Shown here in pieces: positions 1-64,000 of a stretch of 64,000 nucleotides of DNA (positions are counted from its first letter, which is position 1; every line of letters starts with the position of its first letter). A program made the position numbers and the translations under genes. This DNA is from Enterococcus rotai (GTDB taxonomy: Bacteria > Bacillota > Bacilli > Lactobacillales > Enterococcaceae), in NCBI RefSeq assembly GCF_001465345.1, contig NZ_CP013655.1:682001-746000 (forward strand), given 5' to 3'. The notes under the pieces are model-generated. The model did no database searches. It worked only from the letters and a program-made list of their open reading frames with translations, and was not told where the DNA came from.

Positions 1-465
1 CGGAAAGTTAAAAGGTGAGATTCCCGCCACAACTCCAATTGGGTAACGATAGTTCGCAACTTCTACATCTGTTGCAATCGAAGCTAATGAATCGCCCATC
101 ATCAACGTCGGTGTTCCTGCAGCAAACTCTACATTTTCAATTCCTCGTTGAACTTCTCCTAAAGCTTCGTTTAGATTTTTTCCATTCTCTAATGTAATCA
201 AACGAGCCAATTCTGCTTTATGTTTGAGTAGGAGTTGTTGATAATTGAATAGAATTCTCGCACGTCTCGGAACAGCCATTTCTTTCCAAGTTTCGAAAGC
301 CTCTTTAGCAACAGTGACCGCTTCTTCCAAATCTTCTTTCGTAGAAAGTGGCACTTTACACAATTCTTCTTTCGTAGCTGGATTAAAAACCGTTTCGTAT
401 TTTTCTGTACGACTGGCTACCCATTTTCCACCAATATAATTTTTTAACTTTCGTACCGCTATCAT
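1..465 (-). CDS. iolA: Methylmalonate-semialdehyde dehydrogenase (acylating), N-terminal 155 residues
   Basis: This CoA-acylating aldehyde dehydrogenase converts malonate or methylmalonate semialdehyde to acetyl- or propionyl-CoA, the last step of myo-inositol breakdown. The minus-strand frame is open from an ATG at 465, preceded by AAGGAGGACG, to the window edge, so the catalytic cysteine is outside. Translation gives KNYIGGKWV near the start, then [45 protein letters not shown] and [15 protein letters not shown], which follow remembered Bacillus IolA closely. Other aldehyde dehydrogenases lack the [18 protein letters not shown] stretch. It is divergent from a DeoR-family gene, as in iol loci. 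The rest of the inositol operon probably lies to the left, outside the window. Confidence 0.9.
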
Positions 466-536
466 CTATATCGTCCTCCTTGTTTTCTATTAAAAATCAA
501 CTCAATGGTCATATTCTGATAATGTTTGGTCAACTT

Positions 537-728
537 TTGATTACATTGTACAATTCCAATTTCCGATAGTCAACCTATTTTTGGTAAAATATTCCTTTTT
601 TTGATTACTTTTTGCTAAAGTTTCTATTTTAGAAGAACGTAACTTGAAAAATACAGAGTAAAATCCATATAAAATTGGTTACATGTTGATTACATTCAGG
701 GCATATGTTATAGTAAACCTAATTACAC
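537..728. promoter_or_regulatory. Repeated TTGRTTACWT motifs between iolA and the DeoR gene (candidate operator)
   Basis: Copies lie at 537-546 (TTGATTACAT), 601-610 (TTGATTACTT), 675-684 (TTGGTTACAT) and 686-695 (TTGATTACAT). The last two are in tandem with an 11-bp period. A weaker match, CTAATTACAC, lies near 719. Tandem direct repeats one helical turn apart in a divergent intergenic region suit a DeoR-family operator. The assignment to the adjacent regulator is inference. Confidence 0.55.
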
Positions 729-750
729 GAAGTGGAAAGGCCACAGATAG

Positions 751-1506
751 ATGAAATTACAACGAATTCAGCAAATTGAAAATTACATACAACAACAAGG
801 CAGCATTTCTCTTGATGAACTATGTCGCGTTTTCAACGTCTCTAAAAATACGATTCGTCGCGATATCAATGAATTGGAAAAAAGAGGAACCTTGAAAAAA
901 GTATACGGCGGGGTGGTTTATGTAGAGAATAGCTTAGTTTCTTTTGAAAATCGGACTATCCATAATCAAAAGGAGAAGGAGCAGATTGGTAAAAGAGCTG
1001 CCGCATTGATCGATGAAGACGATTTAATCTACATTGATTCTGGAACAACCACTAGTCAAATTTTAAATCACATTGATCCAGAATTGCCATTTACCTTATT
1101 AACAAACAATCTTGATATTATCAATCTTGCGGCTGCAATGAAAAACGTCCAACTTATTCTTATTGGGAATAGCTACAAAAGGAAAACACGTTCTTTTGTG
1201 GGAATTGAGGATGAAGCCGTTGTAACAAGATACAATATAAACAAGGCCTTTATGGCGGCAACTGGCGTCTCAGTCACAAGCGGTTTGACCAATTCAGATT
1301 TGATGGAATATCGGATTAAAAAAATGATCGTTCAAAGAACCAAAGATATTTACCTACTCGCAGATCGTTCAAAATTCGACCATTCTACTTTGCTCACCTA
1401 CTCTCCTTTAGAAAGCATTAAAGGAATTGTCACAACAAGAGAGATACCCGAAAAGTATGTAGAGTTTTGCGATTCACATTCAGTCGAACTTTTATATAGC
1501 AACTAA
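751..1506 (+). CDS. iolR: DeoR-family transcriptional repressor, probably of the iol operon
   Basis: This 251-residue repressor has an N-terminal winged helix-turn-helix (residues about 5-58), seen in LDELCRVFNVSKNTIRRDINELEKRGTLKKVYGGV, here cited only as positions 20-54 with the DeoR signature SKNTIRRDI. The C-terminal DeoRC sugar-phosphate sensor domain includes YIDSGTTT (about 91-98), LLTNNLDIIN and FMAATGVS. Length is typical of the family. A GGAAAGG lies about 11 bases upstream of the ATG, a loose ribosome site. It is divergent from iolA, and repeated TTGATTACAT motifs lie between them, so repression of the inositol genes and of itself is the likeliest role. The inducer is not visible; in the family it is a phosphorylated pathway intermediate. 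Confidence 0.8.
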   Translation: MKLQRIQQIENYIQQQGSISLDELCRVFNVSKNTIRRDINELEKRGTLKKVYGGVVYVENSLVSFENRTIHNQKEKEQIGKRAAALIDEDDLIYIDSGTTTSQILNHIDPELPFTLLTNNLDIINLAAAMKNVQLILIGNSYKRKTRSFVGIEDEAVVTRYNINKAFMAATGVSVTSGLTNSDLMEYRIKKMIVQRTKDIYLLADRSKFDHSTLLTYSPLESIKGIVTTREIPEKYVEFCDSHSVELLYSN

Positions 1507-1528
1507 ACATGAAAAAGGAGGACTCAAC

Positions 1529-1921
1529 TTGCCACTATTAAAATTCGATTTAGTCGAAGGTCTCAGCAAAGAAGAAATACAAACGATACTCGACGTCACT
1601 CATTCCGTAGTCCTAGCTTCCTTTGACGTCCCAACAGGTGATAGATATCAAATTGTTACACAACACAAACCTTTTGAAATGGTGATGGAAGATACAGGAT
1701 TAGGGTTTAAAAGAGATCCTACTAAGATGATTTCACTAACCGTTATTAGCCGGGAACGAACAACCGCTCAAAAGGAAAAATTTTATCGACTACTAGCGCA
1801 ACAGCTAGATGAGCTGTGCGGCATTACACCTGAAAACTTACTTATTTCTTTCGTCATCAATAATGATGCTGATTGGAGTTTTGGTTTTGGGAAAGCACAA
1901 TTTTTAACAGGCGAACTCTAA
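1529..1921 (+). CDS. Tautomerase family protein (4-oxalocrotonate tautomerase-like)
   Basis: This 130-residue protein starts at a TTG, seven bases after AAGGAGG. The next codon is CCA, so removal of the initiator exposes an N-terminal proline, the general base of the tautomerase superfamily. The start PLLKFDLVEG and two beta-alpha-beta halves fit the longer fused YusQ-like group. RTTAQKEKFYRLLAQQL corresponds to the usual helix, and the C-terminus NDADWSFGFGKAQF resembles other tautomerase-family proteins. It is 22 bases after the DeoR gene, probably in the same transcript, and is followed by a strong terminator. The natural substrate is unknown; enol-keto isomerisation in inositol or sugar-acid breakdown is possible. 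Confidence 0.75.
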   Translation: MPLLKFDLVEGLSKEEIQTILDVTHSVVLASFDVPTGDRYQIVTQHKPFEMVMEDTGLGFKRDPTKMISLTVISRERTTAQKEKFYRLLAQQLDELCGITPENLLISFVINNDADWSFGFGKAQFLTGEL

Positions 1922-1928
1922 AATATAA

Positions 1929-1971
1929 AAAGACCGAAACAAAACCAATAATCAGTTTTGTTTCGGTCTTT
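1929..1971 (+). terminator. Rho-independent terminator after the tautomerase gene
   Basis: A perfect stem of about 17 bp (AAAGACCGAAACAAAAC paired with GTTTTGTTTCGGTCTTT) has a short loop. A-rich and T-rich flanks could let it serve the convergent DUF2812 gene too. Confidence 0.85.
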
Positions 1972-2017
1972 AGACATGAGAAAACAGCAAGCGCAAAAAG
2001 ATAACGATCCTGGCTCT

Positions 2018-2572
2018 TTATATCTGCTCTTCTCTCTTGATGATCTGATTGAGCTTCCAAAAATTTCTTAACTGACTACCAGTCAAAACAACCATTATCA
2101 CACCATAGATTGATAACAAAGCAAGCAGAACATTGCTTCTCCCCTCCCCTCTATTCAGCAATATAGGAACTATATAAAACAACGGGAACAACGCAATGAA
2201 AGAAATCATCCCTTGAAACCTTACAACTTTTTTCGCCATTTCAGCGCGCGTTGGAGCATCATTAAAAATCACATTTTCTTCTGGTATTTCAGATTTTTTC
2301 TTCCTAAAATAATACCAGTTGCCCAATTTATAAAAGTGCTCCCAGCCACAATCTTCAAAGAGTTGTAGATACTCTTCAAGATCTTTTTCTTGTTGTTTGA
2401 AATCTAGTTGATATGCATAATCATCTGGTTCACACTCTTCAAAAATATAGGTACTAAATCCTAACTTCAAATTTACCATTCTCCAGCCTTTTTTATGTTG
2501 CACTTGTAAAAATTTTTCTTCCTCTAAATAATCAGCCAACTCAAACCTTTTCCTTATTTTTTTAGTTTTCAT
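2018..2572 (-). CDS. DUF2812 domain-containing membrane protein
   Basis: This 184-residue protein has a soluble N-terminal part of about 110 residues, rich in Trp, Tyr, Glu and Lys (KKGWRMVNLKLGFSTYIFE, DCGWEHFYKLGNWYYFRKK), typical of DUF2812. Two hydrophobic segments follow at about 118-138 (GMISFIALFPLFYIVPILL) and 147-167 (VLLALLSIYGVIMVVLTG). Its ATG overlaps the end of the upstream PadR gene by 11 bases, so the pair is translationally coupled. PadR plus DUF2812 is a recurrent Firmicute pair. The membrane protein's role is unknown; a stress or signal-responsive function controlled by the repressor is inferred. Confidence 0.75.
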   Translation of the reverse strand: MKTKKIRKRFELADYLEEEKFLQVQHKKGWRMVNLKLGFSTYIFEECEPDDYAYQLDFKQQEKDLEEYLQLFEDCGWEHFYKLGNWYYFRKKKSEIPEENVIFNDAPTRAEMAKKVVRFQGMISFIALFPLFYIVPILLNRGEGRSNVLLALLSIYGVIMVVLTGSQLRNFWKLNQIIKREEQI

Positions 2573-2888
2573 CTAGTCTCTCCCCAATACTATTTTTATA
2601 CAACCTTTTAATTCTATTGATTTCATGATTGAGTACTTCTTCCCCCAACGATGTAATCAAATAACTTTTTCGCCTATCTTCTTCTTTCACCACTTGAATC
2701 AAACCGTCTTTTTCCATCTTACCAAGGCTTCCATACATTGTTCCTGCACTAATAATAATTTCTTGATTCGTTAACTCTTTTACATATTGGATGATGTTAT
2801 AACCATGACGTTCTTCTTTAAGAGCAAATAAAATATAGAAACCCGTTTCGGTCATTGGTATGTAAATTCTTTTCAGTTTATCTTCCAT
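2562..2888 (-). CDS. PadR-family transcriptional regulator
   Basis: This 108-residue winged-helix repressor has PadR features: ETGFYILFALKEERHGYNII, then SAGTMYGSLGKMEKDGLI, then the wing REDRRKSYLITSLGEEVL (seen as KEEDRRKSYLIT). An upstream extension of the frame to 3008 is possible, but the ATG at 2888 is preferred: GAGAGGGATGAG lies just before it, and the extension would run through the operator palindromes. The gene overlaps the DUF2812 gene. Two copies of an AT-rich palindrome lie just upstream of the start, which implies autoregulation. Confidence 0.85.
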   Translation of the reverse strand: MEDKLKRIYIPMTETGFYILFALKEERHGYNIIQYVKELTNQEIIISAGTMYGSLGKMEKDGLIQVVKEEDRRKSYLITSLGEEVLNHEINRIKRLYKNSIGERLDEN

Positions 2889-2910
2889 TAGCAGCTCATC
2901 CCTCTCAATT

Positions 2911-2964
2911 ATATATCGAGGTTCGATATATCGTATTACTATATTATATCGAACCTCGATATAT
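2911..2964. promoter_or_regulatory. Perfect 20-bp inverted repeat, probable double PadR operator
   Basis: The arm at 2911-2930 (ATATATCGAGGTTCGATATA) is exactly complementary to the arm at 2945-2964, with a 14-bp spacer. Each arm is itself a near-palindrome, ATATCGA-N3-TCGATAT. It sits 23 bases upstream of the PadR start. Binding by PadR is inferred from position. Confidence 0.7.
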
Positions 2965-3030
2965 GTCAATATATTTTTCAAAAAAAACAATCTACCTTTG
3001 AATCTCATTTTATGTATAAACTATCCGAAA

Positions 3031-3062
3031 CAAAAAAAAAGCCGAAGGGAAATCCCTTCGAC
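3031..3062 (-). terminator. Terminator of the tuf transcript
   Basis: Read on the minus strand, CGAAGGG-ATTT-CCCTTCG is followed by GC and a run of nine T. It lies 60 bases after the tuf stop. Confidence 0.85.
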
Positions 3063-3120
3063 TTACGTCCGAGTACGCCGATGTTTTAAGTCGGTTTTGT
3101 TACTTTATATTAATCTGCAA

Positions 3121-4308
3121 TTATTTAGTAATTTCAGAAACAACGCCTGAACCAACAGTACGTCCGCCTTCACGAATAGAGAAACGAGTTCCGTCTTCGA
3201 TAGCGATTGGGTGGATTAATTCAACGTCCATTGCAACGTTATCACCAGGCATTACCATTTCAACGCCTTCTGGTAATTCAACTACACCAGTTACGTCAGT
3301 TGTACGGAAGTAGAACTGAGGACGGTAGTTTGTGAAGAATGGAGTGTGACGTCCGCCTTCTTCTTTTGATAAAACATAAACTTCAGCTTTAAATTTTGTG
3401 TGTGGAGTGATTGAAGCAGGTTTTGCCAATACTTGTCCACGTTCGATATCTTCACGTGCAACACCACGTAATAAAGCACCGATGTTATCGCCAGCTTCAG
3501 CGTAGTCTAACAATTTACGGAACATTTCAACACCAGTAACTGTTGTTTTAGCTGTATCTTCTTTAATACCAACGATTTCGATTTCGTCACCAACGCGAAC
3601 TTCTCCACGTTCAACACGGCCAGTAGCAACTGTACCACGTCCAGTGATTGAGAATACGTCTTCGACTGGCATCATGAATGGTTTGTCAGTATCACGAGTT
3701 GGAGTTGGGATATACTCATCAACTGCAGCCATTAATTCCATGATTTTTTCTTCGTATGAAGCGTCGCCTTCTAATGCTTTCAAAGCAGAACCAGCGATAA
3801 CAGGAGTGTCGTCACCTGGGAAGTCATATTCAGATAATAAATCACGAACTTCCATTTCTACTAATTCTAATAATTCTTCGTCATCTACCATATCCATTTT
3901 GTTTAAGAAAACAACGATGTATGGTACACCAACGTTACGTGATAACAAGATGTGCTCACGAGTTTGAGGCATAGGACCATCAGCAGCAGATACTACTAAG
4001 ATAGCTCCATCCATTTGTGCAGCACCAGTGATCATGTTTTTAACGTAATCCGCGTGTCCTGGGCAATCCACGTGTGCGTAGTGACGAGCATCAGTTTCAT
4101 ACTCGATGTGAGAAGTGTTGATCGTGATACCACGTTCTTTTTCTTCTGGAGCGTTATCGATATCAGCATAGTTTTGAGCTTCACCGCCACCGTGTTTAGC
4201 TAACACAGTTGCGATTGCAGCAGTTAATGTAGTTTTACCATGGTCAACGTGTCCAATAGTACCAATGTTTACATGGGGTTTAGAACGGTCAAATTTTTCT
4301 TTAGCCAT
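3121..4308 (-). CDS. tuf: Translation elongation factor Tu
   Basis: This 395-residue GTPase delivers aminoacyl-tRNA to the ribosomal A site. The G motifs are GHVDHGKTT (P-loop, about 19-27), RGITINTSH (switch I), [12 protein letters not shown] (G3) and NKMD (G4, about 136-139), followed by SALKALEGD (G5 region). Domains 2 and 3 are complete, ending [10 protein letters not shown]. Length matches Firmicute EF-Tu. The ATG follows TAGGAGGAAC. A 140-base gap after fusA leaves room for a separate tuf promoter, as is common. It is the last gene of the str cluster. Confidence 0.99.
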
Positions 4309-4448
4309 TTTAAATGTTCCTCCTAAAATATATGAATTTTATTTTATTTGATAGATAGTTTTACAGCTACCTGATCATCTTTAATTAGTTTAACCGAAAT
4401 CCACAGAAAATCCTAGTCATAAATAAGCTTGCGCAAATTTCTTAACTA

Positions 4449-6536
4449 TTATGCGTTGTTTCCGCCATTTTTCTTGATAATTTCTTCTTGTACAGATTTT
4501 GGTACATCTTCATAGTGGTCAAAGACCATCATAAACGTACCGCGACCTTGTGTTGCTGAACGTAATGTTGTAGCGTAGCCGAACATTTCAGCTAGAGGCA
4601 CCATCGCGTTAACGATTTGTGAGTTACCGTGTGCTTCCATACCTTCAACACGTCCACGACGACTTGTAACGTGTCCCATGATATCACCTAAGTAATCTTC
4701 TGGTACAGTGATCGTTACTTTCATCATTGGTTCTAAGATAACTGGATTAGCTTTCTTAGCAGCCGCACGTAGTGCCATAGAAGCAGCTACACGGAAGGCT
4801 GTTTCATTTGAATCGACATCATGGTATGAACCATCGTAAAGTTTTGCTTTAATATCCACTAATGGATATCCAGCAAGAACACCGTTGTTCATAGATTCTG
4901 CCAAGCCTTTTTCAACCGCTGGGATGTATTCACGAGGAACCACACCACCGACGATGGCATTTTCAAATTCAAAACCTTTTCCTTCTTCGTTTGGTGTAAA
5001 TTCAACCCAGACATGTCCGTATTGACCTTTACCACCAGACTGACGTACAAACTTACCTTCTGCCTGAGTTAAAGGCGCACGGAAAGTTTCACGGTATGAT
5101 ACTTGTGGAGCACCAACGTTTGCTTCAACCTTGAACTCACGTCTCATACGGTCTACTAATACGTCTAAGTGCAATTCACCCATACCAGAGATAACTGTTT
5201 CACCAGTTTCAACGTTTGTTTCAACGCGGAATGATGGATCTTCTTCTGCAAGTTTTTGCAAAGCAATCCCCATTTTATCTTGGTCGGCTTTTGATTTAGG
5301 TTCAACAGCTACTTGGATAACCGGTTCTGGGAACTCGATTGATTCAAGAATAACTGGCGCATCCATCGCACATAAAGTATCACCAGTTGTTGTATCTTTC
5401 AATCCAACAGCCGCTGCGATATCGCCTGAGAAGACTTTATCGATTTCTTTACGAGTATTTGCATGCATTTGTAGAATACGACCGATACGTTCTTTTTTGT
5501 CTTTAGAAGCGTTCAATACGTATGAACCACTTTCAAGGACACCAGAATAAACTCGGAAGAATGTTAGACGACCTACGAATGGGTCAGTCATAACTTTAAA
5601 TGCTAATGAAGCAAAAGGAGCTTCGTCATCTGCAGGACGAGTTGTTTCTTCGTCTGTTTTAACGTCGATACCTTTGATTGCATCAATATCAAGTGGTGAT
5701 GGTAAGTAATCAAGTACTGCATCAAGCATTATTTGAACACCTTTATTTTTAAAGGCAGACCCACACATTACTGGGAAGAATTCAACGTTGATCGTTGCTT
5801 GGCGGATACCCGCTTTTAATTCTTCGATAGTAATTTCTTCACCGTCAAGATATTTCATCATTAGGTCTTCATCAGTTTCAGCTACTGCTTCAACTAATTT
5901 TTCACGCCACTCAACTGCTTGATCCATGTATTCTTCTGGAATTTCAGTTTCTTGAATGTCTGTACCTAAGTCATTTGTATAAATTTCAGCTTTCATCGTA
6001 ATTAAATCGATGATCCCTGTAAAGTTATCTTCTGAACCAATTGGTAATTGGATTGGATGAGCATTCGCTTGTAAACGATCATGTAATGAGTTTACAGAGT
6101 ATAAGAAATCCGCACCGATTTTATCCATTTTATTACAGAAAACAATACGTGGAACTTTATAATCAGTTGCTTGACGCCAAACTGTTTCAGTTTGAGGTTC
6201 CACACCTGATTGTGAATCAAGAACGGTTACAGCACCATCCAATACACGTAGTGAACGTTGAACTTCAATAGTGAAATCCACGTGTCCTGGTGTATCGATA
6301 ATGTTTACACGGTAACCTTTCCACTCAGCAGTTGTTGCAGCTGATGTGATGGTAATACCACGTTCTTGTTCTTGTTCCATCCAGTCCATTTGTGATGCAC
6401 CTTCGTGCGTTTCACCAATTTTATGGATTTTACCAGTGTAGTATAAAATACGCTCTGTTGTTGTTGTTTTACCCGCATCAACGTGAGCCATAATACCGAT
6501 ATTACGAGTGTTTTCTAACGAAAATTCTCTTGCCAT
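4449..6536 (-). CDS. fusA: Translation elongation factor G
   Basis: This 695-residue GTPase drives tRNA-mRNA translocation and, with RRF, ribosome recycling. G motifs are visible: [15 protein letters not shown] (about 17-31), [11 protein letters not shown] (switch I), DTPGHVDFT (G3) and CNKMDK (G4). The central [13 protein letters not shown] and the C-terminal domain V residues [14 protein letters not shown] are intact. The ATG follows GGAGAAC. It lies 82 bases after rpsG and 140 before tuf, the conserved str order. Fusidic acid acts on this protein in general; no resistance change can be judged here. Confidence 0.99.
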
Positions 6537-6618
6537 TCTAGGGTGTTCTCCTCTCTTTATTTAAATCGATTGTAAAGTGACTGTCTGTCGTAAAGTTAAC
6601 TTACATACAGAGAGGATT

Positions 6619-7089
6619 TTACCAACGATAATGTGCAAACGCACGGTTAGCGTCAGCCATTTTGTGAGTGTCTTCACGTTTTTTAACTGAAGCGCCAGTG
6701 TTATTGGCTGCATCCATGATTTCTTTCGCTAGACGTTGTTCCATTGTATGTTCACCGCGTAGGCGAGCATAGTTAACAACCCAACGCAAGCCTAAAGTTG
6801 TACGACGTTCTGGACGAACTTCAACTGGTACTTGGTAGTTAGAACCCCCAACACGGCGAGCTTTTACTTCTAAGACAGGCATAACGTTTTTCATTGCTTG
6901 TTCGAAAACTTCCAATGGATCGTTACCTGTAGATTCTTTGATGATATCAAATGAATTATAGATAATATTAGCAGCAATCCCGCGTTTTCCATCAACCATT
7001 ACACGGTTAATCAAGCGAGTTACTAATTTTGAGTTATAAATTGGATCTGGTAAAACATCGCGTTTTGTAACAGGACCTTTACGTGGCAT
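6619..7089 (-). CDS. rpsG: 30S ribosomal protein S7
   Basis: This 156-residue protein is a primary 16S rRNA 3'-domain binder and head-assembly nucleator. The start [16 protein letters not shown] and the internal [19 protein letters not shown] are diagnostic. The end, [14 protein letters not shown], is the standard S7 C-terminus. The ribosome site AAGGAGGAGTT precedes the ATG. It is 56 bases downstream of rpsL and co-transcribed with fusA. S7 is a translational repressor of the str operon in E. coli; whether that holds here is not visible. Confidence 0.99.
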
Positions 7090-7145
7090 CCGTAACTCCT
7101 CCTTCCGAAAATTCTTTATTGTATAATACCTTAGTGATTGTCAAA

Positions 7146-7565
7146 TTATTTAGCTGCTTTAGGCATTTTAGTACCATATTTAGAGCGGCTTTGTTTACGA
7201 TCTGTAACACCGGCTGTATCAAGCGCACCACGTACGATATGATAACGTACCCCTGGTAAATCTTTTACACGTCCACCGCGTAATAGTACCACGCTATGTT
7301 CTTGTAAGTTATGACCAATACCTGGGATATAAGCTGTTACTTCGATTAAGTTAGACAAACGAACACGGGCATATTTACGTAAAGCCGAGTTAGGTTTTTT
7401 AGGTGTCATTGTTCCCACACGAGTACAAACCCCACGCTTTTGTGGTGAGTTTACGTTTGTTTGGGCTTTCTTAAAACTATTATATCCTTTGTTCAACGCT
7501 GGTGAATTAGATTTCTCCACCTTTGATTTACGAGGTTTACGTACTAATTGATTAATTGTAGGCAT
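7146..7565 (-). CDS. rpsL: 30S ribosomal protein S12
   Basis: This 139-residue protein acts in decoding-centre accuracy and is the classical streptomycin target. It starts [35 protein letters not shown] carries the wild-type lysine at the usual streptomycin-resistance site, and [10 protein letters not shown] is intact. The ATG follows AAGGAGGAAAC. It is first in the str operon, with a promoter about 160 bases upstream. Unlike in many bacteria, rpoBC is not directly upstream; rpiA is divergent. Confidence 0.99.
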
Positions 7566-7897
7566 TCCTTGTTTCCTCCTTCCTCATTTCGCATCTAGTT
7601 CCACACATCCAGGTGGTTCTTTTTTAGCGATAAAAAATAATGCAATCTCTGCACTCATTATCAAATATGCTTCGATAGACAGTCAGCACGTCTCTAACGA
7701 GAGACCTGTAGATAAAGCACCTTTGCTAGGATAGCACGATAATATGGGTCTGTCAACCACTTGTCAGCTTTTTTCTAGTAAAATGAGTATTTTTTTTACT
7801 TCTTTATTTAAGTTGGCACTTATATAGAAGAAAATCGGTAATTCCATAAATCATTCTATCTTTTTTTTTCGTTTAACGGTACAATATCTTTGATTAT
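7566..7897. other. 332-base rpiA/rpsL divergent intergenic region and rpsL leader
   Basis: Besides the str promoter, the leader contains a small hairpin (TCTCT-AACG-AGAGA at 7691-7704) and a second, AACCACCTGGA-containing segment close to the rpsL ribosome site. I see no canonical riboswitch. Toward rpiA the sequence is AT-rich, with a poly-T run at 7860-7869. Confidence 0.5.
7728..7756 (-). promoter_or_regulatory. Promoter of the rpsL-rpsG-fusA operon
   Basis: On the minus strand TTGACA (7756-7751) is separated by 17 bases from TATCCT (7733-7728). Transcription would start near 7721, giving a leader of about 155 bases before rpsL. Confidence 0.75.
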
Positions 7898-7918
7898 TTG
7901 AAAGGGGCAAACAAACGG

Positions 7919-8596
7919 ATGAATCTTAAGCAAATGGCAGGAATCGAAGCAGCAAAATATGTAGAAGATGGTATGATCGTCGGCCTTGGTACCGGGTCTA
8001 CGGCAAAATTCATGGTGGATGAAATCGGGCGACGTGTAAAAGAGGAAGGCTTATCGATCGTAGGTGTCACGACATCAAAAGAAACTGAGCGTCAAGCGCA
8101 AGCACTAGGTATCCCTTTAAAAGGGATCGATGAGGTTCCTTATGTTGACCTAACAATCGATGGCGCTGATGAGATCAGTGAAGATTTCCAAGGAATCAAA
8201 GGCGGCGGTGCAGCTTTACTATTTGAAAAGATTGTGGCAACCTACTCAAAAAAATGCATTTGGATTGTTGATGAATCAAAACTTGTAAAAAAACTTGGCA
8301 AATTCCCTCTACCTGTTGAAGTCGTTCCATACGGCAGCCAACAATTAGTACGTTTATTTGAAGAAAAAGGCTATTCACCCATTTTACGCACAACAACTGA
8401 TGGTGAAACGCTAATTACAGATGGCGGTCATTACATCATTGATCTTCATTTAGAAGAAATCGATGACCCTATTGCTCTTGGAGCTTATTTAGATCAGTTA
8501 GTCGGCGTCGTTGAGCATGGTTTATTTCTTCAAATTGTTTCAACTGTGATTGTAGGTGGCGAGGCTGGTCCGAATACAATCCATGTCCCAAAATAA
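7919..8596 (+). CDS. rpiA: Ribose-5-phosphate isomerase A
   Basis: This 225-residue isomerase interconverts ribose 5-phosphate and ribulose 5-phosphate. RpiA motifs are [10 protein letters not shown] (phosphate loop), [10 protein letters not shown] (catalytic Asp pair) and [12 protein letters not shown], then [19 protein letters not shown]. An in-frame TTG at 7898 precedes, but the ATG at 7919, after GAAAGGGG, gives the usual N-terminus MNLKQMAG. It supplies the same ribose 5-phosphate pool that the deo/nup genes at 12-22 kb make by nucleoside phosphorolysis. A monocistronic transcript is likely. Confidence 0.97.
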
Positions 8597-8728
8597 AAAA
8601 AACATTTGAATCTGATTTGAAAAAGAACAAAAAGATTAAAATTAGATAAAAAAACAACTATCATTTCGTCCGTTTTTATGCTACATTTTTAGTATTCAAC
8701 TTTACTTTTGTACTAGAAAGGACGAACG

Positions 8729-9313
8729 ATGAAAATAATTGGTTATGCGCGTACAACAATTACTGACGACGATCTTGATACTCAAATCAAAGTGCTGTCT
8801 GATTACGGCTGCGATGACATCTATCAAGAATCTTTTGACGTCACAAATGACACTCACGTTATTTCCGAGCTAGAGACTGTTCTCAACAGTTTGGCTGCTG
8901 GTGATACTTTAGTCATTTGCCGATTGAACCGTTTAGGTCGTTCAACTCGACAACTCACAGAGTTAACCCAAACATTCAAAGGATCAGGTATTCATTTAGT
9001 CAGCATTGATGAGGAAATCGATACTCGTGATCCGATGGGCGAAATTTATTTCAAGTTGATGAACGGTTTAGCTGCGATGGAATGTGATTTAATCAAAGAA
9101 CGAACCTTAATTGGCTTAGATAATGCTCGAAAAAACGGGAAAATCGGCGGACGCCCAAAAATAGATGCACGTACTATTAAAAAAATCCGTCATTTGTATC
9201 ATGAAAAGAAAGAAACGATTCAGTTTATTTCTTCAAAATGTAATGTTTCTGTGGGAACTTGCTACAAGTACATCAATTTATCCGAAACGGAACTTGCCAA
9301 GCTTTCTCAGTAG
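8729..9313 (+). CDS. Serine-recombinase (resolvase)-like protein with Ser-to-Thr change at the active site
   Basis: This 194-residue protein aligns by eye along the whole Tn3-type resolvase. The start is MKIIGYARTT, then GDTLVICRLNRLGRST, MGEIYFKLMNGLAAMECDLIKERT (about 104-127) and a C-terminal HTH (FISSKCNVSVGTCYKYI). In active resolvases residue 10 in YARVS is the nucleophilic serine; here residues 9-10 are both Thr (ACA ACA). The LNRLGR arginine motif is kept. No inverted repeats or transposase lie nearby, so this looks like a domesticated gene rather than a mobile element. Strand-exchange activity is doubtful; DNA binding or a regulatory role is plausible. Confidence 0.8.
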   Translation: MKIIGYARTTITDDDLDTQIKVLSDYGCDDIYQESFDVTNDTHVISELETVLNSLAAGDTLVICRLNRLGRSTRQLTELTQTFKGSGIHLVSIDEEIDTRDPMGEIYFKLMNGLAAMECDLIKERTLIGLDNARKNGKIGGRPKIDARTIKKIRHLYHEKKETIQFISSKCNVSVGTCYKYINLSETELAKLSQ

Positions 9314-9343
9314 TACCCAAAATATGATGGTAGTGAATAACTA

Positions 9344-9380
9344 AGAGACTGTAGCAAAAAATGCCGCAGTCTCTTTTATT
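9344..9380 (+). terminator. Terminator after the resolvase-like gene
   Basis: AGAGACTG and CAGTCTCT form an 8-bp stem around a 15-base loop, followed by TTTTATTT. Confidence 0.8.
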
Positions 9381-9519
9381 TATATCCTTTCCTATAGCGC
9401 TAGCTTACTTTAGATAATTACTCATTTCACTAATTTACAATGGAAATCTATTTTAAAACGGTGTACAATAGAAAAGGAAATGAAAGTTTCAGAAACTACA
9501 ACTCAAAGGAGAGCTATAC

Positions 9520-10206
9520 ATGCCAAAATTAGTATTTTCTCGTCATGGACTTAGTGAATGGAATGCATTGAATCAATTTACTGGATGGGCTGACGTAGAT
9601 TTAGCACCAGAAGGTGTTGAAGAAGCAATCGAAGGCGGACGCAAAATCAAAGAAGCTGGAATTGAATTTGATGTAGCCTACACTTCTGTATTAACTCGTG
9701 CTATCAAAACATGTAACTTACTTTTAGAACATTCAGATCAGTTATGGGTTCCTCAAATCAAATCTTGGCGTTTAAACGAACGTCATTATGGTAAATTACA
9801 AGGTTTAAACAAAAAAGAAACTGCTGAAAAGTATGGAGATGACCAAGTACACATTTGGCGCCGTTCTTACGATACATTACCTCCATTGATGGATGCAAAT
9901 GATGAAGGATCAGCTGCAAACGATCGTCGTTATGCAATGCTAGATCAACGTGATGTTCCTGGTGGAGAAAACTTAAAAGTGACTCTAGAACGTGCATTAC
10001 CATTCTGGCAAGATCAAATCGCTCCTGCTTTATTAGACAACAAAACTGTCTTAGTAGCAGCTCACGGTAACTCTTTACGTGCTTTAGCAAAACATATCGA
10101 GGGTATTTCAGATGAAGATATTATGGATCTTGAAATTCCAACAGGTCAACCACTTGTTTATGAATTAAACGATGACCTAACAGTAGCGAAAAAATACTAC
10201 TTATAA
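9520..10206 (+). CDS. gpmA: 2,3-bisphosphoglycerate-dependent phosphoglycerate mutase
   Basis: This 228-residue glycolytic enzyme interconverts 3- and 2-phosphoglycerate. The catalytic histidine is in [12 protein letters not shown] (His near residue 8; the usual RHGxSxWN motif). Also present are [36 protein letters not shown] and the second histidine in [11 protein letters not shown]. It starts at an ATG after AAAGGAGAG. It stands alone between two terminators, with a TACAAT -10 candidate at about 9466. Confidence 0.97.
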
Positions 10207-10213
10207 AAAAAGT

Positions 10214-10250
10214 AAGACCACTGAAATCATGCAGTTTCAGTGGTCTTTTT
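10214..10250. terminator. Bidirectional terminator between gpmA and the convergent gene
   Basis: GACCACTGAAA pairs with TTTCAGTGGTC over a short loop. A-runs on the left and T-runs on the right allow termination both ways. Confidence 0.85.
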
Positions 10251-10252
10251 AT

Positions 10253-10588
10253 TTAATTTTCTAAACGTTCTTTTAAACGTCCAAGCCATTTCTCAATCAT
10301 TTCACGCTGTGTTACAAATTCAAAATCAGACATATTATAGTGAACATAATATCGTCCGTCTACAAAACGCACCATGATCGAAGATCTTACTTCCTCCTCT
10401 AGCGCATCTTTTTGTAACTCTTCACGGTAAAATATCCAACTTGTTGCTTGAACATCAGTAGATCCCTTTAAATCAGTTTGAACAATTCGACAGATTGTTT
10501 CTATTAAATCCTTTTGTTCTATATTCTTAAAATAAGCGTACCAAAGTGTCCGGTTTTCGGAATATGTTTCATCAAATAACTGCTTCAT
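10253..10588 (-). CDS. Hypothetical protein, 111 residues
   Basis: I do not recognise a family. The 111-residue protein is soluble and charged, rich in Glu, Tyr and Trp (MKQLFDETYSENRTLWYAYF, VRFVDGRYYVHYNMSDFEF). It has no signal peptide or membrane segment and no obvious metal motif. It starts at an ATG preceded by AAGAGGAAAA. It is 31 bases downstream of the alcohol dehydrogenase on the same strand and may be co-transcribed. Codon use resembles its neighbours, so it looks like a resident gene. Confidence 0.65.
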   Translation of the reverse strand: MKQLFDETYSENRTLWYAYFKNIEQKDLIETICRIVQTDLKGSTDVQATSWIFYREELQKDALEEEVRSSIMVRFVDGRYYVHYNMSDFEFVTQREMIEKWLGRLKERLEN

Positions 10589-10619
10589 AGGATTTTTCCT
10601 CTTCTCAAGTCATTTTTTG

Positions 10620-11810
10620 TTAAACAAAACTAGATTCTGTCAAACAGTCACGGTAGATCGCTTCAACATCTGATTCAGTTAACGGAACAAACGCATCTGT
10701 TTTGATCGTACTGTGTGCCACTGCTTGTTTCGCCATTTCTTCAAATTTTTCCTCATCGATCCCAACTGCTGGCAATGTCATCGGAATGTCACACGCTTTG
10801 AAGAAATCATAGGTTGCTTGAATTCCTTTTTTCGCTGCAAGCATCGGATCCTTCTCAATAATTCCCCATACATTATGGGCAAACTGAGCAAATTTAGCGA
10901 CTGTTTGTTCCGAAAGTACATAATTCATCCAACGCGGAGTTAAAATAGCCAAACCGATTCCATGAGTAATATCATAAAAAGCACTTAGCTCATGCTCCAT
11001 TGCATGACAGGACCAAACACCATGTTTCCCGTTTCTTGTCAAACCATTCAACGCTAAGCTGCTTGACCACATCAAATTAGCACGGGCGTCATAATCATCA
11101 GGTGTAACAAGTGCAATTGGACAATTTTTAATCACCGCACGCATCAAGCCTTCTGAAACAAAATCTTGAACGTCGGTGCCTTCTGTTACATTAAAGTAAC
11201 TTTCAAACAAATGACTTAAGATATCCGCAGAACCAGCTGCTGTTTGATACGCTGGTACCGTAAAGGTTGTTGTTGGATCTAAGAAAGAAACTTTTGGCAT
11301 CATCGCAGGGCCACCAACACCTAATTTTTGATTCGTTGCTAAATTTGTGATCACTGCCCCAACGTTCATCTCACTACCTGTCGCAGCTAATGTTAAAATC
11401 GTAACGAGCGGTAAGGCATCCCCTTGAAACCCTTTTCGTCCAGCAATGACTGTCCACGGGTCTTCTTCACTATAAAAACCTGCCGCAACTACTTTGGCAC
11501 AATCGATGGTTGACCCACCACCAACAGCTAAGATCACATCTACATCATGTTCACGACATAATGCCACGCCATGACGAACCGTTTCGATACGAGGATTTGG
11601 TTCAACGCCACTTAATTCCACAACTTTATTTTGATTTTGCCCAAGCAAACCGATTACTTGATCGTACAACCCGTTTCTTTTAATACTTCCGCCACCATAA
11701 ACTAACAATACATTTTTGCCATAAACATTCAACACATCTGTTAATTCTGTTGTTAAACGATCTTTTCCAAAACGAATATCTGTCGGTACGTAAAATCTGA
11801 AATTATCCAA
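10620..11810 (-). CDS. Iron-containing (group III) alcohol dehydrogenase, YqhD/BdhA type
   Basis: This is a NAD(P)H-dependent alcohol or aldehyde reductase of the Fe-ADH family. It has the nucleotide motif LLVYGGGSIKRNG, then VGGGSTIDCAKVVAAG, TLAATGSEMN and the metal-binding histidines in SHLFESYF, HAMEHELSAFYDITHG. About 396 residues is normal. The frame extends to an ATG at 11825, but GGAGG lies inside that extension eight bases before a TTG at 11810. Starting there gives MDNFRFYVPT, like homologues, so I prefer the TTG start. Butanol/aldehyde reduction is the usual role; the substrate is not visible. Confidence 0.88.
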   Translation of the reverse strand: MDNFRFYVPTDIRFGKDRLTTELTDVLNVYGKNVLLVYGGGSIKRNGLYDQVIGLLGQNQNKVVELSGVEPNPRIETVRHGVALCREHDVDVILAVGGGSTIDCAKVVAAGFYSEEDPWTVIAGRKGFQGDALPLVTILTLAATGSEMNVGAVITNLATNQKLGVGGPAMMPKVSFLDPTTTFTVPAYQTAAGSADILSHLFESYFNVTEGTDVQDFVSEGLMRAVIKNCPIALVTPDDYDARANLMWSSSLALNGLTRNGKHGVWSCHAMEHELSAFYDITHGIGLAILTPRWMNYVLSEQTVAKFAQFAHNVWGIIEKDPMLAAKKGIQATYDFFKACDIPMTLPAVGIDEEKFEEMAKQAVAHSTIKTDAFVPLTESDVEAIYRDCLTESSFV

Positions 11811-11905
11811 TAGTTCTTCCTCCATTCAATTTAGGGTTCTTACTCTATGATAGTCCATCAAAAAGGAGTGTCAAGAAATACAGTCACTCGATTAAATTGG
11901 GGTAT

Positions 11906-11941
11906 AAAAACAGCTCCGTCTAGAATCAGGAGCTGTTTTAC
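11906..11941 (-). terminator. Terminator of the deo/nup operon
   Basis: AAACAGCTCC and GGAGCTGTTT form a 10-bp stem 15 bases after the deoD stop. On the minus strand it is followed by a T-rich stretch. Confidence 0.85.
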
Positions 11942-11953
11942 TAATTATTATCA

Positions 11954-12661
11954 TTAACTGTTGATTGCTGTTTCAAGACCAACTTCGATCATATCGTTAA
12001 AGGTTGTTTGGCGTTCTTCAGCAGTTGTTTCTTCACCCGTTACCAAACTATCACTAACGGTCATGATTGCTAAGGCTTGCACATCAAATTTAGCTGCTAA
12101 GTAATATAAGGCTGCAGCTTCCATTTCAATTGCTAAAACACCTAATTTACCTAATTCAAATACACCATCCATGCTATCTTTGTAGAAAACATCATCTGAC
12201 AACACGTTTCCTACATGCGTAACAAAGCCTTTTTCTTTCGCTGTTGTATATGATTTCAACAGCAAATCAAAATCAGCGATTTGCGGGAAATCGTACTTAG
12301 GAAAATCATTACGGATCATTGATGACGGCGTTGCGGCTGCTTGTGCAATCACCAAATCTCTAACTTTCACTTTCTCAGAAATCGAACCACAGGTACCCAC
12401 ACGAATCAATTTTTTCACATCATATGAATTGATCAATTCATGCGCATAAATAGTCGCTGAAGGCATCCCCATTCCTGTTCCTTGAACAGAAACTCGTTCA
12501 CCTTTATAGGTCCCTGTGTAACCTAACATTCCTCTGACCTGATTGTAGCAAACCGGATTTTCTAAAAATGTTTCGGCAATATATTTTGCGCGTAATGGAT
12601 CTCCTGGCAGTAAAATTTTATCTGCGATTTCACCTGGTTTTGCTTCGATATGAACACTCAT
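11954..12661 (-). CDS. deoD: Purine-nucleoside phosphorylase (DeoD type)
   Basis: This 235-residue hexameric phosphorylase cleaves (deoxy)adenosine and other purine nucleosides to base and (deoxy)ribose 1-phosphate. It has [49 protein letters not shown] and [16 protein letters not shown]; the Asp in VSD is the family's catalytic acid. It is last in the salvage operon, 25 bases after punA, and feeds deoB with pentose 1-phosphate. Confidence 0.97.
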
Positions 12662-12686
12662 ACTTTTTCTCCTTTAATCATACAGT

Positions 12687-13508
12687 TTATAATGCCGCTA
12701 ATGCCGCTTTAACTAATTCTTTAAATTGCCCCTTCACACGCTCTGTCGTCTCCACAACCTCAGCATGATTCAAACTACTTTGCATACCCGCAGCTAAGTT
12801 AGTAATACATGAGATTCCCAGAACTTTCAGCCCACTATGAGCCGCAACAATAACTTCTGAAACGGTCGACATCCCCACCGCATCTGCTCCCATTACACGA
12901 GACATACGAATTTCAGCAGGTGTTTCGTAAGTTGGTCCAGAAAAACCCATATAGACACCTTCCTGCAATGGTACATTTTGCGCTTTCGCTACTTTTCTTG
13001 CTACCTCAGCATACTCTGGTGTATAGGCATGACTCATATCTGGGAAACGCGGACCCATTTCATCCTCATTTTCACCAATCAACGGATTATCGAAAGTAAA
13101 GTTGATATGATCTGTAATCAACATCAAATTCCCTGGTGTAAAGTTCTCATTCACTCCACCAGCAGCGTTTGTTACAATAATAGAATGCGCTCCGATCGCT
13201 GCCATCATACGGACTGGATACGTCACAGTTTGCATTGAATGACCTTCATAATAGTGGAAACGCCCTTGCATTGCTAACACTTTTTTTCCTGAAAGTGTAC
13301 CATAAACTAGTTTACCTGCATGGCCAACAACGGCAGAAACAGCAAAATGGGGAATTTCAGAAAACGGGATAGCAATCGCATCTTCTATTTCATCTGCTAA
13401 TTCGCCTAATCCTGAACCTAAGATCAAACCAAATTCTACTTCCTTAATTCCTTTTTCTTTTAAAAAACTAGTTGTCTCTTTTAACATTTCACTTAGTTTT
13501 GTCATCAT
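12687..13508 (-). CDS. punA: Purine-nucleoside phosphorylase I (trimeric, inosine/guanosine)
   Basis: This 273-residue trimeric PNP has GLILGSGLGELAD, VVGHAGKLVYG, MQGRFHYYEGH, VTNAAGGVN, DHINF and GPTYETPAEIR, then AVGMSTVSEVIVA. It phosphorolyses inosine and guanosine. Together with DeoD it covers all purine nucleosides. It starts at ATG 13508, possibly at the second Met (MTKLSEM). It is seven bases downstream of deoB, so tightly coupled, and cooperates with adenosine deaminase at 24.4 kb, which makes inosine. Confidence 0.96.
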   Translation of the reverse strand: MMTKLSEMLKETTSFLKEKGIKEVEFGLILGSGLGELADEIEDAIAIPFSEIPHFAVSAVVGHAGKLVYGTLSGKKVLAMQGRFHYYEGHSMQTVTYPVRMMAAIGAHSIIVTNAAGGVNENFTPGNLMLITDHINFTFDNPLIGENEDEMGPRFPDMSHAYTPEYAEVARKVAKAQNVPLQEGVYMGFSGPTYETPAEIRMSRVMGADAVGMSTVSEVIVAAHSGLKVLGISCITNLAAGMQSSLNHAEVVETTERVKGQFKELVKAALAAL

Positions 13509-13515
13509 TTTTCTC

Positions 13516-14682
13516 CTATACCAGTTTATTTAAGAAGCTTTCGCCATTTTCAGTTTTTGGAACAGCAAAGTTTTCAGCCACCGTTGCTGAGATATCTGCA
13601 TAATGACCTTGGGGTAAGCTTCCTTGGCCATTCATTTTCTTGCTGTAAACTAATAATGGAACATACTCTCTAGTGTGGTCAGTCCCAGGGAATGTTGGAT
13701 CGTTTCCGTGGTCAGCTGTAATCATTAATAAATCGTCTTCTTCCATTGCATCAATGATTTCAGGAAGTCTTAAATCAAATGCTTCGATTGCATGGGCGTA
13801 TCCTACTACATCACGGCGATGACCATATAACGCATCAAAATCAACTAAGTTTGTAAAACTCAAGCCTTCAAAATCGCGTTTCATTACGTTAAGCAATTGA
13901 TCGACACCGTCCATATTACTTTTCGTACGAACAGAGTCTGTGATCCCTTGACCGTTGAAAATATCATTGATTTTTCCAACAGCAATCACTTCTTTCCCAT
14001 TATCTTTCAAGGAATCTAGGACTGTTTGACCAAATGGATCTAGGGCATAATCATGGCGATTACTTGTTCTAGTAAAATTACCTGGTTCGCCAAGATAAGG
14101 ACGAGCAATAATACGGCCAATCATATAAGGCTCGTCTTTGGTAATATCACGAACATACTGACAAATACGATACAATTCTTCCAAAGGAATGATCTCTTCG
14201 TGAGCTGCGATTTGCAAGACTGGATCAGCTGATGTGTAAACAATCAAATCACCTGTTTCCATTTGATGTGGACCAAAATCGTCGATCACGGCTGTTCCGC
14301 TGTATGGTTTATTACAAACAATTTTACGACCTGAAAATTCTTCGATTTGTTTTAATAATTCTTCTGGAAATCCATCTGGAAATACACGGAAAGGTTTTTG
14401 AATATTCAAACCCATGATCTCCCAGTGCCCTGTCATCGTATCTTTCCCTACTGAAATTTCTTCTAATTTTGTTGCGTAGCCTTTGTGATCCGCAACAGCT
14501 TCTACATTATGCAAAGGCGCGATCGTTCCTAGACCTAGATTTTCTAAATTTGGAATCGTCAAACCGGCTTCTTTTGCGATATGACCTAACGTATCGCTAC
14601 CGACATCACCAAATTTTTCAGCATCAGGCGCTTCCCCGATCCCAACTGAATCCATTACTACTAAATGCACACGTTTAAACAT
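13516..14682 (-). CDS. deoB: Phosphopentomutase
   Basis: This 388-residue alkaline-phosphatase-fold enzyme converts (deoxy)ribose 1-phosphate to the 5-phosphate. It has [14 protein letters not shown] (metal-binding Asp), [10 protein letters not shown] (the phosphorylated Thr), [31 protein letters not shown] and the metal residues in [24 protein letters not shown] two-codon longer start is possible, but AGAAGG is correctly spaced only from the ATG at 14682. The 5-phosphates go to DeoC or the pentose phosphate pathway. Confidence 0.96.
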
Positions 14683-14756
14683 AACCATCCTTCTTTCTTT
14701 TATTTTGGTTTAAAGCTTTACCTGTTCATTCTGTAAAACTAGTCTGGTAATTATTA

Positions 14757-14803
14757 TAAAAAGGGCATGACTTAAGATAACTTCCCATAGCCCGCCCTTT
14801 TAT
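14757..14803 (-). terminator. Hairpin between nupQ and deoB (partial terminator)
   Basis: AAAGGGC and GCCCTTT flank a 27-base loop; on the minus strand it ends in CCCTTTTTAT. It may lower deoB-punA-deoD expression relative to the transporter, or a second promoter may follow. Confidence 0.5.
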
Positions 14804-14814
14804 ACTTAATTTAT

Positions 14815-15777
14815 TTATTTTGATTTGATATAATTCTTCCCAATAGCTTTTGGACCAGATGCTTTTCCTAAGAAAACGACCAATACGATAATGGTCAACA
14901 CATAAGGTGCCGCTTGTAAATAAACGGCTGGGATTGATGAAATCACTGGTAAGTTTGAGCCAGCAATACTAATATTCTGAGCAAAGCCGAAGAATAATGC
15001 CGCGCCCATCGCACCTAGTGGATTCCATTTACCAAAAATCATCGCTGCCATCGAAATAAATCCTTGTCCAGCAATCGTTGTAACGGCAAAACGTCCAGCA
15101 ATTGTTTGAGCAAAAACGGCTCCCCCGATTCCACCTAAAAATCCAGAAATCAAAACGCCAGCATAACGCATTAGATAAACATTAATTCCAAGAGTATCTG
15201 CTGCTTGTGGATTTTCACCGACTGAACGAAGACGCAAACCAAAGCGCGTTTTGAACAACACAAACCAAGACAAAATTGCGACTAAGATTGCCACAAAAGC
15301 TGGCAAGGTCGTTTGTTTAAAGAATAGATCACCTAGAATCGGAATATCTTTCAAAATAGGGAATGAAAAGTACCCAAATGATTCTGTAATTGTATCCGTT
15401 TGACCTTTTCCGTAAATCACTTTGATCAAGAAAATCCCTAAAGCCGGAGCCATCAAATTGACTACGGTTCCGCTGATGATATGATCGGCTCTTAGATTGA
15501 TCGTTGCAACTGCATGCAATAGCGAGAATAACATCCCGACTACACCACCAACTAAACAAGCAAGCCAAGGTGTTGCTGCACCAAACGTTTCAGCAAATGT
15601 TAAGTTAAATACCACCGAACTGAAAGCACCCATAACCATAATACCTTCAAGACCTACGTTTACAATACCACTACGTTCAGAAAATGTCCCGCCCAAAGCC
15701 GTAAAGACCAAAGGAGTGGAATAAACCAACGTTTGTGTAATAATCGGCGCTAATACAGCGATTAATGCAATATTCAT
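14815..15777 (-). CDS. nupQ: Nucleoside ABC transporter permease (NupQ-like)
   Basis: This 320-residue inner-membrane protein has about eight to nine hydrophobic segments. It shows the family signature FSERSGIVNVGLEGIMVMGA, then LRADHIISGTVVNLMAPALG and the permease loop GENPQAADTLGINVY. It pairs with the adjacent permease and ATPase to import nucleosides across the membrane. It overlaps nupP by one base (stop/start TAATG). Homologous to the BmpA-NupOPQ systems of lactic acid bacteria. Confidence 0.9.
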   Translation of the reverse strand: MNIALIAVLAPIITQTLVYSTPLVFTALGGTFSERSGIVNVGLEGIMVMGAFSSVVFNLTFAETFGAATPWLACLVGGVVGMLFSLLHAVATINLRADHIISGTVVNLMAPALGIFLIKVIYGKGQTDTITESFGYFSFPILKDIPILGDLFFKQTTLPAFVAILVAILSWFVLFKTRFGLRLRSVGENPQAADTLGINVYLMRYAGVLISGFLGGIGGAVFAQTIAGRFAVTTIAGQGFISMAAMIFGKWNPLGAMGAALFFGFAQNISIAGSNLPVISSIPAVYLQAAPYVLTIIVLVVFLGKASGPKAIGKNYIKSK

Positions 15778-16919
15778 TAGATTTTTCCTCCTTCTTGACT
15801 TGTCGGATCTGATTTTCCAACTAATTCTTCAACCACGGCTACTTCTTTTTTGTTACCTGAAGCTTTTGCCAATAAGAAGCGAATCAAATAGCTGATTGCG
15901 ACAAAGAAAATGATCGCAGCAATTACGACATCGACTAATTCGATCGGAACACCAGCACGTAAAGGCATCCCTTGACCGCCAAGTTTCAGTACACTGAAGA
16001 GGATCGCCGACAGGAAGATCCCCACCGAACTACCTGCTCCTAGTAAGGAGATCGCCATTCCATCAAAACCGATACTCAATGAAGAACCTTGAACAAAGAA
16101 GTTCCCAAATGTACCTAATCCAAGAACCACACCACCAAGACCAGCTAAAGTCCCTGAAATGACCATAGACATTACAATAGTTCGTTTACTGCTCATTCCA
16201 GCATATTCTGACGCAAATGGGTTCAATCCAACTGAACGAATTTCATAGCCCAAAGTTGTTTTCTTCATCAGGAACCAAATCAAGACTAAGAAAATAAGTG
16301 CCATAATAATTCCGATATTCAAACGGGAACCACTACTCAGCTCTTTCAAAAAGCCTGTACGTAAACTCGCGTTTTCTCCAATTACTTTGGTCACACCTTT
16401 GTTGCTCATGTAATCTTTTGACATCACATTATTCACAATATGCGTGCTTGTATAAAGGAAAACATAGTTCAACATGATCGTAACGATTACTTCACTTGTG
16501 CCGAAAAATGCACGTAATAAACCAGGAATTGCAGCGGCTGCCGCTCCTGCTAAAGCACCTGCCAAGATCGCTGTTGGCAATACTACTAAACGTGGTGCGT
16601 CCGGCATTGCTAGAGCTACCCAAATACTTGTTACCCAACCACACAACGCTTGCCCTGAAAGCCCGATATTAAAGAATCCAGCAGAGTTTGCTACCGCAAA
16701 TCCTAAAGCTGTAAAAATCAACGGACCCGCTGTTACAAAAATCTCACCGATACTTTTTGGACTTTGAAAAGCAGTCTTAAGCATCGCTTGATAGCCTGCA
16801 ATCGGATCTTGACCTGAAATAAGCATAATAATTGCGCCAAGAATAAATCCCATCAACACTGATAATATAGGAACTAAAATATTCCGTAGTTTTTCTGACC
16901 GATTATTCAACTGCCTCAC
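15777..16919 (-). CDS. nupP: Nucleoside ABC transporter permease (NupP-like)
   Basis: This 380-residue permease has a basic start and about nine to ten membrane helices. Recognisable stretches are GFILGAIIMLISGQDPIAGY, FNIGLSGQALCGW, FFGTSEVIVTIMLNY and RSVGLNPFASEYAGM, the coupling loop. It ends in a charged cytoplasmic tail. It starts inside the end of nupO (17-base overlap), so translation is coupled. Confidence 0.9.
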   Translation of the reverse strand: MRQLNNRSEKLRNILVPILSVLMGFILGAIIMLISGQDPIAGYQAMLKTAFQSPKSIGEIFVTAGPLIFTALGFAVANSAGFFNIGLSGQALCGWVTSIWVALAMPDAPRLVVLPTAILAGALAGAAAAAIPGLLRAFFGTSEVIVTIMLNYVFLYTSTHIVNNVMSKDYMSNKGVTKVIGENASLRTGFLKELSSGSRLNIGIIMALIFLVLIWFLMKKTTLGYEIRSVGLNPFASEYAGMSSKRTIVMSMVISGTLAGLGGVVLGLGTFGNFFVQGSSLSIGFDGMAISLLGAGSSVGIFLSAILFSVLKLGGQGMPLRAGVPIELVDVVIAAIIFFVAISYLIRFLLAKASGNKKEVAVVEELVGKSDPTSQEGGKI

Positions 16920-18477
16920 CTGCCTTTTGATTCAATTCGGCTCTAGCTTCTTCCAATGAGTAACCTGCCATTAAGAGCCCTAATTCATTTTCACTGGTTT
17001 CTTTTGGATCAACGATCCCAACGATTTTCCCTGCATGAATGACAGCAATTCGATCAGAAACATTTAAGATTTCTTCCAGTTCAAAACTAACGACTAATAC
17101 CGCTTTATCTTTATCCCGTTGTTCGATCAACCGCTTATGAATGTACTCGATAGCACCAACATCCAAACCACGAGTCGGTTGAGAAACAATTAGCAAATCT
17201 GGATCGCGATCGACCTCACGAGCGATAATTGCTTTTTGTTGATTCCCACCTGATAATGCTTTAGCTGGAACTAATTCGTTTACTGTACGTACATCATATT
17301 CTTCTATTAACTTGCGCGCATAAGAATTGATTTGGTTGTAATTTAAAACACCGTTGTTACTTAATGGTTTTTTATAGTAGGTTTGCAATGCAATATTCTC
17401 TGCTAGCGTCATATCCAAGATCAACCCATACTTGTGTCGATCTTCTGGTACGTGACCAACACCAGCTTCTGTAATTGCTCGAGGATTTTTATTTGTGATT
17501 GCTTCTCCTCTAAGCTCAACTGAGCCACTTTCAGCTTTACGTAACCCTGTTAGTGCTTGAATCAATTCAGTCTGACCATTGCCATCGATCCCTGCGATCC
17601 CGACTACTTCACCAGCACGTACATCTAAGCTTAAACCTTTAACTGCTTCTAAGCCGCGACTTTCCTTTACCACTAAATCTTTAATCGAAAGAACGACTTC
17701 TTTTGGCTCGGCAGCTTTTTTTTCTGTTTTAAATGAAACAGAACGCCCCACCATCATATCGGCTAATTGTTGTGAAGAGACATCCTTAACATTGACTGTA
17801 TCAATACTTTGACCACGACGGATAACCGTACAACGATCCGCTACTTTTTTGATTTCATCTAATTTATGTGTAATCAAGATAATAGATTTACCTTCTTGAA
17901 CAAGTCCACGCATGATTTCAATCAACTCATCAATTTCTTGCGGCGTTAAAACAGCGGTCGGTTCGTCAAAAATCAATACATCTGCACCACGATACAACGT
18001 TTTCAAAATTTCCACACGTTGTTGAGCACCCACAGAGATATCACGAATATAGGCACCTGGGTCTACTGATAACCCGTACTGTTCTGAAACACGTTTGATT
18101 TCTGCTGTTGCCTTTTTACGGTCTAAAATACCAGCATGTGTTGGTTCACTTCCAAGAACAATATTTTCTGTCACGGTGAATGCATCTACCAACATAAAAT
18201 GTTGATGAACCATCCCAATTCCTAAACGATTCGCTGCAGTCGGTCCATTGATCGTAACTTTTGAACCATTCATAAAAATTTCACCTGATGTTGGTTCTAA
18301 CAAACCAGACAAAATATTCATCAAGGTAGATTTACCCGCACCATTTTCCCCAAGCAATGCATGAATTTCTCCAGGCCGAACAGTTAAGTTGATATTATCA
18401 TTGGCCTTAAATGTTCCAAACTGCTTAGTGATATTACGCATCTCAATTACATAGTTTTCCTGAGCCACATTTTTCAC
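16903..18477 (-). CDS. nupO: Nucleoside ABC transporter ATP-binding protein, two cassettes (NupO-like)
   Basis: This 524-residue protein has two ABC cassettes. The first has Walker A LLGENGAGKSTLM, signature ISVGAQQRVEI and Walker B VLIFDEPTAVL. The second has GIAGIDGNGQTEL, a degenerate Walker A, then LSGGNQQKAIIAREV and LLIVSQPTRGLD, where the Walker B glutamate is replaced by Gln. Such asymmetry is usual in sugar/nucleoside double-cassette ATPases. The ATG follows GAAGTG and lies 178 bases after nupN. Confidence 0.93.
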   Translation of the reverse strand: MKNVAQENYVIEMRNITKQFGTFKANDNINLTVRPGEIHALLGENGAGKSTLMNILSGLLEPTSGEIFMNGSKVTINGPTAANRLGIGMVHQHFMLVDAFTVTENIVLGSEPTHAGILDRKKATAEIKRVSEQYGLSVDPGAYIRDISVGAQQRVEILKTLYRGADVLIFDEPTAVLTPQEIDELIEIMRGLVQEGKSIILITHKLDEIKKVADRCTVIRRGQSIDTVNVKDVSSQQLADMMVGRSVSFKTEKKAAEPKEVVLSIKDLVVKESRGLEAVKGLSLDVRAGEVVGIAGIDGNGQTELIQALTGLRKAESGSVELRGEAITNKNPRAITEAGVGHVPEDRHKYGLILDMTLAENIALQTYYKKPLSNNGVLNYNQINSYARKLIEEYDVRTVNELVPAKALSGGNQQKAIIAREVDRDPDLLIVSQPTRGLDVGAIEYIHKRLIEQRDKDKAVLVVSFELEEILNVSDRIAVIHAGKIVGIVDPKETSENELGLLMAGYSLEEARAELNQKAGEAVE

Positions 18478-18617
18478 TTCCTAACGATTTAATCACTTAC
18501 ACTTACATCCTCTATTAATACGGTACTTCTAAAAAAATAAAGTAGCTTTTAGGCTCTTAAAGAAAGAAAATGAGTTGTCTTTTCATTCGTTTTCTTTCTT
18601 TAAAGGCTTAATAAAAT

Positions 18618-18646
18618 CTTAGCGCTGCTACGAATGCAGCGCTAAG
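18618..18646 (-). terminator. Strong hairpin directly after nupN
   Basis: CTTAGCGCTGC and GCAGCGCTAAG form an 11-bp stem with a 7-base loop, ten bases after the nupN stop and before the ATPase. It probably stabilises the binding-protein mRNA or terminates part of the transcripts, giving excess binding protein. Confidence 0.75.
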
Positions 18647-18655
18647 CAGAAAGTT

Positions 18656-19753
18656 CTATTCTTTTACATCTTTTGGTACTTCAGGAACAGTGATTTTTTC
18701 AGCGATGATTTCTTCTTTTGCTTTATCAACAGCTTTTTGTGCTTCTTCTGATAAATAGCCTTTTGTTAAATCAACACCGCCGTCTTTCAAACCATACACT
18801 AAGTGTTCGCCGCCAGGGAATTTATCTTCTAAGGCACGGTTAGAAATATCTTGTACTGCTGCACCTACACCTTTAAGTGTTGATGTTAAAGTGAAGTTAT
18901 CTTCTTTACCGTCTTTAGTTTTGTATTTACCTTCTTTATCTTGGTCACTATCTACGCCAATAACCCAAACTTTGTCTTTTGAGCCAGTTTCGTTTAAATC
19001 TTTTGCTTCTTGGAAGACACCTTGTCCTGTACCACCTGAAGCGTGGAAGATGATGTCTGCGCCTTTTTGGTACATAGATGCTGCTAAGGCTTTCCCTTTA
19101 GCAGGATCTCCAAATGAAGCAGCGTATTCGATTTCAACTTTGATATCTTTGTTCAACGCTTTGGCAGTGTCGATCACACCTTGGTGGAAACCAGCTTCAA
19201 AACGGTCAATAACCGCGCCTTCTTCACCACCGATAAAGCCAACAGTGTTTGTTTTTGTTGTGTGTGCCGCAGCAACACCAGCTAAGTAAGAAGCTTCTTG
19301 GTCTTTAAATGTTGCAGAAACTACGTTGTCTTTGCCTTCAATAACACTATCAATGATACCAAATTGTGTATCTGGGTTTGCATCTGCTGCTGTACCAATC
19401 GAATCAGCTAATAAGTAGCCGATACCAAAAACTGTTTTAAATCCATTAGAAACAGCTGTATCAATATTTGTTACGTATTCTGAAGCATCGTTTGATTGAA
19501 TGTAATCAAAGCCATCTGCTCCTTTTTTAAGATCATGCTCTTTCCCCCAAGCTTGCAAACCTTCCCAAGCTGATTGGTTAAATGAACGATCATCTACCCC
19601 GCCGATATCAGTAACGATCACAACGCTGTGATCAGCGTCCCCACCTGCTGATTTTCCATCTGTTGAATCTTTTTTACCTCCACCACATGCCGCTAAGGCA
19701 ACTGTTAACGCTAGTGCAGTCAAGCCAAAACCAAATAATTTTGCTTTTTTCAT
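18656..19753 (-). CDS. nupN: BMP-family nucleoside-binding lipoprotein (NupN-like)
   Basis: This 365-residue substrate-binding protein has a lipoprotein signal (TVALAACGGGKK; the cysteine is the lipid site). The BMP fold shows VIVTDIGGVDDRSFNQSAW, GIGYLLADSIG, GFIGGEEGAVIDRFEAGF and IIFHASGGTGQGVFQEA. It captures nucleosides outside the membrane for NupOPQ. It lies in the same transcript as cdd, with a 185-base gap that may hold another promoter. Confidence 0.95.
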   Translation of the reverse strand: MKKAKLFGFGLTALALTVALAACGGGKKDSTDGKSAGGDADHSVVIVTDIGGVDDRSFNQSAWEGLQAWGKEHDLKKGADGFDYIQSNDASEYVTNIDTAVSNGFKTVFGIGYLLADSIGTAADANPDTQFGIIDSVIEGKDNVVSATFKDQEASYLAGVAAAHTTKTNTVGFIGGEEGAVIDRFEAGFHQGVIDTAKALNKDIKVEIEYAASFGDPAKGKALAASMYQKGADIIFHASGGTGQGVFQEAKDLNETGSKDKVWVIGVDSDQDKEGKYKTKDGKEDNFTLTSTLKGVGAAVQDISNRALEDKFPGGEHLVYGLKDGGVDLTKGYLSEEAQKAVDKAKEEIIAEKITVPEVPKDVKE

Positions 19754-19938
19754 CTCTGTAAAGCCCCCTAAAATAGTTTTATATTTTCAACAGCCGGATG
19801 ACTGAATGAAACAAGATAATAGTGAAACAACTCTCTCTTCGGTCGTCTTGTACTTTTCAACATCAAAGTAACGATTTTTTGAGAGATTCGTTTCATATAG
19901 CTAGATCTTAAAAGCCACATGTAGAACACTGTAGCGTA

Positions 19939-20334
19939 TTATAGATCTTTTTCAGTAAAGGCGTATGGCAATAAGTCGCCCACCGTTGTCTCTTTCGTCA
20001 CACCATGAACGCCCACCAAGGTAACTGGCATTTCAGGCGCGCAAAATTCAGCCATCACTTGTCGGCATGCGCCGCATGGAGAGATTGGCTCAGGTGTATT
20101 TCCTGCAATTACTAGATGTTGGAATTCACGTTCACCTTCCGAAACAGCTTTGAATATAGCTGTCCGTTCTGCACAATTTGTCAATCCATATGAAGCATTT
20201 TCGATATTGACACCTTGATAGGCTTTTCCTTCTTTAGTAACTAGACATGCTCCCACTGGAAAGTGAGAGTATGGTACATAAGCTTTTGTTAACGCAGTAT
20301 CTGCGATAGCTAACCACTCTTGTTTTGCTGTCAT
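19939..20334 (-). CDS. cdd: Cytidine deaminase
   Basis: This 131-residue homotetrameric enzyme deaminates (deoxy)cytidine to (deoxy)uridine. The active-site motif is NCAERTAIF (zinc Cys and proton-shuttling Glu), and the other zinc cysteines are in SPCGACRQVM. PYSHFPVGACLVT and GVNIENASYG are the substrate loops. It sits between deoC and the importer, so cytidine enters the uridine branch used by pdp. Confidence 0.97.
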   Translation of the reverse strand: MTAKQEWLAIADTALTKAYVPYSHFPVGACLVTKEGKAYQGVNIENASYGLTNCAERTAIFKAVSEGEREFQHLVIAGNTPEPISPCGACRQVMAEFCAPEMPVTLVGVHGVTKETTVGDLLPYAFTEKDL

Positions 20335-20358
20335 TTGTCCGCCACTTTCTGCTTTAGA

Positions 20359-21021
20359 TTAATAGCCTGCTCCAGTTGAGCCTTCCATGATAGCAACCCC
20401 AGCACTTGTCCCAATACGTGTAGCGCCAGCATCGATCATCGCTTTGGCCTCAGCTTCGTTATGAATACCGCCTGAAGCTTTAACACCCATATCTGGTCCC
20501 ACCGTTTTGCGCATTAATGTAACATCTGCAACCGTTGCTCCACCAGTTGAAAAACCTGTCGATGTTTTAACAAAATCAGCTCCTGATTCTTTCGCTAATT
20601 CACATACTTTGATTTTTTCTTCGTCGGTTAGTAAAGCTGTCTCAATGATCACTTTCACTAAAGCTTTCCCTTTGGCCGCTTCGACAACTGCTTGAATATC
20701 TTTCAACACTTTTTTATACTGCTTAGATTTCAACGCACCTACATTGATGACCATGTCAACTTCTGTTGCACCATTGTTGATCGCATCTGTTGCTTCATAT
20801 GCTTTTACTTCTGACGTGTTGGCTCCTAAAGGAAAACCAATTACTGTACAAACATCAACTGATGTTCCTGCTAAGTGTTCTTTTGCTAGCGCAACCCAGC
20901 AAGGATTGATACATACTGAGAAGAATTCGTATTTTTTGGCTTCTTCAATAATCCGTAAAACATCCTCTTCCTTCGCATCTGCTTTTAAAATAGTGTGGTC
21001 AATCATTTGATTTAATTCCAT
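20359..21021 (-). CDS. deoC: Deoxyribose-phosphate aldolase
   Basis: This class I aldolase splits deoxyribose 5-phosphate into glyceraldehyde 3-phosphate and acetaldehyde. The start is [38 protein letters not shown] and the Schiff-base lysine in [11 protein letters not shown] are present, with VKASGGIHN after. The frame extends to an ATG at 21036, but that ATG abuts the AAAGGATG ribosome site. The ATG at 21021 (MELNQMID) is better spaced, giving 220 residues. It follows pdp by a few bases. Confidence 0.97.
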
Positions 21022-21039
21022 TATTTTTTTACACATCCT

Positions 21040-22341
21040 TTATGCTGTTATTATATCATGAATCAGCTCAGGTTCAGTACCAGAACTGCCGATTTCGATA
21101 TTTTTATATAAAAGTTCTTTTACGTTTTCGATTGAGTCTGAATTGGCATAAATAGTTAGCAATGATTCACCTGATTCAACTGGCATACCGACTTTTTTAT
21201 GAAGCTTGATGCCTACAGCATGATCGATTGAATCTTCTTTCGTTGCACGTCCTGCGCCTAAAAGCATTGCCGCGATCCCAATCTCATTTGCCACTAGCTT
21301 TTGCACGACACCAGCTGATTTTGCTGGTAATTCTATTTGGTATTTTGCTGTCAGTAAACGTTCTGGTGCATCAATGATACTATCATCTCCACCTTGATTA
21401 CGGATCATTTCTCGGAATTTATCTAGTGCTTTGCCTGATTCCAAGGCCTCTTTCAACATAGCTCTGGCTTCGTCTAACGTTTCAGCTTTTTTGGCTAAAA
21501 CAACCATTTGACTGCCTAAGATATAGCACATCTCCATGAGATCTTCTGGTCCTTTGCCTTGAAGCGTTTCGATCGCTTCGACAACTTCTAAACTATTGCC
21601 AATTGCTTCACCGAGCGGTTGAGACATGTCGGAGATCACAGCCATCGTCTGACGATTGGCTAAGCGACCAATGCGAACCATTGTTTCAGCTAAGCGACGT
21701 GCTTCATCGATATTTTTCATAAAAGCACCTTCACCCGTTGTCACATCCAATACGATTGCATCTGCTCCTGCTGCAATTTTTTTACTCATGATCGAGCTTG
21801 CGATCAGTGGAATCGAATTAACTGTTGCTGTCACATCACGTAAGGCATATAATTTTTTATCTGCTGGCGCAAGATCACCTGACTGTCCTATAACTGCTAC
21901 GTGACTTTCATTTACTAAACGAATAAACTCTTCATCTGGGATTTCTACATGAAATCCTGGTATTGCTTCTAGCTTATCAAGCGTACCGCCTGTATATCCG
22001 AGCCCTCTACCGGACATTTTAGCCACACTAGCGCCAACGCTGGCAACAAGCGGTGCTAAAATCAAGGTGGTTGTATCACCGACGCCACCAGTAGAATGCT
22101 TATCTACTTTGATTCCTTGAATTGATGAAAGATCGATCATCTCACCTGAATTTGCCATCGCTAATGTCAGGGTCGTAATTTCCTCATCTGTCATATCTTT
22201 GTAAAAAACAGTCATCAAAAATGCGCTCATCTGGTAATCCGGAATATCACCTTTCGTATAGCCGGAAATAATGAATTGAATTTCTTGGTCCGTCAAGACC
22301 TGTCCATCCCGTTTTTTCTCGATCAAATCTACCATTCTCAT
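21040..22341 (-). CDS. pdp: Pyrimidine-nucleoside phosphorylase
   Basis: This 433-residue enzyme phosphorolyses uridine, thymidine and deoxyuridine. It shows the family signature [20 protein letters not shown], the phosphate loop [13 protein letters not shown] and [19 protein letters not shown], plus a C-terminal barrel-sandwich domain. A TTG-initiated extension to 22362 would put the CGGAGG ribosome site inside the gene. The ATG at 22341, nine bases after it, gives [13 protein letters not shown] as in homologues. It is first in the operon, just after the promoter at 22.4 kb. Confidence 0.97.
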
Positions 22342-22375
22342 GCTTTTTTTCCTCCGAATCAATCCCCAAGGATGT

Positions 22376-22404
22376 ATTATACACTAAAATTGTTCAGGTT
22401 AAAA
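22376..22404 (-). promoter_or_regulatory. Promoter of the pdp-deoC-cdd-nup operon
   Basis: On the minus strand the -10 TATAAT is at 22381-22376, with a 17-base spacer to a weak -35 TTTTAA at 22404-22399. Confidence 0.65.
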
Positions 22405-22408
22405 CCTT

Positions 22409-22428
22409 TTAGTAAAACAGTTTACTAA
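22409..22428. promoter_or_regulatory. Palindromic operator upstream of pdp
   Basis: TTAGTAAA-ACAG-TTTACTAA is a perfect 8-bp inverted repeat immediately upstream of the -35. It probably binds the adjacent LacI-family regulator, although LacI sites often have a central CG, which is missing here. Confidence 0.55.
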
Positions 22429-22441
22429 CGCTTCCATAAAT

Positions 22442-22455
22442 TGAAAACGCTTATA
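22442..22455. promoter_or_regulatory. cre-like site upstream of pdp
   Basis: TGAAAACGCTTATA fits the CcpA consensus TGWAARCGYTWNCW at 13 of 14 positions. It suggests glucose control of nucleoside catabolism. Confidence 0.55.
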
Positions 22456-22464
22456 ACACGAACA

Positions 22465-23493
22465 TTAAATCAAATCGACCCGATTGTCAATCGATTTCGT
22501 GCTATTTCTTAAAATAAATGTTGTATCAAAAATTTTATTTGGTATTTTTTTCTCTGGATCATTGATTGATTCCACCAAGAACTGTGCGGCATAAAAACCA
22601 ATATCAAAGCTAGGTTGATAAACAGTGGTTAACCCTGGAACTAAATATTCCGAAATTTCCAATCCATCAAATCCAATGACAGAAATATCCTCGGGAATTT
22701 TTTTACCGCATCCTTCTATTGCCTGATATGCGCCCATCGCCATTTCATCATTTCCGCAAAAAATAGCAGTGAGTTCTGAATTCTTCAATACATTTTTAGC
22801 CGCCGTATAACCGCCACCTAAATTCAAATCGCCATTACTCATGTATTCTTCTCTAACTGGAATACCGTGATCTTTTAGTGCATGCTGGTACGCTGTCACT
22901 CGTTCAGTCAATTGATAATACCCATCGTTTTCTGTCAACATCCCAATGTGTCTGTGACCTTGTTCGATCAACGAGCAGACCGCTTGGTAAGCGCCCTCAT
23001 ATTCTTTTACGATCAAACGGCCATTTTCTCGAGGGTTGATACCGCGATCGACTAAGATCACTGGAACCTTTCGTTTTTTCTTATTTCGCAAAATATGATC
23101 CACCGGCAAAATATTAGGTGTTGCAAAAATGATCCCATCCACTGAACGATGAACTAGCTCCGTAACGTATTGCGTTGCCTTATCTTCATCATGTTTAGAA
23201 TTGCATAACAAAATCATGTAGCCTAAAGAGTTCAAATACGTTTCCACACCTTCGATCACTTTAGCAAAGAAAAAATCCGTTACATCTGGAACCACCATCC
23301 CAATCGTTTTCGAATGACGAGTAATGATGTTTGACGCAAAATAATCTGGTTTGTAATCATATTCTTCCACCACAGCTAAAACCTTATTTCGCGTTCTTTC
23401 ACTAAAGCGACTCCCTTTGTCATTGATGATCTGCGAAACTGTTGTTACTGATACACCAGCCATATCCGCAATTTCTTTAATGGTCAATTTCAT
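22465..23493 (-). CDS. LacI-family transcriptional regulator
   Basis: This 342-residue repressor has a LacI HTH (TIKEIADMAGVSVTTVSQI, then SERTRNKVLAVVEEYDYKPD) and a periplasmic-binding-like sensor domain with TIGMVVPDVTDFFFAKVIEG, IFCGNDEMAMGAY and VIGFDGLEISEYLVPGLTTV. The sensor most resembles ribose or nucleoside-type regulators. I choose ATG 23493 (MKLTIKEIA), eight to nine bases after GGGAG, rather than the ATG at 23517. It lies upstream of pdp on the same strand, with a palindrome between them, so control of the salvage operon by a nucleoside or ribose-phosphate effector is the simplest role. Confidence 0.82.
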   Translation of the reverse strand: MKLTIKEIADMAGVSVTTVSQIINDKGSRFSERTRNKVLAVVEEYDYKPDYFASNIITRHSKTIGMVVPDVTDFFFAKVIEGVETYLNSLGYMILLCNSKHDEDKATQYVTELVHRSVDGIIFATPNILPVDHILRNKKKRKVPVILVDRGINPRENGRLIVKEYEGAYQAVCSLIEQGHRHIGMLTENDGYYQLTERVTAYQHALKDHGIPVREEYMSNGDLNLGGGYTAAKNVLKNSELTAIFCGNDEMAMGAYQAIEGCGKKIPEDISVIGFDGLEISEYLVPGLTTVYQPSFDIGFYAAQFLVESINDPEKKIPNKIFDTTFILRNSTKSIDNRVDLI

Positions 23494-23530
23494 AGTCCAT
23501 TCTCCCTTTGTCGACAAGCCCTACCAACCA

Positions 23531-23544
23531 TGTCAACGTTTTCA
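23531..23544. promoter_or_regulatory. cre-like or LacI-type site upstream of the LacI gene
   Basis: TGTCAACGTTTTCA fits the cre consensus at 13 of 14 positions, 38 bases before the regulator start. It could equally be an autoregulatory LacI-type operator with a central CG. Confidence 0.45.
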
Positions 23545-23695
23545 AAATTAATTTCGAATGACTACAGTTTAGCAGAATTTTCTAGAATAGAATAGCTTAA
23601 CCAGAAAAAACGACTGACTAAAACCAAAATAGCTGACCGAGCACATCTTTTCCACCTCTTGATCAGCTGTTATCCAAACACCGTCTAAACCACTG

Positions 23696-24181
23696 CTACC
23701 AGTTATTCGTCAGCATCAAAAGACCTGGTATCCAGCAAGTGACCACTCCTTCAAAAATCGCAAAATATAAAACAGGTTTTCCAATTTCTTTTTTCAATAC
23801 ATACTCAATAAATCCTGTCAGCCATAAAATTCCCCACGATAACCAAATCAGGGCAAAACGCCAGTCCCCATCGACCGTATACGAAATATAAGCCGCTGGA
23901 ATTGTATTTACCGCAACAAAAAAGGCGAATATTCCATAAATACGCATATCCAAATCAAAGACATAGATCAGCCCAACCATCAAGTAAGTAAATGCAAACA
24001 AGTAGCCTGTTCCAGCATCATAATAAGCACCTTTAAACAAATAAATCGTATTGATAATAAAAGATAAACTTCCAGTCATCAAATTGATCAGACCAGTCGA
24101 TTTTTTATCCACTCCAGCTAATCCGCAATAACCATTGCTGATCAACGTGATTGCTACAAATAATAATCCTACTCCTAACAC
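23696..24181 (-). CDS. AmiS/UreI-family membrane channel
   Basis: This 161-residue protein is made almost entirely of six or so membrane helices. It matches UreI/AmiS (proton-gated urea or short-amide channels) by layout and by stretches such as LLFVAITLISNGYCGL, AFTYLMVGLIYVFDLD, WLSWGILWLTGFIEYVL and WIPGLLMLTNNW. The start is GTG, eight bases after GGAGGG. No urease or amidase gene is adjacent, so the permeant is unknown; urea uptake or ammonia/urea release next to the deaminases is possible. Downstream there is a weak AGCTGA/TCAGCT hairpin (23630-23673). Confidence 0.75.
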   Translation of the reverse strand: MLGVGLLFVAITLISNGYCGLAGVDKKSTGLINLMTGSLSFIINTIYLFKGAYYDAGTGYLFAFTYLMVGLIYVFDLDMRIYGIFAFFVAVNTIPAAYISYTVDGDWRFALIWLSWGILWLTGFIEYVLKKEIGKPVLYFAIFEGVVTCWIPGLLMLTNNW

Positions 24182-24362
24182 GATAATCCCTCCAATAACT
24201 TTTCAAAAAAAGATCGTTTACTACTGGACTATTTTACTTTAAAACGGCGGAAAAAACTACCTCCTTTTACAGATTCCTTATCTCTTATTGACAGAGATCG
24301 CAACACATGTTAAAGTCTTCAAAATACTTATTGAACGTTACCAAAATAGAGAGGATGATACC

Positions 24363-25370
24363 GTGAAACGCGAACATGTCAAAAATCTACCTAAAATCGA
24401 GCTACACTGTCATTTAGATGGATCGATCCGACCAGAAACATTACGAGAGATAGCAGACGCACAAGGCATTGCTCTACCCAACGATCACGCACAGTTAAAG
24501 GAGCTATTAATCGCACCTAAGGATTGTCAAAATTTAAATGATTATTTAGAGCGTTTTGATTTAGTTTTGACTTGCCTTCAAACTGAAGCAGCGTTAACAG
24601 CAGCGGCAATCGATGTTATCAGCCAAGCAGCTGAAGAAAATATCCAGTATATCGAAGTTCGTTTTGCACCGTCGCAGCATACTGAAAAAGGCCTCTCCTT
24701 GCCAAAAGTGATCACGGCGGTTTTAGCCGGTCTTGAACAAGGACAGCAACAATTTGGTGTAAAAAGTAATGCTTTATTATGCGGCATGCGTCACGAAGAA
24801 CTAAAAGAAATCGAAAAAATCGTCCAGCTAGCAGAAGTGTATAAAACAAGTGGGGTTGTCGGTTTCGATCTTGCAGGGAACGAGATTGATTTTCCACCGT
24901 ACACCTTTGAAGAGACGCTAGATCTAGTCAATCAACTATCTATTCCACTAACGCTTCACGCTGGTGAATGCGGCTGCGGTAAAAATGTTGCCGATGCTAT
25001 TCACCTTGGTGCCAAACGGATTGGACATGGGATTGCCTTAAAAGACACTCCAGAATATTTCTCTTTACTGCAAAAAGAAAACATCTTAATTGAAATGTGC
25101 CCCACTAGTAATTTCCAAACAAAAACCGTTACTCGTCTAGCCGACTATCCTTTCCAAACGTTTCTAGAAGCAGGGATCAACATTTGCATCAATACAGATA
25201 ATCGGACAGTTTCGGATACAACATTAACAGATGAGTTTATGAAACTTCATGAATGGTACGGTATTACTTATGCCGACATGGAACAATTGAATCACAACGC
25301 TGTGAATGGTGCCTTTATTTCTGAAAGTGAAAAACAGCTTCTTCATGATCAATTGACGAAGAGTTATTGA
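24363..25370 (+). CDS. add: Adenosine deaminase
   Basis: This 335-residue zinc TIM-barrel enzyme converts (deoxy)adenosine to (deoxy)inosine. It has KIELHCHLDGSIRPETL (zinc His pair), VVGFDLAGNEIDFPP, LTLHAGECG, KRIGHGIAL, ILIEMCPTSNFQTK and ININTDNRTVS-like INTDNRTVS. An upstream in-frame extension to a TTG at 24288 exists. The GTG at 24363 is preferred, after AGAGAGG, because it gives VKREHVKNLPKIELHCH as in homologues. It is transcribed alone, ending at a strong terminator, and feeds punA. Confidence 0.95.
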   Translation: MKREHVKNLPKIELHCHLDGSIRPETLREIADAQGIALPNDHAQLKELLIAPKDCQNLNDYLERFDLVLTCLQTEAALTAAAIDVISQAAEENIQYIEVRFAPSQHTEKGLSLPKVITAVLAGLEQGQQQFGVKSNALLCGMRHEELKEIEKIVQLAEVYKTSGVVGFDLAGNEIDFPPYTFEETLDLVNQLSIPLTLHAGECGCGKNVADAIHLGAKRIGHGIALKDTPEYFSLLQKENILIEMCPTSNFQTKTVTRLADYPFQTFLEAGINICINTDNRTVSDTTLTDEFMKLHEWYGITYADMEQLNHNAVNGAFISESEKQLLHDQLTKSY

Positions 25371-25380
25371 TTGGTCCCCA

Positions 25381-25428
25381 TAAAAAAAGGTAGGATGAAC
25401 GTGCGAAACGTTCACCCTGCCTTTTTTA
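25381..25428 (+). terminator. Terminator after add
   Basis: AAAAAGGTAGG, GAACGT, ACGTTC and CTGCCTTTTTT form a two-part stem; a T-run follows. It may also serve the convergent GH85 gene. Confidence 0.85.
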
Positions 25429-25500
25429 TTTCGTGGTTGAGGTCTTACCCTTTTTCCAAATACTTTGTGGCTAGGGTGAAACTTATAGTCTTATGCCTAG

Positions 25501-28239
25501 TCACTTGATGATTCCTGTTTGATCAACACCAATGATCTGCCAATCATAAATTCTAGCCGTTTTACCGTTTTGTTCTGCTTTTTCTAGCGAAAGTTTCACA
25601 TATCTAGCTTCAACTAGACCGATTGCATCACGGCTACTATTTTCAGTATTGCCACGATGCTGAACAACGGTTGTCCAATTATTTCCATCACTGCTTACAG
25701 AAATATCATAGTCTCTTGTATTCCATTCTGGACTTTCACCACCTGCTCCTGCATGAAATAGTTCAAAACCAGCAATTGTTTTTACCGCTCCTAAATCAGC
25801 GATCATCCACGGCTGATCACTGCTGTTATCACACCATTTCGTTTTTACGTTGCCGTCTAACGCAAAGCGATAGCTTTCACTGTTATTTGTATAACCTGAC
25901 CCTTGAGTCGCTGTTGTTGTTGGCAACGTAGAGAGATTTTCTATTTTGATGCCCGTGCTTGGATCGTAAACATGGAGATAGTTTTCTTTAATCACTTCTG
26001 TTTCACCTGACGCATTCACTGCCGTTGCTTTTACGGTATAAACGCCCGCTTGATCAAAAGAGAGTGACACTTCTTTCCCAGAAGCTGTTTGCGGTGTTGC
26101 ACCGAGCACTTCCCAATTGACCGTTTCTGTCGATTTAGAAACAGTTGCAGATAACGTAAGTGTTTCCCCAGGTGCAATCAGTGTACTACTCGCATTAATG
26201 GCAATCTCTGGTTTTTTCAACGCTTCAAATGTGTAGACTGCTGACGCTCCTTTCTTTTGATCTTCTCGACCATAATGATCGACCGGAACCACGTGATAGC
26301 TATTATTTTCTGTTGAACGTGTTTGATTTAATAAGGTATATGCTTGGTTAGCTGTTTCACCTTCAAATTGCAATTGACCAGCCACTTCCCGATAAATACG
26401 ATAAGAAGCCGTATTTTCCCCTTTGGAATCCCAATTCATCCGAATACTTTCAGTTAAGTCATCCACTACTGTTTTCCCAGAAAAAGTAACTTGACTGACA
26501 GCACTGACTGGTGTTATTTTTTCATTTCCAAGTTTTAATTGACCTAAATAAATCGTTGCTGGACCACTCTCAGTATTTTTTAAATTCAACCCAACAGCTG
26601 TCACAGTTTGATAATTTGCAGGCTTGAGGGAATACGTTGTTTGAACCCAACCATTTGCTAAAGCTTGTTGGTTTCCTTGGATCGTTAACGGTTGTTCTTT
26701 GCCTTTTAGTTCTAAAACTAGCGCAGCCTCATTTGCTCCTTTTGTCACTACAGTTGCGGTGTCTGCTGCATCAACCTTAACTTGAGATGCGTATAATTTG
26801 ATGAAACTTGAGGTTCCAGCTGCCATTGCGCCAGATAACTTGATCGATGAACCACCATTAAAAGCATCTTCATAACTAATTGCGGCTTCAAGTTGATTGC
26901 CCTCTCCGTTATCGATGACCCAGCGATAGGTCGGCAAAACATCTTGAATACTACGATTGTTAAAGTTTCCTTCTTTGACTTTGCTTCCGTTTTGATAAAA
27001 AGCATCGCCATTTCCCACATTAAAATTCGTCAAAAATGGCAAACTAGTTACGGGTGTTTTTTCTACATAATAACGAGAAACACCTTGCCATTCATTACTG
27101 GAGCTCGCTACAGACCGAGGATCTCCTTGAGGATTTATCCAAAGTAGCTTTTCATTTTCCCAATAACGATCAATGTTATATTGTCCGCCATCCCGCAACG
27201 TCCAATCAGGACAATACAGCCCTAAAGAAACCAGTGGCTGACCGTTTTCACCTAAAATACTGCTTGGCTTCCGTCTACTATTGACGCCATTTGCCTGAAC
27301 ATCGATCCCAGCAAAAAGGTCGTAAGGGTCACGTTCCAACTGCATCGCTTTTTCCCGTGATCCAGCGAGTCCTTGCCAACGAAAATCAATAAACAGTTTA
27401 TCGGAAACACGTTTTTTTCCATCTTGGAAATACCCTTGATTTTGCTCGTTTAAGGCTCCTTGCCAGTCGACCTTGCCAGTCGGAAGCATGGAATCATACC
27501 AAATAACTTGCTGATTTTTCGGTTTATGAGTCTGCAAATAACTCATAAATTCTTTCATGGCAGTGGCCGTTTGTGCATCAACATTGGTTTCTTGATTGAT
27601 AAACCAGCCATCAAAACCATAAACCGTAGACATTTCTATTAATTTGTCTGCCATTGGAAATCTACCTTGTTGATCCTTTTGGACAAATTGAGTTACCCAT
27701 TCACTTTTCCCACCATAGGCTTCTGGCGGAAAGAAAACTGTCCCGACAACTGGTACACCATTTCGATGCGCAGAATCAGTAACATCCCCACTTGGTGGCA
27801 CGATGATCCCTTCACCTGAGGATCCTGCCCACGCAACAAGAGTGTCGATATATTGCCAATTAGTAAAGTTGTAGACTGCTTTATCTGTTCCGCCTTGGGA
27901 CGGTGTTCCTTTTGTGTGACGATTGACAATTGCGATCGACAACACTTTAGCTTCTGTACTTTGATCAGCATTTGTTTTCTTTCCTTGTACCCGAGTAACT
28001 AAAGGCACTTTAGACAGATTAAACGGCGCATCAGGATCGCTTTGAGGACTCCATTTTAACAATGTTTCAGGAAATAAAGCTGTTGATTCTGGCACTTGAT
28101 CAAATAAAGGGATACTAGTTTCTTGACTGACTTTTGATGGCTCTGCGGAAACAGTTGGCGTAAACAACAAATTTGTCCCTAACGTAATAGTCATTGCCGT
28201 GCAGCAGTAAAGTACACTTTTCCAAGTTTTTCTTTTCAA
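25501..28239 (-). CDS. Secreted endo-beta-N-acetylglucosaminidase (GH85) with C-terminal F5/8 domain
   Basis: This enzyme cuts the chitobiose core of N-glycans and frees the glycan from protein. The start is TTG at 28239, eight bases after AAGGAGG; frames beginning further upstream would include that ribosome site. A basic signal peptide is followed by a hydrophobic core ending at SAEP. The GH85 region (about 80-450) has VGTVFFPPEAYGG and GFDGWFINQET (about 211-218, with the family's catalytic Asn and Glu). Next come beta-sandwich segments, a PKD/Ig-like stretch (about 690-770) and a terminal discoidin/CBM32-like domain (WCDNSSDQPWMIADLG). There is no LPXTG, so it is secreted or loosely bound. 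It provides substrate for the exoglycosidases and importer upstream. Confidence 0.9.
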   Translation of the reverse strand: MKRKTWKSVLYCCTAMTITLGTNLLFTPTVSAEPSKVSQETSIPLFDQVPESTALFPETLLKWSPQSDPDAPFNLSKVPLVTRVQGKKTNADQSTEAKVLSIAIVNRHTKGTPSQGGTDKAVYNFTNWQYIDTLVAWAGSSGEGIIVPPSGDVTDSAHRNGVPVVGTVFFPPEAYGGKSEWVTQFVQKDQQGRFPMADKLIEMSTVYGFDGWFINQETNVDAQTATAMKEFMSYLQTHKPKNQQVIWYDSMLPTGKVDWQGALNEQNQGYFQDGKKRVSDKLFIDFRWQGLAGSREKAMQLERDPYDLFAGIDVQANGVNSRRKPSSILGENGQPLVSLGLYCPDWTLRDGGQYNIDRYWENEKLLWINPQGDPRSVASSSNEWQGVSRYYVEKTPVTSLPFLTNFNVGNGDAFYQNGSKVKEGNFNNRSIQDVLPTYRWVIDNGEGNQLEAAISYEDAFNGGSSIKLSGAMAAGTSSFIKLYASQVKVDAADTATVVTKGANEAALVLELKGKEQPLTIQGNQQALANGWVQTTYSLKPANYQTVTAVGLNLKNTESGPATIYLGQLKLGNEKITPVSAVSQVTFSGKTVVDDLTESIRMNWDSKGENTASYRIYREVAGQLQFEGETANQAYTLLNQTRSTENNSYHVVPVDHYGREDQKKGASAVYTFEALKKPEIAINASSTLIAPGETLTLSATVSKSTETVNWEVLGATPQTASGKEVSLSFDQAGVYTVKATAVNASGETEVIKENYLHVYDPSTGIKIENLSTLPTTTATQGSGYTNNSESYRFALDGNVKTKWCDNSSDQPWMIADLGAVKTIAGFELFHAGAGGESPEWNTRDYDISVSSDGNNWTTVVQHRGNTENSSRDAIGLVEARYVKLSLEKAEQNGKTARIYDWQIIGVDQTGIIK

Positions 28240-28299
28240 CGAATGAACCTCCTTAGTCATTTGCCCAGAATTCCGGCATTTTTCATTCTTACACAAAAA

Positions 28300-28313
28300 T
28301 GTTAACGCTTTCT
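28300..28313. promoter_or_regulatory. cre-like site in front of the GH85 gene
   Basis: On the minus strand AGAAAGCGTTAACA fits the cre consensus at 13 of 14 positions, about 60 bases before the TTG start. CcpA repression by glucose is implied. Confidence 0.6.
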
Positions 28314-28386
28314 TTAGAACTTATAAATAGAGAAACTATAGCATTTATATCAAAAAGTATAGGTTTTCTTTGCGAAACGGAAAAAA

Positions 28387-28434
28387 AGGACAGCTGAAAT
28401 AGTCTGCTTTACACATTTTATTTCAGCTGTCTTT
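28387..28434 (-). terminator. Terminator of the GH125-GH38-ROK-GH20 operon
   Basis: GACAGCTGAAATA and TATTTCAGCTGTC form a long stem right after the GH20 stop, with T-rich sequence after it on the minus strand. Confidence 0.85.
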
Positions 28435-28438
28435 CTAT

Positions 28439-29734
28439 TTAGTTTTTATGAAAATGAAAAGAAAATCCCTCCATTAGCTTAATTAATTCTACGATAACTT
28501 CTTTTTCAGTTTGTGCTCTAGGTTTATCACACCAAACAGCTAGAGCAGCACCTTTGACTTGTTTTTGATTTTCCAACGGAACCAGTTGTTCTGAAGAAAA
28601 TAGGTTTGGCTGCCATTGTTGCTTTATTTTCGCTGCCGTCGGATAAGTATAACCAGCATTTTCTCCCAGTACATAATAAAGATAATTATCATTGAAATTA
28701 ACCACAGAATATCCTTCATCTAAAAAAGTTTGCAGTGGAGCCATTTCTTTTTGCCACTTTGTCCAATAAGTAATCTCGACGTCTTTGGTCAACGAGGATG
28801 TTTGGCTATTTCTAAAGAATGCATCGTTCCAGACCCTTGGGATAAAGCCGCGTGCTTTAACAAAAGTTGCAACAGTGTTGACGTATGTTTCAACTCTTGT
28901 AATCCCTGAATCAGCCAAGGCTGGATATTGTTCCATTTGATCAAAATCAATAAATTCATCCGCCCCAATATGAAAGTAACGACTATCAGCAAAAAGTGTC
29001 ATATATTCATCGTACAAAGAAAGCGCAAATGCTACTGCTTCTTCATTTGTAATATCCAGTGCAGAAGGAACTTTGCTTATTTCCTTTTGTGGTTCAACTC
29101 TCGTTAATTGCCACTCTGGACGGCCTTTCAATAAATGCTCCATATGCCCAGGTGTATCAATATCCGGAATAATCTCGATCGATAAATAGGCAGCATAGTG
29201 GATCAATTCTTTTATTTCATTTTTTGTCAGAAATTTTTCTGAAACAAGTTGAGGATATTTTTCTGATTCGATCCGAAATCCTGTATTTTCGGAAAAATGT
29301 AGCTGTAAGAAATTAAAACCATGTAACGCCATGTGCTCTAAAAGCAGGCGCAACCCTGCAACTGAAAAATACTTTCTACCAATATCCAACATGATGATTC
29401 GTTCAGGTAAACAATCATGAAATTTTCCTGATTTAAGTTTAAGACCTGCTTTTACTTGCTGTGCTAAATACATCATGCCACGAAAAGCCAGCAATGGATT
29501 ATTAGCTGAAACTACAATCGTCTCAGCTATTTTAATCACAAAGCTATCTTTTAATTCTGCCGAATAGTTCACAACCACTGTTGCTTGTTCTGGTGCATCG
29601 ACAAAATAAATTTGTTTAACCAGCAGCTTCTCGTATAGATAAGCAACTCTTTCTTTTTCTCCAACAAAAGCGTTGTCAAAAAACACGTAAATTTCTTGTC
29701 CATCAAACCAGATTAAATTTTCGCTTCTGTTCAT
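28439..29734 (-). CDS. GH20 family beta-N-acetylhexosaminidase
   Basis: This protein of about 431 residues lacks a signal peptide, so it is intracellular. It has an N-terminal GH20b-like domain, then the TIM barrel with IMLDIGRKYFSVAGLR, FNFLQLHFSENTGFRIESEK, IIPDIDTPGHMEHLL and the catalytic Asp-Glu in YFHIGADEF (near residue 260). It would remove terminal GlcNAc or GalNAc, for instance the GlcNAc left after GH85 cleavage. The ATG at 29734 overlaps the ROK stop region (a GTG three codons upstream is an alternative). Last in the operon. Confidence 0.88.
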   Translation of the reverse strand: MNRSENLIWFDGQEIYVFFDNAFVGEKERVAYLYEKLLVKQIYFVDAPEQATVVVNYSAELKDSFVIKIAETIVVSANNPLLAFRGMMYLAQQVKAGLKLKSGKFHDCLPERIIMLDIGRKYFSVAGLRLLLEHMALHGFNFLQLHFSENTGFRIESEKYPQLVSEKFLTKNEIKELIHYAAYLSIEIIPDIDTPGHMEHLLKGRPEWQLTRVEPQKEISKVPSALDITNEEAVAFALSLYDEYMTLFADSRYFHIGADEFIDFDQMEQYPALADSGITRVETYVNTVATFVKARGFIPRVWNDAFFRNSQTSSLTKDVEITYWTKWQKEMAPLQTFLDEGYSVVNFNDNYLYYVLGENAGYTYPTAAKIKQQWQPNLFSSEQLVPLENQKQVKGAALAVWCDKPRAQTEKEVIVELIKLMEGFSFHFHKN

Positions 29735-29735
29735 A

Positions 29736-30599
29736 TCATGCACACTGTTCTTTTGCTAATAATAAGCAACCCATCGTTCCACTATTGTCTTCTAGATCAC
29801 AGCCAACAATATAGTCTTCTAGCGGAGGTAACGCTACATAGTCCCCTAGCTGTTGCTTCAAGGACTCACGAATCATCGGAAAGAGTTGCGCTTGTTTCAT
29901 TACGCCTCCACCTAAAATAATTTTTTCTGGCGAAAGGACTAATGTATAGTTCATCAACGCTTGAGCTAAGTAGAACGCTTCAATCGCCCAAACGTCATGA
30001 TCAAATGCTAATGATTGCCCTTTGATCCCTGTTCTTTTTTCTAAAGCAGGACCTGCAGCAAGTCCTTCTAAGCAATTATCATGGTACGGACAGGTACTTT
30101 CTACTGTATCATTCGGGTAACGTTGGACTGAAATATGCCCCATCTCAGGATGACTAAATCCTTGCAAGACGACTCCATTGACCACAGCACCGCCACCAAC
30201 ACCTGTACCGACGGTTAAATAGATACAACTTTGAGTGTCTTTACCAGCGCCTAAATGCATTTCACCATAAGCTGCCGCATTAACATCTGTAGTCCAAGCA
30301 ATCGGAATATCGTAACGTGCTTTTAATGCACCTAAAAGATCGATATTTCGCCAACCGGGTTTCGGTGTTGAAGTAATATAGCCATACGTGCTTGATTTAC
30401 GGTTGACATCAATTGGTCCAAACGAGCCTACACCTAAAGCTGTTAGGTCGTAGGAATCAAAAAAGGTAAAAACTTGTTCTAAGGTCGCTTCTGGTAGTGT
30501 TGTGGGCAGACTGATTCGTTCAATGATTTTCAGTTCCTCATCTGCTATCGCACAAACAAATTTTGTACCGCCCGCTTCGATTGATCCATAATACGCCAT
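29736..30599 (-). CDS. ROK-family sugar kinase (fructokinase/mannokinase type)
   Basis: This 287-residue kinase has an ATP-binding start GSIEAGGTKFVCAI, then TVGTGVGGGAVVNG and the ROK zinc motif HPEMGHISVQRYPND followed by CPYHDNCLEGLAAGPAL. Closest by motif are ScrK/GmuE-type fructo- or mannokinases. In this operon, mannose freed by the alpha-mannosidases is the likely substrate, giving mannose 6-phosphate. The ATG at 30599 is better spaced from AAGGAGA than the GTG at 30608. It is ten bases or so after the GH38 gene. Confidence 0.87.
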   Translation of the reverse strand: MAYYGSIEAGGTKFVCAIADEELKIIERISLPTTLPEATLEQVFTFFDSYDLTALGVGSFGPIDVNRKSSTYGYITSTPKPGWRNIDLLGALKARYDIPIAWTTDVNAAAYGEMHLGAGKDTQSCIYLTVGTGVGGGAVVNGVVLQGFSHPEMGHISVQRYPNDTVESTCPYHDNCLEGLAAGPALEKRTGIKGQSLAFDHDVWAIEAFYLAQALMNYTLVLSPEKIILGGGVMKQAQLFPMIRESLKQQLGDYVALPPLEDYIVGCDLEDNSGTMGCLLLAKEQCA

Positions 30600-30617
30600 T
30601 TCAATCACTTCTCCTTC

Positions 30618-33308
30618 TTATCGGTCAAAACCTATCGTACGTATTTCATAAGCCTTTAACTCCTGCACTACAGGTTCATTTTGTTTTTCTTCTAGCAAAT
30701 TCAATACGATTGGTGCATCACTACCTGTTTTATTGATGCTCACTTCAGCCATTTTCCCGCTCATATTGAATCCTCTAACAACTAGCATTTGATTGTCTTC
30801 ACTATTCTTCACTGCTGTAACAGCAAATGTCGTGCCTTTAACCGTTAAATAAGTATCTTTGGCTTTTAGCTCACCTGAATGTTTAGTGGTTTGTTTCACA
30901 CTAAAAGGAATTTGTGCTGCATAAGCTCGTTGATACGTTGCATATCTTTGCGCTTTTGCTCCATGAAAATCAATACCATATTCAAATGTATGCAGACCTA
31001 AACACTGTGCTTCTGGTGTCGGGAAGTAGCCCCAATCTCCCATTTCTCCTACAGCGCGTATAAGCGTTAAGGCAATCGTATTGGCTTCAGGTAAAATTTC
31101 ATACTCATTCAATCCAAAATTAGAAACCGTCACTCCAGATAGTTCATCATGAAGATTGACAAAAGCATGCTGGTGTTGAGGATTAGTTGGGTTTTCCCAG
31201 CTTTTGCTCACTTGATTTGGTCGTGTCACGACTTCGTAAATACTATCCGCTTCGTGGGTCTCCGTTTTGATATCAGTCGGAAACAGCATCCGTAGACGGT
31301 GGTCTTTCATTTGATTATCCAGCGTTGTTTCAAAACGTAAATGAGCAGAATCTTTTTCCATCGTCACTATAGTTTCGATCGTTAACTCTTTTAAAATGGC
31401 TGAACGTCCTGCTTTTCGGTAACGAAAATCAACAACAGCTTTTTGTTCTTTTTCTAATAGCTCGTCTGCTGATTGCGGAATCATCATACGTTGGCTGATT
31501 TTGATTTGAGTCATGAAGGATTCATCTTTTATAACCGAAATCTCAGCGGGGCATCCACTAGATAAAATCGCACCCGTTCCTTCTGGTTGTTTAAAAATAT
31601 ACTCATTCCCAATATCCCCGACATTCTCAATCGTCAATAACTTGCTATAGTTTTTACCCGTTGCTTTGTCTAACACGTCCAATGTACCATCTTGATTGAT
31701 CGTTACAGTCAAACAGCTATTTTCCAGTTGAAGATTTTCTAACTTCTTAATCATCGATCCAACTTCTTTGACTTGTGTTGTCGTTTCCTGAAGCGCAAAA
31801 GTATTCCAAGAAAAAGCTGGCATCTTCGTGATCGGTAGCTCGATTTCGACATATTTTGCCATATAAGGAACTCTAAAACGGTCTCTTGGTAAATCATAAC
31901 CAAAGCTCACTTCTGGTTGCGAGATCACAGCTGGAATAATTTCTCCTTGTATATCAATCACTTCAAACATTGGTGTGTCGCTTTCAGCAAGACTTTCCCA
32001 CAATTCATGGGGAATTCCCTCTTTGAACATTTTTCGCTCGATTTCCACTTTGACTTTTACAATGTCCGATTTTTCATAGCCAGACGTATTAAACACGACA
32101 AATGGATGACTGGTTTCAGCGAACTCTCCTGTATCAACGGCTTCAACTAAATGCGTCAACGCCTCTTCAGCTATAAATTTTCCAACTTCATTGGCTTTTT
32201 CAAATCTCGGCATCATTTCCCGATGCACTTCATCTACCGAACAGCCACAAATACTATCGTGAGGATGATTTTGTAATAGTAATTTCCAAGCGTATTCTAG
32301 CTGATCATGAGGATAATCTTGTGTCAACTCATAGGCCATAGCAGCCAAAGGTTCTGTTACATTTTCTAATTGTCGTTCTACTTTGGTATTCCATTGTTTT
32401 AAATAAACTCTTGCAGAAGCCGTATTTGCTAATGTAAACCAACCATCTGTTTCTTGGCTAGTTAGTTCTCCATGAACCGTCCCAACTTTTTCTGGTAAAT
32501 CCTGACGCATCTGTTGTAAATACTCATCAAAGTTTGAATGAATAAATTCATATTCTGGAAACAGCTCATTCGCTAACGCGATCGCCTTTGTCACATCTTT
32601 TTGAACAGGTTGATGATCCACACCATTCATCATCAGTAAGTGATCCGTCGAGGCAAATTTCTCAGCTTCCGCTAATTTTTGCGTCCAAAAGGCTAGTGCT
32701 GCTTCTTTTTCAGCGGGTATCTCATTGCCATTACTGTACCAATTCGCAAACAGTAAGCCTAACACGGTACTACCGTCTGGTCCTTGCCACCACATTTCTG
32801 AATATTGAGAGGTATAATTTTCATCCTCAAGCACTTCATTGTTAAAGCCAACTGGTTTTACTCCACGGCCAAAAGCCGCTGCATCCAGCCCTGCTTGTTG
32901 CATCATTTGCGGTGTTTGTCCCATGTTTCCAAACGTATCAGGGAAATAGCCTAGTTTAACTGCTGGTCCCCATTTTTCGCTGTCTTTTTTGCCAATTAGC
33001 ATGTTGCGAACATTGGATTCAGAACTGATCAAAAAATCATCTTGCAAGATATAAAACGGACCAATCCGCAATTTTCCATCGGTGATCGCTTTTTGGACAG
33101 CTGATTTTTTTTCTGGTCTAACTTGCAAGTAATCATCTAAAATAATCGTTTGTCCGTCTAAATGAAAGCTATTAAAATCTGGATCCGTTTCAGCTAATTC
33201 TAATATATCATCCAACAATTCAACCAAACGCATATGATGTTGTTCATAAGGCATGTACCATTCACGATCCCAGTGAGAATGCGAGATGATATAAACTTTT
33301 TTCTTCAT
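30618..33308 (-). CDS. GH38 alpha-mannosidase
   Basis: This 896-residue cytoplasmic enzyme has the GH38 zinc start VYIISHSHWDREWYMPYEQH, then LGYFPDTFGNMGQTPQMMQQ (nucleophile region), WWQGPDGSTVLGL, LLMMNGVDHQPVQKD and NHPHDSICGCSVDEVH, also metal-linked. A large C-terminal beta region follows. No signal peptide is seen. I choose ATG 33308 (MKKKVYII), nine bases after GGAG, over 33323. It removes alpha-linked mannose from imported N-glycan fragments. Confidence 0.95.
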   Translation of the reverse strand: MKKKVYIISHSHWDREWYMPYEQHHMRLVELLDDILELAETDPDFNSFHLDGQTIILDDYLQVRPEKKSAVQKAITDGKLRIGPFYILQDDFLISSESNVRNMLIGKKDSEKWGPAVKLGYFPDTFGNMGQTPQMMQQAGLDAAAFGRGVKPVGFNNEVLEDENYTSQYSEMWWQGPDGSTVLGLLFANWYSNGNEIPAEKEAALAFWTQKLAEAEKFASTDHLLMMNGVDHQPVQKDVTKAIALANELFPEYEFIHSNFDEYLQQMRQDLPEKVGTVHGELTSQETDGWFTLANTASARVYLKQWNTKVERQLENVTEPLAAMAYELTQDYPHDQLEYAWKLLLQNHPHDSICGCSVDEVHREMMPRFEKANEVGKFIAEEALTHLVEAVDTGEFAETSHPFVVFNTSGYEKSDIVKVKVEIERKMFKEGIPHELWESLAESDTPMFEVIDIQGEIIPAVISQPEVSFGYDLPRDRFRVPYMAKYVEIELPITKMPAFSWNTFALQETTTQVKEVGSMIKKLENLQLENSCLTVTINQDGTLDVLDKATGKNYSKLLTIENVGDIGNEYIFKQPEGTGAILSSGCPAEISVIKDESFMTQIKISQRMMIPQSADELLEKEQKAVVDFRYRKAGRSAILKELTIETIVTMEKDSAHLRFETTLDNQMKDHRLRMLFPTDIKTETHEADSIYEVVTRPNQVSKSWENPTNPQHQHAFVNLHDELSGVTVSNFGLNEYEILPEANTIALTLIRAVGEMGDWGYFPTPEAQCLGLHTFEYGIDFHGAKAQRYATYQRAYAAQIPFSVKQTTKHSGELKAKDTYLTVKGTTFAVTAVKNSEDNQMLVVRGFNMSGKMAEVSINKTGSDAPIVLNLLEEKQNEPVVQELKAYEIRTIGFDR

Positions 33309-33329
33309 GATTTTACACTCCATTTCCTT

Positions 33330-34619
33330 TTATCGTTCTACACGGATATCAAAATAATCCATAACCAACTCGCAAAACATCATGTTTGCCCAAGAAAACC
33401 ACTCGCGTGTGTAGTTTGACGGATCATCGACATCAAATCCTTCATGCATTAAATGGGTTCCGCCATCATTTGCAACCAAAGAATTCAAAATTCGTTCTTT
33501 TTCTGTCTTATCCTCCGTCGTCATCCCTTCCATCGCCAGAGCAATCGGCCAAATATAATTTTCCGGGGTATGAGAGCTACCAATCCCTTTAGCGTATTTT
33601 CCTTCGTAAAAATAAGGATTTTCTTTACTTAAAATGGTTTTACGTGTCGCTTGGTACGTTCCATCATCGACTGTTGTATAACCAAGATATGGTGCTGAAA
33701 GTAAATTAGGAATATTGCTATCGTCCATAATACTACTGTTTCCTAAGCCGTCTGCTTCATATGCATAGACAGATTCGCCAACTTGATTAGCCGTTTTTCC
33801 GTAGCTTTGAATGCCCGCATCGATTTCTTTTCTAAGGGCTGAGGCCTGTTTGACTAATTCTGGATCAGAAAGCACCTCACTGAAAATCTCTTCGATATAG
33901 CCTAAAACGACTACTGCAAACATATTCGACGGAACTAAATAACCGTATCGACAGGCATCATCACTGGGACGGAAACCAGACCAAGTCATGCCCGTTTTTC
34001 CGACCTCACTACCGCGACCATTATTTGGAAGTGTATCTTCTAAACGTGTTGTCTCTCGTTCAAATGTATAGGGTGAAAGTTGATGTTCCTGCTCTGTTGT
34101 AAAAACGGCTAGTATTTTTTTGACACCTGCAACAAAATGTTCATCAAACTGTTTTTGGCAACCAGTGTTTTTAAATAGTAAATACGCTAGCTGAACAGGA
34201 TAACACAATGAATCGATTTCATACTTCCGCTCCCAGATCCACGGAGTCATTGTCGTGTGATCTGTTTGGTGTCCTGCGTCATTCGGTGTTTCATTAAAGG
34301 CATTGGCATAAGGATCCATCGTGATATAGAAAAATTGGCGTTGAACCAACCCGCAAATCATGTTCCTAAGTTCTTCATCTTCTTTTGCAATCACTAAATA
34401 TGGACGAACTTGTGCGGTCGAATCTCTCAACCACATGGCAGGAATATCGCCCGTCAGTAAAAATGTGGTGCCATCTGCTTGTTTTTTAACAGTCGTTGTT
34501 AGGGTATTGGCAAACGCTGCGTTAAAATTCTCCGCCCAGCCAGCATGCTCTTCTCCACACAATTGCGTGATTTTATCCATAAACGCTTGGACAGAAGTAG
34601 GTATTTTAGTATAAGTCAT
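33330..34619 (-). CDS. GH125 exo-alpha-1,6-mannosidase
   Basis: This 429-residue (alpha/alpha)6 enzyme removes alpha-1,6-mannose. It has TGDIPAMWLRDSTAQVRPYL (the acid Asp region), NDAGHQTDHTTMTPWIWERKYEIDSL, GMTWSGFRPSDDACRYGYLVPSNMF and ASxHTPENYIWPIALAMEG-like SSHTPENYIWPIA. No signal peptide, so cytoplasmic. It starts at ATG after TTAGGAGGCAACT and is first in the minus-strand operon. Divergent from the GntR gene across twin operators. Confidence 0.95.
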   Translation of the reverse strand: MTYTKIPTSVQAFMDKITQLCGEEHAGWAENFNAAFANTLTTTVKKQADGTTFLLTGDIPAMWLRDSTAQVRPYLVIAKEDEELRNMICGLVQRQFFYITMDPYANAFNETPNDAGHQTDHTTMTPWIWERKYEIDSLCYPVQLAYLLFKNTGCQKQFDEHFVAGVKKILAVFTTEQEHQLSPYTFERETTRLEDTLPNNGRGSEVGKTGMTWSGFRPSDDACRYGYLVPSNMFAVVVLGYIEEIFSEVLSDPELVKQASALRKEIDAGIQSYGKTANQVGESVYAYEADGLGNSSIMDDSNIPNLLSAPYLGYTTVDDGTYQATRKTILSKENPYFYEGKYAKGIGSSHTPENYIWPIALAMEGMTTEDKTEKERILNSLVANDGGTHLMHEGFDVDDPSNYTREWFSWANMMFCELVMDYFDIRVER

Positions 34620-34636
34620 AGTTGCCTCCTAATAGT

Positions 34637-34653
34637 TGATATATCATTTCACA
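34637..34653. promoter_or_regulatory. Operator copy 1 (TGATATATCATTTCACA)
   Basis: This 17-base sequence, with the core palindrome TGATATATCA, is repeated exactly at 34748-34764. This copy lies 18 bases before the GH125 start and overlaps its expected promoter region. Binding by the GntR-type regulator is inferred. Confidence 0.7.
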
Positions 34654-34670
34654 ACGAAAGTATATGCTAA

Positions 34671-34684
34671 TGAAAGCGTTTTGT
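34671..34684. promoter_or_regulatory. cre-like site between GH125 and the GntR gene
   Basis: TGAAAGCGTTTTGT fits the CcpA consensus at 13 of 14 positions and lies between the two operators. Confidence 0.55.
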
Positions 34685-34747
34685 CTACTGTTTTTAGTAA
34701 TATTTTAAAATTGAACTCTTTTTCCTTCTGTGGTAAACTAGCCTTAA

Positions 34748-34764
34748 TGATATATCATTTCACA
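34748..34764. promoter_or_regulatory. Operator copy 2 (TGATATATCATTTCACA)
   Basis: Exact copy of the 34637-34653 sequence, ending 16 bases before the GntR start, which suggests autoregulation. Confidence 0.7.
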
Positions 34765-34779
34765 CTTAGGAGAATTCTA

Positions 34780-35814
34780 ATGTCCAAACCACTATATAAA
34801 AAAATTACCGATGATTTATTACATGCAATTGAAACAGGTCAGTTAGCAGAAAATGCACAACTCCCGACCGAAAAGGAACTCTCTCAAACCTACAATGTCA
34901 GCCGCATCACCTCGAAACGTGCTTTGACAGAATTGGAAAACCAAGGGTTGATTTATCGAATTCAAGGTAAAGGCAGCTATGTGCAAAAACGTAAACCTAG
35001 AAAGAAAAAAGTTTCTCGTATCTTATTTTTGATCCCTTTTGTAAATGACCTTTCTCTTGGAAATTTTAATGAAGGGCTAGCACCTGTGACAAGTGAACAT
35101 CATTACGAGGTCATCATGTCTTCTGCGGCGTTTTTGATCAATAAACAAGCAGCTGATATCATTGAGGACTTTGACGGCATGATCTACTATGCACACAATA
35201 CTGAAGACTTTTTAGATACACTATTTGAACTGTCCATTCAGCAATTTCCAGTCATTATTTTAGATAAAAAAATCCATGACTTACCTTATCCAACAGTTCA
35301 GTCAGATAACTTTTCAGGTGGAGCTATGGCAACCAATTATTTGGCTGCCCAAGGTCATCAGCGAATCGCTTATATTTTTGGCGAACCAACCTTGCCACAA
35401 TCTGTACGACAACGCTATTTAGGCTACATCCATGCCACAAAAGAACAGCACTTATCTTTTCATACAGCATTAACAGATAAACAAGCTTTTTTAAATGCAG
35501 ATGTGATTGCTTATCTCAAAGAAAATGAGATTACAGGCGTCGTCTGCGAAAATGATCTAGTTGCGATTTCGTTGATCAATCAAGCTAAACGTGCAACGAT
35601 TGATATACCAAATCAGTTATCCGTAATTGGATTTGATAATATTCAAGCAGCTTCACTAATCGATCCAACACTTACAACAATTGCCCAAGATTTCAAGGGT
35701 ATGGGTAAGCTTGCTGGTACGATGCTGATTGAATGGATCGAAAACCTTGTGATCCCAACAGATCAACAAATCCCTGTAAAACAAATCATTCGACACTCAA
35801 CAAAGGAGAATTAA
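34780..35814 (+). CDS. GntR-family regulator with LacI-like sugar-sensing domain (AraR architecture)
   Basis: This 344-residue repressor has an N-terminal GntR winged helix (KPLYKKITDDLLHAIETGQL, then LPTEKELSQTYNVSRITSKR and GSYVQKRK) and a periplasmic-binding-fold sensor (PFVNDLSLGNFNEGL, GGAMATNYLAAQGHQRIAYI, VICENDLVAIS-like VVCENDLVAISLI, SVIGFDNIQAASLIDPTLTTI). The frame is open far upstream, but the ATG at 34780 follows TTAGGAG. It is divergent from the GH125 operon and directly precedes GH92, so it probably represses both; mannose or a mannobiose could be the inducer. Confidence 0.88.
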   Translation: MSKPLYKKITDDLLHAIETGQLAENAQLPTEKELSQTYNVSRITSKRALTELENQGLIYRIQGKGSYVQKRKPRKKKVSRILFLIPFVNDLSLGNFNEGLAPVTSEHHYEVIMSSAAFLINKQAADIIEDFDGMIYYAHNTEDFLDTLFELSIQQFPVIILDKKIHDLPYPTVQSDNFSGGAMATNYLAAQGHQRIAYIFGEPTLPQSVRQRYLGYIHATKEQHLSFHTALTDKQAFLNADVIAYLKENEITGVVCENDLVAISLINQAKRATIDIPNQLSVIGFDNIQAASLIDPTLTTIAQDFKGMGKLAGTMLIEWIENLVIPTDQQIPVKQIIRHSTKEN

Positions 35815-35818
35815 TTAA

Positions 35819-37960
35819 GTGAAACCAACACTAATCGACACTAGACATGGTACTGATAACCAACATTCTTTTTCAAATGGGAATTGTTTACCTTATACTG
35901 GTGTGCCATTTGGCATGAACTATTTTGCTCCGCAAACGAACGGAGATAACGGTAGCTGGTGGTTCAATCCTCGCGACCGAGTTTTTCAAGGTTTCCGTTT
36001 GACTCATCAACCAAGCCCTTGGATGGGTGACTTTAGTTATTTAGTGATGCAGCCTTTTAACGGCACATTAAAAGAAGCAACTGTTTTTCATGCACAGTCT
36101 TCTTACCGACCAGATGAAAGCGTTTTTAATCCAAGTCACTTAAAAATCACGGCACAACGTTATCAATCAACGTCCCGTTTGATCCCGAGTATGTATGGCG
36201 GCATTTTAACAACGAAGTATACTCAAGCAGATGCCCGTCTTTTGCTTTCGTTACCAGGAAAATATCAGCTTATAGTTGAAAACGATCATTCCGTCTCCGG
36301 CACGATCATAAACTATGCAGACTGTGAGGACAAAGACTTTTCTTTCTATTTCACGATGCGTTTTAAACAACCCTTCACTTTTGAAGAGCCTTTTGAAAAG
36401 AATGGGGAAAATGAGTGTCTTGCTTTTTCATTTGGTGATATTCAGGAACAAATGATTCAGTTTGGTACTTCTTTTATAAGTTTAGAGCAAGCCAAGTTAA
36501 ATTTATCTCGTGAATTAGATTGGCAGCCAGAAGATTACCTTACACAATCAGAAGATCAATGGGCACACTACCTAAATAAAATCGACATTCAGGATAAAAA
36601 CCAACAACGTCGTTCAACTTTTTACCATAATCTATATCGTTCGTTTTTATTCCCACAAACATTTTATGAAAAGGATTCTGATAACCAAATTATCCATTAT
36701 GATACTTTAGCTAAAGAAGTAAAACCGGGATTTCTCTATACAAATAATGGTTTTTGGGATACTTATAAAACCGTTTATCCTTTGTATTCCTTGATTGCAC
36801 AGGACAAATATGCTGAAATGCTAGAAGGTTTTTTAAATAGTTATCGAGAAAGTGGCTATTTGCCTAAATGGCTTTCACCTGATGAACGAGGCTTGATGCC
36901 TGGGACACTGATCGATGCAGTGATTGCTGATGCCGCAGTTAAAAAGATTCATCCTGATTTGATGCCAGAGTTCTTAGACGCCATGATCAAAGGCGCAACG
37001 ATCCAAAGTGAGAATTCTAATTATGGTAGACAAGGAACGAAAGATTATTTGAGATACGGCTACGTCCCTGCTACTTATCATGAGTCTGTCAATCATACCT
37101 TAGATTATTGCTACAGTGACTTTTGTATCAGTCAAGTCGCTAAGACATTGAAAGAAACGAGTGCAACAGAACATTATGTGAAACAAGCTAAAAACTATCT
37201 AACTATTTTTGATCCTGCCACAGGTTTCATGCGTGCTAAATTGACGGACGGTACCTTCAAAGAACCATTTAACAGCCATCGCTGGGGTGGCGATTATGCT
37301 GAAGGCAGCGCTTGGCAAAGTAGTTTTGCTGTTTATCATGATTTTAAAGGGTTGATCACAGCTTTTGGTGGTCCAGAAAAATTTCAAGAACAATTGATCA
37401 GTCTTTGTAACCAACCGCCCACATTCAATGTAGACGGGTATGGATTTGAAATTCATGAAATGAGTGAAATGGCTGCTACTGAATTTGGGCAACTGGCGAT
37501 TTCAAATCAACCAAGTTTCCATTTGCCTTATCTGTTTAGTTATCTTGGCAAACCGGAATTTGCTCAACCCTTGTTAAAGCAATTAATGATCCAAGAATTC
37601 AATGACAGCCAAACTGGGTTCCCTGGCGATGAAGATAATGGCAGTATGGCCAGTTGGTATATTTTTAGTTCATTAGGGTTTTATCCTGTTTGTCCTGGTT
37701 CTGGAGAATATGTGATTGGAATGCCGCTATTCGATAAAGCCATTATTCATTTGTCGAATGGTGAAACATTGACCGTTACGGCCAGTCCAAACCATGAGCA
37801 ACAGCAATTTGTCGACCAGATTCGTTATAACGGCGCTCTTCATAAGCGTTTAGTTTTTGATCACAAATCATTGATGGAAGGTGGACTGATCGACTTTACG
37901 TTGGGAATTGTACCTAGACCGAAACATTATGAAGCTGATCAGCTTCCATTTAGTATTTGA
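35819..37960 (+). CDS. GH92 alpha-1,2-mannosidase
   Basis: This 713-residue calcium-dependent exo-mannosidase has no signal peptide. It shows GH92 blocks: DTRHGTDNQHSFSNGNCLPY at the start, RGFRLTHQPSPWMGDF-like GFRLTHQPSPWMGDFS, FWDTYKTVYPLYSLI (substrate tryptophan region), GYLPKWLSPDERGLMPGT and the C-terminal GFPGDEDNGSMASWYIFSSLG with the catalytic Glu/Asp. The start is GTG, 11 bases after AAAGGAG, overlapping closely with the GntR stop. It trims alpha-1,2-mannose of high-mannose glycans. Confidence 0.95.
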   Translation: MKPTLIDTRHGTDNQHSFSNGNCLPYTGVPFGMNYFAPQTNGDNGSWWFNPRDRVFQGFRLTHQPSPWMGDFSYLVMQPFNGTLKEATVFHAQSSYRPDESVFNPSHLKITAQRYQSTSRLIPSMYGGILTTKYTQADARLLLSLPGKYQLIVENDHSVSGTIINYADCEDKDFSFYFTMRFKQPFTFEEPFEKNGENECLAFSFGDIQEQMIQFGTSFISLEQAKLNLSRELDWQPEDYLTQSEDQWAHYLNKIDIQDKNQQRRSTFYHNLYRSFLFPQTFYEKDSDNQIIHYDTLAKEVKPGFLYTNNGFWDTYKTVYPLYSLIAQDKYAEMLEGFLNSYRESGYLPKWLSPDERGLMPGTLIDAVIADAAVKKIHPDLMPEFLDAMIKGATIQSENSNYGRQGTKDYLRYGYVPATYHESVNHTLDYCYSDFCISQVAKTLKETSATEHYVKQAKNYLTIFDPATGFMRAKLTDGTFKEPFNSHRWGGDYAEGSAWQSSFAVYHDFKGLITAFGGPEKFQEQLISLCNQPPTFNVDGYGFEIHEMSEMAATEFGQLAISNQPSFHLPYLFSYLGKPEFAQPLLKQLMIQEFNDSQTGFPGDEDNGSMASWYIFSSLGFYPVCPGSGEYVIGMPLFDKAIIHLSNGETLTVTASPNHEQQQFVDQIRYNGALHKRLVFDHKSLMEGGLIDFTLGIVPRPKHYEADQLPFSI

Positions 37961-37963
37961 TCA

Positions 37964-38009
37964 CTAAAAAAGCAGATTGGCTGCAACTAAACAGCCAGTC
38001 CGCTTTTTC
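37964..38009. terminator. Bidirectional terminator between GH92 and the yesN-like gene
   Basis: AAAAAGC...TGGCTG pairs with CAGCCA...GCTTTTT with small mismatches, A-run left and T-run right. Confidence 0.85.
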
Positions 38010-39504
38010 ATTCTTCTCCTACTGAATCATAATGATGCTTATATTTTTCTCGAAACTCTTTAGGTGTCAAATCATTCATCTTTTTAAAGATCTGCGAGAA
38101 GTACGTGCTATTATTAAAGCCAATTTTATCAGCAATTTCATTCACATTATCATCCGTATATAACAATAGATTTTGGGCTTTTTTCATACGATATTGATTC
38201 AAATATTGAGAAAAGCTCTTTTTTGTTTCTTTCTTAAATAGTTGCCCTAAGTACATCACATTAAGATGCAACGATTGCGCTACACATTTCAATGTCAACT
38301 CACTTGTATAATCCGAACGAATTTTATCGATCACATTTTGGACATTTTCAGAATAATCATAGGCAATCTTTTCCCGGGTGATTTGTTTGACTGTATTCGA
38401 TAGGATTTCACGTAGTTTATCCACATTTGAGGAATGATTGATATCATCCAGTATCTGTTGATATTCCCCTTCATCCAAATGATTAAAACGCCGATAAATA
38501 TCCATGAACAGCATAAAGGTAATGTGTCGGACATCTTCTGGTCGCGCACCGATTTTTTGAGTTTTAGAAAAAATCTCAGCGATGGTTGACTCGATCGTAG
38601 TGAAATCCCCTACCATCAAGGTCTTATTAAAATTAATAATATCTGCCGAAAGATCAAAGTCATCTGAAAAAACTGAATAGAGTAAATTTTTACCGCCTGC
38701 TTCATAAAATTTATAACGCTGCAATGTTTGGTTCGCCTTTTCATAACTGTCTGGAACATCTTCCCAATCACTGACCGTTTCCCCTACACTGATCAGCCAG
38801 CTGTCATCTTCTTCAGTTTGCAGCGGATTTGCTGCTAGAAGTTGGTTTAAGTGATATTTGCCACCTTTAAAGATATGTACAAGCAAACTTTTATCGCCTA
38901 AATTTCGTGAAAAAAATAAGGATTGTTGCTGTCCTTCCAGCCATTTTACGACTTGCGCTTTTTTCTCGCGTGTGACCTCTACTAATAAGACTGTCCAATC
39001 CGATTTTTCCGCAGTGTTGATTAGCTGATCAAGTTCTTCAAAGTTATCTTTATCGATTTCACCATTTACCCATTGTGACAATAAAATTTCGCTGTATAAA
39101 CCATTCCTAGTTTCTTGTTGATTCCGATTGTCTAGACGTTTTTTTGCTTTCCGGACACTTTTTAAAAGCTCTAGTTTATCTACTGGTTTCATCAAATAAT
39201 TAATAGCCCCGAGCTGTAATCCGCCCTTTAAAAAATCAAATTTCTGGTAACCAGAAAGAATCATAAATTCAAACTGTCTAGCTTCTTTTTGAGCAGCTTC
39301 AATAAACTCTAGTCCTGTCATTTCCGGCATCGTAATATCCGTTATCACAAGATCAATCGATTCCAGTTCCATCGTGGTCAATGCTTCTTTAGCATTTCGA
39401 GCTGTCCCTTTGATGGTAAAACCTTCCTCTTCCCATGAAATAATCTTTTTCAACCCATTAACGATCATATATTCATCATCAACTAGCAAAACATTATACT
39501 TCAT
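38008..39504 (-). CDS. AraC-type response regulator (YesN-like)
   Basis: This 498-residue regulator has a receiver domain (LLVDDEYMIVNGLKKI with the acidic pair, phospho-Asp in DLVITDITMPEMTG near 55, lysine in NYLMKPVDKLELL). A middle region of about 260 residues is of unknown fold. The C-terminal double AraC HTH (about 395-490) ends FKKMNDLTPKEFREKYKHH. It is 12 bases after the kinase gene. It probably activates the importer in response to extracellular glycans; twin direct repeats at 45.5 kb are candidate sites. Confidence 0.92.
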   Translation of the reverse strand: MKYNVLLVDDEYMIVNGLKKIISWEEEGFTIKGTARNAKEALTTMELESIDLVITDITMPEMTGLEFIEAAQKEARQFEFMILSGYQKFDFLKGGLQLGAINYLMKPVDKLELLKSVRKAKKRLDNRNQQETRNGLYSEILLSQWVNGEIDKDNFEELDQLINTAEKSDWTVLLVEVTREKKAQVVKWLEGQQQSLFFSRNLGDKSLLVHIFKGGKYHLNQLLAANPLQTEEDDSWLISVGETVSDWEDVPDSYEKANQTLQRYKFYEAGGKNLLYSVFSDDFDLSADIINFNKTLMVGDFTTIESTIAEIFSKTQKIGARPEDVRHITFMLFMDIYRRFNHLDEGEYQQILDDINHSSNVDKLREILSNTVKQITREKIAYDYSENVQNVIDKIRSDYTSELTLKCVAQSLHLNVMYLGQLFKKETKKSFSQYLNQYRMKKAQNLLLYTDDNVNEIADKIGFNNSTYFSQIFKKMNDLTPKEFREKYKHHYDSVGEE

Positions 39505-39516
39505 TTTCTCGCTCCT

Positions 39517-41283
39517 TTATTGTGAACTAGTCTGACTATTGTTATACCCGATTTCGGTTTTAGGAAAGGAATCGTCAAATGAAAGTTCAATAGCGATTCC
39601 TTTGGTTTCATTTGGCCTAATTGTCATCAAAAAACTTGGCCCAAAGTAAGCACGCAGGCGTTCATTCACATTTTGTAACCCGATCGAGCCATGTAATTCG
39701 ATTTGTTCACTTTGCAATTTCGTTTCAATCAAAGCTAGTTTTTGAGGTGAGATCCCCTTCCCGTTATCACGAATCAAAATCTTCACTTGATCATTACTTA
39801 AATGTGCTTTAACACTGATTGCATTGTCATTTCGCGAAAAATCGATACCATGGACAAAATAATTTTCAATCAATGGTTGTATGGAAAATTTAGGTAAAAC
39901 TAGTTTCTTCAATGCGTCATCGATTTCAAAATGATAAGCGATTCGGTCTGGATATCTCATTTGATACAGATATACATATTTCTCACAGAAACTTAGCTCT
40001 TTTTCCAGAGTTGTCGTTTTAGCTTGATCCGTATTATTACGCAGTAAGGTTGAAAAAGCATAGACTACATCCGCTAATTCTTCACTGCCTTCACTTAATG
40101 CATACATGCGAATATACTCTAAGGTGTTGTATAAAAAATGTGGGCTGATTTGAGATTGTAGCGCTCGCATATGCGCATCTTGCTGTTTGATCTCTAATTT
40201 ATAAATGTCGGCGATATATTGCTCAATATTATCCAACATCGTATTGATCCCCTTTGAGAGCTCTCTCAGTTCAAACTGTGTCTCCTGTTCATTGATTCGC
40301 GTATTTAGATCGCCTTTAGTGACAAGTGCCATTGAGTCCATGATAATATCAACTTGCTGTGAATACTTCGTAAAGGTTCGATACAACAAATACAGCAATA
40401 AAAAAATCAAGCCTAAGCCGCCTATCATTAGAATGCGCAAATCAAAAAAGACATGTGTGAGGATCTGCTGCTTAGATACAGTTACCAAGATATCAAAACC
40501 GCTCGTTGTTTGTATATGTTCCAACAGATTAGTTTGGGCCAACGTTTGAATCGGTAATAGTGAAATTTCTTTCATTTTTTGTTGGATCAACTGCTGGTCT
40601 AAGGTGTTATTTTTTTCTGTATAAGTTAATAATTGGTAGCCCGTACTTGAAAAAACATAGGCTGACAAGCCATCAAACGTCGTTAAATGAGTCAAACTAT
40701 CAATAATATCTTTTTGAGAAAATTCGACATAAAAACTGCCCAGAACTTCTAAAGTTACTGGATTTGTAATAGGATAAGATAAATAAAATTTGTTGTTTAA
40801 GCGAGGGGTTCCGCTGATTTTTTTACCACTCTTATCATCTGCGGTAGAAAGATAGTAATCATTATAATTATTCAACACCATAATGATCGATTCTATATTG
40901 TCATACATCGTGTAAAAATTCTTCACTTGACCTGGTAAAAATAAATAGTTGCCCGTTGCTAGTTGTTGATCGTAAGAATAATTCAAATAATTGGAAATTG
41001 GCTCGTCCATATAACGATTCAAATTGTTGATCTTCTCTTGATTATCAGTCAACCCATTTAACATCGTCTTCCCTTGAATATTTTTATCATTGATCGAGCG
41101 AGCAATCGTATCGACAGCTTCTTGCGCTGTGATTTCCCCTCTTCCCATCGATTGCCAATAGGTATTCATCCCAATGCTGACCATACCAATCAGGATCAGT
41201 GTAACCAAAATCAACGCATAATTTTTCAGTAATCGGTTTAGTAATGTTTTTTCATTAAAGGAAGAAGGTTTCTTTTTACGCAT
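39517..41283 (-). CDS. Sensor histidine kinase (YesM-like)
   Basis: This 588-residue membrane kinase has a first membrane segment (LILVTLILIGMVSIGM), an extracellular dCache-like domain of about 240 residues, a second segment (ILMIGGLGLIFLLLYLLY, about 280-300), a HAMP region, then the His_kinase motif LQSQISPHFLYNTLEYIRM with the phospho-His. The ATPase domain has QPLIENYFVHGID and IRDNGKGIS, then GSIGLQNVNERLRAYFG. It overlaps the YesL gene by eight bases. The ligand is presumably a host glycan or a loaded binding protein. Confidence 0.92.
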   Translation of the reverse strand: MRKKKPSSFNEKTLLNRLLKNYALILVTLILIGMVSIGMNTYWQSMGRGEITAQEAVDTIARSINDKNIQGKTMLNGLTDNQEKINNLNRYMDEPISNYLNYSYDQQLATGNYLFLPGQVKNFYTMYDNIESIIMVLNNYNDYYLSTADDKSGKKISGTPRLNNKFYLSYPITNPVTLEVLGSFYVEFSQKDIIDSLTHLTTFDGLSAYVFSSTGYQLLTYTEKNNTLDQQLIQQKMKEISLLPIQTLAQTNLLEHIQTTSGFDILVTVSKQQILTHVFFDLRILMIGGLGLIFLLLYLLYRTFTKYSQQVDIIMDSMALVTKGDLNTRINEQETQFELRELSKGINTMLDNIEQYIADIYKLEIKQQDAHMRALQSQISPHFLYNTLEYIRMYALSEGSEELADVVYAFSTLLRNNTDQAKTTTLEKELSFCEKYVYLYQMRYPDRIAYHFEIDDALKKLVLPKFSIQPLIENYFVHGIDFSRNDNAISVKAHLSNDQVKILIRDNGKGISPQKLALIETKLQSEQIELHGSIGLQNVNERLRAYFGPSFLMTIRPNETKGIAIELSFDDSFPKTEIGYNNSQTSSQ

Positions 41284-41890
41284 GAAGTTCCAAACGTTGA
41301 TCGATCGTTTGGCGCCATGATTTTGTCGCTGTAAAGCTCCATATTTGGATCATAGAAACCGTACCGAATAGAATCAATCCTTTGAATTTCCACGTAATAA
41401 ATACAATCAAACTTACGCCAATCGCTATTTTCAATAAATTCGTAAAATTAGATAATGTCGAAATAAACGCCAGTTTCAACAAATTTTTTAAACCGATTTC
41501 ATAATAGCTATCTAATAACAATGTGTATTGATACGTAACGATCCCATAAATCATTGCAAAAACTAACAGAAAATCGATCATTAAAAAAGCCATTCCCTGA
41601 ATTTGTACAGATAAAAATAAATTGTACGCCAATATGCTTAATAACAATCCCAATCCATAAAAAAGCAGATTTCCTCTTACAAAGTTCTTTTTAAACGTGT
41701 TCCAGCCATCCTTCAACGTGATTTCTTTATAATTGAATTCGTGACTGACAAATAATTCGTTGACTGTTTTCAAGGCTGGACCTACGCCTGCGACAATCAA
41801 ACCGCAACAGCTGAACAGCCAAAAGAATAGATTCAATTTTACGATGACCCAAACTTTAATGAATAACGTTTCTAACGCTTTTCCAACCAT
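41276..41890 (-). CDS. DUF624 membrane protein (YesL-like)
   Basis: This 204-residue protein has about five membrane segments (LNLFFWLFSCCGLIVAGVGPA near the N-terminus is the DUF624 signature). YesL-like proteins accompany YesM/YesN and lplABC-type importers; they are thought to help sensing or transport, but the exact role is unknown. It begins the YesL-YesM-YesN transcript, after the terminator of the importer operon. Confidence 0.85.
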   Translation of the reverse strand: MVGKALETLFIKVWVIVKLNLFFWLFSCCGLIVAGVGPALKTVNELFVSHEFNYKEITLKDGWNTFKKNFVRGNLLFYGLGLLLSILAYNLFLSVQIQGMAFLMIDFLLVFAMIYGIVTYQYTLLLDSYYEIGLKNLLKLAFISTLSNFTNLLKIAIGVSLIVFITWKFKGLILFGTVSMIQIWSFTATKSWRQTIDQRLELHA

Positions 41891-42009
41891 CTAACTCTTC
41901 CTTTCTCTCTCTAATTAGTATAATAAATAACTATGGCTGATATGCCAAATAAAAAAACTGCTGCTTATAATATAACTACGCAGTTTAGTCAGAATATTAT
42001 TTTTTTATA

Positions 42010-42056
42010 AAAGAACCAAGCAAAAACGATGTAGTATCGATTCACTTGGTTCCAAG
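42010..42056 (-). terminator. Terminator of the importer operon
   Basis: GAACCAAG and CTTGGTTC form an 8-bp stem around a 24-base loop, followed on the minus strand by TTTTATAAAAAAATA. It lies 15 bases after the binding-protein stop. Confidence 0.75.
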
Positions 42057-42069
42057 GTCTATATCTGAT

Positions 42070-43536
42070 TTATTTTTTCAAAAATTCATCGTATTGTTTT
42101 TGCATTTCAGTCAAGACTTTGTCATAACCAGCATTATCAAGTGCTTCTTTTAATTTAGGAACTGTCTCTTCTGGATCCACTGTTCCTGTGTTTAAACCAT
42201 CTAAATATTGACTCATAACGTTGGCGATATTACTCATTTCTGTTTTCACATTCGACGTTACAAAGTTAAAACCTAAGATTGGAGATGTTTCTGCTTTAGC
42301 GATTGATTCATCACGCTCTTTGATCATTTCATCAGTAATCGTATCTTGCGTGTATAAGATTTTGTTATTTCCAGTATTCCATGCAGGTAAGTGCGTATTT
42401 GGTTTGTAGCCATCTAGCAACTTGATTTTCCCATCTTTATTAGGGATTTTTTCCCAAGCTTCGCCTTCGATTCCCCAAACTAACCCATTCAGTAATTCTG
42501 GATCACTATTGATTTGGCCTAGCACTTCCACAGCTTTTTCTTTGTTTTTAGATGTGTTTGATACAACAAAGTTAGCCATTCTTGCTTGATCACTTGATTT
42601 TAATGGTGTCGTAAATGCTTTAGATACTAATTCTTGACCAGCAGCATTACTTAAAATCGTATCACCATAATCGTAAGGACCTTGTGTTTCTTGACGAATG
42701 AACCATGTATTTCCTTCTAATGGAAACTCCGTATTACTTGTTGCCGCATCGGATGGAATATACCCTGCTTGATACCATTTATGCATTGTTTTCAGTACAT
42801 CCATAAAGTCTTTGTTTTCGTATTGGTTGATAATCTTTTTAGTATCGCCATTTAGATCGACAGCAAATGGATAGTCATTTCCAATTGGGAAATCAAAGTC
42901 CCCTTGCGCTTTAAACCCTTGACCAATCGCAAATGCTGCGATGTTCGGTTCTTTTTCATGGAATGTTTTTAACACACTTTCCGCATCTTTATAGGTTTTG
43001 ATATCATCGATCGATAAATTATATTTATCTAAATATTGCTTGTTAAACGTCAACACTTGTTGCGAATAGACATTGCCATTGACTGGAAAGGCATATAGTT
43101 TACCGTCTACTAAATTCCCTTTGATATAGGCTTCGTCTAATTGATCATAGGCATCTTTCGCAAACTTAGGTGCTAGTTCAGTTAAATCCGCAAAGGCTCC
43201 TTTTTGTGCATTTGGTACATAACTATCTGCAAATGCAATATCATAATTTTCACCTGATGATACAATAACACTCATCTTTTTCTTGTAATCGCCCCACCCA
43301 ATATACTGAATATTTAGTTTAGCGCCTGTTTTCTCTTCAATTCTCTTATTGGCAACTTCCATCAATGCATCATAATTATCTGGTTTATCTCCGATTTGAT
43401 ACATCAATAACGTATTTTCATCCGCTTTTTTGCTGCTCCCGTCAGTTTTTTCTTTACTACCTCCGCCACATGCTGTCAACGCCCCTAAAAGAACAACTGC
43501 TGTACTTAAACCGACTACTTTTTTCCACGTCTTCAT
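42070..43536 (-). CDS. Extracellular oligosaccharide-binding lipoprotein (LplA-like)
   Basis: This 488-residue solute-binding lipoprotein has the lipobox LGALTACGGGSK. The mature part starts with a Ser/Lys-rich linker and an extracellular_bp_1 fold: NIQYIGWGDYKKKMSVIVSSG, NYDIAFADSYVPNAQKGAF and LVDGKLYAFPVNGNVYSQQV. The C-terminus includes QYLDGLNTGTVDPEETVPKL. No ATPase gene is in the operon, as is usual for this type, which share MsmK-like ATPases encoded elsewhere. The ligand is inferred to be an N-glycan released by GH85. Confidence 0.92.
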   Translation of the reverse strand: MKTWKKVVGLSTAVVLLGALTACGGGSKEKTDGSSKKADENTLLMYQIGDKPDNYDALMEVANKRIEEKTGAKLNIQYIGWGDYKKKMSVIVSSGENYDIAFADSYVPNAQKGAFADLTELAPKFAKDAYDQLDEAYIKGNLVDGKLYAFPVNGNVYSQQVLTFNKQYLDKYNLSIDDIKTYKDAESVLKTFHEKEPNIAAFAIGQGFKAQGDFDFPIGNDYPFAVDLNGDTKKIINQYENKDFMDVLKTMHKWYQAGYIPSDAATSNTEFPLEGNTWFIRQETQGPYDYGDTILSNAAGQELVSKAFTTPLKSSDQARMANFVVSNTSKNKEKAVEVLGQINSDPELLNGLVWGIEGEAWEKIPNKDGKIKLLDGYKPNTHLPAWNTGNNKILYTQDTITDEMIKERDESIAKAETSPILGFNFVTSNVKTEMSNIANVMSQYLDGLNTGTVDPEETVPKLKEALDNAGYDKVLTEMQKQYDEFLKK

Positions 43537-43563
43537 TTTCTGTTCATCTCCATTTTCTATATA

Positions 43564-44493
43564 TTATTCCTTAACTCCGCCAATCGTTAACCCTTTAACA
43601 AAATATTTTTGGAAAAACGGATAGCTGATCGCAATCGGTAAGGTTGAAATAACCACGATTGCCATTCGCGCAGATTCTCCTGGTATTGCTGCCATCCCAC
43701 CAGACAATTGACTGCTGGCGCCAGCATTTTGTGTCAGATATTGAATATTATTTTGAATCTTCATCAATAAATATTGCAATGGAACTAAACTATCTTTTTG
43801 AATGTATAAGAGTGCGTTGAACCAGTCGTTCCAATACCCTAAAGCAGCAAATAAACTGATTGTTGCGATACCAGGTACCGCGAGCGGCAATACGATTTGA
43901 ATAAAAATCCGCATCTCTGAAGCCCCGTCGATCCGAGCCGACTCGATGATCGACTCAGACACTGAGCGTTTAAAAAATGTCCGCATCACAATAATATTAA
44001 ACGGACTAACTGCCATTGGCAAAATCAACGCCCAAATCGTATCTTTTAATTGAAGTAAATTCGTCATCACCAAGTAGTTTGCGACCATCCCTGGAGAAAA
44101 TAACATCGTGATCAAACAAAATACCGTGAAAAACCGACGAAACGGAAAATTAGATCTAGAAATCACATAGGCATACAAGGATGTGGCTGTACTATTGATC
44201 AGTGTGCCGACCAAGGTAACCAAGACCGTCACAAATAATGCTTGAAAAATTTTATCCTGCATTTGATCAAATAAATAAGTGTAGCCAAAGATACTAAGCT
44301 CCTTAGGCCAAAAACTATATCCATGAGCGGCTAGTGCTGTTTCATTACTAAGTGAGATCGCCACAACAAATAAAAACGGCAACACACAAGAGAGAGCAAA
44401 AACAGCGATCAGCACATTAAAAAATAAATTGACTGGTTTATTAAACGAACGAATTTCTACTTTTGAAACTGGCTTTTTCCTCAATGTTTTCAC
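43564..44493 (-). CDS. ABC sugar transporter permease (LplC/YtcP-like)
   Basis: This 309-residue permease has six membrane segments and the CUT1 coupling motif ESARIDGASEMRIFIQIVLP. It ends FQKYFVKGLTIGGVKE, a standard MalG-type C-terminus. It is six bases downstream of the other permease and 27 upstream of the binding protein. The ATG follows GGAGTG. Confidence 0.93.
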   Translation of the reverse strand: MKTLRKKPVSKVEIRSFNKPVNLFFNVLIAVFALSCVLPFLFVVAISLSNETALAAHGYSFWPKELSIFGYTYLFDQMQDKIFQALFVTVLVTLVGTLINSTATSLYAYVISRSNFPFRRFFTVFCLITMLFSPGMVANYLVMTNLLQLKDTIWALILPMAVSPFNIIVMRTFFKRSVSESIIESARIDGASEMRIFIQIVLPLAVPGIATISLFAALGYWNDWFNALLYIQKDSLVPLQYLLMKIQNNIQYLTQNAGASSQLSGGMAAIPGESARMAIVVISTLPIAISYPFFQKYFVKGLTIGGVKE

Positions 44494-44499
44494 TCCTCC

Positions 44500-45447
44500 T
44501 TAGAATAATGCCGAATCATTGTCAAAACGACGAACGATCCCATTTGTCACCATCAACAGAACAAATCCAACTGTTGACTGATACAATCCAGCTGCTGCCG
44601 TCATTCCGATGTCCCCTGTCGCAGTCAAACCATTAAAGATATACGTATCTAAAACTGACGTAACTTGGTACAACGAACCAGAATTACGCGGCACATTATA
44701 GAACAAACCAAAGTCCGCTCTAAAAATATTTCCCACTGCTAAAATCGTCATGATCGTCATCAAAGGTAATAATTGCGGAATCGTAACATTCTTGATTTGT
44801 TGCCATTTGCTGGCGCCATCAACCATTGCGGCCTCATAATACGTTGGATCGATCCCCATAACAGAAGCAAAATAAATAATACTATTATAGCCAATCCCTT
44901 TCCACGTTCCGATAAAGACTAAAATGAACGGCCAAAACTTCGGTTCACTATACCAATTGATTGGCGTGCCGCCACGACTTGAAATCCATTGATTAAAAAT
45001 CCCTTTATCTGGGCTTAAAAAGGCATAAACAAAATATCCTATAATAACCCAAGATAAGAAATAAGGTAATAGAGACATCGTTTGATAGACTTTTACCAAA
45101 CGCTTATTCCGCAGTTCACTCATCACGATTGCAAAAAATACAGAAATGACAAGGTTCAAAACAATAAAGGTCACGTTGTACAACACTGTATTTTTCGTAA
45201 TCAGAAATGCATCATTAGAAGAAAACAAAAACTTGAAATTCTCTAAGCCAACCCACGGACTCTCCTTTAAGCTAGCAATAAACCCGTCTGGTGAAATATG
45301 GAAGTCTTTAAACGCCACCACATTGGTCAATACTGGAATATAAAAGAAAAAAATCATCCAAACCATCGCCGGAATCGCCATCAAAATCAACGCTTTATAC
45401 CGCCAAACATTGTTAAAAAACAGCGCACTCTTTGACTTTTTCTTCAT
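44500..45447 (-). CDS. ABC sugar transporter permease (LplB/YteP-like)
   Basis: This 315-residue permease has six membrane segments and the coupling loop YYEAAMVDGASKWQQIKNVTIP. It has the LplB-type signature PALWMIFFFYIPVL-like PAMVWMIFFFYIPVLTNVVAF near the N-terminus (positions 21-41). It is first in the operon; the start is ATG after GAAAGGAGTTGAG. Upstream are a cre-like site and twin direct repeats. Confidence 0.93.
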   Translation of the reverse strand: MKKKSKSALFFNNVWRYKALILMAIPAMVWMIFFFYIPVLTNVVAFKDFHISPDGFIASLKESPWVGLENFKFLFSSNDAFLITKNTVLYNVTFIVLNLVISVFFAIVMSELRNKRLVKVYQTMSLLPYFLSWVIIGYFVYAFLSPDKGIFNQWISSRGGTPINWYSEPKFWPFILVFIGTWKGIGYNSIIYFASVMGIDPTYYEAAMVDGASKWQQIKNVTIPQLLPLMTIMTILAVGNIFRADFGLFYNVPRNSGSLYQVTSVLDTYIFNGLTATGDIGMTAAAGLYQSTVGFVLLMVTNGIVRRFDNDSALF

Positions 45448-45484
45448 CTACTCAACTCCTTTCATCAAATTGTCTACAATAGAA

Positions 45485-45498
45485 TTGTAGCGCTTCCA
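45485..45498. promoter_or_regulatory. cre-like site before the importer operon
   Basis: On the minus strand TGGAAGCGCTACAA fits the cre consensus at 12 of 14 positions, about 40 bases from the permease start. Confidence 0.45.
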
Positions 45499-45518
45499 AA
45501 AAAGAATGAGAATAAACA

Positions 45519-45552
45519 AAATATAGATATTCTTATAAAAAATATAGATATT
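45519..45552. promoter_or_regulatory. Twin direct repeats AAATATAGATATT, 21 bp apart
   Basis: Identical 13-base copies lie at 45519-45531 and 45540-45552. A 21-bp period places both on the same DNA face, the usual layout for AraC-type dimer binding. They lie upstream of the importer promoter region, so they are candidate sites for the YesN-like regulator. Confidence 0.55.
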
Positions 45553-45818
45553 GGCCAATTTCGATCATAAATCATCGTTACTTAAATCAGTGAAAATTGT
45601 CCCTTTTAACTCCTCTGTGTAATCGTTACGATTTCATCTGTATAAAATTCAAAAAAGAGATTATTCATATATTTAAAAACGATATTTATATTTATTTATA
45701 TCAAAAAAAAGATAAATAAATTAAATTTTTCAAAGATTACTAACATTCAATATGATATAATTAAATTCCAATCTATCTTACAAATAGGTTGAAATAAAAT
45801 TATTTCTAGGAGGAGAAT

Positions 45819-48800
45819 ATGAAAAAAAGAGGTTGGTTGTTAGGTTTAGTATTATTATTTCCACTAACAAGTTATGCAGAGGAGCCGCAAATTCCTATTG
45901 AAGGAACTGTTGACACCTTGAAACAAGAGGTGTTAGCTAAACCTCAGCTACGTACGGATAATGTCGGTAAATCATCTTTGTTTACAAAAGAAGAAATACA
46001 AAAGCTCCAAGCCTTTCAAGATGAGTATTGGGCAATTCGTAACAATGATGTCACTGCAGGAAAATTTAAGGTTGCACCTATCATTGGACCCGATCAATAC
46101 ACACTGGGAGAATTTAATCCAAATACGCTGGATAATGCTACGGCTTATGTGAATCTTCTTCGTAAATCGGCAGGAATGGTCCCAGTCAAATGGACAAAAG
46201 AGCGTGTAGAGATTGCTCAATATGGAGCTGTTGGTGTTGCTGGAACACGCCAGTTAACACACAATTTAGATCAATTTGAAAAACCTAAAGGAATGACGGA
46301 TGATTTTTGGCAAAATGCTGTTTCAGCAGCACGATATAGTAATCTAGGAAAGTATGGATTTCGAAGAGATGATATCGACTCTGTACCATCCTTACCATTG
46401 AATACTGTGACAGATGCTTATATGTATGAACCCGGAGCAGGAAATTTCCAAGTAGGACATCGTACTGTTATTTTGAACCCTTATTATCAAACGGTCGGGT
46501 TTGGCTTTGCCGAATTAAAAATTCCACAAGAAAAGACAGTAGAATTCTCAGAAGCACTATATGCACAAGGCGATGGTAGTAACACCGTTACTAAGGACCA
46601 TATTGCGACATGGCCTACTAACCAAACCTTTCCATTGCAGTACGTAGGGAACGACTTCCGCTGGTCTCTGCATTTTTACAACGAAGGCTATGGATTCAAT
46701 CGTGAGCAGTTAAAGGTGACATTGACTCAAGATAATAGTGGAAAAACCTGGACATTCACAGATCAACAAAGTGATGGAGAATACACCGTAACCAGTATTT
46801 GGGGGTATAACTCAGTTATTTTTGCTCCGAAAGACATCAACTATCAAGAAGGTGATTCTTTCACGGTTAAGGTCGATGGTTTAACTGGAACAAAATCTAG
46901 TTACCAATATCAGACAAAGTTGTATGATTTAACTAAAAAATACGAAGTTGAGCAAGTAAAAGGAACCTACGGAACTGCACCATGGACGTGGGATGAGGAT
47001 ACACAAACGCTGACTTTTAGTGCAGGAGAATTTCCAGAAACTGGCTGGAATAACAATATTCAAAGACATATTGAAAACCACAGCTTATTGAAAGGCAAAA
47101 AAATCAAAAAAATCAACTTCAGCCAAGATGTGACCTTATCCAGTGTCTCAGCATTCTTATTTGAAAGTTTGTCTGAACTAGAAGAAATCGAAGGAACACA
47201 GCATCTTAAAACGGATAAAGTAACAAATATGTCACGTATGTTTAGCCGTACAAAATTGAAAAGCTTAGATCTATCTAGCTGGAATGTTGAAAATGTAGGA
47301 GATATGAACGGCCTTTTCCGGTCAACCGATTCACTAAAACAAGTTAAATTAGCCAATTGGAACACCAAAAATGTGAAAAATATGGATCAAGTATTTTATT
47401 CTATGCAGGTACTTGAGAGCTTAGATATCGCAAATTGGAATACAGAAAATGTCACGAGTATGAACGAAATGTTTGCATATTCAAATTCTTTAACATCCTT
47501 GGAACTTTCCAACTGGAATACTAAAAACGTAACCACTATGCGCGGTATGTTTGCTCGAATGTCTGCATTAAAATCTGTTGGTGTAGCAAATTGGGATACT
47601 AGCAAGGTTAACGATATGGCAGTGATGTTTAATGAAAATTATGCGTTAGAACAAATAGATGTTTCCAAATGGGATACTAAAAATGTGGAAAATACGGGCA
47701 GTATGTTTAGTGATAATCGTTCATTAAAGAGTTTGGATCTGTCCAATTGGGATACTCGCAACAATAGGATTATGGGTTACATGTTCAAAGGGACAAAAAA
47801 TTTAGATACCTTGACACTAGGTCAGTCAACTCGGCTTCATAAAACAGGGTTACTGGAAAAGAAAGATGCCCCTCATTCTGGTAAATGGGTTCATGAAAAT
47901 GGACAAAAATATTATTTGAGCTCTAAAGACTTGGAAACAACCTATGATGGTAGTCATGCTGGAACATACACACGGGAAAAAGGCGAGTTAAAACGCTTTG
48001 GTACAGTTTCTTGGACATGGGATGAACCAACTCAAACCGTTACATTTAAATCTGGCGAATTTCCAGAATCTAGCTGGGGCTATAACATCCAGCGACAAGT
48101 AGAATGGAACGCTGCTTTGAACGGCAAAAAAATTAAAAAAATCAACTTCAAACAAGATGTGACCTTAGCTAAGGTCTCAGCCTTTTTATTTGAAGGTTTG
48201 TCTGAACTAGAAGAAATCGAAGGAACACAGCATCTTAAAACGGATAAAGTAACAAACATGTCACGTATGTTTAGCCTTACAAAATTGAAAAGCTTAGATC
48301 TATCTAGCTGGAACGTTGAAAATGTAGTGGATATGAATGGGCTTTTCCTTTCATCCACATTACTACAACAAGTCAAATTAGCGAATTGGAACACCAAAAG
48401 TGTAACCAATATGGCGCAAGTATTTTCTGGTCTGCAAGCACTTGAAAGCTTAGATATCGCAAATTGGAATACAGAAAATGTCACAAGTATGCACGAAATG
48501 TTTTTAGGTTCAAATTCTTTAACCTCATTGGAGCTTTCCAACTGGAATACTAAAAATGTGACCACTATGCGCAATATGTTTTCTCGAATGTCCGCATTAA
48601 AATCTGTTGGTGTAACAAATTGGGATACTAGCAAAGTGAATGACATGGCTCAGATGTTCCATGAAAATTATGCTTTGGAGCAAATAGATGTTGCTAACTG
48701 GAATACTAGTAATGTAAAAAATATGGGCGGCATGTTTAGAGACAATCGTTCATTAAAGAGTTTGGATCTATCAAATTGGGACACGCGCAACAATAATATT

Positions 48801-49019
48801 ATGAACGCTATGTTTTATGGCACCGACTCACTAGATACATTAACGCTAAATGAAGCATTTCGTTTCAAAGATACTCGTCTACCCGAAAAACAAAACCGGC
48901 AATATACAGGACGCTGGATTCACGAAAATGGGCAGCATAGCTATCTAAATTCGAAAGAGTTTCAAACAAACTATGATGGCTCTACTTATGGAACTTATAC
49001 ACGCGAAATCGTTAAGTAA
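45819..49019 (+). CDS. Secreted BspA-family (DUF285) repeat surface protein with CAP-like domain
   Basis: This 1066-residue protein has a signal peptide (MKKRGWLLGLVLLFPLTSYA). A CAP/SCP-like region (about 105-235) contains NATAYVNLLRKSAGM and FQVGHRTVILNPYY. A beta-rich linker follows, then two large blocks of DUF285 leucine-rich-like repeats of about 24 residues (consensus ...L..LDLSNWNTKNVT.M..MF). The blocks, residues about 385-710 and 725-1060, each begin with a WTWDE.TQTxTF segment, end with a basic-aromatic HENGQ...YL motif, and are near copies of each other. No LPXTG, GW or choline motif is seen, so attachment is unclear. Relatives bind host matrix or sense neighbours. It starts at ATG after TAGGAGGAG. 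Confidence 0.9.
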   Translation: MKKRGWLLGLVLLFPLTSYAEEPQIPIEGTVDTLKQEVLAKPQLRTDNVGKSSLFTKEEIQKLQAFQDEYWAIRNNDVTAGKFKVAPIIGPDQYTLGEFNPNTLDNATAYVNLLRKSAGMVPVKWTKERVEIAQYGAVGVAGTRQLTHNLDQFEKPKGMTDDFWQNAVSAARYSNLGKYGFRRDDIDSVPSLPLNTVTDAYMYEPGAGNFQVGHRTVILNPYYQTVGFGFAELKIPQEKTVEFSEALYAQGDGSNTVTKDHIATWPTNQTFPLQYVGNDFRWSLHFYNEGYGFNREQLKVTLTQDNSGKTWTFTDQQSDGEYTVTSIWGYNSVIFAPKDINYQEGDSFTVKVDGLTGTKSSYQYQTKLYDLTKKYEVEQVKGTYGTAPWTWDEDTQTLTFSAGEFPETGWNNNIQRHIENHSLLKGKKIKKINFSQDVTLSSVSAFLFESLSELEEIEGTQHLKTDKVTNMSRMFSRTKLKSLDLSSWNVENVGDMNGLFRSTDSLKQVKLANWNTKNVKNMDQVFYSMQVLESLDIANWNTENVTSMNEMFAYSNSLTSLELSNWNTKNVTTMRGMFARMSALKSVGVANWDTSKVNDMAVMFNENYALEQIDVSKWDTKNVENTGSMFSDNRSLKSLDLSNWDTRNNRIMGYMFKGTKNLDTLTLGQSTRLHKTGLLEKKDAPHSGKWVHENGQKYYLSSKDLETTYDGSHAGTYTREKGELKRFGTVSWTWDEPTQTVTFKSGEFPESSWGYNIQRQVEWNAALNGKKIKKINFKQDVTLAKVSAFLFEGLSELEEIEGTQHLKTDKVTNMSRMFSLTKLKSLDLSSWNVENVVDMNGLFLSSTLLQQVKLANWNTKSVTNMAQVFSGLQALESLDIANWNTENVTSMHEMFLGSNSLTSLELSNWNTKNVTTMRNMFSRMSALKSVGVTNWDTSKVNDMAQMFHENYALEQIDVANWNTSNVKNMGGMFRDNRSLKSLDLSNWDTRNNNIMNAMFYGTDSLDTLTLNEAFRFKDTRLPEKQNRQYTGRWIHENGQHSYLNSKEFQTNYDGSTYGTYTREIVK
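46970..49010 (+). repeat. Tandem duplication of a ~1-kb block inside the BspA-like gene
   Basis: The block at about 46970-47980 is followed by a diverged copy at about 47995-49010. Stretches such as the one encoding ELEEIEGTQHLKTDKVTNMS are nearly identical in DNA at 47175-47230 and 48200-48260. Recombination between copies could change repeat number. Confidence 0.8.
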
Positions 49020-49055
49020 AAAGGAAATCAGAAGAACTCATCTAAAATCAATAAA

Positions 49056-49130
49056 AAAAGACTGAATAAGATATAATGCCCCTAAAAAAACTATCTTTTT
49101 TGGGGTATTACATCTACCTCAGTCTCTTTA
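49056..49130 (+). terminator. Nested terminator of the BspA-like gene
   Basis: Outer stem AGACTGA/TCAGTCT and inner stem TAATGCCCC/GGGGTATTA enclose an A/T-rich loop. CTCTTTA follows. Confidence 0.75.
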
Positions 49131-49162
49131 GTAGAGGAAAGCTAGCTTAGCCTTCCTCTACT
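49131..49162 (-). terminator. Hairpin after the methyltransferase gene
   Basis: TAGAGGAA and TTCCTCTA form an 8-bp stem with a 13-base loop, 25 bases after the minus-strand stop. Confidence 0.6.
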
Positions 49163-49186
49163 CTTTCTTTTACTATTAAACAGGTT

Positions 49187-49792
49187 TCATGCTTCTTTTA
49201 CGCTTTTCAAAATATAGTAGCCTTTGTCTTTTGTCACGATTTCCACATTGCCAAAGACTTCAGTCATTTTTTTCTCAGCACTTGGCGCACCTTGTTTCTT
49301 TTGGATCACGACAGTTAATGTTCCATCGACAAGTAGTCTAGGATACGCTTCACTTAAAATTTCATGCACCACTTTTTTCCCCGCTCGAATCGGCGGATTG
49401 CTAATGATTGCAGCGTATTGCTGTTCATGGGTATCAGCGTAGATATTTGATGTGTGGATATCGACATTTTCAACATGATTTTTCTTCGCATTTTCTTGCG
49501 CTAAAGCCACCGCTCGCTGATTAACATCGATCATTTCTACCGTTCTGCCACTTAACGAAGCCAATGTTAAGCCAATTGGGCCGTAACCGCAACCGACATC
49601 TAGCAACTTGCCTTCTGGAAGATTTTCCCACTCAAAAGCATCGATCAACACACGGGAACCAAAGTCCACTGTATTACGGGAAAACACACCACTATCGGTT
49701 AAAAACTGAAACTTCTTCCCTCTTAATTCAAACGACCACTGCTCTAAATCATGAGGCAAATCTGGATTTTCTGTATAATAATGATTATTCAT
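49187..49792 (-). CDS. RsmC-type class I SAM-dependent methyltransferase
   Basis: This 201-residue protein has SAM motif I LLDVGCGYGPIGLTLA, motif II MIDVNQRAVALAQENAKKN and the catalytic NPPIRAGK motif typical of N2-guanine rRNA methyltransferases (RsmC/RsmD). FLTDSGVFSRNTVDFGSRVL is the standard N-terminal stretch of the short Firmicute RsmC-like family. It probably methylates 16S rRNA. Ten bases after the SGNH gene, likely one transcript. Confidence 0.9.
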   Translation of the reverse strand: MNNHYYTENPDLPHDLEQWSFELRGKKFQFLTDSGVFSRNTVDFGSRVLIDAFEWENLPEGKLLDVGCGYGPIGLTLASLSGRTVEMIDVNQRAVALAQENAKKNHVENVDIHTSNIYADTHEQQYAAIISNPPIRAGKKVVHEILSEAYPRLLVDGTLTVVIQKKQGAPSAEKKMTEVFGNVEIVTKDKGYYILKSVKEA

Positions 49793-49802
49793 TTTCTTCT
49801 TC

Positions 49803-50393
49803 CTAACTATTTTCTTTTGTCATCAGTCTACCTTTTATTTCTCGAACAATCAAGGCAGCGAGTAAGTCATAACCCGTTCTAGAAAAATGTAGTCCATCTG
49901 CTTGTAAAAATTCATCTGTGCCAGGGTAAACCACCATTGCTTTATATACATCGATGACAGGAATTTCGTATCTCGCCCCGATTACTTTTACTCGTTCTAC
50001 ATATTCACGAATCCGGTCATCATCTCGCGTTGGTTTTCTAGCACAATCTACATAGGGCGGTGTGAGTAAAATGACTTTTTCTTTGCCAATTTTAGCGATC
50101 ATTGCTTCGATGTTTTCTGCATATTTTTCTAAAGGCACTAGATTGTCACTATTCGTGTCATTCGCCCCGAAAAAGATCGTTACGATATCAGCTTTTTCTA
50201 CTAAGACTTCTTTTTCTAAACGTTTCATTGCGTCTTGCGTGGTATCTCCTGGCATCCCAGCATTTACGATCATCACTTCTTCATAATGTTGAGCCGCCAG
50301 ATCTTCTGTGATCAGATTTTGTAAAATCGGCGTGATGACTTCTTCGCCATATCCTGCTGTGATACTATCTCCAAATAAAACAATTTTTTTCAT
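49803..50393 (-). CDS. SGNH/GDSL-family esterase
   Basis: This 196-residue cytoplasmic hydrolase has block I IVLFGDSITAGYGEE (nucleophile Ser near 10), block II VNAGMPGDTTQ, block III IFFGANDTN and block V ADGLHFSRTGYDLLA with the Asp-His pair. Similar proteins are TesA-like or arylesterase-like lipases; the substrate is unknown. The ATG follows AGGAAAATAC. It leads the methyltransferase gene. Confidence 0.9.
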   Translation of the reverse strand: MKKIVLFGDSITAGYGEEVITPILQNLITEDLAAQHYEEVMIVNAGMPGDTTQDAMKRLEKEVLVEKADIVTIFFGANDTNSDNLVPLEKYAENIEAMIAKIGKEKVILLTPPYVDCARKPTRDDDRIREYVERVKVIGARYEIPVIDVYKAMVVYPGTDEFLQADGLHFSRTGYDLLAALIVREIKGRLMTKENS

Positions 50394-50671
50394 TAGGTAT
50401 TTTCCTTTCTCAACTTGTTTTCTTTATTTATCATACCATTGAAAAGGCTGTTTTGCCGAGGCAAAGAATTATTTCAGAGTAGTTCCACTTTAAATGAGAA
50501 TTCTTAATTCTATTTATGTTTAGTAGAATAAAAAAACAGACCTTAAAGGTTTGTATTTCAGACAAAAAACAAATTAAAAACAACTAATTGATTTGACATA
50601 ACATTCACATTATTATATAATCAAATTCAACTAATTCGCGATTAGTAAAAAATATAATAGGTGGTTAAGAT

Positions 50672-51355
50672 ATGAAAAAAAGAAATTGGTTATTTGTTGG
50701 TACCGTTATACTTTCTACACACATTTTTTCTGCTACACAAGTCCTTGCAGTTGAAGATTCTGAAATCAGTACAACTTCAGAAGTGAATAATTTAAATGAT
50801 TTGAATTCGATTTTTCCAGAAAGCGAACAATGGGAAGAGGATATGAAAAATGAAGCAAATAACGCTCCAGTTGAAATAGATCCAAAGGCTGTTGGACGCG
50901 CTAGAGCAGGATCATGGTCATGGCGCGACGGTGTCATTTGTATAACAGATTCATATGCTTCTAGTCCCCTTTTTAATAACGGTCATGCGGGAATCATGGG
51001 TGCTAGTCGCTGGTATACAACAGTTGAAGCCAACCCTAATGACGGAGTACAATTTAAAAGCGGTGATTGGCCTTCTCGTTTCGGCGGTCAAGTATGGCAA
51101 GTTGGCGTAAAAAGTACATCAGTTGCACAAGATAAAAAAGCTGCCTTATGGGCAGAAAAACAGGTTGGAAAAAAATACAATAACAATTTTTTGAATAGAG
51201 GTACCAGAAGTACTTTCTATTGCTCTCAGCTAGTTTGGGCAGCATATAAAGACACAGCTAACGTTGACTTAGACACATGGCGCTATGCATCTGCTGTACA
51301 TCCGTTTGAACTTCACCAAACAGACAAAACAACTTTGATTTATAGGAAGAAATAA
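50672..51355 (+). CDS. Secreted YiiX/NlpC-P60-like cysteine hydrolase
   Basis: This 227-residue protein has a signal peptide (ILSTHIFSATQVLAVEDS). A permuted papain-like fold follows, with the catalytic His in NGHAGIMG (about 108) and the Cys in STFYCSQLVWAAY (about 190). Such YiiX-like enzymes cut cell-wall or amide bonds. It starts after AGGTGG and is followed two bases later by a lipoprotein gene, so they are one operon. No SH3 or wall-binding domain is seen. Confidence 0.82.
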   Translation: MKKRNWLFVGTVILSTHIFSATQVLAVEDSEISTTSEVNNLNDLNSIFPESEQWEEDMKNEANNAPVEIDPKAVGRARAGSWSWRDGVICITDSYASSPLFNNGHAGIMGASRWYTTVEANPNDGVQFKSGDWPSRFGGQVWQVGVKSTSVAQDKKAALWAEKQVGKKYNNNFLNRGTRSTFYCSQLVWAAYKDTANVDLDTWRYASAVHPFELHQTDKTTLIYRKK

Positions 51356-51357
51356 AT

Positions 51358-52449
51358 ATGAATAAAAATGTTTTAAGAAAAATAGGGCTAACCTCCCTAT
51401 TTTTCTTACTTACGCTTGGCGGATGCCAAAAGACAACTGCACTAAAAACAGAAGAGTATGATCTAGCTATTATTGATTCAAAAAACATCACAACCTTTCT
51501 TGAAAAAGACGATAAACTAGAAAAAGTGGAACAACTTAAACGAACAGATGGAAATCTAAATTTTTGGCGTAATAATTTTTGGAAAATGGATGATCATTAC
51601 TACACAAAAACCTCTGAAAATCCCAAACTTGAAGTATCCTTAGCAAAAATTGGTCGTGACTTATCCATTGACCTTGTCAAAGCAGAAGGAAATGATGCCT
51701 ATACTTCAAATGTAGACGGAGAATTTTTTTATACTACCGCCTGTTTTAGTGATCGAACTGAATTTTATAAATATGATAAGAACCTGAAACTACAGTTGAA
51801 AAAGGAACTCCGCAAAAAAGAAAGTATCCTAACCAATCAGTTGATCCCTCTAGGAGAGTATCTCTACGTTTTATGTGGCTACACTAACCCTGATGACGGA
51901 TCAAGCAAAAATATGTTAGTGAAAATGACAAAGGAATTTGAAGTGATCGAAGAAACAAATTTAGGTGATGAAACAAGTGCATACATGAGAATGGTTCATT
52001 TTCAAAATAAACTTTATATTACAGAAGCCAATACTAGTGTGAGTGCAACTGGTGAACCAGGAGAAGCAAATCGTGTACTTGTATATGACCTAGCAACAAA
52101 AAATAAAGCGTATCTCACTTTGACTTATCCTTATCCGATGGAAATATATGTAGACGAGCCAAACGAAAACCTAATCATTCGTCACTATGAGCTCTATGTA
52201 AAAAGCTATACATGGACCGTTTATAACTTGAAAGACCAAACAGAATCGTTCATTCATTTCCCTGAATACGAAAAGTTGGAACAAGAAAAACATATAAATC
52301 CTCCATTTTTCACTCAGGATAGTGGTTATTACTATTTTATGTTCGATGATCAACTCACCAAATATGATCCTAAAACGAATACACCGATCAAACTAGACTT
52401 ATCAGCTTATGACTTTGAAGATACAAGTGCTTTGATTATGAATAAATAA
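51358..52449 (+). CDS. Lipoprotein of unknown function
   Basis: This 363-residue protein has a lipobox (LLTLGGCQKT). The mature part is beta-rich, with repeated aromatic segments such as NNFWKMDDHYYTKTSENP, DGEFFYTTACFSDRTEFYKY and PLGEYLYVLCGY, which suggests a beta-propeller-like fold. No catalytic motif is visible. It lies two bases after the hydrolase gene and may be its partner at the cell surface. Confidence 0.65.
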   Translation: MNKNVLRKIGLTSLFFLLTLGGCQKTTALKTEEYDLAIIDSKNITTFLEKDDKLEKVEQLKRTDGNLNFWRNNFWKMDDHYYTKTSENPKLEVSLAKIGRDLSIDLVKAEGNDAYTSNVDGEFFYTTACFSDRTEFYKYDKNLKLQLKKELRKKESILTNQLIPLGEYLYVLCGYTNPDDGSSKNMLVKMTKEFEVIEETNLGDETSAYMRMVHFQNKLYITEANTSVSATGEPGEANRVLVYDLATKNKAYLTLTYPYPMEIYVDEPNENLIIRHYELYVKSYTWTVYNLKDQTESFIHFPEYEKLEQEKHINPPFFTQDSGYYYFMFDDQLTKYDPKTNTPIKLDLSAYDFEDTSALIMNK

Positions 52450-52460
52450 GAATACACACC

Positions 52461-52497
52461 AAAACTCTACTTTAACCACTCAGTAGGGTTTTGTTGT
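52461..52497 (+). terminator. Terminator of the hydrolase-lipoprotein operon
   Basis: AAAACTCTACT pairs with AGTAGGGTTTT around a short loop; TTTT follows. Confidence 0.8.
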
Positions 52498-52555
52498 TTT
52501 ATGAAAGATGCTATAATAAGCACAGAAATAAATGTTGGCTTTGGTGGAGGAACCG

Positions 52556-53479
52556 ATGGACGATAAAATGAATTATTACCCCATTTCGCGGAAGGAATGG
52601 CAGGGCTTCTATCATAACGGCAAAGCGCCGCTGACAGAAGAAGAATTAGAAGATATCAAAGGCTTTAATGATCAAATTTCATTGCAGGATGTGCAGGACA
52701 TTTACGTGCCACTGACCCATCTGATTCATTTATATATGAAAGAATTTGAGTCTTTAACTGTTAGCAAAGGGCTGTTTTTGCATGAATATGTGCCTGTTCC
52801 GCCTTTTATCATCGGGATCGCTGGTAGTGTGGCTGTTGGGAAAAGTACCACCGCTCGCTTACTGCAGCTGATTTTATCCAGAACCTTTAAACGCCGCAAT
52901 GTCCAACTGATCACGACGGACGGCTTTTTGTATCCGAATAAGGTTTTAGAAGCCAAAGGCATTATGGATCGGAAGGGATTTCCAGAAAGCTATGACATGG
53001 AAAAGTTGATCGATTTTTTAAACCAAGTCAAAAATAGCCAAGAAGAAATCAAAGCACCACTTTATTCTCATAGTGTCTATGATATTATTGAAGGCGAATA
53101 TGAAGTAATCCAACAACCAGATATTCTGATCGTTGAAGGAATCAATACACTGCAATTACCAGCCAATCAGCAGATTTACGTCAGCGACTTCTTTGACTTT
53201 TCAGTCTTTGTAGATGCAGAACCGAAGCTGATCGAAAAATGGTACCTTGAACGATTTGGCGCCTTACTCGATACGGCCTTTCTTGATCCAGATAACTATT
53301 ATTATCAATATGCGATCGGAAATCGTGACGATGCCTTTGCGATGGCAAAAGAAGTTTGGAAAACGGTGAACTTGAAAAACTTAGAGGAATATATCTTGCC
53401 AACTCGAGGCAGAGCGGATATTATACTTCATAAGACTGAAAATCATATTATTGATGAGATATTTATGCGGAAGTATTAA
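52556..53479 (+). CDS. coaA: Pantothenate kinase, type I
   Basis: This 307-residue kinase phosphorylates pantothenate, the first step of CoA synthesis. P-loop GIAGSVAVGKSTTARLLQL is clear. TTDGFLYPN, RKGFPESYD and VEGINTLQL are type I CoaA markers. The ATG at 52556 follows GGAGGAACCG; the frame extends eight codons further up. Single gene, ended by a terminator before guaA. Confidence 0.97.
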   Translation: MDDKMNYYPISRKEWQGFYHNGKAPLTEEELEDIKGFNDQISLQDVQDIYVPLTHLIHLYMKEFESLTVSKGLFLHEYVPVPPFIIGIAGSVAVGKSTTARLLQLILSRTFKRRNVQLITTDGFLYPNKVLEAKGIMDRKGFPESYDMEKLIDFLNQVKNSQEEIKAPLYSHSVYDIIEGEYEVIQQPDILIVEGINTLQLPANQQIYVSDFFDFSVFVDAEPKLIEKWYLERFGALLDTAFLDPDNYYYQYAIGNRDDAFAMAKEVWKTVNLKNLEEYILPTRGRADIILHKTENHIIDEIFMRKY

Positions 53480-53520
53480 TTCGTGAAGCTAGATCTCAAA
53501 ACAACACTTAACTTGATTCT

Positions 53521-53552
53521 AAAAAGGTCAAAAATTTCTTTTTGACCTTTTA
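53521..53552 (+). terminator. Terminator after coaA
   Basis: AAAAGGTCAAAA and TTTTTGACCTTTT form a long stem with a 5-base loop. Confidence 0.85.
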
Positions 53553-53585
53553 TTAGATAAATCTAAATGGATAGGGGTAATAAAT

Positions 53586-55142
53586 GTGACCAATGTTGCC
53601 GATTTGACAACTGTCGAAAAAATTATTGTTTTAGACTTTGGTAGTCAATATAACCAATTGATTACTCGACGTATTCGTGAATTTGGCGTGTTCTCAGAAT
53701 TATTGAGCCACCGAATCACAGCGGATGAAATTCGCGAAATGGCACCAAAGGGAATTATTTTCTCTGGTGGCCCAAATAGTGTTTATGATGAAAATGCGTT
53801 TAGTATCGATCCTGAAATTTATGAATTAGGCATTCCAATTCTAGGGATTTGTTACGGTATGCAACTGATGATGCATAATTTAGGCGGAAAAGTTGAGCCT
53901 GCTGGTAACCGTGAATATGGTAAGTCAGAGCTATCACTTTTGATTCCTGATTCACCTATTTTTAAAGGAACACCTGAAAAACAAATCGCTTGGATGAGTC
54001 ATGGTGACCTAGTCGCTGCTATCCCTGATAGCTTTGAAACGGTGGCAACTAGCGCAGATTGTCCGTTTGCAGCAGTTCAAAATACAGACCGCAACCTTTA
54101 CGGTGTGCAATTCCATCCAGAAGTACGTCATTCTGAATATGGTAACGACTTATTGCGTCACTTTACGTTTGATATTTGTCATTGCGAAGGCGACTGGACA
54201 ATGGGCAACTTCATCGAAATGGAAATCAACAAAATCCGCGAACAAGTCGGCGATAAAAAAGTCCTTCTTGGCCTTTCAGGCGGCGTAGATTCAAGCGTTG
54301 TTGGTGTGCTGTTACAAAAAGCCATCGGCGACCAATTGACATGTATCTTTGTAGATCATGGTTTATTGCGCAAAGGTGAAGCAGAACAAGTAATGGATAG
54401 TTTAGGTGGGAAATTTGGCTTAAACATCATTAAAGTAGATGCGAAAGATCGTTTCTTAGATAAATTAGCTGGTGTTTCTGATCCAGAGAAAAAACGTAAA
54501 ATCATTGGGAACGAATTCGTTTATCTTTTCGATGATGAAGCGACAAAACTTGATGGCATCGACTTCCTAGCACAAGGAACTCTTTATACAGATATCGTAG
54601 AAAGCGGAACTGAAACAGCGCAAACGATCAAATCTCACCATAACGTGGGCGGATTGCCGGAAGATATGCAATTTGAATTGATTGAACCGTTGAATACGTT
54701 ATTTAAAGATGAAGTTCGTGCATTAGGTATCGAATTAGGCATGCCAGAAGCGTTAGTTTGGCGCCAACCATTCCCTGGTCCTGGTTTAGGGATTCGTGTG
54801 CTTGGTGAAATTACTGAAGAAAAATTAGAAATCGTGCGTGATTCTGATGCGATTTTACGTGAAGAGATCGCCAATGCTGGTTTAGATCGTGATATTTGGC
54901 AGTACTTTACTGTGTTACCTGGCATCCGTAGTGTGGGTGTTATGGGTGATGGTCGTACGTATGATTATACTGTGGGTATTCGTGCAGTAACTTCGATTGA
55001 TGGGATGACAGCGGACTTTGCTAGAATTCCTTGGGATGTGTTGCAGAAGATTTCTGTGAGAATCGTGAATGAAGTGGATCATGTGAATCGGATTGTTTAT
55101 GATATTACGAGTAAGCCACCTGCTACTGTTGAGTGGGAGTAA
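53586..55142 (+). CDS. guaA: GMP synthase (glutamine-hydrolysing)
   Basis: This 518-residue enzyme converts XMP to GMP. The class I glutaminase has GICYGMQLM (Cys) and [11 protein letters not shown] (His, Glu). The ATP pyrophosphatase has [13 protein letters not shown], and the C-terminal domain ends [16 protein letters not shown]. The start is GTG. It is core and complete; accessory DNA begins right after it. The 3' end of guaA is a known insertion site for genomic islands in several bacteria. I saw no duplicated guaA end to the right. Confidence 0.98.
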
Positions 55143-55231
55143 AGTAAATATATCACTTGATGTGTAAACGTTTATTTAACAGGATTTGACAGATTATAAA
55201 ATGGATCGAAATGTAATGAATTGATATAGTT

Positions 55232-55271
55232 TCCCGCCAAAATTCCGCCAAGAATTTTGGTGGGATTTTTT
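55232..55271 (+). terminator. Terminator of guaA
   Basis: CCCGCCAAAATTC and GAATTTTGGTGGG form a 13-bp stem with a 6-base loop, then TTTTTT. Confidence 0.95.
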
Positions 55272-55317
55272 GTTGTGAGAGAAAATATTTTATTGAAATT
55301 AGTCATTTACTCAAATA

Positions 55318-55346
55318 TTGTTATTAAATCAAAAATTTGATATAAT
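55318..55346 (+). promoter_or_regulatory. Promoter of the retron RNA and operon
   Basis: TTGTTA (55318-55323), 17-base spacer, perfect TATAAT (55341-55346). Transcription should start near 55353, well before the predicted msr-msd. Confidence 0.8.
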
Positions 55347-55418
55347 TAATGCACGAGATTCAATCAGAATTTCCCTGAATTTTTTTGTTGGATATTAATT
55401 ATTCAACGTATGTAATTT

Positions 55419-55580
55419 GAAACCCATAGCTATTTTTGCCAAGCGTATTCATGTTCATATGTATGCGTTATTTCTTTAATACGTGTTCTCCTATACAGTA
55501 ATTTGCGATAGAAGTATGATATTGTTTAGTAGCAATAAACTGGTACCCTATAGGGCGTGTTATAACAAAAACAGGGTTTT
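55419..55580 (+). ncRNA. Predicted retron msr-msd RNA
   Basis: The layout matches retron template RNAs. a1 is GAAACCC (55419-55425), pairing with a2 GGGTTTT (55574-55580). Directly after a1 is ATAGC; the G at 55429 is the candidate branch G (E. coli retron-86 has CCCTTAGC at this place, from memory). One msr hairpin is at 55442-55469 (AGCGTAT/ATGCGTT with wobble, continued by CAT/ATG). A long msd-like hairpin at 55477-55562 has TAATACG/CGTGTTA, CCTATA/TATAGG, CAGT/ACTG and TTGC/GCAA. The exact a1/a2 limits and msDNA ends are uncertain; the transcript probably runs on into the operon. Seen by eye, not folded by computer. Confidence 0.75.
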
Positions 55581-55617
55581 TTAGCGGAGATTAGAATAAG
55601 CTCTCTATTTCTGATAA

Positions 55618-55666
55618 TTCCTTATAGTAAGCAGGGGGGATGTTTACCATCCTAATATATAAGGAA
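55618..55666 (+). promoter_or_regulatory. Hairpin in front of the small membrane-protein gene
   Basis: TTCCTTATA (55618-55626) pairs perfectly with TATAAGGAA (55658-55666), with an inner GGATG/CATCC stem. The 3' arm abuts the AGGAGG ribosome site, so it may modulate translation or separate the retron RNA from the mRNA. Confidence 0.6.
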
Positions 55667-55679
55667 GGAGGATTCTTTT

Positions 55680-56027
55680 ATGGATAAACGATCTAAAAAG
55701 ACCTTTAAAACTCGTATAGAGCGCAGAAAATCAGAAAAATACCAACGTGCCTTTAAATTGTTTTTGAAAATAATAAAAGGTTATACACTTCTGAAAGGAG
55801 GAGTAGCTCTTTCACTCACTATTTTGAAGTTTTCTGATTTTATAGTGTTAGTCATTACTGACTTAATTGAAACACTTTATTCTAATCTCTATTATTTGAA
55901 AGAGCGTACTACTTATGGATTATACAACTACAAAATTATATGGAATAACTACAAAAAAACATTTGTCCTACATATTAAAAATAGATCAAAAGGTTCTAAT
56001 GAATATAGAACCTCTTTTTTGTGCTGA
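55680..56027 (+). CDS. Small basic membrane protein of the retron operon
   Basis: This 115-residue protein has a very strong ribosome site (AAGGAAGGAGG, eight bases before ATG), so it is likely a real gene. The first 33 residues are highly basic (KRSKKTFKTRIERRKSEK). A hydrophobic stretch at about 36-64 (LSLTILKFSDFIVLVITDLI) should form one membrane helix, perhaps a hairpin of two. The tail is basic and aromatic. It lies between the msr-msd and the RT, and its last 113 bases overlap the RT gene in another frame. No family is recognised. A membrane-acting effector or a helper is possible, like the two-helix effectors of some retrons, but this is inference. Confidence 0.65.
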   Translation: MDKRSKKTFKTRIERRKSEKYQRAFKLFLKIIKGYTLLKGGVALSLTILKFSDFIVLVITDLIETLYSNLYYLKERTTYGLYNYKIIWNNYKKTFVLHIKNRSKGSNEYRTSFLC

Positions 56028-56868
56028 CTCCTTTACAAAAACTAAAAATGAAAAAACGAGAACCTTTTTTAACCCAGATATAACTCAACGAAAAGTACTC
56101 AACCGAATTAACCATTATTTGCAGCAAATAGAAGCTCCTTCCTATGCATACGGTGGGATTAAAGAAAGAAGCTATATTGACAATGCAAAAGTCCATAGAT
56201 CACAAAGTTCTCTCTTATTGATTGATATAAAAGACTTTTTTCCTTCTACAAATGATTTTTATGTCTATAATTTTTTCAAAAATAAGTTAGCCATGTCTAC
56301 AGATGTTGCAAAAATTTTAACTCTTATTGTAACTGAAAAATTTAGCTCATCAAAAAATAGATTTATTCCTCAAGGTTATCCCACCAGTCCACTAATTAGC
56401 CTTTTTTCTTATATTGATATGTTTAGCAAAATTGCAAAAATAGCTAGTTTGAATAACCTTAATTATTCATGTTATTATGATGATTTAACTTTGTCATCAA
56501 ACAAGTACATTGATAAATCTGTATTACGACAAATCAAAAAAATAATTTCTTCCTACAATTTGAAAGTAAATGAAAATAAAACACGAGCATTATTCAATCG
56601 CGGTAGTAAACTTACTGGAGTTATTGTATTACCTGATGGACTTGAAATACCAGGTAAAATACAATTACAGATGATTCAAAACTTTGACTTACTAATGAAA
56701 AGTATTTTTTCAGAAACCCAAATTGATAAAGAAACCATTATTACACTTTGCAATAAAGTTCAAGGCTGCATAGCTTCCATGAAATCTATTGATAAACAAA
56801 GTGGTCATAGTGAAAGAGATTTATCTTTTTATTCAAATAAAGTGAAAGAAATAAAGAAACTCTTATAG
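55915..56868 (+). CDS. Retron reverse transcriptase
   Basis: This 317-residue RT has the usual retron length. Residue landmarks: KTRTFFNPD (48-56, the R.i..P element); NAKVH (90-94), the retron-specific NAxxH of region X; LIDIKDFFPS with D104 as first catalytic Asp; QGYPTSPLIS (153-162); YYDD (187-190) for the other two Asp; and LTG (233-235), equal to the VTG of region Y. It has no maturase or Cas1 domain. The start at 55915 has only a weak GAAAGAG site and overlaps the small gene by 113 bases, so translation may be coupled. A start at MN (56000) would lose the conserved N-terminal helix. It should copy the msd part of the upstream RNA into msDNA primed from the branch G. Confidence 0.93.
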   Translation: MDYTTTKLYGITTKKHLSYILKIDQKVLMNIEPLFCADSFTKTKNEKTRTFFNPDITQRKVLNRINHYLQQIEAPSYAYGGIKERSYIDNAKVHRSQSSLLLIDIKDFFPSTNDFYVYNFFKNKLAMSTDVAKILTLIVTEKFSSSKNRFIPQGYPTSPLISLFSYIDMFSKIAKIASLNNLNYSCYYDDLTLSSNKYIDKSVLRQIKKIISSYNLKVNENKTRALFNRGSKLTGVIVLPDGLEIPGKIQLQMIQNFDLLMKSIFSETQIDKETIITLCNKVQGCIASMKSIDKQSGHSERDLSFYSNKVKEIKKLL

Positions 56869-56883
56869 AAGCTATAGACTACT

Positions 56884-56943
56884 GAAAAGAGTATCATTTG
56901 ATAGCAAAAACTTTGTAGGTTTCCAAGCTATCAGTGTCTTTTC
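56884..56943 (+). promoter_or_regulatory. Two-part inverted repeat between RT and SEC-C genes
   Basis: Outer arms GAAAAGA (56884-56890) and TCTTTTC (56937-56943) and inner arms TGATAGC (56899-56905) and GCTATCA (56927-56933) are all perfect. The last arm gives a T-rich 3' end, so it may be a terminator, or a structured RNA element. The SEC-C gene may then have its own promoter in 56945-57040. Confidence 0.6.
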
Positions 56944-57058
56944 TACTTGTTATTATTTTAATGCTTTCTATTCTTGATACTATCATTACAAGATTTGTTT
57001 AAAAAAATTTTCAATGTACAATAAAAGTATATATCATTAATATGAAATGAGGAAAAGT

Positions 57059-58183
57059 ATGAACCCATACACAATTACACCTTATGTGTTTAAGCCCTAT
57101 GAGCCTTGCCCTTGTGAAAGCGGGAAAAAATACAAATTTTGTTGCTTCGCTAAAAGTAAAGTTATGTCTAATAATAATCAAAACTATAATGCAAAAAGAC
57201 TCAATTCAGAAGCTCATAAGCATTTCAAAGAAACCGATTTCAAAACTTGCTTTGGATTTGATACTAATTGTAATCACGGTTATATAGGTGCTCATTCTTT
57301 GCAGAATAATGGTGTCTTAAATCTAATTGCTGCTGAAAATCATGTCTATATGTTAGAGATAAACTATCAAGTAAATTCTTTAACTCCGAAATTAGAATTT
57401 AAGAAAATTGGAAAAAAGCAAGCAAGTGTCTTTAATGGTTTTTGTAAATATCATGACGAAGAATACTTCAAAATAATAGAGGATGTTCCTTTTGAGGGAA
57501 ATTCTGAACAAAATTATTGGTTCGCTTTCAGAGCACATTGTTTTGAAGCTCACAGAAAATACAGACTTAAAAAAAGTTATTCTTCTTTTTTTAAGAAATC
57601 ACCTGAAGCCACAAGAAACAAACAATTATCGAATAATTATAGAGGAAACGAATTAACTATAAGAGATATGGAAGTTGATTATAATCGTTTTAAATGTATC
57701 TTTGAATCTCATGATTTTGATAAATTAGAAAGTTTTGTTAAAGTTCTACCTTTCAAGGTTGCATTTACAGCTACAACAGCTATTGCTGTATGTGTTGATA
57801 TAGAGGGAAAGGCTGCTGCAGATATTTATAATTATGATGAATCCGTATTTGTTCCAAGTATCTATTTATCTGTAATACCAAAAGAAACTGAAACTATTAT
57901 TATAATTTCCAGATTTAAAGAAGATGAATGCTATGAGAATTTCATCAAATCTTTAAATTCTTGCAAAGATGATAAAAAGATTTTCTCTTTCTTAACTTAT
58001 TGTTTAGCAGAATACAGTGAAAACGTCTATTTTTCTCCACTACTAGTTGATAAAATATTAACTAGTAGTGAAAAAGAACTAATTTCAACTGCTTTTTTAG
58101 GATGTGTTAGCCCAAATCAAGAATTGAGATTCAAAAGCATGATGAGCACATTTAAATTAGATTTATTTAAATACAAACTATAA
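57059..58183 (+). CDS. SEC-C motif protein with a second zinc-binding-like region; possible retron effector
   Basis: This 374-residue protein starts (ATG 57059, six bases after GAGG; an ATG four codons earlier has no ribosome site) with a SEC-C zinc motif, PCPCESGKKYKFCC (C17, C19, C28, C29). A second conserved-looking region has C64, C71 and H73, AHS (78-80), and then FNGFCKYHDEE (C129, H132, D133), which could form another metal site, possibly HNH-like. I recall such layouts in SEC-C proteins of defence islands but cannot name a function. The rest is AT-rich and unlike core genes. It lies 190 bases after the RT and ends before a terminator at 58.5 kb. Confidence 0.7.
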   Translation: MNPYTITPYVFKPYEPCPCESGKKYKFCCFAKSKVMSNNNQNYNAKRLNSEAHKHFKETDFKTCFGFDTNCNHGYIGAHSLQNNGVLNLIAAENHVYMLEINYQVNSLTPKLEFKKIGKKQASVFNGFCKYHDEEYFKIIEDVPFEGNSEQNYWFAFRAHCFEAHRKYRLKKSYSSFFKKSPEATRNKQLSNNYRGNELTIRDMEVDYNRFKCIFESHDFDKLESFVKVLPFKVAFTATTAIAVCVDIEGKAAADIYNYDESVFVPSIYLSVIPKETETIIIISRFKEDECYENFIKSLNSCKDDKKIFSFLTYCLAEYSENVYFSPLLVDKILTSSEKELISTAFLGCVSPNQELRFKSMMSTFKLDLFKYKL

Positions 58184-58819
58184 TATACACTGTTGGAAAT
58201 TGACACTATATTTTTTTATCATATTTAATCCTCTTTTTCTCGATAGATTAATTATAAGCCAATCTTTTTAGCTCAATTAATGTCTCTTATTGACGAACTG
58301 AGAAAAATCCATTTAGTGAAGTAACAATTTTTTGTAGAAACATGCTCTGTACTACAAATTTCAATCGAACATATGAAACTGAATCTTGAATGAGTTATAA
58401 TTTTTATATAGTCTCTTTTTGTAGTCCTAGATGTGATTCAATAAATATGATGAAAAATTAAAACTATCACTTTCTTGTTTTTTAGCTCTGCAAATAGATT
58501 AGAGTAGGAATAATTAAAAAGACCGTGAACCTTTTGATATTGAAAGGTTTTACGGTCCTTTTATATTTATTATAACCATTTTACAACGAATATAAATTTC
58601 ATCTTAGAATGTAAATCATCATCTTCGATATTTGAACGTTCAACTTTTATTGGAACCATACTCAGCCATATGTTTAAATTCTCTAAGATAATATTACTCT
58701 TTCCAATAATAAAGAATAAGAAATCATAACTATTTAATCAATTTTTTAATGTTTTGCCTACTCAAGTTACCATTTAAAATTGTTTACTTTTTTGATAAAC
58801 TCAATTCGAGGTGATAGAC
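58184..58819. other. 636-base AT-rich intergenic region after the SEC-C gene
   Basis: I find no convincing gene. A hairpin TTTGTAG/CTACAAA lies at 58331-58358. A strong terminator is at 58518-58564. An inverted GTTTA/TAAAC pair lies near 58782-58800, just before the HTH gene. The 335 bases between the SEC-C stop and the terminator could encode an RNA. Confidence 0.5.
58518..58564 (+). terminator. Strong terminator between SEC-C and HTH genes
   Basis: AAAAGACCGTGAACCTTT pairs with AAAGGTTTTACGGTCCTTTT with small mismatches. Confidence 0.85.
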
Positions 58820-59767
58820 ATGTATAAAAATAAACTTAAAGAATTAATGTTAGAAAGAAATATCAGTAATCACAGGTTGGCAAAAGAAACTTCAATATCT
58901 CGTCAAGCCATTAGTAAAATTAAAAACAATGAATTTCATGATATTTCAGTTAATGTATTGACTGAGCTATTAGAATATTTTGACATGCCTTTTAACGAAT
59001 TTGGGACAATATATACTCGTGAAGAATGCTTGCAAGCATTACTACCAAATAGAGGTTTTAATCAAAAAAACTTGAATCTACTAGAATCTCTATTTTCTAA
59101 AAATCTTCATATTTCATGCAAATACCATCCTTATTCATCAAAGCAGTGTTTAAATATTTATTCCAAAAACTATTTTAAAAAGTTTTCTTTTTCAGGAAAT
59201 ATGCGAATTAATACTAGTTTATACGGACTAACATTTGAAATAACAGATTTCGATTTATATAGGAAAAGTGAAAATTTTCATTTTGATGATTTCTATGATT
59301 TTTATAAAGATTTCATTATCCAACTAGAACATTATGCGTTAACTTTAGGATTCACCCAAATTGTTATAAACATCAATTCTTATTTTGATAAAAATTTAAA
59401 AATGCAATTAGAGCCCCGAAAAGTAAATTTAAAAGATTTAAATTTACTGATAAATAAATACAAATATTCTAATAGAGAAAATGAATTAATTAAAACATCG
59501 ATCATTAAGCAATTAGGTTACATAGAACATAGCTATAATGATTCCCAACAAAAAAGAAAATATGAAAAAGAGAAGATAAACAATTATGTAGACTGTTTAA
59601 ACCATCTAACCTTTTTTGAAAAAGAACAAAAACGTATTTCTATATTTTCAGAGAAAAATATATATTTTAATCATGATACAAAAAAATTTATCAAACCATT
59701 AAATTCTGAAATTATCCCAAAAGAAAAACTCGAAAAAGATATTAAGCGGCAATGGGAATGGCTATAA
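58820..59767 (+). CDS. HTH protein with uncharacterised C-terminal domain
   Basis: This 315-residue protein starts with an XRE-like HTH (about 1-60: RNISNHRLAKETSISRQAIS, KIKNNEFHDISVNVLTELLE). The ATG at 58820, six bases after GAGGTG, is preferred over a GTG inside that site. The remaining 250 residues are rich in Phe, Tyr, Asn and Lys, for example FDLYRKSENFHFDDFYDFYK, and are not recognised. A charged part (about 245-265) may be a short coiled coil. It may regulate the retron or the adjacent toxin module, or be a stand-alone effector. Codon use is AT-rich, as in the island. Confidence 0.65.
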   Translation: MYKNKLKELMLERNISNHRLAKETSISRQAISKIKNNEFHDISVNVLTELLEYFDMPFNEFGTIYTREECLQALLPNRGFNQKNLNLLESLFSKNLHISCKYHPYSSKQCLNIYSKNYFKKFSFSGNMRINTSLYGLTFEITDFDLYRKSENFHFDDFYDFYKDFIIQLEHYALTLGFTQIVININSYFDKNLKMQLEPRKVNLKDLNLLINKYKYSNRENELIKTSIIKQLGYIEHSYNDSQQKRKYEKEKINNYVDCLNHLTFFEKEQKRISIFSEKNIYFNHDTKKFIKPLNSEIIPKEKLEKDIKRQWEWL

Positions 59768-59795
59768 CAGCATTTCTTTTAGCGTTTCTCTATGC

Positions 59796-59830
59796 TATAC
59801 TAGTCTCGGCAACTTGCCCCCAAAGGGGGG
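59796..59830 (+). promoter_or_regulatory. fst -10 box and ribosome-site-masking hairpin
   Basis: A TATACT -10 (59796-59801) starts RNA I. In its leader CCCCC-AAA-GGGGG (59817-59829) hides the G-rich ribosome site before the fst ATG. GCAACTTGC (59809-59817) is complementary to GCAAGTTGC (59937-59945) after the gene, so the mRNA ends can pair. Confidence 0.7.
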
Positions 59831-59838
59831 TGGTTCCA

Positions 59839-59934
59839 ATGGAAAAATTAATATCGCTAGTCATTGCGCCTATTTTTGTAGGTATTGTTATTAAACTTTT
59901 TTCTCACTGGTTAGATGAGAAAGACAATGACTAA
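59839..59934 (+). CDS. fst: Fst-family type I toxin
   Basis: This 31-residue peptide starts MEKLISLVIAPIFVGIVIKL and ends with an acidic tail (WLDEKDND). It matches the remembered pAD1 Fst toxin in its core SLVIAPIFVG and in LDE followed by acidic residues: one membrane helix and a charged cytoplasmic tail. Overexpressed Fst disturbs the membrane and nucleoid. The gene lies in a full par layout: masked ribosome site, shared terminator, and an antisense RNA gene with direct repeats. A longer reading from 59752 is rejected because it would skip the leader structure. Confidence 0.93.
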   Translation: MEKLISLVIAPIFVGIVIKLFSHWLDEKDND

Positions 59935-59956
59935 AAGCAAGTTGCTTCTAACCCGC

Positions 59957-59979
59957 ACATTCGAAGTCGCAACGAATGT
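59957..59979 (+). repeat. Small inverted repeat in the fst 3' UTR
   Basis: ACATTCG and CGAATGT form a 7-bp hairpin between the toxin stop and the terminator. Confidence 0.6.
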
Positions 59980-59981
59980 AA

Positions 59982-60016
59982 AAAAAACCACTCTATTCAC
60001 AGTAGAGTGGTTTTTG
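59982..60016. terminator. Shared bidirectional terminator of RNA I and RNA II
   Basis: AAAACCACTCTA pairs with TAGAGTGGTTTTT; A-rich to the left, T-rich to the right. Confidence 0.88.
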
Positions 60017-60046
60017 TGTTCCATTGGTAAAAATTAATATCGCTTC
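59985..60046 (-). ncRNA. RNA II antisense antitoxin of the fst module
   Basis: The candidate starts near 60045, after a minus-strand -10 TATGAT (60057-60052), and runs leftward to the shared terminator, about 60 bases. This agrees with the short RNA II of pAD1 par. Its 5' end carries the repeat complementary to the RNA I leader around the toxin start codon, and its 3' end is complementary through the terminator. Confidence 0.75.
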
Positions 60047-60155
60047 GCACAATCATAGTACCAAAAATACATCAAAAAAGCAAATATTGGCTATAGAAAG
60101 CAGTCTAATTTAATAGAATCAAAAGGGCACTAAGCTTTATTTTCTTACCTTCTAT

Positions 60156-60377
60156 CTACTTTGTAGGATAAGTATTTTTTATATCAGGCAACCCAAGAAT
60201 ATAATCAGTACTTGTGTTGTCGTACTTTACTAATTTAATAAGAGATTTTACAGGAATACTTACATCGCCACATTCGTAGTTGCTATAAACTCTTTGGCTG
60301 ACATACAAGGCTTCGGCAGTTCTCTCATTTTGAGTTAAATCATTATCTTCTCTTAGATCACCTATTCTTTTATACAT
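60156..60377 (-). CDS. Small XRE-family regulator
   Basis: This 73-residue protein resembles the common Cro/C1-type regulator (YKRIGDLREDNDLTQ, then VSQRVYSNYECGDVSIPVKS and STDYILGLPD). The middle of the HTH (NERTAEALYVSQ) differs from the usual KQVAELL, so it may be diverged or decaying. It starts at ATG after GGGGAAC. No partner gene is adjacent; it is convergent with the fst module. Confidence 0.75.
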   Translation of the reverse strand: MYKRIGDLREDNDLTQNERTAEALYVSQRVYSNYECGDVSIPVKSLIKLVKYDNTSTDYILGLPDIKNTYPTK

Positions 60378-60659
60378 CTTAGTTCCCCACAGTTAACAGA
60401 AAATTACTACTAGACAAAAAAATTGAGAGAGAGATTACTAATCTTTATCTCAATTTTCGGTGTATTCATGACTGATTTTTCAAACTGTATTGACCGTTTT
60501 TAGAAACACAATTTGATCAATTAATAAAAAAAGAAAAGTTAAAATCTTTGAATAATTCCAATTGCTATTTTGTAAGTTCCTCGAGTATCAACAAAATCAT
60601 ATACCAAGAAATGAAGTTAGGCCTATTATGACATTATAAATATCTATAAGTTCGATAAC
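60378..60659. other. 282-base gap between the two XRE genes
   Basis: It is AT-rich; I see no gene, terminator or repeat of note. Confidence 0.4.
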
Positions 60660-60881
60660 TTACTCAATATTCTTTAATTGAATAATCTCGCCAATGTCAT
60701 CTATATCCAAAGCTTCTGCAATTCTAATTAAATGATTAATTTGTATTCTTTGTCTTTTACCGTTAGCTAGTTCACTCAATCTTGCTACTTCTATATCAGA
60801 TAATCTAGAAAGCTCGCTCAAAGAAATATTATGCCTATTTATCAAATCGTGAATTTTTATTTCCAATACTTTTTCTTTCAT
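60660..60881 (-). CDS. Small XRE-family regulator
   Basis: This 73-residue protein is mostly one HTH (INRHNISLSELSRLSDIEVA, RLSELANGKRQRIQINHLIR, IAEALDIDDIGEII). It belongs to the YozG-like single-domain regulators. The ATG follows GAGGGGGAG. Two copies of a 15-base near-palindrome lie in the divergent region upstream, so it probably controls itself and the small gene at 61.0 kb. Confidence 0.8.
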   Translation of the reverse strand: MKEKVLEIKIHDLINRHNISLSELSRLSDIEVARLSELANGKRQRIQINHLIRIAEALDIDDIGEIIQLKNIE

Positions 60882-60898
60882 AAAATGCTCCCCCTCTA

Positions 60899-60955
60899 TT
60901 GCTTATATAGGCATGATAATATATAATGAGTTCAAACCCTTTGCTGATATAGGCA
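60899..60955. promoter_or_regulatory. Twin TTGCTKATATAGGCA sites in the divergent promoter
   Basis: TTGCTTATATAGGCA (60899-60913) and TTGCTGATATAGGCA (60941-60955) differ at one base and are 42 bp apart (four turns). Each is close to palindromic (TGCYTATATARGCA). A TATAAT-like box lies between them. Operator of the adjacent XRE protein is inferred. Confidence 0.65.
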
Positions 60956-61035
60956 AACACCCGAAATTAATGGAGTTAGGAAATGAGACAAATTTTTTTC
61001 TTTGAAAAATAAAGTTATAACTTAGGAGGTTCAAC

Positions 61036-61263
61036 ATGGCTCACCCAGTAAAAATGATCACCTATCAAGATCTACATAAACTAAATCATTCAATCCAACA
61101 ATTAAAGAACTGGCACGAAACATTCAGTTCACTAAAAAACAACATCCATAATCACTCTATTCCCGATAATCTCTTTTATGAGCATGAAAGAATACTAAAA
61201 ACAATAACTCAAGAAACACAAAAACTTAAAACCAAAGAAAAACTGAAAAACACTTTGATTTAA
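61036..61263 (+). CDS. Small hypothetical protein, 75 residues
   Basis: The gene has a good ribosome site (TTAGGAGGTTCAAC). The product is helical, hydrophilic and rich in Lys, His, Asn and Gln (HSIQQLKNWHETFSSLKNNI; TQETQKLKTKEKLK) and could form a short coiled coil. No family is recognised. Divergent from an XRE gene and followed by three hairpins. Confidence 0.6.
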   Translation: MAHPVKMITYQDLHKLNHSIQQLKNWHETFSSLKNNIHNHSIPDNLFYEHERILKTITQETQKLKTKEKLKNTLI

Positions 61264-61291
61264 AATCCTAGCCGCAAAATGGGATTTTAAA
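61259..61291 (+). terminator. Hairpin 1 overlapping the stop codon of the small gene
   Basis: TTTAAAATCC pairs with GGATTTTAAA (10 bp); the stop codon lies in the 5' arm. Confidence 0.65.
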
Positions 61292-61326
61292 GTTCATCAG
61301 TATTAGCCGAACTGATACTGATGAAC
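61292..61326. repeat. Hairpin 2, perfect 12-bp inverted repeat
   Basis: GTTCATCAGTAT and ATACTGATGAAC flank an 11-base loop. No T-run follows, so it is not a simple terminator. Confidence 0.7.
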
Positions 61327-61336
61327 GATAGATTCA

Positions 61337-61371
61337 AACAAGTAGTTGGATAACCGGCTACTTGTTTTTTT
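61337..61371 (+). terminator. Hairpin 3, rho-independent terminator
   Basis: AACAAGTAG and CTACTTGTT (9 bp) with a 12-base loop and a run of T. Confidence 0.8.
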
Positions 61372-61449
61372 GATTACATATCAGCAGTAGAATGAGAATA
61401 TTCACGATATTTAGACCGATTATTATTTTTCTCTAGTAACCAGCGCAAC

Positions 61450-61480
61450 GCAAAAAAGCCTAGAGGAAATCCCCTAGAGC
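61450..61480 (-). terminator. Terminator of the toxin-immunity operon
   Basis: On the minus strand CTAGGGG-ATTT-CCTCTAG is followed by GCTTTTTT, just after the last immunity candidate. Confidence 0.8.
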
Positions 61481-61498
61481 TCACTACTACTATATAAA

Positions 61499-61804
61499 TT
61501 AGATTTTAATCTCATTCTCTATTGCATATTCTTCTCCAAGTGCTTCTTGTAGATACTTTGTTATTTGATTAACCTCATCAAGAAACAATTCTTTTTCTAT
61601 ATCTGAGTTAAACCCAATGTACTTGAAACTAATATCTGTATCAATAAATAGGTTATTATATTTTTCCTGTAAGGAAACTAATTTTCTTTCTAATTCCTTA
61701 TCTTCCACTAACTCTTTAGGTATATCGTTATATAGAAAATGCCCATCTTCATATATCCATATAGGAAAACATTGATACTCCAAATATAGTTTTATTTTTT
61801 TCAT
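61499..61804 (-). CDS. Hypothetical protein, third immunity candidate
   Basis: This 101-residue acidic protein (MKKIKLYLEYQCFPIWIYED; KELVEDKELERKLVSLQEKY) has no signal peptide. Small acidic cytoplasmic proteins downstream of an LXG-type toxin usually bind and block the toxin or an orphan toxin tip. No family can be named. It is last in the operon before a terminator. Confidence 0.6.
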   Translation of the reverse strand: MKKIKLYLEYQCFPIWIYEDGHFLYNDIPKELVEDKELERKLVSLQEKYNNLFIDTDISFKYIGFNSDIEKELFLDEVNQITKYLQEALGEEYAIENEIKI

Positions 61805-61865
61805 AGCTGTACGCCTAAATTAAATGGTACATTAACTAAACTGATTGATTCATTTCTATTTTTCC

Positions 61866-62282
61866 TTAAATATTTAAATTTATTTCTTCTATATTATTTT
61901 GTGTAGACATCTGAATCAATCCATTAGCAAATTGCTCTATAAGACCAATTTCACTGTATAGATAAAAACAGCATCTATGTTTACGTTCATCGTTATCATC
62001 TATTTCCATGTCTACTTCTATTTCTATTTTTCCTGTTGCATCTGCTGGAGAAAAATTCAGCGAAAAAGCTGGCGTGAAATCTCCTTCTTTTTTTCCAAAC
62101 TCTACATAACAACTATCATTAAATTTAAAAGAAAATTCCTTAATTCTGTTTCCAATAATTTCTAAGTCTGTATTCTCAATATAGCATAATTGATAAGCTG
62201 AAATATATTTCGATTTAGCGCTAACTTTTATTTCTAATAAACTTGAATCTTCCCAATTTTTTCCTATTTTAATGTTGCTCAT
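61866..62282 (-). CDS. Hypothetical protein, second immunity candidate
   Basis: This 138-residue protein is beta-rich and acidic (NFSPADATGKIEIEVDMEID; FEFNDSCYVEFGKKEG-like FKFNDSCYVEFG). No signal peptide or membrane segment is seen. The ATG follows a GGAGAAAAT site. Position and character suggest immunity against a related toxin. I do not recognise a family. Confidence 0.6.
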   Translation of the reverse strand: MSNIKIGKNWEDSSLLEIKVSAKSKYISAYQLCYIENTDLEIIGNRIKEFSFKFNDSCYVEFGKKEGDFTPAFSLNFSPADATGKIEIEVDMEIDDNDERKHRCCFYLYSEIGLIEQFANGLIQMSTQNNIEEINLNI

Positions 62283-62385
62283 ATTTTCTCCATTGGACCA
62301 TAGTTAGTCAAAATATTTCTCTATATGGCGAAACGACATCCGTTAGTATCTATCTTTTTACTCCCTCCACTGATAGAATACTTTT

Positions 62386-62886
62386 TTATCTCACTTTCCC
62401 TGAAACTAAAGAAAACGTTGTATTGTCTCCATCACTACACTCAATACTAATAGAATCATTTCCCTCTAAATAATATTCTTCAATTATATCTCTAAATCCC
62501 ATTTTCCATAGAAAAGAACCATCGTTTTTATAAACAAATATATCTAACTCACAAACATATATAATATAGTTTGAATCAGAATCTATTAATATATCATATA
62601 ATACGGAAGGTAGTTTTTCTTCAAACAGCACAGATTTAGTAGTATAGTCTATACACGCAAAAATACTATTTATCCCTAAAAACACCTTATTTGATTGAGG
62701 TAATAATTTTATTTGTGGTTCCAAACCAATATCATAATAAATAAATCCTACCTCAGATAAATTGTTACTAAATTTTATAAACTTGTTACTTTCAGACACT
62801 TCTTCACTGAATAAGAAAGAATTCTTACCTAAGTTTTTCTCTAATTCAATTGCTGACTCATAATACTCTATTTCCCAAGAATCCAT
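62386..62886 (-). CDS. Probable cognate immunity protein of the adjacent toxin
   Basis: This 166-residue acidic protein (WEIEYYESAIELEKNLGKNS; LPSVLYDILIDSDSNYIIYV; YKNDGSFLWKMGFRDII) begins one base after the toxin stop, in the place where the cognate immunity gene is normally found. It has repeated beta-strand-like aromatic segments, perhaps a small propeller. Family unknown. Confidence 0.65.
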   Translation of the reverse strand: MDSWEIEYYESAIELEKNLGKNSFLFSEEVSESNKFIKFSNNLSEVGFIYYDIGLEPQIKLLPQSNKVFLGINSIFACIDYTTKSVLFEEKLPSVLYDILIDSDSNYIIYVCELDIFVYKNDGSFLWKMGFRDIIEEYYLEGNDSISIECSDGDNTTFSLVSGKVR

Positions 62887-64000
62887 TTATTTCCCACCTT
62901 TAACAATTATTGTTAGTAATCTGTCTCCATCCCAAACAGATTCTATTTTTACGCCCCCACTTGGACCTTTTAAAAAGCTTTCTCTTACAGTAGTTGTATA
63001 ATTTACGGTTGGCAGACCTGGTAACTCTTTAGCCACATAGCTTCTTGTTTCTGTTTTTAAAATATTGGAAGAATCATTAATAGCATCTTTTAAATGATTA
63101 TTTAGGAATTCTCTGCTATTCGGTGTATCATAAATTCCAATCTTACTTAACTCACTTTGCATAGTTTGTGATCTTTGGATGTTATGCTTATTTCCTTTAG
63201 CTTTTCCAAACAAGTAATCAAGTTTATTTCCTAGCTCTGGACTTTTTAGGTTTCCAACCCCACTAACTTTCCCAACATCTTTCCCTCTATCAACCGTCTT
63301 AACAACCCCTGCCGACTTCTCAAACTCTTTCAACGCTTCCCACTCTTTAGCAGTCAACTTAATCGCATCCAGCGAATAATCACCATTTCTCAGCAACTTA
63401 GCTGACTTCAAAATATCTTTCACTCGATCAATCGGTAACACAGCTAATAACAAGAAAACACCTGAAGATGAGCGTTGCATCGTCGTAGAATCTTTCGCAA
63501 GCAGGATCTCAATATCATCAATATTGGTAAGGATTTTAAAAATCTCTGGTCCATACTCTTTAAACAATTCAACATTATGAACACGAAACAGTTCATGTAA
63601 CTCTTTTGTTTTCTGAACATCCAATTTTCCATTGCGATAAATCTGATATTCGACGCCATTCGATAATTCTTTGATGACCACATCGATTCGGTCTTTCGGC
63701 TGTGCCTTGTTAAAGTCCTTTAGTGCTTTATACCATTTTTGATTTTTAAAATCAATGGTTTTATAACCATCTTTACCGCCTGAAAAATTCCCAGCACTGC
63801 CTAGGAAGGCTAATCCTTCGGCAATCGAAGCAATAACTGTTTGGACGTCTGAGAAATCACTGCCATGCGCTGCTTCAAAGGCGCTATATTTTTCGAGAAT
63901 TTCAATTTTCTTGGCGGTTCCCAGCATGCTTTGTTTATTAAAAAATTGATTCACAAATGGCACATCTTCAAAGGCTTTTGCCAAAGCTTCCATGATCACA
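62887..64000 (-). CDS. Polymorphic (LXG-like) toxin, C-terminal part, cut by window edge
   Basis: At least 370 residues are in the window and the frame is open at the right edge, so the N-terminal (probably LXG or other secretion) domain is outside. The middle has FLLLAVLPIDRVKDILKSAK, a pre-toxin-like stretch. The last 110 residues resemble the 'polymorphic toxin type 35' tips: LDYLFGKAKGNKHNIQRSQT, then MQSELSKIGIYD, FLNNHL, SFLKGPSGGVKIESVWDGDR and a terminal GGK. Bacillus LXG tips with this look (YobL-like, from memory) are nucleases or otherwise cytotoxic. Three small genes follow as immunity candidates. Secretion would be by the type VII (Ess) system. Confidence 0.75.
   Translation of the reverse strand, partial: VIMEALAKAFEDVPFVNQFFNKQSMLGTAKKIEILEKYSAFEAAHGSDFSDVQTVIASIAEGLAFLGSAGNFSGGKDGYKTIDFKNQKWYKALKDFNKAQPKDRIDVVIKELSNGVEYQIYRNGKLDVQKTKELHELFRVHNVELFKEYGPEIFKILTNIDDIEILLAKDSTTMQRSSSGVFLLLAVLPIDRVKDILKSAKLLRNGDYSLDAIKLTAKEWEALKEFEKSAGVVKTVDRGKDVGKVSGVGNLKSPELGNKLDYLFGKAKGNKHNIQRSQTMQSELSKIGIYDTPNSREFLNNHLKDAINDSSNILKTETRSYVAKELPGLPTVNYTTTVRESFLKGPSGGVKIESVWDGDRLLTIIVKGGK

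Follow-up and report, generated by a model that had tools for sequence, protein, structure and literature searches.

The locus studied here raises the question of whether a retron in which a small membrane-type protein stands between the RNA and the reverse transcriptase (RT) is a new kind of system, and of how such a retron might keep its putative effector in check. It lies in a stretch of 64,000 nucleotides from Enterococcus rotai (hereafter "the window"), in which an initial annotation had recognised a retron of unfamiliar layout (promoter, msr-msd, small membrane protein, RT), possibly of a new type or subtype and serving in phage defence. The two open reading frames are indeed present at the place noted, and together with a promoter-like site and a structured leader they form one unit downstream of guaA, which ends at 55142 (Table 1). 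Absent from that annotation was a twin a2-like box at the ribosome site of the small gene, which turned out to be central to our interpretation.

Table 1. Positions, in the window, of the features of the retron-like unit.
Feature	Position	Strand	Remarks
Promoter-like site	55318-55346	+	TTGTTA-17-TATAAT, TG ahead of the -10; 10 of 12 consensus letters
Structured leader, putative retron ncRNA	55353-55679	+	about 327 nt; comprises the msr-msd region and the ribosome-site hairpin; ends deduced from the promoter and the small-gene start
Box alpha (a1-like), UUUCCCUG	55370-55377	+	pairs with box C (8 pairs, 3 of them G-U) and with box B (5 pairs)
msr-like hairpin, 9 bp	55386-55408	+	from the fold; 3' of an A/U-rich linker
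Variable, msd-like region	55409-55571	+	unconserved in sequence
Box B (a2-like), CAGGG	55572-55576	+	5 pairs with alpha; 6-11 in relatives
Ribosome-site hairpin	55618-55666	+	outer stem 55618-55626/55658-55666, apical hairpin, box C between
Box C (second a2-like), CAGGGGGG	55632-55639	+	48 nt before the start codon
Shine-Dalgarno GGAGG	55667-55671	+	directly 3' of the outer stem; 8 nt before the small-gene ATG
Small basic membrane-type protein, putative effector	55680-56027	+	115 aa, net charge +17
Retron-type RT, type VI-like	55915-56868	+	317 aa; YYDD at 56473-56484; from profile matches and tree

The RT is a retron-type enzyme of the RT_VI kind, and not a DRT, Abi or group II RT. It carries the three retron hallmarks claimed for it (NAKVH, YYDD and LTG), and its placement, suggested by the initial annotation as a check, came out on the retron side: the best PADLOC model is RT_VI (222.9 bits, 1.2e-66), the next one is RT_III-A (134.3 bits), and the group II, Drt3a and Drt2 models reach 27-33 bits against 223 for RT_VI. 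The best NCBIfam matches are retron RTs as well, with scores below their cut-offs. RT_VI also ranks first in all ten other RTs scanned (six from the HTH-less clade described below, three from HTH-type loci and one from Bacteroides), with a lead of at least 82 bits wherever a second model passed the limit. The nearest solved chains are Ec86 retron RTs (1.7e-23, about 87 bits), and a Foldseek search with a model of the RT returned retron RTs exclusively at ranks 1-18 (TM about 0.4), which lends weak support because the model is poor (pLDDT 65.5). The start at 55915 is backed by relatives that align from residue 1. The lineage of this RT is thus known, since its best family is PADLOC RT_VI. Outside bacteria, the RT_VI model also matched the archaeon Methanosarcina acetivorans (one of 14 control genomes).

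The window belongs to a clade with 11 further loci across Bacilli. They are L013, on the Enterococcus faecalis plasmid pKUB3007-4 (nine further E. faecalis plasmids have the same identity among the matches listed); L066 (also L017), on a viral contig, with broken small and RT genes; L040 (also L032), from Listeria cossartiae, and its near copy L033; L043 (also L034), from Atopostipes suicloacalis; L041 (also L035), from Streptococcus mitis; L042, from Exiguobacterium aurantiacum; and L060, L063, L064 and L065, from one family. According to the ORF lists, all 11 relatives lack an HTH gene in the interval from leader to RT, and so does the window from promoter to RT. The genomes searched were 105 from the family, 395 from the order and 398 from the class, together with 36, 38 and 151 from three families and 261 from one order (these sets overlap); a genome-contig collection (one scan, five loci), viral contigs (four scans) and plasmid and phage records were searched as well. 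The fifth genome-contig locus, L044 (Enterococcus ureasiticus, 4001-4450), is a relic whose RT, now broken, belongs to the same clade; genes that we take to resemble those of LXG-type toxins lie nearby. The near-identical retrons L033 and L040 come from two bacterial families; a shared insertion site is suggested for them because both have what we read by eye as a sufB-like end within about 1-1.5 kb upstream.

A branch with support of 92/99, recovered in 94% of bootstrap trees, separates the ten clade RTs from the other rows of an unrooted tree with 35 RTs; another (96/83) groups the 11 type VI RTs that have an HTH gene. The active site follows the same division, being YYDD in all ten clade RTs versus YVDD in all 11 HTH-bearing RTs of the tree. 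Rows were left out for L043 and L066 (RTs cut or broken), for L085, and for L014, L074 and L078, where our ORF rule (first M to stop, 230 aa, YxDD-like pattern) gave none; L083, L084 and L086-L088 served as outgroup. These last loci come from a wider search with the RT_VI model, in which ten of 398 genomes of the phylum had a match, namely the window, L080 (with HTH), L081 (without HTH) and seven others. The ORF lists of L083-L088 contain no small basic peptide with HTH before the RT, and L089, from the same search, has stops in frame.

The small protein agrees with its earlier description as basic and membrane-type, with a strong ribosome site. It has one 19-residue stretch of mean hydropathy above 1.6, and at least one such stretch occurs in all 11 clade small proteins measured, versus five of nine HTH-type peptides; the clade proteins are 81-148 aa long and those nine peptides 47-60 aa. 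The 115-aa protein has no match in PADLOC (nor any HTH match in PADLOC, Pfam or NCBIfam), all its Pfam and NCBIfam matches are below cut-off, the 11 clade proteins gave nothing below E 0.012 against Pfam, and tblastn against plasmids returned no match. Its predicted model is a single long helix of low certainty (pTM 0.32). A role at the membrane is therefore putative, and that the protein might be toxic is a guess.

The layout itself is less unfamiliar than had been supposed. In fifteen HTH-type relatives, the HTH gene is preceded by that of a short peptide of about 47-60 aa, which is basic in most cases (L002, L003, L015, L016, L021, L022, L061, L062, L073-L076, L078, L079 and L080, of which L002/L015 and L061/L062 are near copies); in L014, the HTH gene is present and the locus starts 110 nt before it. 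Because of these peptides, and because a 2021 paper (PMC8541194) mentions small auxiliary proteins in type VI retrons, the small gene in itself is not new: the variant consists in the missing HTH gene and the enlarged small protein.

In nine members, the window included, the small gene overlaps the RT gene by 4 to about 190 nt (113 nt in the window, 4-20 nt in six relatives, 76 nt in L033 and about 190 nt in L060). L041 has a gap of 7 nt, in L043 the small gene continues without a change of frame into a truncated RT, and in L066 it is broken. Near the end of the small gene, the Shine-Dalgarno of the RT is itself paired in nine of the 12 members (in folds made without a shuffle control): seven share the same simple hairpin and L013 and L043 have longer folds, while the window and L042 have only a weak hairpin and L041 leaves the site unpaired. 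Such a hairpin would couple translation of the RT to that of the small gene. A terminator-like hairpin followed by a T run, at 55991-56013 within the overlap region, is a possible attenuator.

As for the surroundings of the unit, the site that had been read as a promoter does resemble one, and -10-like elements were seen by eye at the equivalent place in several relatives; we regard it as suggestive because the 2 kb scanned contain 14 promoter-like sites against 11.8 expected. The 3' end of guaA is a variable insertion site (a hot spot), because in all 11 same-genus loci compared by BLAST (L091-L101) the similarity that spans guaA ends at 55138-55148, at the stop codon, with different DNA immediately beyond it, and because a second, partial match to the guaA end is present in three of the 26 genomes searched. 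L101 has an additional 150-nt match to 58502-58651. Rfam search of 54800-57400 detected no retron RNA family; the one family above its gathering score was the Listeria sRNA rli38, at 55128-55273 over the guaA terminator, with a weaker reverse match overlapping it. Beyond the RT, an unrelated SEC-C protein is encoded; we left it out of the system because clade members with listed downstream ORFs carry other genes there. About 1.9 kb past the RT, behind another gene, an HTH-domain protein (58811-59767) has a weak match to PADLOC HTH_VI (2.1e-5) and is probably an ordinary regulator. An Fst-family type I toxin follows at 59752-59934 (above cut-off in Pfam and NCBIfam), and a Staphylococcus haemolyticus plasmid with a type VI-like retron (L073) also has an annotated Fst toxin beside its RT.

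The leader RNA was read in the initial annotation as an msr-msd with a branch G in the context ATAGC and a long msd-like hairpin, and neither of these details survived the comparison with relatives. ATAGC is not conserved at its place, and we rejected it as branch site; an ATAGC does occur in L040 and L033, where it belongs to the 3' strand of the msr-like hairpin. A hairpin after the alpha box can be seen by eye in other leaders too, and the start of this msr-like hairpin would offer a candidate branch G. The long hairpin is not conserved in sequence and its ends could not be fixed; the variable region that holds this place (not alignable in the middle part of a whole-leader MAFFT alignment) is a putative msd. 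After box B, AAGGCUGUUUAAC is conserved in L013 and L066, with near matches in others.

Conservation of another kind appears at the end of the leader. The last 68 nt fold with the same topology in 11 of the 12 clade members (all except L041): an outer stem, a G-rich box on its 5' side, an apical hairpin, and a Shine-Dalgarno overlapping the stem or directly after it. The outer-stem sequences differ (CCTTATA/TATAAGG in the window, CTGTAATT/AATTACAG in L013, CTAAAAATGT/ACATTTTTAG in L042). The z-scores of these folds are modest (-0.45 to -3.9), the Shine-Dalgarno lies only partly within the stem in most members, and in the minimum-energy fold of the window the apical helix takes up part of box C. 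RNAalifold gave a weak result for the C region (-1.13 kcal/mol, 10 pairs, six of which change on both sides), in part because MAFFT misaligns this region, and we therefore used per-sequence folds. The covariation that had been proposed as a check on the hairpins was thus found in the ribosome-site hairpin, and also in the arm pairing.

What was unexpected is this arm pairing. In all 12 leaders (three of them near copies), box alpha has two complementary partners, the near-identical boxes B and C. Over six positions, in registers fixed by eye on the pairing, 71 of 72 pairs are standard in alpha:B, and the figure for alpha:C is the same. Two-sided changes occur at positions k = 2, 3, 4 and 5, each time in B and C alike: C-G becomes U-A at k = 3 in L064, L065 and L041, at k = 4 in L042 and at k = 5 in L041, and U-A becomes C-G at k = 2 in L041. 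When partners were exchanged among nine representatives (Watson-Crick pairs only), matched combinations gave 48 of 54 pairs versus 312 of 432 (B) and 320 of 432 (C) for mismatched ones. Box C starts 44-51 nt ahead of the start codon in every leader, and alpha starts at leader nt 20-25 in 11 of them, the best triple of L033 using another segment (nt 71).

The strength of the triple varies among loci. Out of 60 shuffles, those reaching the observed triple numbered none in L066, L040, L033, L060 and L064, one in L042, two in L041 and L063, three in L013, L043 and L065, and 14 in the window, where another version of the shuffle reached it in 35 of 100. The window is therefore the weakest member of its clade, its alpha:B pairing being just 5 bp long. 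When alpha and C windows were permuted within the clade alone (nine representatives, L033, L066 and L065 being left out because they nearly duplicate L040, L013 and L064), 1,987 of 100,000 permutations were as high, and 3,577 of 100,000 with slightly wider windows, a modest result because most boxes share GCAGGG. Over 19 loci, the matched mean was 15.8 versus 12.1, and none of 100,000 permutations was as high; the ten HTH-type loci alone gave 105 of 100,000. This last value and part of the 19-locus one are biased, because the HTH-type alpha windows were placed by eye near a conserved motif after some of the pairings had been seen (the near copies L061 and L062 were both kept).

Could the alpha/B/C arrangement hold for type VI loci at large? 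We considered this rule and rejected it. In 11 other leaders (ten HTH-type and L077, without HTH), C falls at -44 to -51 in seven, the shuffles are mostly unimpressive (at best one of 60 in L022, and three of 60 in L073, with C elsewhere), and L062 has no triple. Five further type VI-like loci, tested later, yielded no significant triple, the shuffles as high out of 100 being 91 in L080, 31 in L076, 100 and 42 in L016 (two start codons), eight in L021 and 100 in L081. We have limited the twin-box claim to the HTH-less Bacilli clade because these wider loci gave no support.

In nested folds, alpha:B and alpha:C are mutually exclusive, and when each is forced the two states lie within 3.6 kcal/mol of each other in ten of the 12 leaders. 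The energies for alpha:B/alpha:C (kcal/mol) are -69.9/-69.8 in the window, -72.0/-72.2 in L013, -71.2/-73.1 in L066, -74.5/-72.5 in L040, -83.6/-85.6 in L033, -69.8/-68.1 in L043, -57.0/-58.5 in L041, -69.6/-62.5 in L042, -94.0/-92.9 in L060, -69.6/-74.7 in L063, -86.4/-83.3 in L064 and -75.1/-78.7 in L065, so that L042 and L063 prefer one state, by 7.1 and 5.1 kcal/mol. Both forced states are at or above the free minimum (by 5.6-5.7 kcal/mol in the window). The ribosome-site stem is kept under alpha:B in 11 of 12 leaders and under alpha:C in none; alpha:C crosses this stem, and nested folding therefore does not allow the two together.

We tentatively favour the view, at close to but short of an even chance, that the locus is an HTH-less type VI-like retron whose leader RNA acts as a translational switch, the formed retron particle keeping the effector low. 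In its more precise form, about which we have slightly stronger doubts, the duplicated a2 arm at the ribosome site of the effector would compete with the a2 of the retron for one and the same a1, so that the integrity of the particle would be read as translation of a membrane toxin, with no HTH repressor. The alpha:B helix would then correspond to a1:a2, the pairing that the RNA needs to serve the RT and msDNA synthesis, and in this state the ribosome-site hairpin would stay folded and little membrane protein would be made. Were the RT-RNA-msDNA particle missing or broken, alpha would be free to take box C, and this pairing, to judge from the nested folds, would open the outer stem by the Shine-Dalgarno and allow more translation of the membrane protein, which might then damage the cell membrane, resulting in abortive infection. 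The RT would be translated along with the small protein, through the hairpin that hides its Shine-Dalgarno in most members. In this way, the RNA would take over some of the function that perhaps falls to the HTH protein of ordinary type VI retrons. Which way the switch works is a guess, and phage defence by the window locus is something that we infer because retrons in general have this function.

The main rival to the cis switch is a version acting in trans, which we consider unlikely but serious. B and C would be two RT-binding copies, and an RT carrying the msr with alpha would bind C on its own mRNA and repress it (autogenous control by operator mimicry, without any cis switch); losing the RT-msDNA particle would lift the repression. 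The resemblance of B and C, which share 5-8 of 8 positions in every one of the 12 leaders and are each followed by a hairpin, fits this proposal, but sequence alone cannot separate repression in trans from a switch in cis. We find it rather improbable that the locus is simply a type VI-like retron devoid of HTH, with the duplicated box as a leftover and the effector held by protein contact with the RT and msDNA. Such a model agrees with a review (PMC12948488) in which retron effectors are described as held through direct msDNA contact, and with the short alpha:B and unimpressive shuffles of the window itself; it leaves aside, however, that both boxes co-change with alpha in three lineages (L041, L042 and L064/L065) and that the distance from box C to the start codon is nearly fixed. 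Finally, box C might be the true a2, B lying inside the template, in which case the ncRNA would reach the ribosome site and two lengths of msDNA would be possible. This we regard as highly improbable: across the 12 leaders alpha:C is indeed of roughly the same quality as alpha:B, and in the window it is the better of the two, but the a2 arm would then sit a few tens of nt from the Shine-Dalgarno, and the template would include the conserved stretch that follows B (AAGGCUGUUUAAC in L013 and L066).

How does the HTH-less retron with its putative cis switch compare with known systems? According to PMC8541194, a type VI retron consists of an RT, a DNA-binding protein and a small auxiliary protein. 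The window resembles this type in that its RT scores best with RT_VI, in that a small basic protein lies between the RNA and the RT, and in the occurrence of such loci on plasmids, phages and chromosomes. It differs in that the clade, the window included, has no HTH partner gene, in that the small protein is longer and overlaps the RT in nine members, and in that the clade RTs have YYDD, not YVDD, and occupy a separate branch. Two other loci, L077 (Bacteroides uniformis plasmid pBUN2, 1258-2355) and L081 (1284-2436), also have a small basic/hydrophobic ORF directly before an RT of the RT_VI type with no HTH between; they fall, however, outside the Bacilli clade in the RT tree, L081 has no alpha/B/C triple, and the best triple of L077 has its box C outside -44 to -51. 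The likeness to Ec86 is limited to its RTs being the nearest solved sequences, at about 87 bits; we take Ec86 to be a type II-A retron, with an effector and an RNA different from those of the window. Small membrane toxins are also known from type I toxin-antitoxin systems, such as Fst and others. These share with the window a small hydrophobic protein, its translation perhaps set by RNA pairing at the leader, but the window protein has no Fst match, and its RNA lies in cis and is part of an RT system. No account of the mechanism of type VI retrons was found in the literature searched, whose coverage leaves out most subscription papers. The HTH-less form, compact in having two proteins and one RNA, opens this mechanism to experiment: from the pairing one can predict which single substitutions should activate or silence the small gene, and which compensatory pairs should restore it. 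If the cis switch is true, retrons would be able to sense by RNA folding and translation, and not only by protein contact with msDNA.
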